Origin: Candidatus Eisenbacteria bacterium
Lineage (GTDB): Bacteria; Eisenbacteria; RBG-16-71-46; SZUA-252
NCBI GenBank assembly: GCA_035712245.1
Contig: DASTBC010000219.1
Span: 1 to 34,360, forward strand
Length of the DNA: 34,360 nt
Direction of reading: 5' to 3'
Shown here: positions 1-34,360 of the stretch, piece by piece
How positions within the stretch are numbered: the stretch's first letter is position 1
Layout of the letters: each line of letters begins with the position of its first letter
The notes under the pieces: generated by a model
The model's database searches: none
What the model saw: the letters and a program-made list of their open reading frames with translations, nothing else
What the model was told of the DNA's origin: nothing
Made by a program: the position numbers and the translations under genes

Positions 1-804
1 CGCGTGCGCGTGCGCGCGCGACGAGAGCTCGCGCAGGATCCGCTCCACCTCGCGCGCTTCGTCGAGCGCGAGCTCGGCGAGCTCGCTGTTCCCTTCGGCC
101 GCTTCGCGCGGCTCGACGAAGAGGCTGGCGCCCGATCCCGAGTGGCCCATGATGGTGCCCGGAAGCGCGCGCCGGTTCCCCGACGGGATCGCGATGACAT
201 ACCGGTCCTCGCGAAGCGTGACGAAGCTCTCCGGCGTCGCGAGCGAGCGGAGGATCGACTCCATGCGCGCCGCGAGCCGGTCCCGGAGCGTCCGGATCGA
301 GCGGCGGATCTTCGCGAGCGCGGGGCTCGCCTCGTCGCGCACCTCGCCGGTCGGCTCGAGCGCGCGGGCGAGCTCCCTCTGGAGCGACTCGAGCGGATCG
401 AGCGCCTGGACGAGCGGCGTGAGCCCCGGCGTCTCGCGACGGGTGCGTCCGTGCCAGGTCACGATCGCCCGCGTCTGAATCAGCAGGGTCCCGATGCGCC
501 AGAGCTCCTCGCCCCGGAGCGTCGCGCCCGCGAGCGAGAGCCGCTCGAGTTCGGGTCGCAGATCGGGCGGCGCGGACGCCGGAGGCGCGTCCCCGCTCTC
601 CGCGCACGCGAGGAGGTCACGGTAGAGATCCTGCGAGGCGCGCGCGTTCTCGATCGTCGCATGAGGCTGAAGCCGCGCCACGAGCTCGCGTCCGGGGACC
701 GAGTGCGATCGGCCCGCGATCGCTTCGAGCACGGTCGGCAGCTCCAGCGCGGGATATGCGTGGTCGGGAACGCCCTGGTCCGTCACGGCGTCCAGTGCCT
801 CCAT
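1..804 (-). CDS. mutS2: Endonuclease MutS2, N-terminal part (runs off left edge)
   Basis: The 268 visible codons match the N-terminal core of MutS2, a MutS paralogue known as a DNA-binding ATPase and nuclease acting in recombination control or ribosome rescue. Visible family hallmarks are an opening ALELPTVLEAIAGRS block, a long helical region, then ASPALAKIRRSIRTLRDRL and the clamp-proximal segment RYVIAIPSGNRR...GTIMGHSGSGASLFVEP near residues 205-240. The Walker A ATPase and the C-terminal Smr domain lie outside the window. The start is taken as ATG at 804. No good Shine-Dalgarno precedes it, and the frame stays open upstream, but a terminator hairpin at 885-911 makes a much earlier start unlikely. 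The gene follows rpsU on the same strand. The family call is firm; the start is uncertain. Confidence 0.88.
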   Translation of the reverse strand, partial: MEALDAVTDQGVPDHAYPALELPTVLEAIAGRSHSVPGRELVARLQPHATIENARASQDLYRDLLACAESGDAPPASAPPDLRPELERLSLAGATLRGEELWRIGTLLIQTRAIVTWHGRTRRETPGLTPLVQALDPLESLQRELARALEPTGEVRDEASPALAKIRRSIRTLRDRLAARMESILRSLATPESFVTLREDRYVIAIPSGNRRALPGTIMGHSGSGASLFVEPREAAEGNSELAELALDEAREVERILRELSSRAHAHA

Positions 805-884
805 CGCGAGGCGCGTCGTTCGTTCGGTAATGTCGGTACGTCCGGAGGTGTGAGTGGAAACGAAAGGCCGACCCAGGAGGCGAA

Positions 885-911
885 CGGGAAACCGGCTGCG
901 CCGGTTTCCCG
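885..911 (-). terminator. Intrinsic terminator-like hairpin after rpsU
   Basis: A perfect 11-bp inverted repeat (CGGGAAACCGG / CCGGTTTCCCG) with a 5-nt loop lies 26 bp past the rpsU stop codon, between rpsU and mutS2. There is no strong U-tract on the minus strand, so termination efficiency is uncertain. Confidence 0.6.
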
Positions 912-937
912 CCCGTACAGCGACTTGGATGGTGCCC

Positions 938-1129
938 CTACTCGGCTTTCATCCGAGCCATCATCTTTCTCTTCGCGGCGTTCAGCTTCCGCTTTCGCCG
1001 CTCGCTCGGTTTCTCGAAGTGCTGGTGACGACGCAGATCGGCGAGAACTCCAGCCTTCTCGCACTTCTTCTTGAACCGGCGAAGGGCACTCTCGAAGGAC
1101 TCGCCTTCTTTGACCCTGATGCCGGGCAT
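938..1129 (-). CDS. rpsU: 30S ribosomal protein bS21
   Basis: This 63-residue, strongly basic protein begins [21 protein letters not shown] and continues with [26 protein letters not shown], the conserved bS21 pattern, followed by a basic C-terminal helix. bS21 joins the small subunit late and helps 30S initiation. A consensus AGGAGG Shine-Dalgarno sits at 1141-1146, fixing the ATG at 1129. The gene has its own sigma-70-type promoter (1214-1242) and is followed by a strong hairpin, so it looks monocistronic. Length is normal for the family. Confidence 0.97.
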
Positions 1130-1213
1130 CCTATGAATCGCCTCCTAACCATGGTTTGAGGTTCGCAAATGGGCCCTCCCAGCGGGGTTGGGCAGCATAC
1201 GCCTAACACTAAG

Positions 1214-1242
1214 AAGATACCCCGGAGGCGTGGATTTGTCAA
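1214..1242 (-). promoter_or_regulatory. Sigma-70-type promoter for rpsU
   Basis: Minus-strand -35 TTGACA (1237-1242), exactly 17 bp, then -10 TATCTT (1214-1219). The predicted start leaves a leader of about 75 nt before the rpsU ATG. The promoter lies 12 bp beyond the rsmE stop codon. Confidence 0.7.
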
Positions 1243-1253
1243 ATCGTCGGCAA

Positions 1254-1988
1254 TTAACTGTGCAGCAACAGATTACGGACGGAGGCGAGGAGCGCCAGCG
1301 CGGCGGTCTCCGAGGTCAACCTGCTGGGACCCAAGGAGATGAGCTGAAATCCCCCCGCGTCGAGCCGGTCCCGCTCCCTCACGGTGAATCCTCCAGGAGG
1401 GCCAACCGCAACCGTGATAGGCGCTTGCGCGGGACCATTCACGTCTGCGGGGAGGGGCCTCCCGTCCGGATCGGCCGCGAGCCGCCGGCCCGGCGGGACC
1501 AGGGCCAACGCCCGATCCAGGGAATCGGACGAGCGGATCTCGGGAAGCCGGCTCCGCCGCGACTGCTTCACCCCCGAGCGCGCGAGCCTCTGGAGACGCT
1601 CCAGCCGGGCCGACCCCAGAGCGGGGCGGCCGCTTCGCTCGCAGGGGGTGAAATCGATCGAGCGGACCCCGAGCGGGACCGCGTGCTGGACCACGGACTC
1701 CGCCGCCCCGAGATCGGGGAGTCCCACGAGCAGGTGCAGCCCCGCCCGAAGCTCCCCACGGTCGACCTCGCGCGCCGTGATGCGCGCGAGCGCCTGACCG
1801 TCTTCGTCCGATTCGAGCACGCACGAATACGTGTTCCCCACCCCGTCGGTGGCCTCGAAGGGGGTCCCGGCGCGCGCGCGGTGGACGCGGAGGAGGTGAC
1901 GGGATTCCTCCCGGTCCAGCGTGAGCCGGTCTCCTTCCACGCAGGCGGCCTCCACCCAGAACGTGGTGTCGGGCCGTCTCTCGGACAC
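1254..1988 (-). CDS. rsmE: 16S rRNA (uracil-1498-N3)-methyltransferase RsmE
   Basis: The 244-residue protein matches RsmE, a SPOUT-fold enzyme that methylates N3 of U1498 of 16S rRNA using S-adenosylmethionine. The N-terminal PUA-like part reads FWVEAACVEGDRLTLDREESRHLLRVHRA. The C-terminal SPOUT knot is seen as VAVGPPGGFTVRERD...ISLGPSRLTSETAALALL, where the family usually has GPEGG and LG.RILRTETA. I chose GTG at 1988, 8 bp past the dnaJ stop (1997-1999); a CTG at 2000 or an in-frame start inside dnaJ cannot be excluded because no Shine-Dalgarno is evident. It is the last gene of the hrcA-grpE-dnaJ-rsmE operon, a common bacterial arrangement. Confidence 0.9.
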   Translation of the reverse strand: MSERRPDTTFWVEAACVEGDRLTLDREESRHLLRVHRARAGTPFEATDGVGNTYSCVLESDEDGQALARITAREVDRGELRAGLHLLVGLPDLGAAESVVQHAVPLGVRSIDFTPCERSGRPALGSARLERLQRLARSGVKQSRRSRLPEIRSSDSLDRALALVPPGRRLAADPDGRPLPADVNGPAQAPITVAVGPPGGFTVRERDRLDAGGFQLISLGPSRLTSETAALALLASVRNLLLHS

Positions 1989-1996
1989 GGCGCGGC

Positions 1997-4811
<2,815 letters not shown>

Positions 4812-4822
4812 GGGGGTCGGCG

Positions 4823-4849
4823 CTGGCACTCGGGAGATCCAAGTGCCAA
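4823..4849 (-). promoter_or_regulatory. CIRCE operator (HrcA binding site)
   Basis: On the minus strand the sequence is TTGGCACTT, a 9-nt spacer, then GAGTGCCAG. The CIRCE consensus is TTAGCACTC-N9-GAGTGCTAA, so arm length and spacing are exact and most positions match. It begins 7 nt after the -10 box of the hrcA promoter, so bound HrcA would cover the transcription start. Confidence 0.9.
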
Positions 4850-4856
4850 CCACGCG

Positions 4857-4885
4857 AACCTAGCAACCCCCTCGGGGGGTGTCAA
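4857..4885 (-). promoter_or_regulatory. Sigma-70-type promoter of the hrcA operon
   Basis: Minus-strand -35 TTGACA (4880-4885), 17-bp spacer, -10 TAGGTT (4857-4862). The -35 overlaps the hemW stop codon (4882-4884). The spacer is a C-run/G-run inverted repeat that could fold. CIRCE follows immediately downstream. Confidence 0.75.
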
Positions 4886-6045
4886 GGCCGCCCGGCGGCG
4901 TCCATCCGGCTCAACAGGTCCGAGGAGATCTCGTGCGAGGTGAGGAGCCCGCGCTCGGTGGGGCGGATCCGGCCGGGGGGATCGAGCCGCACCGCGCCGG
5001 CGTCGGCCGCCCACCGCGCCCAGGTGTCGAGGCACGCGCCCGTGAGGCTCCGCGCCCGTCCGTGGCGGAGGCCGCGCGCGCGCCGGAGGGCGAGGAAGAT
5101 CGTCTCCGTGGCCGCGTCTCGGGGCGTGAGCGCCGCGCGCTCCTCGCGCGGGAGCGATCCCGATTCGAGCCGCTCGTAGTAGCGGGTCACGTCCTCCTCG
5201 TTTCTCCATCGCGAGCGGCCGTCGAAGGAGTGCGCGCCCGGCCCGAGCCCCAGATACGGACGGCGGGTCCAGTAGCCCTGATTGTGCCGCGACTCGAACC
5301 CGGGCCTCGCCCAGTTCGAGACCTCGTAGTGGCGAAATCCGGCCGCGTCCATCTCCTCCGCGACCCACGCGTACCGCTCGGCCGCGTCGTCCTCGCCGAG
5401 CGGATGGACCGCCCCGCGGGCGACCTTGGCCGCGAACGGGGTGCCCTCCTCGACCTGAAGGCTGTAGACGGAGAGGTGGACGATGCCGCGGTCCGCGAGC
5501 GTCCGGACGGCCTCGCGGATCCCGCGCTCCGTCTCGCCGGGCACGGCCACCATGAGGTCGGCGGACACGTTCCGGAACCCGCCCCGGCTGGCCCGCTCGA
5601 GCGCGTCGAGCGAGCGCTCGGGCGTGTGAATGCGTCCCAGGGCGCGGAGCACCGCCGGCTCGAGGGACTGGACGCCCAGGCTCAGGCGGTCCGCGCCGGC
5701 CTCGAGCAGCATGGCGATCTTCTCGTCGGTGAGCCCTTCGGGATTCGCCTCCACCGTCCACTCGCGCACGTCGCCCAGATCGAAGGAGGCGCGCATCCAA
5801 CGGAAGAGATCCGCGAGCGTCCCGGGATCGAGCGCGGTCGGGGTTCCGCCTCCGAAGAAGACGGTCCGCGGCCGCGTCCGGATCCAGACCGGGTCCTCCT
5901 CGCGCGCGAGCTCCCACTCACGGCGAAGCCCGTCGAGGAGCCGGCGGGGCTCGGCCTTGTGGAGCGCCTCCTTCGAGAACGCGCAGTACGGGCAGACGCT
6001 CCGGCAGTACGGCAGGTGGAGGTAGAGTCCGTACTGCACGGTCAT
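4882..6045 (-). CDS. hemW: Radical SAM heme chaperone HemW (HemN-like)
   Basis: This 387-residue radical SAM protein has the CxxxCxxC cluster ligands at C14, C18 and C21 (LPYCRSVCPYCAF), followed by FFGGGTPT, the SAM-binding GGGTP region. VEANPEGLT, RLSLGVQS and HNQGYWTRRPYLGLGPGAHSF are typical of HemW rather than true HemN oxidases. HemW is thought to insert heme into acceptor proteins; older annotation calls it oxygen-independent coproporphyrinogen oxidase-like. The ATG at 6045 overlaps the lepB stop (ATGA); an in-frame ATG at 6072 inside lepB is less likely. The usual CPYCDF reads CPYCAF here. Confidence 0.92.
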   Translation of the reverse strand: MTVQYGLYLHLPYCRSVCPYCAFSKEALHKAEPRRLLDGLRREWELAREEDPVWIRTRPRTVFFGGGTPTALDPGTLADLFRWMRASFDLGDVREWTVEANPEGLTDEKIAMLLEAGADRLSLGVQSLEPAVLRALGRIHTPERSLDALERASRGGFRNVSADLMVAVPGETERGIREAVRTLADRGIVHLSVYSLQVEEGTPFAAKVARGAVHPLGEDDAAERYAWVAEEMDAAGFRHYEVSNWARPGFESRHNQGYWTRRPYLGLGPGAHSFDGRSRWRNEEDVTRYYERLESGSLPREERAALTPRDAATETIFLALRRARGLRHGRARSLTGACLDTWARWAADAGAVRLDPPGRIRPTERGLLTSHEISSDLLSRMDAAGRP

Positions 6046-6713
6046 GCCACCGGTCGGAGGAGCCGGTTCCATCTCGGGAGCCGCCGCTCGAGGTCCCAGG
6101 ACCAGTACAGGAACATGGACTTGCCCTTGACCAGGCTGCGCGGCAGCGCGCCCCAGAAGCGGCTGTCGTCGCTGTTGTCCCGGTTGTCTCCCAGCATGAA
6201 GAGGTGGTCTTCCGGCACCAGATACGGGCCGAAGTTGTCCCTCGGGCTCGTCTCCCCCGGCAGGACCCTCGGGTCCTTGTGCACGGCGTAGGGCTCCTCG
6301 GGCGCGACCCCGTTCACGTAGAGCACCTTGTCCCGGATCTCCACGGTCTGGCCCTCGATCGCGACGCAGCGCTTGATCAAGTCGCGCGCGGGATCGTCCG
6401 GATAGCGGAACACGATGATGTCCCCCGGCTTCGGTTCCCGGATCGCCGGGAAACGGTAATAGAGGATCCGGTTCCCGCTCCAGCCGATGTCGATCTCCGA
6501 GCCGTAGATCATCTTGTTCACGAAGAGGAAGTCCCCGACGAGGAGCGTTTCCTCCATGGATCCCGTCGGGATCCGGAAGGCCTGGATCACGAGGCCCCGG
6601 ATCACGATCGTGAGGATCGCGGCCAGGACGATCGCCTCCAGGTACTCCCGGATGGTGGACTTGGTCCGGGCGCGCGCCCGTTCCGTGGCTCCTGTGGCCG
6701 CCGCTCTCGCCAT
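6042..6713 (-). CDS. lepB: Signal peptidase I
   Basis: This 223-residue inner-membrane serine protease removes signal peptides from exported proteins. After a basic N-terminus there is one clear membrane segment (residues 23-45, EAIVLAAILTIVIRGLVIQAF). The catalytic Ser is S52 (IPTGSMEETLLVGD) and the general-base Lys is K114 (DLIKRCVAIEGQ). The conserved box GDNRDNSDDSRFWG is present. One transmembrane segment is seen, as in many non-enterobacterial enzymes. It lies 22 bp after lepA and overlaps hemW by 4 bp; lepA-lepB adjacency is conserved in many bacteria. Confidence 0.97.
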   Translation of the reverse strand: MARAAATGATERARARTKSTIREYLEAIVLAAILTIVIRGLVIQAFRIPTGSMEETLLVGDFLFVNKMIYGSEIDIGWSGNRILYYRFPAIREPKPGDIIVFRYPDDPARDLIKRCVAIEGQTVEIRDKVLYVNGVAPEEPYAVHKDPRVLPGETSPRDNFGPYLVPEDHLFMLGDNRDNSDDSRFWGALPRSLVKGKSMFLYWSWDLERRLPRWNRLLRPVA

Positions 6714-6735
6714 TCGGTCCGCTCCTCGCGAGGCC

Positions 6736-8538
6736 CTAGCGCTCCACCCGGAGGACGGCCAGGAAGGCCTCCTGCGGGATGCGCACCGTGCCGATCTGCT
6801 TCATGCGCTGCTTCCCCTCGCGCTGCTTCTCGAGGAGCTTTCGCTTTCGCGTGATGTCCCCGCCGTAGCACTTCGCGAGCACGTTCTTCCGCAGGGCGGA
6901 GATCGTCTCGCGCGCGATGATCTGTCCCCCGATCGCCGCCTGGATCGCGATCGGGAACATCTGCCGCGGAATCAGCTCCTTGAGCTTCACGCTGATCTCG
7001 CGCCCCCACTCGTACGCCTTCTCCCGGTGCACGATCACCGACAGCGCGTCCACGGGATCGCCGTTCAGGAGGATGTCCATCTTCACGAGCTCCGCCGGCT
7101 TGTACCCCGCGAGCTCGTAGTCGAGGGAGGCGTAGCCGCGGCTCAGGGACTTCAGCTTGTCGTAGAAGTCGAGGACGATCTCGGCGAGCGGCAGCTCGTA
7201 CGTCAGGTGCGCCCGCTGCTCGCTCGGGTACTCCATGCCGCCGAAGATCCCGCGCCGCTCCTGCGCCAGGCTCATGATGTTCCCCACGTACTCGGTCGGG
7301 ACCACGATCGCGGCCTTCACGTACGGCTCCTCGATCGACTCGATCTGTTGCGCCGGCGGCATGAGCGCCGGGTTCTCGACCACGATCAGGTCCCCGTCGG
7401 TCTTCAGCACGTGGTACTCCACGCTCGGGACCGTGGCGATCAGGTTCACGTCGTGCTCCCGCGTGAGGCGCTCCTGCACGATCTCCATGTGGAGGAGCCC
7501 CAGGAAACCGCACCGGAATCCGAAGCCCAGCGCGAGCGACGTCTCGGGCTCGTACGTGAGCGAGGCGTCGTTGAGCTGGAGCCGCGCCAGCGACTCCTTG
7601 AGCGACTCGTAGCTGTCGGCCTCCATCGGATAGAGACCCGAGAAGACCATCGGCTTCACGGGGCGGTAGCCGGGAAGAGGCTCGGGGTTCGGGTCCGACG
7701 CCGAGAGGATCGTGTCTCCCACCTTCGCGTCGGCGACCACCTTCACGTTCGCGATCACGTAGCCCACGTCCCCCGACACGAGCTCGTCCTTGGGCTCGAG
7801 TCCCAGGCGGAGCACCCCCACCTCGAGGACCTCGTACCGCTTGTCGGTGGAGTGGAACCGGATCGCCTCTCCCGCGCGGATCCGCCCGCGCACGACGCGG
7901 ACGTAGACGATGACGCCCCGGAACTGGTCGAAGACGGAGTCGAAGATGAGCGCCTGGAGCGTGCCGGACGTCTGGTCCTCGGGCGGAGGAATCCGCTCCA
8001 CGACGGCCTCGAGCACGCCCTCGATGTTCGTTCCCTCCTTCGCGGACACGCGGATCGGATCCTCGGGATCCACGTGGAGGAGCTGCGCCACTTCGAGGGA
8101 GACCTCGTCCGGCATCGCGGCCGGGAGATCGACCTTGTTCAAGACGGGCACGATCGTGAGCTTCTGGTCGAGCGCCAGGTACAGGTTCGAGATCGTCTGG
8201 GCCTGGATCCCCTGCGAAGCGTCCACGACGAGGATCGCGCCCTCGCATGCGGCCAGGCTGCGCGAGACCTCGTAGGTGAAGTCGACGTGCCCGGGCGTGT
8301 CGATCAGGTTGAGCTGATACTCCCTGCCGTCCTTCGCGCGGTAGTTCATCGCGATCGCGTGCGACTTGATCGTGATTCCCTTTTCGCGCTCGAGGTCCAT
8401 GTTGTCGAGGACCTGGTCCTTCATCTTGGACTTCGGGATGGTGCCCGTGCGCTCGAGCAGGCGGTCGGCGAGCGTCGACTTGCCGTGATCGATGTGGGCG
8501 ATGATGCAGAAGTTCCGAACGGAATCGCGTCGCTTCAC
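6736..8538 (-). CDS. lepA: Elongation factor 4 (LepA)
   Basis: This 600-residue translational GTPase back-translocates or remodels stalled ribosomes. G1 is AHIDHGKST, the G3 motif is DTPGHVDF and G4 is NKVD. The C-terminal part holds the LepA-specific basic region ([25 protein letters not shown]), which separates it from EF-G. The start is a GTG at 8538, giving the expected [19 protein letters not shown]. Length is standard. It sits 10 bp after the DUF5683 gene and 22 bp before lepB. Confidence 0.98.
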
Positions 8539-8548
8539 GGTGTCGGGC

Positions 8549-9160
8549 TCAGAACCGGACGCGGAGCGCGACGGCGAGGCCGGGATCCGGTCGGGAAGAA
8601 GCGGCGCGCGCCAGGCCGGGACCGGGAAGCGGGCCCAGGTCGGCGCTGAAGTCGCGCAGGTGCGCGTCGACGTAGGCGTCCGCCATCTGGAGGAGGTGGA
8701 CCACGGTGGCCCACCAGATGTAGTTGATCTTCAAGTTGTAGTGCTTCTCCTTGTCGTCTTGAGCCTGCGCGATCTCGTCCGCGTTGTTGGGATCCTTCGG
8801 ATCGAGCTCGCCCAAGCGGTCGACCGCATCGTTCTCCTTCGACAGCTCGTCCAGTGCCTTGTACACCAGAAAGCCTTCGCCCGCCACGACCACGGCGGCC
8901 TTGAGGGGCCTGCCATTGTACATCTGACCCCATCCCGGGAGGACGGTGGAGCGGAGCATCACGCGGAACGGCGGCGCGCGGCGCTTCGTCGTGTCGGGAG
9001 GGGCGGACCGGGATTCAGGGGGCGGGGTGACCGGCACCGGGGCGATGGCGCCGGCGGTGTCGGGGGGCGTGGTGCTGGGTTTGGGGTCGTCGTCGTCGGG
9101 GGCGGAGGGGGGTTGGGCGGCGGCGAGTCCAAACAGGCAGGACAGTGACGCCGCGAGCAT
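8549..9160 (-). CDS. DUF5683 domain-containing exported protein
   Basis: The 203-residue protein has a hydrophobic N-terminus ([14 protein letters not shown]) that looks like a short signal peptide, then a Pro/Asp/Thr-rich linker to about residue 60. The DUF5683 core follows, with [18 protein letters not shown] at residues 71-88 and a second hydrophobic stretch with [27 protein letters not shown]5683 proteins are common in FCB bacteria; function is unknown. The open frame extends upstream to 9313, but that part is the tRNA-Sec gene plus its terminator, so I start at the first ATG after them (9160). No clear Shine-Dalgarno is seen, and the signal peptide lacks the usual basic residue, so a non-ATG start slightly upstream is possible. 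Confidence 0.75.
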
Positions 9161-9197
9161 CAGTGCGATGACAGCCGCTTGCGCGGCGCGGGAGTAT

Positions 9198-9227
9198 GAA
9201 AAGGTGCGGGGCGCTGCGGCGCCCCGC
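9198..9227 (-). terminator. Intrinsic terminator after tRNA-Sec
   Basis: A perfect 9-bp stem (GCGGGGCGC / GCGCCCCGC) with a 4-nt loop at 9206-9227, followed on the minus strand by ACCTTTTC. It begins 6 bp after the tRNA-Sec CCA end. Confidence 0.8.
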
Positions 9228-9233
9228 GACGTA

Positions 9234-9331
9234 TGGCGGGAACGTGTGGGAATCGAACCCACCTCGGACGTTGGAAACGCCCGACAGAAGGATTTGAAGT
9301 CCTCGGAGTCCACCAGAACCCATCCGTCCCC
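9234..9331 (-). tRNA. selC: tRNA-Sec (anticodon UCA)
   Basis: The 98-nt gene folds as a selenocysteine tRNA: the anticodon loop CTTCAAA (anticodon TCA) sits on a GAGGA/TCCTT stem, with a 6-bp D stem (GGGTTC/GGACTC) closed by a 4-nt loop. The long variable arm has a 7-bp stem (TCGGGCG/CGTCCGA), and the T arm is GTGGG-TTCGATT-CCCAC. The acceptor GGGGACGG pairs with ACGTTCCC, the innermost (eighth) position being a G-A mismatch; discriminator G and an encoded CCA follow. It starts 8 bp after the selD stop codon and is probably co-transcribed with selD. Confidence 0.93.
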
Positions 9332-9339
9332 GCGAACCG

Positions 9340-10395
9340 CTATGCCGACACCTCGAGCGGGCGCGAACCCCGCGGGAGCACCTCGCCGATCACGGCGGCC
9401 TTCACGCGCGCGCGAGAGAGCCTCGCCATCAGATCCTTCACGCGGGGCGGGCCCGCCACGATCAGGAGCCCTCCCGACGTCTGAGGATCGACCAGCGCCG
9501 CCCGGAGCGTCGCGGGCACCGTCTCATCGTAGCGCGTCTGGGCCTCGAGGTACGACGCGTTCGCCTGGAGCCCGCCCGGCGCGACGCCCTGGCCGGCGAA
9601 CTCGAGCACGCCGGGAAGCACGGGCACCGCGCGGCTCCACACCCGGATCGTGACGCGGCTCGCCCGGGCGATGTTGAGGGCGTGCCCCAGGAGCCCGAAC
9701 CCGGTCACGTCCGTCGCCGCGCTCGCGCGCGCCGCCTGCATCGCCTCGGCCGCGGCCCGGTTCAGCGTGGCCATCTGGCGCGTGATCGTGCGCAGCGAGG
9801 CGTCGTCGAGGAGCCTCCGCTTGAGGGCGGTCGCCAGGATGCCGGTGCCCAGGGGCTTCGTCAGCACGAGCAGATCTCCCTTCCGCGCGCCGGCGTTCGA
9901 GATCACGCGCTTCGGATGCACGTACCCCGTCACGGCGAATCCGAACTTGATCTCGCGGTCCCGGATCGAGTGGCCGCCCAGGAGCGCCACGTCCGCGCGG
10001 CGGAGCGTCTCCGCGCCTCCGCGCATCATCTCGCGCAGGATCGTGAGATCCCCTCCTTCGGGGAAGCCCACGATCGAGAGCGCCGAGACGGGCGTTCCGC
10101 CCATGGCGTAGACGTCGCTCACGGAGTTGGCGGCCGCGATTCGCCCGTACTCGTAGGGGTCGTTCACGACCGGCGTGATGAAGTCGACCGTCTGCACGAG
10201 CGCGAGACCGGGCGCGACCCGGTACACCCCCGCGTCGTCCCAGGTGTCGGGGCCGACGAGGACGTTCCGGTTCCGCTTGGGGGCGGGTAGTCCGCCGAGC
10301 ACGTGGCTGAGGTCCTCCGGACCCAGCTTCGCCGCTCAGCCCGCGCAGGCGACCTGCTCGGTCAGCCGGTAGATGTCCCGTCTCGTGTGGCTCAT
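9340..10395 (-). CDS. selD: Selenide, water dikinase SelD, a selenoprotein with in-frame UGA (Sec20)
   Basis: SelD makes selenophosphate from selenide and ATP, the Se donor for selenocysteine. The C-terminal 320 residues are plain SelD: DTWDDAGVY, VDFITPVVNDPYEYGRIAAANSVSDVYAMGG, GGHSI, TDVTGFGLLGH and DPQTSGGLL. Reading upstream through a TGA (10336-10338) restores the missing N-terminus, from ATG 10395: MSHTRRDIYRL, TEQVACAG-Sec-AAKLGPEDLSHVL. The TGA falls exactly where SelD has its active-site Cys or Sec (residue 20 here), with the conserved GxAAK context. Full length is 351 residues, normal for the family. A hairpin follows the UGA and tRNA-Sec is next door, so readthrough as Sec is strongly supported. 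A conventional caller would start at GTG 10302 and lose the active site. Upstream neighbour ridA ends 34 bp away. Confidence 0.93.
10306..10327 (-). promoter_or_regulatory. Candidate bacterial SECIS hairpin in selD
   Basis: Starting 8 nt after the in-frame UGA, the mRNA can fold as GCUG-GGUCC, loop GGA, GGACC-U-CAGC: nine base pairs with one bulged U on the 3' side. Bacterial SECIS elements sit in the coding sequence directly after the UGA and bind SelB through a G/U-containing apical loop. Position and size fit; the exact loop differs from the E. coli fdhF type, so the call is moderate. Confidence 0.6.
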
Positions 10396-10429
10396 GGATT
10401 CCAGGTACGGCCGCGCCGACCGGCGCGGA

Positions 10430-10834
10430 TCAGGGGAGGAACGCCCACACCTCGATTTCGACGCGCGCGCCCGCGGGGAGATCCCGGGCCGCGATCGTGG
10501 AGCGCGCGGGGCGTGGCTCGGTGAAGCGGCTGGCGTAGACCTCGTTCATGGCCTTGAAGTCGGCCATGTCGACGAGGAACACGGTGGTCTTGACGACGTT
10601 CGCCAGGGTCGCGCCTCCCTCGGCGAGGATCGCTTCGAGATTCCGGATGGTCTGCTCGGTCTGCTCGGCCACGCCGCCAGGGACGAGCGCGCCCTTCGAG
10701 GGATCGGTGCCGGTCTGCCCCGACGTGACGATCCAGCGCCCCTGGAGCGTCCCGGTCCTCGCCTGGACGTAGGGGCCGATCGCGGCGGGCGCCCGGTCGG
10801 TGTGCAGGACCGCTCGGTCCGTCCCCTGGCTCAC
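10430..10834 (-). CDS. ridA: RidA family reactive intermediate deaminase
   Basis: This 134-residue protein matches RidA (YjgF/YER057c/UK114), which hydrolyses reactive enamine/imine intermediates released by PLP enzymes. Family markers are TDRAPAAIGPYVQA, IVTSGQTGTDP, AEQTEQTIRNLEAILAEGGATL.NVVKTTVFL, and the C-terminal RSTIAARDLPAGARVEIEVWA, which holds the active-site Arg (R111) and the Glu region (E126/E128). The GTG start at 10834 overlaps the glmS stop (GTGA), pointing to translational coupling. It lies between glmS and selD in a run of co-directional genes. Confidence 0.93.
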   Translation of the reverse strand: MSQGTDRAVLHTDRAPAAIGPYVQARTGTLQGRWIVTSGQTGTDPSKGALVPGGVAEQTEQTIRNLEAILAEGGATLANVVKTTVFLVDMADFKAMNEVYASRFTEPRPARSTIAARDLPAGARVEIEVWAFLP

Positions 10835-12657
10835 TCGACCGTGACGCTCTTGGCGAGATTGCGCGGCTGGTCCACGTCGCACCCTCGCTCCACGGCGATG
10901 TAGTACGCGAGGAGCTGGAGCGGGATCACCGCGAGGAGCGGCGTGAGCGATCCCATGGTGCGCGGGATGAAGAGCACGTGGTCCGCCTTCGAGACGACGT
11001 GCGTGTCCCCTTCCGTCGCGACGGCGATGATCTTCCCCTTCCGCGCGCGGACCTCCTCCATGTTGCTCAGGACCTTCTCGTAGGCCGAGTCCTGCGTGCA
11101 GATGAAGACGACCGGCATGTTGTCGTCGATCAGGGCGATCGGTCCGTGCTTCATCTCGGCCGCGGGATATCCCTCCGCGTGGATGTAGGAGATCTCCTTC
11201 AGTTTCAGCGCGCCCTCGAGCGCCACGGGGAAGTTCACGCCGCGCCCCAGGTAGAGGAAGTTGTTGTGATGGGAGTTCGCCTTCGCGATCTTCTGGATGC
11301 CCTCCGCGCCGGCGAGGATCGTCTCGATCTTGCCGGGAATCGCCTCGAGCTCGCGGACCAGCTCGGCCCCGACCTCGGGCGACAGCTCGCCGAGACGGCC
11401 CAGGTAGAGCGTGAAGAGCGCGAGCGCCGCGACCTGCGAGGTGAACGCCTTCGTCGACGCGACCCCGATCTCCGGTCCCGCGTGGATGTACACGCCGCCG
11501 TCCGATTCGCGCGCGATCGTGGAGCCGACCACGTTGCAGACGCCGAGCACTCGGGCGCCCTTCCGCTTCGCCTCGCGCATCGCGGCGAGCGTGTCGGCGG
11601 TCTCGCCCGACTGGCTGATCGCGAGCACGATCGTCCCCGGCTCGAGGATCGGATTCCGGTAGCGGAACTCCGACGCGTACTCGACCTCGACGGGGATCCG
11701 CGCGAGCTCCTCGATCAGGTACTCGCCGATGAGCCCCGCGTGCCAGGACGTCCCGCAGGCGGTGATCACCACGCGCTGGAGGGCGCGCAGCTCCGCGGCG
11801 GTCATGTTGAGCCCGCCGAGTCGCGCCATTCCCTCCTCGAGCAGGATGCGGCCCCGGAGCGTGTTCCGGATCGACTGGGGCTGCTCGAAGATCTCCTTCA
11901 GCATGAAGTGCGGGAATCCCGCCTTCTCGATCATCTCGAGGTCCCAGTCCACGGTCTCGATCTTCTTGGAGACCGCCTCCTCGCGGATCGTGGTGGTGTG
12001 GATCCCGTTGGGGGTGAGGACGACCATCTCCTCGTCGTCGAGGTACACCACCTGGTTCGTGTGGCGGATGATCGCCGACACGTCCGACGCCAGGATGTAC
12101 TCCGAGTCGCAGATCCCGACGACGAGCGGACTCCCGTGGCGCGCTCCGACGATCTTCTGGGGCTCGTCCGTGGCGATGACCGCGAGCCCGTACGTGCCCG
12201 TGACAAGGCGCACCGCCGCGGCCACGGCCTTCTCGAGGTTCCCGTCGTAGAACTTCTCGATCAGGTGGGCGATCACCTCGGTGTCGGTGTCCGTGGTGAA
12301 CTTGTGCCCTTCCTGCTGGAGCTTGATCTTGAGAGTGGAGTAGTTCTCGATGATGCCGTTGTGGACGACGGCGATCTTGTTCTTGCAGTCGGTGTGCGGG
12401 TGGGCGTTGATCGTGTTGGGAACGCCGTGCGTGGCCCAGCGCGTGTGCGCGATCCCGAGCCGCCCCTTGGGGTGGTTCGAGTCGACGAGCTTCTCGAGGA
12501 TCGCGATCTTGCCGGCGGACTTCTCGATCTTGAGCCCGTCGCCGTTCAGAACGGCGAGGCCCGCCGAGTCGTACCCGCGATATTCCATCCGGCGGAGCCC
12601 TTCGAGCAGGATCGGCACGGACTCCTGCGGGCCCACGTAGCCGATGATGCCGCACAT
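10831..12657 (-). CDS. glmS: Glutamine-fructose-6-phosphate aminotransferase (isomerizing) GlmS
   Basis: GlmS converts fructose 6-phosphate and glutamine to glucosamine 6-phosphate, the first step to UDP-GlcNAc. The 608 residues include the N-terminal glutaminase domain with catalytic C2 (MCGIIGYVG), RMEYRGYDSAG and HTRWATHG.P, and two SIS isomerase domains (TACGTSWHAG, AISQSGETADTLAAM, GPEIGVASTKAFTSQ). It ends with the typical CDVDQPRNLAKSVTVE tail. It begins 5 bp after glmM, so the two genes form one unit. No glmS ribozyme is apparent, as there is essentially no leader. Confidence 0.98.
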   Translation of the reverse strand: MCGIIGYVGPQESVPILLEGLRRMEYRGYDSAGLAVLNGDGLKIEKSAGKIAILEKLVDSNHPKGRLGIAHTRWATHGVPNTINAHPHTDCKNKIAVVHNGIIENYSTLKIKLQQEGHKFTTDTDTEVIAHLIEKFYDGNLEKAVAAAVRLVTGTYGLAVIATDEPQKIVGARHGSPLVVGICDSEYILASDVSAIIRHTNQVVYLDDEEMVVLTPNGIHTTTIREEAVSKKIETVDWDLEMIEKAGFPHFMLKEIFEQPQSIRNTLRGRILLEEGMARLGGLNMTAAELRALQRVVITACGTSWHAGLIGEYLIEELARIPVEVEYASEFRYRNPILEPGTIVLAISQSGETADTLAAMREAKRKGARVLGVCNVVGSTIARESDGGVYIHAGPEIGVASTKAFTSQVAALALFTLYLGRLGELSPEVGAELVRELEAIPGKIETILAGAEGIQKIAKANSHHNNFLYLGRGVNFPVALEGALKLKEISYIHAEGYPAAEMKHGPIALIDDNMPVVFICTQDSAYEKVLSNMEEVRARKGKIIAVATEGDTHVVSKADHVLFIPRTMGSLTPLLAVIPLQLLAYYIAVERGCDVDQPRNLAKSVTVE

Positions 12658-12662
12658 GGATG

Positions 12663-14084
12663 TCAGCCCCCCTGTGGCGCCGGTCGCGTGCTTCCCTGCG
12701 ATCGCTCCACGGCTTCCTTCGCGCGCGAGACGAGGCCTTCCGCCCGTTCCCGGGTTGGGGCCTCGGCGATGATCCGCACGATCGGCTCCGTCCCGGACGC
12801 GCGCACCTGCACCCAGGCATCTTCCCAGACGTACTTTTCCCCGTCCAGCACATTGCGGTCCGCCTCGGGGAACGCGTCCCGGAGGGACTCCGCGGCCGCG
12901 GCCGCGTCTGCAAGTCGAAGATGGAGCGACCGTTTGACCATGACGAGGGGCGGCAGCTCCGCGACGCGCGCGCTCAGGGGACGGGAGTCCTGGGCGAGCC
13001 AGTCCAGCGTGATCGCCGCCGCCAGGAGGCCGTCCCGGGTCGCGTGGAGCGTGGGGTAGATGACCCCGCCGTTCCCCTCGCCGCCGATCACGCCTCCCTT
13101 CGCGAGGAGGAGCTGCGCCACGTGCGCCTCGCCCACGCGCGAGCGCTCGACTGCCGCGCCGTACCGGCGTGCGATCACTTCGACCCCCATCGAGGTCGAC
13201 GCATTCACCGCGACGAGGCCCGGTGCCCGCGCGAGCGCCCAGTCGACCGCGATCTGAAGCGTGCGCTCCTCACCGATCGGCGTGCCGCGCTCGTCCACGA
13301 TCGCGAGGCGGTCGGCATCGGGGTCGTAGGCGAAACCGACCGCAGCGCCCGTCCGCTTCACGAGCGCTCCGAGGTCGCCGAGGTTCTCGGGAAGCGGCTC
13401 GGGGACGCGCGGGAACCTGCCGTCCGGCGTGCAGTGGATCGCCTCGATCTCGCAGCCGAGCGCGCGTAGCAGCTCCGGAACGGCGATCGAGCCCGCGCCG
13501 TTCGTGGCGTCGACCGCCACCCGAAACCGGCGCGATCGGACGCGCTCCACGTCGATGCCCGGGAGCGCGAGGATCGCGGCGCGGTGACGCCCGATCGCCG
13601 CGTCATCCGTCCGGACCTGCCCGACGAGGTCGTGCGTCACCCACGCGGGCGCTCCCTCGCGCGCGCGGCGCGCGACCGCCTCGGACTGCGCCGGCGGGAG
13701 GAACGTGCCGCCCGGGCCGAAGAGCTTGAGCGCGTTCCAGGGCGCCGGGTTGTGACTCGCGGTGACCGCGAGGCCTCCCGCCGCCTCGTGTCCCCGGATC
13801 GCGAAGAGGATGGTCGGCGTGGGCGCGATGCCGACGTCGACGACGTCGTGGCCGGTCGCGAGGAGCGCCGCCTGCGCGCCGCGGAGCACCCAGGCCCCGC
13901 TCGGACGCGAGTCCCGTCCCGTCACGACCGGCCCCGGCCCGAGGAGCGACCCGTGCGCCCCCGCGAAGCGGGTGATCACGTCGGGGGTCAGGGCTTCCCC
14001 CACGATGCCGCGCACGCCGGAGGCGCTGACCATGAGGCCATGCCAGGGATCGCGGGAAGCCGCTGTGGGTGAGGAAGTCATCAT
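12663..14084 (-). CDS. glmM: Phosphohexomutase, probable phosphoglucosamine mutase GlmM
   Basis: The 473-residue alpha-D-phosphohexomutase has the phosphoserine loop TASHNPAPWN (S110), metal-binding loop DPDADR (254-259), sugar-binding loop GEGNGG (335-340) and phosphate-binding loop RASGTEP (428-434). GlmM converts glucosamine 6-phosphate to glucosamine 1-phosphate; the 5-bp gap to glmS supports that role. The sugar loop is GEGNGG rather than the GEQSGH of classic bacterial GlmM, so it belongs to a different subgroup and could also act on mannose or glucose phosphates. The open frame reaches 14246, but that part is tRNA-Thr sequence; I start at ATG 14084, with ATG 14081 as alternative. Confidence 0.88.
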   Translation of the reverse strand: MMTSSPTAASRDPWHGLMVSASGVRGIVGEALTPDVITRFAGAHGSLLGPGPVVTGRDSRPSGAWVLRGAQAALLATGHDVVDVGIAPTPTILFAIRGHEAAGGLAVTASHNPAPWNALKLFGPGGTFLPPAQSEAVARRAREGAPAWVTHDLVGQVRTDDAAIGRHRAAILALPGIDVERVRSRRFRVAVDATNGAGSIAVPELLRALGCEIEAIHCTPDGRFPRVPEPLPENLGDLGALVKRTGAAVGFAYDPDADRLAIVDERGTPIGEERTLQIAVDWALARAPGLVAVNASTSMGVEVIARRYGAAVERSRVGEAHVAQLLLAKGGVIGGEGNGGVIYPTLHATRDGLLAAAITLDWLAQDSRPLSARVAELPPLVMVKRSLHLRLADAAAAAESLRDAFPEADRNVLDGEKYVWEDAWVQVRASGTEPIVRIIAEAPTRERAEGLVSRAKEAVERSQGSTRPAPQGG

Positions 14085-14207
14085 GGTTTCGCGCCGAGGT
14101 GGGACTCTACCCCACTCTGTCGGCAGCTCCGAAGGCCTCCTTGATGGTGTCGGACCGGCGCTCTCTCGACGCCGGGAGTCCCGCTGGAACGGACCGTGGG
14201 GAAAGAA

Positions 14208-14283
14208 TGGAGCTGGTGACCGGAATCGAACCGGTGACCCCGTCATTACGAGTGACGTGCTCTACCAGCTGAGCTACACCAGC
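14208..14283 (-). tRNA. tRNA-Thr (anticodon CGU)
   Basis: Minus-strand cloverleaf: acceptor GCTGGTG/CACCAGC, D arm with AGCTGGTAGA loop, anticodon stem-loop CGTCA-CTCGTAA-TGACG (anticodon CGT), T arm ACCGG-TTCGATT-CCGGT, discriminator T and encoded CCA. It is 48 bp downstream of tRNA-Phe and 123 bp upstream of glmM. Confidence 0.96.
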
Positions 14284-14331
14284 CCCGGAAAGCGAAATCC
14301 CGCGCGGCGCGCGGGAGGCGAGCGCATAAGG

Positions 14332-14407
14332 TGGTGCGACCCCGCAGAATCGAACTGCGGACACCCACATTTTCAGTGTGGTGCTCTACCAACTGAGCTA
14401 GGGTCGC
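14332..14407 (-). tRNA. tRNA-Phe (anticodon GAA)
   Basis: Minus-strand cloverleaf: acceptor GCGACCC/GGGTCGC, anticodon stem-loop CCACA-CTGAAAA-TGTGG (anticodon GAA), T arm with GTTCGATTC, discriminator A and encoded CCA. First gene after the promoter at 14419-14447. Confidence 0.97.
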
Positions 14408-14418
14408 GCCGGTCGGAA

Positions 14419-14447
14419 AATTTATCAGACGGGGAGGTCTCGGTCAA
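14419..14447 (-). promoter_or_regulatory. Sigma-70-type promoter for tRNA-Phe/tRNA-Thr
   Basis: Minus-strand -35 TTGACC (14442-14447), 17-bp spacer, -10 TAAATT (14419-14424). The first tRNA base lies 11 bp past the -10 box. No strong terminator is visible between tRNA-Thr and glmM, so transcription may run on into glmM-glmS. Confidence 0.75.
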
Positions 14448-14488
14448 CCTCGGGGGTGCCGGAAACGGCGTCCGATCGCGCTTCCCGG

Positions 14489-16705
14489 CTAGGCGAGGCG
14501 CCGGCGGCGGTCGCTGCGCCCTCCGCGGCGGTCGGGCTTTCCACGGCGGTCCGTGTTCTCGCGCACGGGCAGGTAGATCGTGAGGATGCTGCTCCAGTCT
14601 CCCTCGCTCCGAGCCCGGATCTCGCCGCCGTGCTCCCGCACGATCTGGTACGCGACCGCGAGCCCCACCCCCGCTCCATAGCGGCGGGACGTCGAGAACG
14701 GCACGAAGAGGCGGTCCAGGCTCTCGCCGGGCGTCTTCGGCCCGTCATGGGCGACCTCGGCCTGCACATGGCCGTCCCCGCTCCGCGTCTCGACCCTCAC
14801 GCGCCCGCCGCTCGGCACCTGCTGGAGCGCGTACTGGAATACGTTCGCCAGCACCTGGCGCATCTTCTCGTTGTCGAGGAGAAGGCTCGGCACCTCGGGC
14901 GAGAGCCGTTTCAAGAGCCGCACGCGCCGGCGCACGAGATCCTCGGACTGGGTCTCGAGCACTTCCTGGACGAGCGCGTTCAGGCTCTGGAGCTTGAGCC
15001 TCGGCCTCGTGAGCTGCGCGAGCGAGACCTGCTCGATGAGGATGCGCTCGAGCCGCTCCGTCTCTCTCAGGATGATCTCGAGGTACTCGCGGTTCGGATC
15101 CTCCGTCGCGAGGCTCCGGAGCACGCGACGCGCGAACCCCGTCACGGCGGCGATCGGGTTTCGGATCTCCTGCGCGACCTGGATCCCGCGCTCTCCCACC
15201 GCGGCGAGCTTCTCCGCGTGGCGGAGCTGCGCCTCGAGCTCGTGGATGCGCCGCTCGGCGCGCGACGCGACCTCGGCGCGCTGGTCGCGCACGGCGGCGA
15301 GCGTCGCGATCGAGGCGGCGAGATCCCCGACCTGCGCGTCTTCCGGGTCGAAGGGAGCCGCGGGAGCGGACGCGCGCGCGGAGCGAATGACGAGGATCGC
15401 GCCGCGGAGGGCGCCCTCCCACCGGAGCGGCACCGCCAGCGCCGAGCCCCAGTCGGGCGGCAGCGTCCCGGGAAGCCTGGGATCCTGGCGCACCTGGTCC
15501 ACGAGGATCGGCCGCGGGTCGGCCTCGAGCCAGTGCCGGAGCGCCTCCCCCACCTCGAGGAGATCCCGGTCCTCGGCCGCGGGCTCTCCCGTCGTCGCGG
15601 TGATCGAGAACGCATCCGTCTCGCTCCTCGTCCACGCGACCGCCACGTCCGCGTCGAGCGCGGCGAGCAGCGAACGCAGCACGGAAGGATAGCCGGACTC
15701 GGAATCGCGGCGATCCCGGGCCTGCGCGGCCAGATCGAGGAGCGTTCGGAGCCCCGCGCCGCGACGGCGCGCGAGATCCAGGAGCCGCGAGCTCTCGAGC
15801 GCGATCCCGGCCTGCGCGGCCACCGCGCTCAGGAGCTCCATCTGGTCCGCGGTCCACCCCGCGATGCCCGGCGCCGCCGAGAGGACCAGGAGCCCGCGCA
15901 CGCGCTCGCGTCCGAACACGGGCAGGAGCGCGACGGGCGCGTCGGGCAGGTGCTCGACGATGCGGCTCGGGAGACGGAGCTCGCGCGACGGGCGCGCCAC
16001 GACGGCGGTCCGGCCGTCGAAGACGGCGTCGGCGAGGAGGTCCCGGTCCTGGTCCAGGGGGATCGGCGCCTCCCGCAGCCGGTCGAACACGGAGCTGTCG
16101 AACGCGCCGGCCGAGTCGAGCGCGTCCACGTCCAGGTACCCCTCCATCGAGGGAATGCCGATGTCCAGGTCCGCGTGCCGGTACGCGGCGCGCAGGGTGA
16201 GCGCGGCGGTCTCGGAAGAGACCTCGAAGAAGAGGAGCGAGTCGATCACGTCGCAGTACGCTCCGGCGATCGCCGCGAGGAGGAGCCGCGCCGTGCGTTC
16301 CGGATGGGTCGACGCGTGGAGGAGCGGGAGCGCGCGAAGGAGGAGCGCGGCGGTGCGATAGCGGCCTTCCTCCTCCTCGCCGGCCGGAAGCGGCGCGATG
16401 CCGCGGCCCTCCTCCTCCACGAGGCGGATCAGGAGGCCTACGGTCGGAAGGACGCCCGAGGCCTTCGGCGTGGCGGTGCCGCTTCGCTCGACGGCCGCCT
16501 GGAGGCGCGCGCAGTGGACGCAGTCCTGCGTGAAGCGCGTCTCGAAGTCGGGGCGGGCCTCGAAGGGACACGGCCTCGATTCGAGGAAGCAGACGCCGGC
16601 CGCGACGCGATCGGCGGAGCGAACGCGGCGCTCGGCGTATCGCCGCCATTCGAGGACGATCTGCTCTTCCAGCCGCGCCGTGCCCGGCGACCGCTTGACG
16701 CCCAT
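14489..16705 (-). CDS. GAF-domain histidine-kinase-like protein with degenerate kinase core
   Basis: This 738-residue soluble protein has an N-terminal segment with four cysteines (C39, C46, C62, C65), two GAF-like sensory regions (about 130-310 and 320-475), then a coiled coil and DHp/HATPase regions. The DHp helix reads EKLAAVGERGIQVAQEIRNPIAAV; the phospho-accepting His of the usual AHEIRNPL is Gln512 (CAG at 15170-15172). In the ATPase, the N-box is NVFQYALQ (N621 kept, Y625 in place of the usual second Asn) and the G1 box is HDGPKTPG; the F-box LFVPFST and G2 box GAGVGLAVA look normal. The tail is highly basic (DRRGKPDRRGGRSDRRRR). It may bind ATP weakly and act as a sensor or scaffold rather than an autokinase; this is inference. 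GGGAGGGG precedes the ATG at 16705. No response regulator is adjacent. Confidence 0.85.
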   Translation of the reverse strand: MGVKRSPGTARLEEQIVLEWRRYAERRVRSADRVAAGVCFLESRPCPFEARPDFETRFTQDCVHCARLQAAVERSGTATPKASGVLPTVGLLIRLVEEEGRGIAPLPAGEEEEGRYRTAALLLRALPLLHASTHPERTARLLLAAIAGAYCDVIDSLLFFEVSSETAALTLRAAYRHADLDIGIPSMEGYLDVDALDSAGAFDSSVFDRLREAPIPLDQDRDLLADAVFDGRTAVVARPSRELRLPSRIVEHLPDAPVALLPVFGRERVRGLLVLSAAPGIAGWTADQMELLSAVAAQAGIALESSRLLDLARRRGAGLRTLLDLAAQARDRRDSESGYPSVLRSLLAALDADVAVAWTRSETDAFSITATTGEPAAEDRDLLEVGEALRHWLEADPRPILVDQVRQDPRLPGTLPPDWGSALAVPLRWEGALRGAILVIRSARASAPAAPFDPEDAQVGDLAASIATLAAVRDQRAEVASRAERRIHELEAQLRHAEKLAAVGERGIQVAQEIRNPIAAVTGFARRVLRSLATEDPNREYLEIILRETERLERILIEQVSLAQLTRPRLKLQSLNALVQEVLETQSEDLVRRRVRLLKRLSPEVPSLLLDNEKMRQVLANVFQYALQQVPSGGRVRVETRSGDGHVQAEVAHDGPKTPGESLDRLFVPFSTSRRYGAGVGLAVAYQIVREHGGEIRARSEGDWSSILTIYLPVRENTDRRGKPDRRGGRSDRRRRLA

Positions 16706-16806
16706 CGCGCCCCTCCCTGATGTGATCGAACGGAATGTGCGAGGCGCTCCACCCCCACCTGGAGCGCCCCTCCGCGTGCCTGCACCCCCCCGGGCCGCGA
16801 TACAGA

Positions 16807-16836
16807 TTGATTTACGGCACGATCGGGGCTTATCTT
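16807..16836 (+). promoter_or_regulatory. Possible promoter for the DUF3467 gene
   Basis: -35 TTGATT (16807-16812), 18-bp spacer, -10 TATCTT (16831-16836), about 46 bp before the ATG. It lies in the divergent intergenic region with the kinase-like gene. Confidence 0.4.
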
Positions 16837-16882
16837 GAGGCGACAGGTGCGGCGTAACGTATTGACATCAGGAGGATTACGG

Positions 16883-17191
16883 ATGGAAGCCAAGCGGCCG
16901 GCGCAGCATCCCCAGCTCAACATGGAGATCGGCGAGAAGGAGGCGGAGGGGATCTACTCGAACTTCGTGGTCATCAGCCACTCCCTCTCCGAGTTCGTTC
17001 TCGACTTCGCGCGCGTCCTGCCCGGCACGCCGAAGAGCAAGGTCTTCGCGCGGGTGGTGATGACGCCGCCCAACGTGCGCGCGCTCCTCCATGCCCTCGA
17101 GACCAACGTGAAGAAGTACGAGGACACGTTCGGAAAGATCCGCACGCTCGACGAGAATCAGGCGAAGGAAATCGGGTTCACGTCCTCCTGA
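16883..17191 (+). CDS. DUF3467 family protein
   Basis: This 102-residue protein matches DUF3467, small cytoplasmic proteins of unknown function in many bacteria and archaea: EIGEKEAEGIYSNFVVISHSLSEFVLDFARVLPG, then KSKVFARVVMTPPNVRALLHALETNVKKYEDTFG. An AGGAGG Shine-Dalgarno at 16870-16875 fixes the ATG at 16883, although the frame is open from 16835. It is the only plus-strand gene in the left 30 kb. It is divergent from the kinase-like gene and its last 34 bp overlap the 3' end of the convergent acyltransferase gene. Confidence 0.88.
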   Translation: MEAKRPAQHPQLNMEIGEKEAEGIYSNFVVISHSLSEFVLDFARVLPGTPKSKVFARVVMTPPNVRALLHALETNVKKYEDTFGKIRTLDENQAKEIGFTSS

Positions 17192-18141
17192 TCCGGCCGG
17201 CGCCGGCGTCCTCGCGGAAGCGCCTCGGGGGAAGGCGGACCCGGCGGCGTCTTCCATCTCCGGTGAATCCAGTACCAGTGGTCGGGCCGCTCGCGGATCG
17301 CGCCCTCGAGAGCGGCGGTGATCTCGCGCGTGAGGCGGAACACCTCCTCGGTCTCGTCCCGCTTGGGATCGGGCTCCGTCACGAGGACCGACCGCGCGCG
17401 GAACGAGCCCCGCCCCACGCGCTCCAGCACCGCGACCAGGATGGGCGCGTTCCCGCGGATCGCGAGCCGGGCCGGGCCCGTGTGGGTCGACGCGGGGCGC
17501 CCGAAGAACGGAACGTGGATCCCCGCCTTGCGGGCGTCCTGATCCGGGAGCATGCCCAGGAACGCGCCCGCGCGAAGCGACTTGAGCGCGGTCCGCATGC
17601 CCTGCCCGATCAGGATCGGCTCGATGCCGAGCGCGCGGCGCACCTCGTTCAGGTAGGCGTCGCTCCCCGGATTCGTCTGGGCGGGGAGCACGTACTTCAC
17701 CGGAGCGTAGCGCATCCCGACGGCGGCCCCGATCAGCTCCCAGTTCCCGAAGTGCCCGGTGAGGAGGATCGCGCCGCGCTTCGCGCGCGCCCACTCCTCG
17801 GCGGGCTCGAAGCCGACGAACTCCACGCGCGAGAGAATCCTCTCGCGCGGCTCGGCGGGGAGCGCCAGGAATTCGAGGAAGCTCCGGCCCAGCTGCTCGA
17901 ACGCGCGGCGCGCGAGCGCGCGCGCGGACTCGCCCCCGGGTTGCTCGCCGAGCGATCGCGTCACGTTCTCGATCGCGATCTCGCGCCGGCGCTCGAGCAC
18001 CCGGAACGCGATCCGGCCGATCGCCGCCCCGACGTCGCTCGCGCGGTCGAATCCGACCGTCCTCGCGGCGGCTCCCATCGTGCGGAGGAGAATCGTCTCG
18101 AGCCGCTGGCGCACGGGACGGAACGGACGCGCGCGGGCCAT
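17158..18141 (-). CDS. LpxL/HtrB-family lysophospholipid acyltransferase
   Basis: This 327-residue protein belongs to the lipid A late acyltransferase family, which adds secondary acyl chains to lipid A or related lipids at the inner membrane. The catalytic HX4E motif is HFGNWE (H130, E135) inside AILLTGHFGNWELIG. Other family blocks are MLPDQDARKAGIHVPFFGRPASTHTGPARLA and the C-terminal DHWYWIHRRWKTPP. The start is ATG 18141, with dprA ending 1 bp upstream. Whether the substrate is lipid A cannot be told, as no lpx genes are in the window. The C-terminal codons overlap the convergent DUF3467 gene. Confidence 0.9.
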   Translation of the reverse strand: MARARPFRPVRQRLETILLRTMGAAARTVGFDRASDVGAAIGRIAFRVLERRREIAIENVTRSLGEQPGGESARALARRAFEQLGRSFLEFLALPAEPRERILSRVEFVGFEPAEEWARAKRGAILLTGHFGNWELIGAAVGMRYAPVKYVLPAQTNPGSDAYLNEVRRALGIEPILIGQGMRTALKSLRAGAFLGMLPDQDARKAGIHVPFFGRPASTHTGPARLAIRGNAPILVAVLERVGRGSFRARSVLVTEPDPKRDETEEVFRLTREITAALEGAIRERPDHWYWIHRRWKTPPGPPSPEALPRGRRRRPDQEDVNPISFA

Positions 18142-18142
18142 G

Positions 18143-19144
18143 TCAGGCTCCCGCGCGGCGGAAGCGGAGCCGCGGGACGAGCCGCACGCGCCCGCCGAAC
18201 TCGCGACGCACCGAGCCGGACATCTCGAGGAGGAGGAGCGCCGCCGAGGCTTCCTGGATCGTGGCCCCCGCGCGCGCGGCGACCTCGTCCACGGTCTCCG
18301 GACGCTCGCGCACCGCGGCGAGGATGCGCGCCTCGATCGACCCGGCCGCGACGCCGGGAGGCGCGTGCGAGGGAGCCGCGGTGACCCACGCACCCGGAGG
18401 GCGGCTCCGCCTCGCGATCCCCGCCCGGAGCGGCGCGAGCTCCAGCGGAAGCTCCGGCTGCGGCCACGCGCCCCGGCCCGGAAGGAGCGCGAGCACGTCG
18501 CCGGGACCGGTCACGAGCGAGGCGCCGCTCCCGCGCAGGAGCGCGTGCGGCGCGGCGCCGTGGGGATTCCAGAGGCTCCAGGGAACGGCGCCCACGGGCC
18601 GGCGCATGGATCGCGCGTGGCGCGCCGTGAGGAGCGCGCCGCTCCGCGCGCCGCCTTCGACGACGACCACGGCGTCGGAGAGCGCGGCGAGAAGCCGGTT
18701 GCGGCTCGCGAACGCGCTTCGCGTCACGGGAGATCCGGCGGGGCGCTCCGTGAGGAGCCCGACGGAAGCGGCGATCGCTTCCGATAGCTCGCGATGGTCG
18801 TCCGGGTAGCAGAGATCGAAGCCCGTCCCCAGCACGGCGCCCGTGCGTCCGGAGGCGGAGAGCGCGCCGCGGTGCGCGGCGGCGTCGATGCCCCGCGCGA
18901 GCCCGCTCAGGATCTCGATCCCCCGGTCGGCCAGCGCGGCCGCGAGCTCGAAGGCGATCGCGCCCCCCTCGTCGCTCGCGCGGCGCGATCCCACGATGGC
19001 CACGCGCCACCCGGTTCGCTCCCACCCGCCGCGCAGGAACACGACCGGGCGGGTTCCGGACAGGCGCTCGAGTCCATGCGGATACTCCGGATCCTCCGGC
19101 GCGACCGCGCGCGGCGCGAGATCGTTCGTGCGCTTCCCGTCCAC
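18143..19144 (-). CDS. dprA: DNA-processing protein DprA
   Basis: DprA loads RecA on incoming single-stranded DNA during natural transformation. The 333-residue protein has the Rossmann-like core with AIVGSRRAS (50-57), SGLARGIDAAAH (80-91), GTGFDLCYP, ASRNRLLAALSDAVVVVEGGARSGALLTARHA (about 146-177) and a C-terminal winged-helix segment (ETVDEVAARAGATIQEASAALLLLEMSG). I chose GTG 19144, 49 bp past the end of the HEAT-repeat gene; an in-frame start at 19264 would overlap that gene by 71 bp and add an unrelated Arg-rich tract. A type IV pilus locus is in the same window, consistent with, but not proof of, competence. Confidence 0.92.
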   Translation of the reverse strand: MDGKRTNDLAPRAVAPEDPEYPHGLERLSGTRPVVFLRGGWERTGWRVAIVGSRRASDEGGAIAFELAAALADRGIEILSGLARGIDAAAHRGALSASGRTGAVLGTGFDLCYPDDHRELSEAIAASVGLLTERPAGSPVTRSAFASRNRLLAALSDAVVVVEGGARSGALLTARHARSMRRPVGAVPWSLWNPHGAAPHALLRGSGASLVTGPGDVLALLPGRGAWPQPELPLELAPLRAGIARRSRPPGAWVTAAPSHAPPGVAAGSIEARILAAVRERPETVDEVAARAGATIQEASAALLLLEMSGSVRREFGGRVRLVPRLRFRRAGA

Positions 19145-19193
19145 CCAACCCCCGCGCGCCGCCCCCGCGGCGCCAAGCGTCCGGCCACGGGGC

Positions 19194-19811
19194 TCAGGCC
19201 GAGCCCCGCGCCCCCTCGTCGCCCACCACGTCCTCCCAGAGAAGGCCGCCCTCCTCCGCGCCACCTCGCTCCGCGCGGCGCACCGCCGCGTCGAGCGCGG
19301 AAGGCTCGCGCAGGAGGCTCGTCAGCCGCTGGTAGCGCTCGGGATCGCGGGCCTGGATCCCGTCGAGCGCGAACGACTGCGCGCGCTCGGGAAGCGTCCG
19401 GACCGCGTCCGCCACGGCGAAGAGGCCCATCTCGTTGCCGCAGAGACCGACCAGCGCGTCGCGTCCCGAGTCCCGCACCGTGCGGTTGGGATCGCGGAGG
19501 AGCGCGACGAGCGGCACCGCGGCGACCGGCAGGGCCATGCGGCCGAGGGCCGACGCGGCGGCGCTCCGCGTGTACCAGAGCCCGTACTCGAGGAGCTCGA
19601 TCAGCCGCTCCACGACGCGCTCGCCGAGCGTGGCGAGGGTGCGCGCCGCCTGGTCCCGAAGGAACCAGCTCTCCTGCTTCAGCACGTCGAGCAGCACCTC
19701 GATCGATTCCGGCGTCGGATTCTCCGCGAGCTGGCGGATCCACTCCTGCTTCTCTTCGGGGTCGCGATGGCGCAGCTCCTCCCAGAGCCTTGCCGTGTCC
19801 TTGGGAATCAT
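19194..19811 (-). CDS. HEAT-repeat protein
   Basis: The 205-residue protein consists mostly of HEAT-type helical repeats: PESIEVLLDVLKQESWFLRDQAARTLATLG, VVERLIELLEYGLWYTRSAAASALGRM and AVPLVALLRDPNRTVRDSGRDALVGL, covering about residues 33-125. The last 80 residues are less regular. Such proteins usually mediate protein-protein contacts; no enzymatic role is suggested. An AAGGAG Shine-Dalgarno inside the last codons of obgE fixes ATG 19811, 4 bp after the obgE stop. It sits between obgE and dprA. Confidence 0.85.
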   Translation of the reverse strand: MIPKDTARLWEELRHRDPEEKQEWIRQLAENPTPESIEVLLDVLKQESWFLRDQAARTLATLGERVVERLIELLEYGLWYTRSAAASALGRMALPVAAVPLVALLRDPNRTVRDSGRDALVGLCGNEMGLFAVADAVRTLPERAQSFALDGIQARDPERYQRLTSLLREPSALDAAVRRAERGGAEEGGLLWEDVVGDEGARGSA

Positions 19812-19815
19812 GGCC

Positions 19816-20859
19816 TCACTCCTTGGTCCCTGGGACGGGATCGCCGTCCCTCCCGCGCGTCTCGGAGTCCTCCGGCCGCTCCGACTCGAGCATCGTCCAG
19901 ATCCGGTCCAGCAATTCCTTCGTTCCCTCTCCGGTCACCCCGGAGACGGCCCCGCCCCACCCGGCGCCGTGCAGCGCGAACGGGGGGTCCGGCATCGATC
20001 CTCCTCCGACGAGATCGCTCCGGCTCATGGCGACGATCGTCGGCTTCCTCGTCAGGTCCTCGTGATACGAGCGGAGCTCGTGGCGCAGGACCTCGACGTC
20101 CCGCTCCGGCTCCGCGGACATGCTGTCGATCAGGACGAGCAGGACTCGCGTGCGCCACACGTGCCGCAGGAACTCGTGGCCGAGCCCTTTGCCCTGATGG
20201 GCTCCCTCGATGAGACCCGGCAGATCCGCCATGACGAAGCTCTGCTCGTCGCGCACGCGAACCAGACCGAGATGGGGCTCGAGCGTGGTGAACGGGTAGT
20301 CGGCGATCTTGGGGCGCGCCGCGCTGAGGCGGGAGAGGAGCGTCGATTTCCCGACGTTCGGGAACCCCACGAGACCGACGTCCGCGATGAGTCGGAGCTC
20401 GAGGCGCAGCCTCCGCTCCTCGCCCTCGCGCCCCGGCTCGGCTTCGCGCGGCGCCTGGTGCGTGGGGGTCGCGAACTTCGCGTTCCCCCGGCCTCCGCGG
20501 CCGCCGCGCGCGGCCACGAACGTGGCGTCCGGTCCGACCATGTCCGCGAGCACCTCCCCCGTCTCTTCATCCATCACCACGGTGCCCTGGGGCACGGCGA
20601 CCCTCAGATCCGCGCCGCCTCTGCCGAACTTCTGGTTCCCGGAGCCGTGCGCGCCGGACGGCGCGCGAAAATGGGTGCGCGACTGGAAGTCGAGCAGCGT
20701 GCGAAGGTGGGGATTCACGAACAGGATCACGCTTCCCCCGCTCCCTCCATCGCCTCCGTCGGGCCCTCCCTTCGGGACGTACTTCTCGCGGCGGAAGCTC
20801 ACGCAGCCGTTGCCGCCGCGTCCGGCCACGACGTGGATGGACGCACGATCGGCGAGCAC
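19816..20859 (-). CDS. obgE: Obg family GTPase
   Basis: Obg is an essential ribosome-associated GTPase in 50S maturation and stress control. The 347-residue protein has the glycine-rich OBG fold ([33 protein letters not shown]) and the G domain: G1 GFPNVGKST (165-173), G3 [16 protein letters not shown] (from 212) and G5 SGVTGEG. The G4 motif, normally NKxD, reads SRSD at 279-282, which is unusual because it sets guanine specificity. The C-terminal extension is short and lacks an obvious OCT domain. The GTG start at 20859 gives [13 protein letters not shown]. It lies 12 bp after the isocitrate dehydrogenase gene; rplU/rpmA, its common partners, are not here. Confidence 0.95.
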
Positions 20860-20871
20860 GCGGAGCCTTGC

Positions 20872-21966
20872 CTACGCGACCGCTTCGATCGCCATGGCCT
20901 CGATCACCGCGTCCGCGGCCGCCTGCGTGCCCACGGCCGAGGGATCGTCCCGCCGCTCCTTCATGTCGTACGTGACGCGCTTCTTCTCGCGCACGACTCT
21001 CGCGATCGCGCGCTCCAGCCGGTCCGCGGCCTCCCGCTCTCCGAGATACCGCAGCATCAGCATCCCGCTCAGGATCATCGCGAGCGGGTTCACCTTGTCC
21101 TTCCCCGTGTACTTCGGAGCGCTCCCGTGCGTCGGCTCGAAGAGCGCGACGCCGTCGCCGATGTTGGCGCCGGGCGCGACGCCGAGCCCGCCCACGAGCC
21201 CCGCGGCGAGGTCGGAGATGATGTCGCCGTAGAGGTTCGGGAGCACGAGCACGTCATAGTCCTCGGGGACCTGGACCAGCTGCATGCACATGTTGTCCAC
21301 GATCCGGTCCTGGAACCCGATCGCCGGGTACTCCTCCGCGACGCGGCGCGCGGTCTCGAGGAAGAGGCCGTCCGTGTTCTTCATGATGTTCGCCTTGTGC
21401 ACCGCCGTCACCGAGCGGCGGCCGAGCTTCCGCGCGTACTCGAACGCGTGGCGCACGATCCGCTCGGTCCCCGACACGCTGATCGGCTTGATCGAGATCC
21501 CGGAATCCTCCTTGATCTCGCGATTGGCCTCGACGCGCACCAGGTCGCGGAGCGCGGTCGCTCCGTGCGACCCGACGGGGAACTCGATCCCCGCGTAGAG
21601 GTCCTCCGTGTTCTCCCGGATGATGACGAGATCGATGTTCTCGTAGCGGGAGCGAACGCCCGGATAGGACTTGCACGGACGCTCGCACGCGTAGAGGTCG
21701 AGCTCCTTCCGGAGCGCCACGTTCACGCTGCGGAAGCCCGACCCGACCGGCGTCGTGATCGGCCCCTTGAGACCGACCTTGTTCTTCCGGAGGGAGGCGA
21801 GCACGCGCTCGGGGAGGGGCGTCCCCTCGCGCTCGTAGACCTCCGTCCCTGCGTGCTGGATGTCCCACTCGAACGCGATGCCGGTGGACTCCAGCACCCG
21901 GCGAGTCGCCTGCGCCAGCTCCGGGCCGGTGCCGTCGCCCGGAATCAAGGTCACGCGGTAAGCCAT
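20872..21966 (-). CDS. Isocitrate dehydrogenase (isocitrate/isopropylmalate family)
   Basis: This 364-residue beta-decarboxylating dehydrogenase opens with [12 protein letters not shown]. Isocitrate rather than isopropylmalate is indicated by S80-V-N82 ([20 protein letters not shown]) and by [16 protein letters not shown] (117-129). The catalytic K191 ([12 protein letters not shown]) and metal ligands D224, D248 and D252 ([14 protein letters not shown]) are present. The length is that of NAD-type enzymes, but the cofactor loop [15 protein letters not shown] carries K286, Y287 and V293, equivalent to the NADP-selecting Lys/Tyr/Val of E. coli Icd, so NADP use is my inference. A GGAAGGGAG Shine-Dalgarno precedes the ATG. 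First gene of the idh-obgE-HEAT-dprA-acyltransferase group. Confidence 0.9.
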
Positions 21967-22085
21967 GGACTCCCTTCCGATCTAAGTGGAAATGATGGAC
22001 GCAAACGTCTGGTGTGCGGCGAGTTCTGCAGTTGACGTGCCCCCGGCGCAGACCCCTCCGGCTCGGGCCTGGACGCGATGGGCGC

Positions 22086-22115
22086 ACGCTAGCAGAGGCG
22101 TACGCTCGAGGTCAA
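22086..22115 (-). promoter_or_regulatory. Probable promoter upstream of isocitrate dehydrogenase
   Basis: Minus-strand -35 TTGACC (22110-22115), 18-bp spacer, weak -10 TAGCGT (22086-22091) preceded by TGC, an extended -10. It lies in the 169-bp gap between the FmdB-type gene and the dehydrogenase gene, leaving a leader of about 115 nt. I see nothing else definite in this gap. Confidence 0.45.
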
Positions 22116-22135
22116 AAGGATTCGGCTCGCGTGGG

Positions 22136-22441
22136 TTACGAGGACGAGTCCTTCGAGGGCGACGGCTTCGGTTCGGGCTTCGGTTCCGACTTCTTCGAAC
22201 CCTCATCCTTCGCTGGAGCCGACCCGCCGGACTCCTTCTTCTGCTGCTCCTTGTAGGATTTCGAGCGGTAATCCGTGATGTAGAAGCCGCTCCCCTTGAA
22301 GACGATCCCCGCGCCGGTGCCGATGAGCCTTCGCACCTTGCCGCGGCACTTCGGACAGCGGCTCTTGGGCGGGTCGGTCATCTTCTGGAAGACCTCGAAT
22401 CGGTGTCCGCACTTCTGGCATTCGTACTCGTAGGTCGGCAT
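22136..22441 (-). CDS. FmdB family zinc ribbon protein
   Basis: The 101-residue protein begins MPTYEYECQKCGHRFE, the signature start of the FmdB/putative regulatory protein family, with zinc ligands C8, C11, C29 and C32 (CPKCRGKVRRLIG). A conserved aromatic segment GSGFYITDYR follows, then a charged low-complexity tail rich in Lys, Glu, Pro and Ser. Function is not established; zinc-ribbon regulatory or chaperone roles have been proposed. I start at ATG 22441; longer frames upstream lack family similarity. No Shine-Dalgarno is present, but a 32-codon ORF ends 2 bp upstream, which could provide coupling. Confidence 0.9.
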   Translation of the reverse strand: MPTYEYECQKCGHRFEVFQKMTDPPKSRCPKCRGKVRRLIGTGAGIVFKGSGFYITDYRSKSYKEQQKKESGGSAPAKDEGSKKSEPKPEPKPSPSKDSSS

Positions 22442-22443
22442 CT

Positions 22444-22542
22444 TTACGCGCGCGCCATGACGCGCGCGCCGCAGCGCGCGCAACGTACAGCGTTCCCCAT
22501 CCACAGACGATCCAACGGGCATTCCCGAACCGTCCGAGTCAT
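22444..22542 (-). CDS. Possible 32-residue small protein with a Cys motif
   Basis: ATG at 22542 overlaps the aminotransferase stop codon (ATGA), and the TAA stop at 22444-22446 is followed by AG and the FmdB-type ATG. The product starts MTRTVRECPLD and ends VRCARCGARVMARA, with cysteines C8, C21 and C24 (C-x12-C-x2-C), resembling a minimal metal-binding knuckle. It fills the 97-bp gap between two genes and would couple them. Evidence against: it is very short, GC-rich sequence readily yields Arg/Ala/Cys codons, and the same bases contain (CG)n tracts. I do not recognise a family. Confidence 0.35.
   Translation of the reverse strand: MTRTVRECPLDRLWMGNAVRCARCGARVMARA
22447..22481. repeat. Three alternating CG tracts
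   Basis: Three (CG)3-4 blocks (22447-22455, 22461-22469, 22475-22481) separated by short breaks lie just upstream of the FmdB-type start codon. Adjacent blocks can pair as GCGCGC hairpins or adopt Z-form DNA. Confidence 0.4.
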
Positions 22543-23747
22543 AGTCCTCGCAACGCCTCCTCCAGCCGATTCATTCCCTCGGTGATGTCCCGCTCCGAGA
22601 TGGCATACGAGAGCCGGAGGTGCCCCTCCATCCCGAACGCCGATCCCGGGACGCACACGATCTGGGCTTCATCGATCAGGTAATCGCACAAGGAGACGGA
22701 GTCCGTGACGCCGTTCCGGGCGGCGCGGATCCGTTCCGAGAAGTCGGGAAAGACGTAGAACGCGCCGTCCGGCGCCGCGAGGCGGACGCCCTGGAGCCGC
22801 GACACGCGCTCCACGATGAGATCGCGTCGCGCCGCGAACCGCTCCCGCATGTCGAGCGCGGGGCCGCGATCCCCCGTCAGCGCCCGGAGCGCCGCCTGCT
22901 GGGAGACGCTCGATGGATTCGAGGTCATCTGCCCCTGGAGCCGCTCCATCGCTTCCGCCACCTCGCGCGCCGCGGCCGCGTAGCCGAGCCTCCATCCGGT
23001 CATCGCCCACGTCTTCGACACGCCGTTCACGACCACGGTGCGATCGAGGAGCTGCGGTCCGAGCGAGGCGATGCTCACGTGCTCCACGTCCCCGTACACG
23101 AGCGTCTCGTAGATCTCGTCGGAGAGGACGTGGAGGTCGTGCCGGAGCGTCAGCTCCGCGAGCGCTTCGATCTCTTCGCGCCGGTAGACCGCGCCCGAGG
23201 GATTGTTCGGGCTGTTCAGGATCAGGAGCCGCGTGCGCGGCGTGATGGCGCGCTCCACCTCGGCCGGCGTCACCTTCAAGGTTCCCGGCCTCGGCGGGAC
23301 CGGAACGGGAACGCCTCCCACGAGCCGCACGATCTCGGGAAAGCTCACCCAGTACGGCACGGGACAGAGCACCTCGTCCCCCGGCTCGAGGAGCGTGAAG
23401 AGCGCGTTCCAGATGGAGTGTTTCGCTCCGTTCGAGACGACGATCTGCTTCGGACCGTAGGAGAGCCCGTTCTCCACGGAGAGCTTCCGCGCGATCGCCT
23501 CGCGCAGCGCCGCCGTTCCTCCGACCTCGGTGTACCGCGTGTGGCCCTGGTGGATCGCCTCGACGGCGGCTTCCTGGACGTGCGCGGGCGTGTCGAAATC
23601 CGGCTCGCCCGCCGCGAAGGACACGACGCGCTCGCCGCGGGCGCGGAGCTCGCGGGCCCGCGCCGAGAGGGCGAGCGTCTCCGACGGCTTGAGCGCGCGC
23701 ACGCGCCCGCTCACCCGATCCCGTGCGTCGGCTCTCGTTCCGCTCAC
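22539..23747 (-). CDS. Class I PLP-dependent aminotransferase (aspartate aminotransferase type)
   Basis: This 402-residue fold-type I aminotransferase resembles the Thermus-type aspartate/prephenate aminotransferases (subgroup 1-beta). Visible blocks are SFAAGEPDFDTP, GHTRYTEVGGTAALREAIA, SNGAKHSIWNALFTLLEPGDEV, NSPNNPSGAVY, LSDEIYETLVYG, and the PLP-lysine motif VNGVSKTWAMTGWRLGY (K245). The substrate is probably aspartate/2-oxoglutarate or prephenate, but cannot be fixed from sequence. I start at GTG 23747 because GGAGGAG lies 6 nt upstream; the frame is open back to 23837 inside coaD. It lies 25 bp after coaD, in a line with aroK, so an aromatic amino-acid link is possible. Confidence 0.92.
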   Translation of the reverse strand: MSGTRADARDRVSGRVRALKPSETLALSARARELRARGERVVSFAAGEPDFDTPAHVQEAAVEAIHQGHTRYTEVGGTAALREAIARKLSVENGLSYGPKQIVVSNGAKHSIWNALFTLLEPGDEVLCPVPYWVSFPEIVRLVGGVPVPVPPRPGTLKVTPAEVERAITPRTRLLILNSPNNPSGAVYRREEIEALAELTLRHDLHVLSDEIYETLVYGDVEHVSIASLGPQLLDRTVVVNGVSKTWAMTGWRLGYAAAAREVAEAMERLQGQMTSNPSSVSQQAALRALTGDRGPALDMRERFAARRDLIVERVSRLQGVRLAAPDGAFYVFPDFSERIRAARNGVTDSVSLCDYLIDEAQIVCVPGSAFGMEGHLRLSYAISERDITEGMNRLEEALRGL

Positions 23748-23772
23748 GCGCGCTCCTCCGCCCGGCCCGGGG

Positions 23773-24255
23773 TCACCGCTTCGCCGCGACGGCCAGGAGC
23801 CGCCGCGCCACGGAGGGAGGGACGAAGCTCTCGACATCGCCGCCGTGGCGAGCGATCTCCTTCACGAGGGTCGAGTTCAGGTACGTGTACGTCTCGCTCG
23901 GCATGAGGAAGATCGTCTCGACGTCGGCGCTCAGCCTGCGGTTCATGAGGGCCATCTGGAACTCGTACTCGAAGTCGGACACGAAGCGGATCCCGCGCAC
24001 GATGATTCCGATCTTCCGCTCCCGCGCGAAGTCGACGAGGAGGCCGGTGAAGGGCTCGACGGTCAGCCGGGTCTCGCCCTGGACGGCGTCGCGGATCATG
24101 GCGACGCGCTCCTCCTGGGCGAACATCACGCCCTTCTCGGGGCGCGACGCCACCGCGACGGTGAGACGGTCCACCACGCCGAGCGCGCGACGCATGAGGT
24201 CCAGGTGACCGTTCGTGACCGGGTCGAACGTGCCGGCGAACACGGCGCTCCTCAT
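23773..24255 (-). CDS. coaD: Phosphopantetheine adenylyltransferase CoaD
   Basis: CoaD makes dephospho-CoA from 4'-phosphopantetheine and ATP. The 160-residue protein has the nucleotidyltransferase motif GTFDPVTNGHLDL (H17), VASRPEKGVMFAQEERVAMI, IIVRGIRFVSDFEYEFQMALMNR and the C-terminal NSTLVKEIA (usually ISSSLVKEVA). Length is typical. The ATG at 24255 overlaps the rsmD stop (ATGA), and GGAGAAGGAG precedes it. rsmD-coaD is a widely conserved pair. Confidence 0.97.
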   Translation of the reverse strand: MRSAVFAGTFDPVTNGHLDLMRRALGVVDRLTVAVASRPEKGVMFAQEERVAMIRDAVQGETRLTVEPFTGLLVDFARERKIGIIVRGIRFVSDFEYEFQMALMNRRLSADVETIFLMPSETYTYLNSTLVKEIARHGGDVESFVPPSVARRLLAVAAKR

Positions 24256-24839
24256 GGCTCTCCTTCTCCGGGCGCCCCCGGGGGGCCGCCCGCACGGTAG
24301 AACGCGACCGTCGTGTCCCCGTACGTCCGCTCGGTCGCGAGAGTGAACGCGGAAGGCGAGGGAGCGCTCGCTCCCTTTCTCCGCTCGTAGATCACGATGC
24401 CGTCCGGGTCGAGGCACGACGCGCGCGCGAGCGCTTCCACCCAGCGCGGGCCGGCGTCTCCGTCGTACGGCGGATCGAGGAAGACGAGCCGCCAGGTGCC
24501 GCTCAGGTGGCCCGGCAGCTCGGCCCGGTCCAGATCGCCTTCGTGCACGCGCGCTTCCTCGCCGAACCCCAGCTCGCGCAGGTTGCGCGCGAGGCGCCGC
24601 GCGATCTCGGGGCTCTTCTCCACGAAGTCCGCCGACCGCGCGCCGCGGCTCAAGGCCTCGATGCCGAGCGCACCCGTTCCCGCGTAGAGATCCAGCACCC
24701 GGGCCCCCGTCACGAGCCGCGGCCCCAGGATGTCGAAGATCGCCTCGCGGGCCCGCTCCGACGTGGGACGAACGCCGCGCTCGGGAACCGAGAGGCGTCG
24801 CCCGCGGAGGGCCCCTCCTACGATGCGGACGAGCCCCAC
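24252..24839 (-). CDS. rsmD: 16S rRNA (guanine-966-N2)-methyltransferase RsmD
   Basis: This 195-residue Rossmann-fold methyltransferase acts on G966 of 16S rRNA. It starts VRIVGGALRGRRL, with RPTSERAREAIFDIL, SAM-binding motif VLDLYAGTGALGIEALSRGA (48-67) and catalytic DPPY (122-125). The GTG at 24839 is chosen by alignment with the usual MRIIGGKWRG start and a GGGAGG upstream; it overlaps the aroK end by 22 bp. The open frame extends to 25061 inside aroK without family similarity. Confidence 0.94.
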   Translation of the reverse strand: MGLVRIVGGALRGRRLSVPERGVRPTSERAREAIFDILGPRLVTGARVLDLYAGTGALGIEALSRGARSADFVEKSPEIARRLARNLRELGFGEEARVHEGDLDRAELPGHLSGTWRLVFLDPPYDGDAGPRWVEALARASCLDPDGIVIYERRKGASAPSPSAFTLATERTYGDTTVAFYRAGGPPGAPGEGEP

Positions 24840-25381
24840 CGCGATCCCGCCTCCCAGGCGGCCACGACCGCTTCCGCCACCTCGGCGATCGTTCGCCCCT
24901 CGGTGTCGACCTCCGCGTCGGCGGCGGCCCGGTACGTCCCGGCGCGCGCCTCGAGGAGCTCGCGAAGCTTCCGCTCGGGCTCCTCGCGCACGAGCGGCCT
25001 CGCCTCGGCGCCGCCTGGCCCCACCCGGCGCGCGGCGGTCCGGGGCTCCACGCGAAGCCACACGACGAACGCGCCCGCGCGCAGGCGTTCCCGGTTCTCG
25101 GCGCTCCCGAGAGCGCCCGCGCCGATCGCGATCACTCCGCTCCGTCCCGTACCCTCGCCGCTCAGCGCGTCACGGAGCGCCCCGGATTCCGCGGCGCGGA
25201 ACGCGGACTCGCCTCTCGTCTCGATCAGCGCCGCCACGCTCGTGCCGGTCTCGCGTTCCACGAGAGCGTCCAGGTCGACCGCCGTGAGCCCGAGCCGCGA
25301 CGCGACGAGGGGAGCGACCTCGGTCTTCCCCGCCCCCGACAGGCCGATCAGCGCGATCCAGGCCGTGAGCCGATCCTCCAG
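24818..25381 (-). CDS. aroK: Shikimate kinase
   Basis: Shikimate kinase phosphorylates shikimate at O3 in the chorismate pathway. The product has Walker A GLSGAGKT, VDLDALVERETGTSVAALIETRGESAFRAAE (Asp and Arg substrate residues) and ARPLVREEPERKLRELLEARAGTYRAAADAEVDT (lid and C-terminal blocks). The substrate-binding loop is IAIGAGAL where the family usually has IATGGGAV. The start is uncertain: no ATG, GTG or TTG lies in frame after the hairpin at 25396-25423. I use CTG at 25381, which gives 8 residues before IALIGLSG; GTG at 25435 would place the hairpin in the coding region. Confidence 0.85.
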   Translation of the reverse strand: MEDRLTAWIALIGLSGAGKTEVAPLVASRLGLTAVDLDALVERETGTSVAALIETRGESAFRAAESGALRDALSGEGTGRSGVIAIGAGALGSAENRERLRAGAFVVWLRVEPRTAARRVGPGGAEARPLVREEPERKLRELLEARAGTYRAAADAEVDTEGRTIAEVAEAVVAAWEAGSRWGSSAS

Positions 25382-25395
25382 GGTCCGACGACAAC

Positions 25396-25423
25396 GGGGC
25401 CCTCCCGATCTCGGGAAGGCCCC
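25396..25423 (-). terminator. Strong hairpin between pilQ and aroK (distal)
   Basis: A 13-bp stem of GGGGCC-U-UCCCGA paired with UCGGGA-G-GGCCCC, with a 2-nt loop; the one non-Watson-Crick position is G-U only in minus-strand RNA. It lies 47 bp past the pilQ stop. No U-tract follows. Confidence 0.55.
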
Positions 25424-25442
25424 GCAGGATACCACGGCGAGC

Positions 25443-25460
25443 GGGACGCGGAAGCGTCCC
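25443..25460 (-). terminator. Hairpin just after pilQ (proximal)
   Basis: A perfect 7-bp stem GGGACGC / GCGTCCC with a 4-nt loop, 10 bp after the pilQ stop codon, in tandem with the larger hairpin at 25396-25423. No U-tract. Confidence 0.4.
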
Positions 25461-25469
25461 CCGCCGCGC

Positions 25470-27167
25470 CTATTCGCTCGAAGCGGTCGTCTCGCCCAGG
25501 ATCTTCGGCGTGAGGAAGATCAGGAGCTCCCGCTTCTGCTTCACGGTCGTGTTCGACTTGAAGAGCATCCCCAGGAGCGGCAGGTCCATGAGGACCGGCA
25601 CGCCGCGCTCGGTCACGCTCTCGTTGCTGCGGATGAGTCCGCCGATGACCGCGGTCTGCCCGTCGTCCACCATGACCCGCGTGTCGGCCATCGTCGTGTT
25701 GATGATGATGCCGCCCTGCACCGTGGCCTGGGACGAGAGGTCCGAGACCTCGGGGTGGACGTCCATCGTGATCTTGTTGCCCACGTTGATGTGGGGCGTC
25801 ACGCTCAGCTTGATGCCGATCGTGGTGAGCTGCGTGACCGCGTTCCCGGCGAAGTCCTGCACGATGAGCGGGATCTGCTGGCCGACCACGACCGAGGCCT
25901 CGCGGTTGTTGACGGTGGTAATCCGTGGATTCGAGATGATGTTCGCCTTGTTCTGCGTCTCGAGGGCGGTCAGGGTCGCGTCGATCGACCCGAAGCCCTT
26001 CACCGTCCCGAACCGCAGGGTTCCGGCGGGCTGCGGCACGTTTCCGGGGGTGACGCTGATTCCCTCACGGGCGCCGGCATCGCCGATGTCCAGATTGTTG
26101 AGGTTCCAGTCGATCCCCAGCGAGCGGCTGGTCGCGTGGTCCACGTCGACGAGCCGCGCCACGATCTCGACCTGCGGGGTCCGCGTGTCGAGGCTCCGGA
26201 TCATCGACTCGGCCGTGTCGAGACGCTCCTCGATGTCCGTCACGAGGAGCGAGTTCGTCCGCTTGTCCACCTCGATGTGGCCCCGCTTCGTGAGGGTCTT
26301 CTCGACCGACTTCGCCATCTCCTCGGAGTTGGCGTAGCTCACGGGGACGATGCGCGTATAGAGAGGAAGGAGCTCCTCCTGGGCCCGCTCCGCCGTGCGC
26401 CGCTCCAGCTCTTCCTTGCGAAGCGTCTCGAGGTTCGAGATCACGATCGTCGAGCCCCGCTCGATCGAGCCCAGCGACTGCGTGCGGAGCACGATGTCGA
26501 GGGCGTGGCGCCACGGCACGTTCCGGAGCCGGAGCGACACGGTGCCCTTCACTTCCTTGCTCGCGACGATGTTCTTGCCGCTGAACTCCGCGATGCTGCG
26601 GAGCACGGTCTCGACCTCGGCGCCCTGGACGTCCAGGGAGATCCGCCGGTTGTCGCCGTCCCCGCCGCTGCTCGTGACTCCCGGCGTGAACGAGGGCGAG
26701 CCGCTCCGCTCGGACGCGGAGGCGGCCGGAGCCGGCGGCGGCGCGGGGGCCGGAGCCTCCACGGCGAGGATGATGCTGTTCCCCACGGCGCTCACGCCGT
26801 AGGAGGCGGGCGCGGCCAGGTCGACGACGATGCGCGACCCGGTGTCCTTGCCCCAGCCCATCTCCGTCGCGCGGACGGACTTCACGGGAGAGTTCTCCCG
26901 GCCCGCCCAGGTGCGCTCCGTGAACGCGAGCGTCGTGCCCGGACAGTCCAGCACGATGCGGTCCGGCGATTCGAGGGTGAAGTCGTGGTAGTTCACGGGC
27001 CCGTCGGCTTCCACGATCACCTGCGTCCCGGTGCCGGCATCCTTGAGCGAGATGCTCTTCACCACCGCCGCGAACGCGGGCGAGGCGAGAAGGAGGAGGC
27101 AGGACCCGAGCGCCGCGACGAGCCCCGCGCGGCGACCCGTGCGCGTTCCGCTAGTTTCGAGTCGCAT
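25470..27167 (-). CDS. pilQ: Type IV pilus secretin PilQ
   Basis: PilQ forms the outer-membrane channel for the type IV pilus. The 565-residue protein has a Sec signal peptide (basic start, LVAALGSCLLLLASPAFA, cut near 33), one AMIN domain (about 35-135), a Pro/Ala linker, an STN/N0 domain (ISLDVQGAEVETVLRSIAEFSGKNIV), an N1 domain (YANSEEMAKSVEKTLTKRGHIEVDKRTNSLLVTD) and the secretin core. The core includes NPRITTVNNREASVVVGQQIPL and the C-terminal GQTAVIGGLIR...GVPVLMDLPLLGMLFKS...LLIFLTPKIL. ATG 27167 fits the spacing of GAGG upstream; GTG 27176 is an alternative. It overlaps the pilP end by 17 bp and closes the pilMNOPQ operon. Confidence 0.96.
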   Translation of the reverse strand: MRLETSGTRTGRRAGLVAALGSCLLLLASPAFAAVVKSISLKDAGTGTQVIVEADGPVNYHDFTLESPDRIVLDCPGTTLAFTERTWAGRENSPVKSVRATEMGWGKDTGSRIVVDLAAPASYGVSAVGNSIILAVEAPAPAPPPAPAASASERSGSPSFTPGVTSSGGDGDNRRISLDVQGAEVETVLRSIAEFSGKNIVASKEVKGTVSLRLRNVPWRHALDIVLRTQSLGSIERGSTIVISNLETLRKEELERRTAERAQEELLPLYTRIVPVSYANSEEMAKSVEKTLTKRGHIEVDKRTNSLLVTDIEERLDTAESMIRSLDTRTPQVEIVARLVDVDHATSRSLGIDWNLNNLDIGDAGAREGISVTPGNVPQPAGTLRFGTVKGFGSIDATLTALETQNKANIISNPRITTVNNREASVVVGQQIPLIVQDFAGNAVTQLTTIGIKLSVTPHINVGNKITMDVHPEVSDLSSQATVQGGIIINTTMADTRVMVDDGQTAVIGGLIRSNESVTERGVPVLMDLPLLGMLFKSNTTVKQKRELLIFLTPKILGETTASSE

Positions 27168-27909
27168 TCTTGTCACCCTCTTTCGGTTTCAGTTGGATCG
27201 ACAGCGTCTGGGATTCTCCGAAGGCGTTCTGGACCACCTGCAGGTCCATCTTCGAGATTCCGGAGATGTAGCCGTTCACGACCGGGTCGCCGACGCGGAG
27301 CACGTAGGCCCGTCCCCGGCTGTCCTCCACGAGCGCGAACTTGTCCGCCGAGCCCCACATGATGCCCACCAGGTGCATGTCCCCCACGTCGACGAGCGCT
27401 CCCTCACCGTCGCTCTGGAACTTCCCGTCGAGGAGGGAGAGGAAGGGATCGCGTCGCGTCGCGCTGGTGTACACGTACTGCTCGCGCGCGAAGAGGACGC
27501 TGGCGTCGAGCGACTGGGGCGCCTCGACCGCGGCGCCGGAGACGCCGGGCACGCCCGCCGCGCCGAGGGGCGCGGCCTGAGTTCCCGCAACGGCACCGGC
27601 CTGCGCGGGACTGGTGGCGACGGGCGGAGCCGGGACCGCGGCCGCGGGAGCGCTCGCCGGAGGCGGCGGAGCCTCGCGCTCCACCCACGCCGGCGCGGGA
27701 GGTCCGACCATGACCGGCGCCTCGCGCCGCGGCGTCGCGACGGCCGCCGGAGACGTGGCCACCGTCGGAGCCTTCACCGGGGCGACGGGACGCGTGAAGG
27801 TGTACACGCCGACGCCGAGCGCGGCGACGACCAGGAGCAGGACCAGCTGAACGATCCGGCTCTGGAAGAGCTTACTTTGCGGCAGCGCCAGGCTGCTTGG
27901 CAGGTTCAT
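27151..27909 (-). CDS. pilP: Type IV pilus inner-membrane component PilP
   Basis: PilP links the PilMNO platform to PilQ. The 252-residue protein has one N-terminal membrane segment (SRIVQLVLLLVVAALGVGVYTF, about 17-38), a long Ala/Pro/Val-rich linker (about 43-135), and the PilP beta domain: RRDPFLSLLDGKF, GDMHLVGIMWGSADKFALVEDSRGRAYVLRVGDPV and GYISGISKMDLQVV. Many PilP proteins are about 175-residue lipoproteins; here there is no lipobox but a membrane anchor, and the linker makes it longer. The start ATG 27909 follows GAGGGG and overlaps the pilO end by 38 bp. Confidence 0.9.
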   Translation of the reverse strand: MNLPSSLALPQSKLFQSRIVQLVLLLVVAALGVGVYTFTRPVAPVKAPTVATSPAAVATPRREAPVMVGPPAPAWVEREAPPPPASAPAAAVPAPPVATSPAQAGAVAGTQAAPLGAAGVPGVSGAAVEAPQSLDASVLFAREQYVYTSATRRDPFLSLLDGKFQSDGEGALVDVGDMHLVGIMWGSADKFALVEDSRGRAYVLRVGDPVVNGYISGISKMDLQVVQNAFGESQTLSIQLKPKEGDKNATRN

Positions 27910-28480
27910 TGGGTTTCCCCTCGGCCAGCGTGTATGCGGTCGCGACGAACTCCGCCTGGACGGTGTCGTCCAGATCCCCCTTCTCGAACCCCTTCACCCG
28001 GAGCTGCGACACGTTCACGAGCCGCGAGAGCTCCGCGATCTCTCCGAGGAACGCCCCGGCGCGGTGGAAGCCGCCGGTGACGGTGACCTGCACCGGGTTC
28101 TCGGTGAAGTCCGCCCCAGGGTTCGGCGTGCCCGGCTTGAAGAGCACGAACTTCACGCCCGACTCCTGGCCCGCGATCGTCACCTTGCGGAGCAGGCTCG
28201 CGACCTCCTTCTGCGTGGGCAGGAGCTCCTGCGCGACCGCCCAGCGCTGGTTCAGGAGCGCGAACTCCTTCTTGAGCTCCGGCAGCCGGTTCACGAGCTG
28301 CTGCGCCTTCGTGAGCTCGTTCATCTCCTTCGTGTACTCGGCCTTCAGGCCGCCGATCTCCTTGGAGCGCGCCTTGTAGTTGAACGGCACGAAGTCCGCG
28401 AAGATGTAGAGGTACACGAGGGCGACGATGCCCATGCCCACCAGGACCAGCTTCTGATTCTTCGGATCTTTCAGGTCCAT
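27872..28480 (-). CDS. pilO: Type IV pilus inner-membrane platform protein PilO
   Basis: The 202-residue PilO has a short cytoplasmic start, one membrane helix (KLVLVGMGIVALVYLYIFADFV, about 10-31), a coiled coil (LKAEYTKEMNELTKAQQLVNRLPELKKEF) and a ferredoxin-like periplasmic domain with NPVQVTVTGGFHRAGAFLGEIAELSRLVNVSQL. PilO pairs with PilN through the coiled coil. GGGGGAGAG precedes the ATG at 28480, 16 bp after pilN. Confidence 0.94.
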   Translation of the reverse strand: MDLKDPKNQKLVLVGMGIVALVYLYIFADFVPFNYKARSKEIGGLKAEYTKEMNELTKAQQLVNRLPELKKEFALLNQRWAVAQELLPTQKEVASLLRKVTIAGQESGVKFVLFKPGTPNPGADFTENPVQVTVTGGFHRAGAFLGEIAELSRLVNVSQLRVKGFEKGDLDDTVQAEFVATAYTLAEGKPNEPAKQPGAAAK

Positions 28481-28496
28481 CGCTCTCCCCCGCCCG

Positions 28497-29087
28497 TCAG
28501 GAGGTCGCCGCCGGCGCCTGCGCCGAGGTCGCCGACTGGAGGGTCATCTTGGCCGTGACCGTGAACTTCACCACGTTGCGCTGGTCGATCGTCCCCTTCT
28601 CCGCCACGACCAGGTCGACCTCGCCATAGAGCGGCGAGGCCTCGAGCCGCGACATGAAGTCCGCGACGAGGAGGTTGGAGAAGGTGACGCCGTCGATCTT
28701 CACCTGGTCCGTCCCCACCTCCTCGTAGTTCGAGAGCCAGAGGTGATCGGGAACGCAGCGGGAGAGCTCGTCCACGAGCTTCACCCGGATGAGCCGGTTC
28801 TTGTCGAGCGTGCTGATCACGCCGAGCCGGCGCTGGAGCTCCTCGCGCTTCTGCGTGAGCTCCTGGATCGTCTGGATCTGGGGCCGCAGCTTCTCGGCGT
28901 CCGCCTTGGCGCGCGCGATGTCCGCCTTCAGCCGCCCGACCTGGAGGGTCTGGATCACCGAGAACGCGCCGAAGAGCGCGACGACGCCGACCAGGACGAG
29001 GACCGGCACGATCGCGCCCATCTTCGGGAGCTGGAAGCTGCGCTTCTGCTGGCGCTCTTCCCTGGGCAGCAGGTTGATGCGAATCAT
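28497..29087 (-). CDS. pilN: Type IV pilus inner-membrane platform protein PilN
   Basis: The 196-residue PilN starts MIRINLLPREER, the conserved cytoplasmic INLLP motif that docks into PilM. A membrane helix (VPVLVLVGVVALFGAFSVIQTL) and a coiled coil (LKADIARAKADAEKLRPQIQTIQELTQKREELQRR) follow. The periplasmic ferredoxin-like domain contains the typical HLWLSNYEEVGTDQVKIDGVTFSN. The Shine-Dalgarno GAGGGGG overlaps the pilM stop codon, 10 bp upstream. Confidence 0.96.
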   Translation of the reverse strand: MIRINLLPREERQQKRSFQLPKMGAIVPVLVLVGVVALFGAFSVIQTLQVGRLKADIARAKADAEKLRPQIQTIQELTQKREELQRRLGVISTLDKNRLIRVKLVDELSRCVPDHLWLSNYEEVGTDQVKIDGVTFSNLLVADFMSRLEASPLYGEVDLVVAEKGTIDQRNVVKFTVTAKMTLQSATSAQAPAATS

Positions 29088-29097
29088 GGATCCCCCT

Positions 29098-30126
29098 CTA
29101 TCGCAGCGCGAGGCCGACGGCGACGGTCAGGACCGGGGCCACGCTCTCCGGCGCGTCGCCGCCGAAGAGTCCCGGATCGTACGAGAGCCTCTGCACGGGA
29201 TTCACGATGGCCACGGGCACCTGGTGCCGCGCCGCGAGCACGTCCGCCAGGCTGGGCACGCGCGCGCTCCCGCCGGACACGAGGATCCGGTCCACGCGGT
29301 CCGCGTCGCCCGCGGACTTGAGGAAGGCGATCGCGCGATCGATCTGCACCGAGAGGTCCTCGCACGTGGCCTGGACGATCGACGCCACGTCGATGCCGCC
29401 CTCGTTGTGCCCCCGCAGCGCGCTCATCGCGTCCGCCTGGCTCACGTTGTGCCGGCGCTGGATTCCCTCGACGAACGAGTTCGCGCCCACCGAGAGATCC
29501 TTCGTGAAGTGGGGGATCGAGTCCCGGACGATGTTCAGGTTCGTGATCTCCGCCCCGATGTTCAGGAGCGCGACCGTCTCGCCGGGCGCGAGGTCGTAGT
29601 TCGCCTCGACGGCGTTCTGGATCGCGAACGAGTCCACGTCGATGATCGACGGCTGGAGTCCGGCCTCGCGGATGATGTCGGCGTGGTTCGCCACCATGTC
29701 CTTCTTCGCCGCGACGAGCAGGACCTGCATCTTCTTCTGGTCGACGTTGGGATTGATGATCTGGAAGTCGAGCGACACGTCGTTGATGTCGTACGGGACG
29801 TGCTGCTCGGCCTCCCACTGGATCGCCTCCTTGGCGTCCTCCTCGTTGAGGCGGTCCATGAGGATCTTCTTCACGATGACGGCGCGGCCGGAGACGGCGG
29901 TCACCACGTTCTTGCACTTGATCTGGCGAGCTTCCATCAGGTTGGTGATGGCCTCGTGGACCATCTGGCGGTCCATGATCTCGCCGTCGACGATGGCCTC
30001 GGAGAGAGGCTCGGAGATTCCGTAATTGACCAGACGGTCGCCGGTGCGGTCCCGCGCGATCTCCACCACCTTGATCGAGCTCGACCCGATGTCGAGGCCG
30101 ATCGTGCTCTTCTTCTTGCCGAACAT
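29098..30126 (-). CDS. pilM: Type IV pilus assembly ATPase-like protein PilM
   Basis: This 342-residue cytoplasmic actin/FtsA-like protein binds the PilN N-terminus. Blocks: MFGKKKSTIGLDIGSSSIKVVEI (phosphate 1), SGRAVIVKKILMDRLNEEDAKEAIQWEAEQHVPYDINDVSLDF, VLLVAAKKDMVANH, ALLNIGAEITNLNIV (phosphate 2), and VDRILVSGGSARVPSLADVL (adenosine site). The start is ATG 30126; the frame is open to 30282 but that part lies in the regulatory gap. First gene of pilMNOPQ. Confidence 0.96.
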   Translation of the reverse strand: MFGKKKSTIGLDIGSSSIKVVEIARDRTGDRLVNYGISEPLSEAIVDGEIMDRQMVHEAITNLMEARQIKCKNVVTAVSGRAVIVKKILMDRLNEEDAKEAIQWEAEQHVPYDINDVSLDFQIINPNVDQKKMQVLLVAAKKDMVANHADIIREAGLQPSIIDVDSFAIQNAVEANYDLAPGETVALLNIGAEITNLNIVRDSIPHFTKDLSVGANSFVEGIQRRHNVSQADAMSALRGHNEGGIDVASIVQATCEDLSVQIDRAIAFLKSAGDADRVDRILVSGGSARVPSLADVLAARHQVPVAIVNPVQRLSYDPGLFGGDAPESVAPVLTVAVGLALR

Positions 30127-30199
30127 GCGCGCTCCGATTGGAGGTGGGATTGCCGTCCCCCGGAACCGACTTCGGCCGGGGACCGTCGCGGCTGGATCG

Positions 30200-30215
30200 A
30201 GCAGCTTCCATGCCA
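30200..30215 (-). promoter_or_regulatory. Sigma-54-like promoter candidate upstream of pilM
   Basis: Minus-strand TGGCATGGAAGCTGCT against consensus TGGCACG-N4-TTGCT: the invariant GG and GC pairs are correctly spaced and only two defined positions differ. Predicted start about 65 nt before the pilM ATG. No activator gene or rpoN is in the window. Confidence 0.35.
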
Positions 30216-30282
30216 CGAGCGGCATCACCTGCAACGTGAAGCCTTTAGCCTTGAACGCGTTACGGCGTGCTCCCGCGCGCAC

Positions 30283-30326
30283 CGCGCTTTGCGCGAGCCA
30301 CCCCGGCCCTTCGTGCGTTTCGCACG
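30283..30326. repeat. Two TTT-loop palindromes in the pilM/DUF2723 divergent gap
   Basis: CGCGC-TTT-GCGCG at 30283-30295 and CGTGCG-TTT-CGCACG at 30312-30326, 29 bp apart start to start, in the 223-bp gap between pilM and the DUF2723 gene. They could be operator half-sites or small hairpins. The rest of the gap shows only the sigma-54-like site. Confidence 0.35.
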
Positions 30327-30349
30327 CGCTTCTGCTAGGTTCCCCGCCG

Positions 30350-31927
30350 ATGCCCCGCTACGCCCACGGCGCCGCATGGGTCGCCGCGCTCGCCGCGCTC
30401 TGGGTCTACGCCGTCACCCTCTCCCCCACGGTCACGTGGCGGAATCACGGAGAGGACTCGGGCGATCTCCTCGTCGCGTCCGCGACGCTCGGAATCCCGC
30501 ATCCGACCGGGTACCCGCTCTACGTCGTGCTCGGCCGCGTCGCGAGCCTGGTCCCTCTCGGCTCCGTCGCGTACCGGATCAATCTCGTCTCCGCGCTCGC
30601 GGGCGCCGCGAGCGTCTACTTCCTCGCGCGCTGGATCCTCGAGCTCGCGCCGAGAGCCCTCGGCCCATCCGCGGCCGTGTTCGGGGCCGTCCTGGGCGCG
30701 CTCCTCTACGCGTTCTCGCGCGGCGCTTGGAGCCAGAGCGTGCTCGCCGAGGTCTACACGCTGAACGTGGCCATCCTCGGCGCGTCCCTCTGGGCCATCG
30801 CCCGCGCGGACCGGACCGGAAGCGCGCGGTGGCTCTTCCTGTCCGCGTACCTTCTCGGACTCGGGCTCGCCAACCATCTCCTGATCCTCGCGGCGGCCCC
30901 GGCCCTGCTGGTCGCGGCGGGGCGGCGCGTCGTTTCCCGGAAGATCGGCTTCGCGGGCATCGTTCTGTTGCTCCTTCTCGTACTCTGGGGGGTCTCGCTC
31001 GACCTCTATCTTCCGATCCGGGCGTCCCGTGGGCCGGAGTTCAGCTGGGGAGTTCCGAACACCGCCGAGCGGCTCTGGTGGGTGCTGACCGGAGCCCAGT
31101 ACGCCCGGAACTTCTTCGAGCGGAGCCTTCCCGAGGCGCTCGCCCACCTGGTCCCCGGACGCTGGCCGGTCGACTTCGGGACGGGACTCCTCCTCCTCGG
31201 AGCGGGACTCGTGGCGTGCGCGGCGCTCGCGCTCCGGTCGCGCGGGCGGCCGGCGGAGGGCGCGGAACGCGGCTGGATCGGGCCACTGCTCCCCGGGCTC
31301 GCCGCGCTCCTCGCCTCGGGGACGCTCCTTTCGGCATATTCGATCGTGGACGACGTGGGCTACTGGATGCCCGTCGCGTACGTCGCCTGCGCGCTCGCCG
31401 GCGCGGGGCTGGCCGGGCTGTGGAGCCTGGTGCGCTCGAGCGGCGCCCGTGGCGCGCTCGCGGTGGCGGCGTCGGGACTCGTCCTCTGGGGCGCGGCGCG
31501 TACCTGGCCCGAGGTGGACGCCTCCACGGATCTCGTTCCCTACGTGTACGCGCGCCGGAGCCTCGAGGCCGTCGAGCCGAACGCGCTCATCGTGAGCGAG
31601 TACGACGGGAGGACGTTCGCGCTCTGGTTCTACAAGGCGACCGAGTTCCGGAGATCGCATCCGGACCTCGTCGTGGCGTACAAGTACCTCCTCGTCTGGG
31701 AGTGGTACCGGCTCCACCTCGCGAAGCGCTATCCCGGGCTCGGCGTCCCGCCCGGCAACGACGACCTCGACGTGCTCCTGAACCGGATCGTCGCCCGGAA
31801 CATCCGGAAACGGCCGGTCTATCTCGTGCGCGACGATCCGGGTCTCGCGCCCGTCTTCCGAACGGAGCCGGTCGGGCTGCCCCAGCTGCCCCTCTTCCGC
31901 GTGCGCCTCGTGGAGCCCGCGCCATGA
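30350..31927 (+). CDS. DUF2723 multi-pass membrane protein (GT-C / O-mannosyltransferase-like)
   Basis: This 525-residue polytopic membrane protein matches DUF2723, related to protein O-mannosyltransferases (TMEM260-like GT-C enzymes). The first extracytoplasmic loop has the acidic motif NHGEDSGDLLVASATLGIPHPTGYPLY, close to the family DSGEL..ALGIPHPPGYPLY, and is followed by VAYRINLVSALAGAAS. About ten membrane helices fill residues 8-420; the soluble C-terminal part (about 435-525) includes NALIVSEYDGRTFALWFYKATEFR and VYLVRDDPGLAPVF. The likely role is transfer of a lipid-linked sugar to an exported acceptor; substrate unknown. It starts at ATG 30350, divergent from pilM, and overlaps the next gene by 4 bp (ATGA). 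Confidence 0.85.
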   Translation: MPRYAHGAAWVAALAALWVYAVTLSPTVTWRNHGEDSGDLLVASATLGIPHPTGYPLYVVLGRVASLVPLGSVAYRINLVSALAGAASVYFLARWILELAPRALGPSAAVFGAVLGALLYAFSRGAWSQSVLAEVYTLNVAILGASLWAIARADRTGSARWLFLSAYLLGLGLANHLLILAAAPALLVAAGRRVVSRKIGFAGIVLLLLLVLWGVSLDLYLPIRASRGPEFSWGVPNTAERLWWVLTGAQYARNFFERSLPEALAHLVPGRWPVDFGTGLLLLGAGLVACAALALRSRGRPAEGAERGWIGPLLPGLAALLASGTLLSAYSIVDDVGYWMPVAYVACALAGAGLAGLWSLVRSSGARGALAVAASGLVLWGAARTWPEVDASTDLVPYVYARRSLEAVEPNALIVSEYDGRTFALWFYKATEFRRSHPDLVVAYKYLLVWEWYRLHLAKRYPGLGVPPGNDDLDVLLNRIVARNIRKRPVYLVRDDPGLAPVFRTEPVGLPQLPLFRVRLVEPAP

Positions 31928-34092
31928 TCCGCGCCCTGCCGGCCGCGCTCGGGCGCCACGCGCGCCTCCTGCTCGTCCTCCTCGTCCTCGGCGTGACCGC
32001 GTTCCAGGTCGCGCGCGTCCTCCGGACGGAGCTCGAGATCACGGGCGGGGGAATCTCGCTCCCGCTCGACGACAGCTTCATCTACCTCCAGTACTCGCGC
32101 GCCATCGCCGACGGTCATCCCTTCGTCTACACGCCGGGGAACGAGCCCACGACCGGCGCCACGAGCCTCGGCTGGCCGCTCCTCCTCCTCCCGCCGCACC
32201 TCCTCCGTCTCGGTCCGGAGCTCTGCGTCGCGTGGGCGCTCGCGCTCGGGATCGTGGGATTCCTCGCCAGCGCGCTCCTCATGGCGCGCCTCGGAGCGAG
32301 GCTGGGCGGCCTCGTGGGAGGCGCGCTCGCGCTCCTTCTCTTCCTCGTGAGCCCGCACCTTCTCTGGGGATACCTGAGCGGAATGGAGATCCCGCTCTAC
32401 GGCACCGTTCTCCTCGCGTCGGTCTCCGTGTATCTCGACGAGCGGCTGACGGCGCGCTTCCGACGGCTCCCGTGGTGGCTCCTCGCCCTCGCGCTGAGCC
32501 GTCCGGAGGGGGCGATCCTCTGCTTCGTGTTCGGCCTTCTGATGTCATGGGACGCGTGGCGCGCGGGACGCGAGCGCCAGGACGGCGAGACGGGGAGCGC
32601 GACGCCGTCGCCGAACTCCAGAACGGGAGCCGCGGCACGGCTTCTCCTTCCCTTCGTCGCGGGCGCGCTTCCCTTCCTGGTCAACCTCGCCGTGTCGGGG
32701 ACGATCGAGTCGACCAGCTCGCAGGCGAAGTCGATCTTCTCGGAGCCCTACCGGGAGACGCGGACCGAGTACGTCACGAACGCACCCACGATCTGGCGGG
32801 ACATCGCGACGTGCTACCTGACGCAGTTCTTGCTCGACGACCGCACCGGCCCCCTTCCGCGGATGATCCTGCCGAGCGCCGCCGGGATCGCGCTCTACGT
32901 TCTCTTCGCCTTCGTTCCGCGGCGGAGGCCGTGGCCCGGAGGCACCGGTCTGATCCTGCTCGTCCTGGCCGGGATCGTCGTCAACTCGATCCCGGTCTTC
33001 TGGCAGGTGCACATGTTCCGGTACCAGCAGGGCCTCCTGCCCCTGGTGCTCCTCGTCTACGCCGCGGGGTGGGGACGGCTCGCCTGGTTCGCCCGCGGGC
33101 GCGTCCCGGGACCGGTCGCGGTGGGCGCGGCGGCCCTCGCGCTGGCGGCGCCCCTCGCCGCATGGCTTCCCCTCCTCGTGCGCGCGAACGGCGAGATCAT
33201 CCGGTTCTACGGACACAACTGCGAGAACATCCTGCACCAGCAGGTCGCGACCGGACGGTGGATCGACGCCAATCTCCCGAAGGACGCGATCGTGGGCCTG
33301 AACGACGCCGGCGCGATCGCCTACTACGGCCGCCGCTCCACCGTCGACCTGGTCGGGCTCACCACGGCCGGATTCGCGCCGGTCTACCGCTCCGGGCTCG
33401 GCTGCCTCTTCGAGCACCTGAGGCGCCTTCCCGAGAAGAGGCTCCCCACCTACTTCGCGATCTATCCGGAGTGGTTTCCGTACTGGACGGAGAGCGGGAT
33501 CCTGGGGCCGGAGAGCTACCGCGCGACGCTCGCCTTCAACACGATCGCCGGCGGCGTGACGAAGGTGGTCTATCCGGCGTCCTGGATCGACGTGCGGCCG
33601 ACCGATCGCCCGGTGCGAACGGACGCGCCGGAGCTGCGCGCCAAACGGGTGGTGGACGAGCTGGACCACGCATGGCTCGAGGGAGAGCGCCGGCACGCCT
33701 GGAGCGCCGAGCCCGAGGCGAAGGACGTGCTGCGGCGCTACGCTTACGCGGACGTGCGGACGAGGCCCGTGACCGACGCGGGACGGATCCTGCGGGGCGA
33801 CGAGCGGTTCGAGGCTTCGGTCACACCCGGACGCGATCTCGTCCTCGTGATGCGCACGGACGCATGGTACCCGAGCCGCCTCCGGGTCGAGGTCGATGGG
33901 AAACCGGCGGGGACGTGGAGCATCGCGCGCTCGGAGAGCGTCTGGATCGAGCCCCGGATCGCGATCCCCGGAGGGCTCCTGACACGCGAGCGGCCGGAAT
34001 TCCGGATCCGGAGGGAGCGCGAAGGCGAGGCGTTCGGGAGAGTCGGCGTCGGGAGAGACTACACGCCGTTCCACTACTGGCTCTACCAGTAG
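31924..34092 (+). CDS. GT-C family integral membrane glycosyltransferase-like protein
   Basis: The 722-residue protein has an N-terminal membrane helix, then the GT-C type first loop PLDDSFIYLQYSRAIADGHPFVYTPG with a DD motif and TTGATSLGWPLLL. About ten hydrophobic segments extend to residue 420. The C-terminal 300 residues are soluble, including NLPKDAIVGLNDAGAIAYYGRRSTVDLVGL, as seen in polyprenyl-phosphate-sugar-dependent transferases, and end with a beta-rich segment (SVTPGRDLVLVMRTDAWYPSRLRVEVDGK). The ATGA overlap with the DUF2723 gene indicates a two-gene operon. A surface glycosylation role is inferred; acceptor unknown. Confidence 0.8.
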   Translation: MIRALPAALGRHARLLLVLLVLGVTAFQVARVLRTELEITGGGISLPLDDSFIYLQYSRAIADGHPFVYTPGNEPTTGATSLGWPLLLLPPHLLRLGPELCVAWALALGIVGFLASALLMARLGARLGGLVGGALALLLFLVSPHLLWGYLSGMEIPLYGTVLLASVSVYLDERLTARFRRLPWWLLALALSRPEGAILCFVFGLLMSWDAWRAGRERQDGETGSATPSPNSRTGAAARLLLPFVAGALPFLVNLAVSGTIESTSSQAKSIFSEPYRETRTEYVTNAPTIWRDIATCYLTQFLLDDRTGPLPRMILPSAAGIALYVLFAFVPRRRPWPGGTGLILLVLAGIVVNSIPVFWQVHMFRYQQGLLPLVLLVYAAGWGRLAWFARGRVPGPVAVGAAALALAAPLAAWLPLLVRANGEIIRFYGHNCENILHQQVATGRWIDANLPKDAIVGLNDAGAIAYYGRRSTVDLVGLTTAGFAPVYRSGLGCLFEHLRRLPEKRLPTYFAIYPEWFPYWTESGILGPESYRATLAFNTIAGGVTKVVYPASWIDVRPTDRPVRTDAPELRAKRVVDELDHAWLEGERRHAWSAEPEAKDVLRRYAYADVRTRPVTDAGRILRGDERFEASVTPGRDLVLVMRTDAWYPSRLRVEVDGKPAGTWSIARSESVWIEPRIAIPGGLLTRERPEFRIRREREGEAFGRVGVGRDYTPFHYWLYQ

Positions 34093-34117
34093 GGAGCCGT
34101 CCGCCTCGGTTCGGGCC

Positions 34118-34360
34118 TCATTGATCGATCCAGGACGAAACCTCGTACTGCGTCAAGGCGTTCAGCTTCGCGATCATCTCGCTCGAATAGAGCACCTTGA
34201 TGTTTCCGTTGATCGCCGAGCTGCCGGCCAGCTCGCCCTGGACGACGAGCGCCCCCACGATGTTCTTGTCGGAGCCGCCTCCGACCACGTCCGCGTCCCC
34301 GAGACAGATCACGATCCCGTTCCAGTTGATCGTCCCGCCCATCGTGAAGTCGCCCTCGAC
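34118..34360 (-). CDS. C-terminal part of a PilX-like pilus-associated protein (runs off right edge)
   Basis: About 80 codons are visible and the frame stays open to the right edge, so the gene starts outside. The segment EGDFTMGGTINWNGIVICLGD, then KNIVGALVVQGELAG, SAINGNIKVLYSSEMIAKLN, resembles the C-terminal repeat-like region of PilX-type and related type IV pilus accessory proteins (G-x-F-x-W-x-G-I-V pattern and a YSS motif). The pilMNOPQ operon nearby supports a pilus role, but the family call is tentative. It is convergent with the glycosyltransferase gene, 25 bp apart, with no clear terminator between them. Confidence 0.55.
   Translation of the reverse strand, partial: VEGDFTMGGTINWNGIVICLGDADVVGGGSDKNIVGALVVQGELAGSSAINGNIKVLYSSEMIAKLNALTQYEVSSWIDQ

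Follow-up and report, generated by a model that had tools for sequence, protein, structure and literature searches.

Selenophosphate synthetases that themselves contain selenocysteine (Sec) have been described as the Sec-containing SelD/SPS2 family (PMC13188914, PMC4561486) and represent the second largest family of prokaryotic selenoproteins (PMC13188914), so one more member of it is in itself an expected find. Conversions of SelD were earlier reported to run from Sec to Cys (PMC1794560), and a Cys-to-Sec case has been reported for Pasteurellales (PMC4561486). For the bacterial SECIS element (bSECIS) the published constraints are a loop of 3-9 nt, a stem of 4-16 bp, a G in the first two loop positions, a spacing of 16-37 nt from the UGA and a minimum free energy (MFE) not above -7.5 kcal/mol (PMC13188914). 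In the literature that we searched, Eisenbacteria were not found named together with selenocysteine or selenium.

From its sequence we are nearly certain that the window (the whole analysed stretch of 34,360 nucleotides) carries a functional gene for a Sec-type selenophosphate synthetase of an Eisenbacteria-lineage bacterium, which forms a pair with selC and in which Sec insertion at UGA codon 20 is predicted to be directed by a SECIS element. The features of the locus, together with a second UGA-containing gene of the same genome, are collected in Table 1.

Table 1. Positions of the features discussed (positions refer to the window, except for the SelW-like gene)
Feature	Position	Strand	Details	Basis
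RidA/L-PSP family gene, upstream of selD	10430..10738	-		domain match; 3' part checked
selD, selenophosphate synthetase	9340..10395	-	351 residues, Sec at residue 20	TIGR00476 365 bits; SelD structure matches
Sec-UGA codon	10336..10338	-	catalytic residue 20; Lys23 three codons on (UxxK)	alignment with Cys of other SelDs and solved SelD chains
31 N-terminal codons outside the GTG-10302 ORF	10303..10395	-		mechanical ORF compared with translation with TGA=U
bacterial SECIS-type hairpin	10306..10327	-	9 bp; GGA in the apical loop (10316-10318), C 10309 bulged	structure, synonymous null, covariation, published model constraints
selC, tRNA-Sec	9234..9331	-	anticodon UCA, encoded CCA end	ARAGORN; Rfam RF01852 68.7 bits, E 1.6e-13
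SelW-like gene (PF10262)	G000:C198, L141 1486-1704	minus	in-frame UGA in CxxU motif	own hairpin

When positions 9300-10395 are translated with TGA read as U, the selD frame runs on the minus strand from ATG 10395 to TAG 9340, begins with MSHTRRDIYRLTEQVACAG-U-AAKLGPEDLSHVL... and contains a sole in-frame TGA, which lies in the context CAG-U-AAK. A mechanical ORF starts at GTG 10302 and reaches 9340 (320 aa), and exactly 31 residues of SelD are thereby lost. Reading through the UGA raises the TIGR00476 score from 336 to 365.3 bits (cut-off 125); the AIRS and AIRS_C domains are present, and homology to SelD continues in the same frame on either side of the codon. The best matches among solved structures are the SelD chains 3u0o (244.6 bits) and 2yye (226.5 bits), both of which have Cys opposite U20 and Lys opposite K23, and at every fetched locus examined the TGA site was aligned with the Cys of other SelDs. 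On sequence grounds the fold of the protein is beyond doubt. Most of the SelD matches above the cut-off in the 118 genomes searched likewise possess exactly one TGA. The earlier note had placed the start at ATG 10395 and the UGA at the active-site position of residue 20, and both points are confirmed; its 31 residues, the catalytic one among them, are those outside the mechanical ORF, and a standard caller may drop them. In most relatives the start column of selD holds a GTG that overlaps the stop of the RidA gene (GTGA), and here it holds an ATG after a short gap; inspection by eye identified no strong ribosome-binding site before this ATG.

The selC gene, which begins 8 bases past the selD stop, exceeds the gathering cut-off of its covariance model (47 bits), and ARAGORN reads its anticodon as tca. 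This neighbourhood of selC was absent from the earlier note. The Rfam alignment shows a slight deviation from the model in the acceptor stem, whose eighth and last pair is G-A. The mechanical ORF of a DUF5683 protein downstream of selC (8549-9313) begins at GTG 9313, and since this codon lies within the tRNA-Sec gene the ORF start is probably wrong. Coordinates place selD and selC side by side in no fewer than 26 of the 47 genomes of the class. A profile search of the source assembly, a draft of 312 contigs and 3.54 Mb that is 96.7% complete, found both selA (556 bits) and selB (359 bits), on whose presence elsewhere in the genome the earlier note had made its Sec reading depend, and the SelB protein carries the SelB-specific beta-barrel and winged-helix domains.

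Other selenoproteins were searched for family by family (formate dehydrogenase alpha, AhpC/TSA and SelW). In the window's genome (G000) a SelW-like sequence, MDIRIKYCNE-U-SYKPRATSLAAELKQHLGV..., has an in-frame UGA followed by a hairpin whose three-base loop starts with G, and of the seven further family genomes searched, five have the UGA as well (G001, G002, G003, G004, G005); standard annotation has likely missed or shortened this gene. As a second UGA gene it gives independent support to the decoding of UGA as Sec, and together with selA, selB and selC it upholds the earlier suggestion that the organism does so. Formate dehydrogenase alpha is the commonest bacterial selenoprotein; in the nine genomes it gave nothing above the cut-off, and what appeared were partial distant matches without internal stops. 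The AhpC/TSA search revealed no TGA-containing member in the window's genome. A peroxiredoxin (AhpC/TSA) match with one internal TGA, a candidate selenoprotein, was seen at G001:C10:28847-29176, in a genome of the same genus whose SelD is of the Cys type. The read-through frames seen near selA and selB either ended at genuine stops or arose by chance on the wrong strand.

The nine-pair hairpin that the earlier note had drawn after the UGA is confirmed, with one bulged C, and it falls within all four published bSECIS constraints: a 3-nt loop on an upper stem of 5 bp, a G in the first two loop positions, a spacing of 17 nt between UGA and loop (10335 down to 10319), and an MFE of -13.9 kcal/mol for the 28-nt piece. 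Five of the pairs lie above the bulge and a G-U, and four complete the stem. Against a synonymous null, in which the peptide was fixed and codons were drawn according to the codon usage of the window, all six core pairs occurred in 0.7% of recodings and all nine pairs in 0.2%; the local MFE compares with -5.5 +/- 2.3 kcal/mol in the null, where 0.13% of recodings were as low. The whole 51-nt fold is ordinary, as 63% of synonymous recodings fold equally well, and the signal thus belongs to the local hairpin. In 59 Sec-type sequences drawn from numerous families, the six core pairs had a covariation score of 0.191 vs 0.120 +/- 0.015 in shuffled alignments, above every shuffle and every slid control, with 16 cells showing compensatory changes and 79% of cells paired at the true register vs at most 55% when it was slid. 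Relatedness of sequences inflates covariation scores, and for this reason the slid control and the comparison with Cys forms are given weight as well. Judged from these data the hairpin is a real bacterial SECIS-type element, and its binding by SelB is predicted.

A related-locus scan returned nine loci, the closest of which (68% identity) is that of Candidatus Eisenbacteria bacterium SZUA-252, a family-level relative of the window's lineage, Candidatus Eisenbacteria. In the nine family genomes codon 20 of SelD is UGA in five (G000, G002, G004, G005, G008) and TGC in three (G001, G003, G006), and the hairpin is present in every TGA form and lost in the TGC forms. The ninth genome, G007, contains selA and selB and is missing both selD and selC; given that these two adjoin elsewhere, a single assembly gap is the likely cause. 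Across the class the Cys rows are nested inside Sec rows on the maximum-likelihood tree, with at least four changes, a direction that agrees with PMC1794560. One row (L116) was dropped from the comparison, where the Cys codon picked by the automatic call was a neighbour of the UGA and lay outside the Sec column. Cys forms keep two to four of the six core pairs (G001, G003 and G006 of the family; G021, G023, G038, G041 and G046 of family f8), and Sec forms of the class mostly four to six, the exceptions being G011 (two) and G012 (one), which have no hairpin in this register and whose hairpin, if any, lies in another one. The excess of core pairs in Sec over Cys forms has a p of about 1e-7, as calculated from related sequences that are not independent. 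The Cys-SelD genomes checked retain tRNA-Sec, selA and selB, the selB match of G038 being partial and below the cut-off. Taken together, it would be logical to suggest that SelD of this class probably made at least four separate transitions from Sec to Cys, with selA, selB and selC retained to serve other selenoproteins (SelW, for example), and that the hairpin of the Cys forms was eroded, partly by synonymous changes under an unchanged peptide.

Some further genomes deserve mention in their own right. G034, another member of the class (f8), possesses SelB and a SelA that is broken into two frames, and neither SelD nor tRNA-Sec was found there above the cut-off, which means either that the Sec trait is being lost or that the assembly has gaps. 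Several genomes of the class and outside it (loci L019, L020, L023, L025 and similar) have Cys-type SelD within an open frame of 740-890 aa, probably a fusion of SelD to another domain, and in G017, G024 and G091 such a long frame stands alongside a Sec-type SelD.

The in-frame UGA could be explained in other ways. If it were a true stop or a pseudogenising mutation, a shorter SelD would be made from GTG 10302, where a mechanical ORF does exist; such a protein, however, would have neither Lys23 nor the catalytic residue, other families and phyla conserve this same UGA, and the remainder of the frame is undamaged and adjoins selC. Moreover, the GTG 10302 column is an ordinary codon in relatives (GCT in G004, GTT in G008, ATT in G001, also GTC) and not a conserved start; the earlier note had looked to relatives on this very point, and it is the upstream frame and start column that they keep. 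We consider a shortened or decayed SelD extremely unlikely. A sequencing error in a Cys codon (TGC or TGT) would need only one base to turn TGC into TGA, and TGC indeed occurs in three of the other eight genomes of the family, but TGA stands at the same codon in the independent family assemblies G002, G004, G005 and G008, and the family hairpin accompanies exactly the TGA forms, which leaves to an error a practically negligible chance. Reassignment of UGA throughout the genome to a common amino acid, Trp or Gly for example, would equally account for a UGA read as sense in selD; it is next to impossible in our view, as most of the other genes identified in the window terminate in TGA, which speaks for local recoding and not for an altered genetic code, and as a tRNA-Sec with the UCA anticodon, selA and selB are all present.

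It may also be argued that the hairpin merely results from the protein motif LGPEDL and plays no part in recoding. The hairpin does overlap the conserved coding motif LGPxDL, which partly dictates the stem, so a part of its conservation is a protein constraint, and the synonymous nulls and the Cys forms with the same peptide served as controls for it. Four Cys forms possess the peptide KLGPGDL common to Sec forms but spell it with stem-breaking synonymous codons, and form three or four of the six core pairs where the Sec forms make four to six, with all six in 11 of 19 (this count alone gives a Fisher p of 0.09 at small n). All 19 Sec forms with KLGP[GE]DL use CCG and GAC, as the stem requires, and GGT, the Gly codon least used here (13 of 443), occurs in 16 of them. 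With these codon choices, a synonymous-null P of 0.007 and the covariation of the core pairs, a by-product appears very unlikely, and Sec insertion guided by the hairpin remains the reading that we prefer.

By analogy with established bacterial Sec biology, on which the steps of SelB binding, actual Sec insertion and SelD catalysis are modelled here, we propose that in the selD mRNA UGA codon 20 would be followed, 17 nt on, by the loop of the SECIS hairpin, to which SelB with GTP and Sec-tRNA-Sec would bind, and that Sec would be put in at the UGA in place of RF2 termination. The selC tRNA would be charged by SerRS and converted by SelA with selenophosphate from SelD, which in turn would make selenophosphate for SelA by means of Sec20 and Lys23. 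In this way SelD may sustain the synthesis of at least two selenoproteins, itself and the SelW-like protein.

Thus the complete set of genes required to decode UGA as Sec is present in an uncultured lineage, and standard ORF rules cut the catalytic residue off its SelD, as they would likewise cut the SelW-like protein. The most useful by-product of this analysis is that repeated Sec-to-Cys switches among close relatives provide a usable comparative set for SECIS decay; if the suggested history is true, the class would constitute a natural experiment on what happens to a SECIS after loss of Sec in one gene with the machinery retained.

Compared with the known systems, the SelD described here shares with Sec-containing SelD/SPS2 (TIGR00476, UxxK) full-length homology, the N-terminal catalytic Sec, the Lys three residues on and a hairpin right after the UGA; its anatomy is ordinary, and we see no feature that distinguishes it. 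Its selC resembles tRNA-Sec of RF01852 in the UCA anticodon, the long variable arm and a score above the gathering cut-off, and differs in the G-A last acceptor pair and in its place directly behind selD. With the bSECIS consensus model the hairpin has in common a 3-nt loop starting with GG, a 5 + 4 bp stem, the 17-nt spacing and a stable fold, unlike the model it has a bulged C on the 3' side. The Cys-type SelDs of close relatives belong to the same protein family and to an orthologous selD-selC pair, and unlike the gene of the window they have a Cys codon in place of the UGA and no hairpin.
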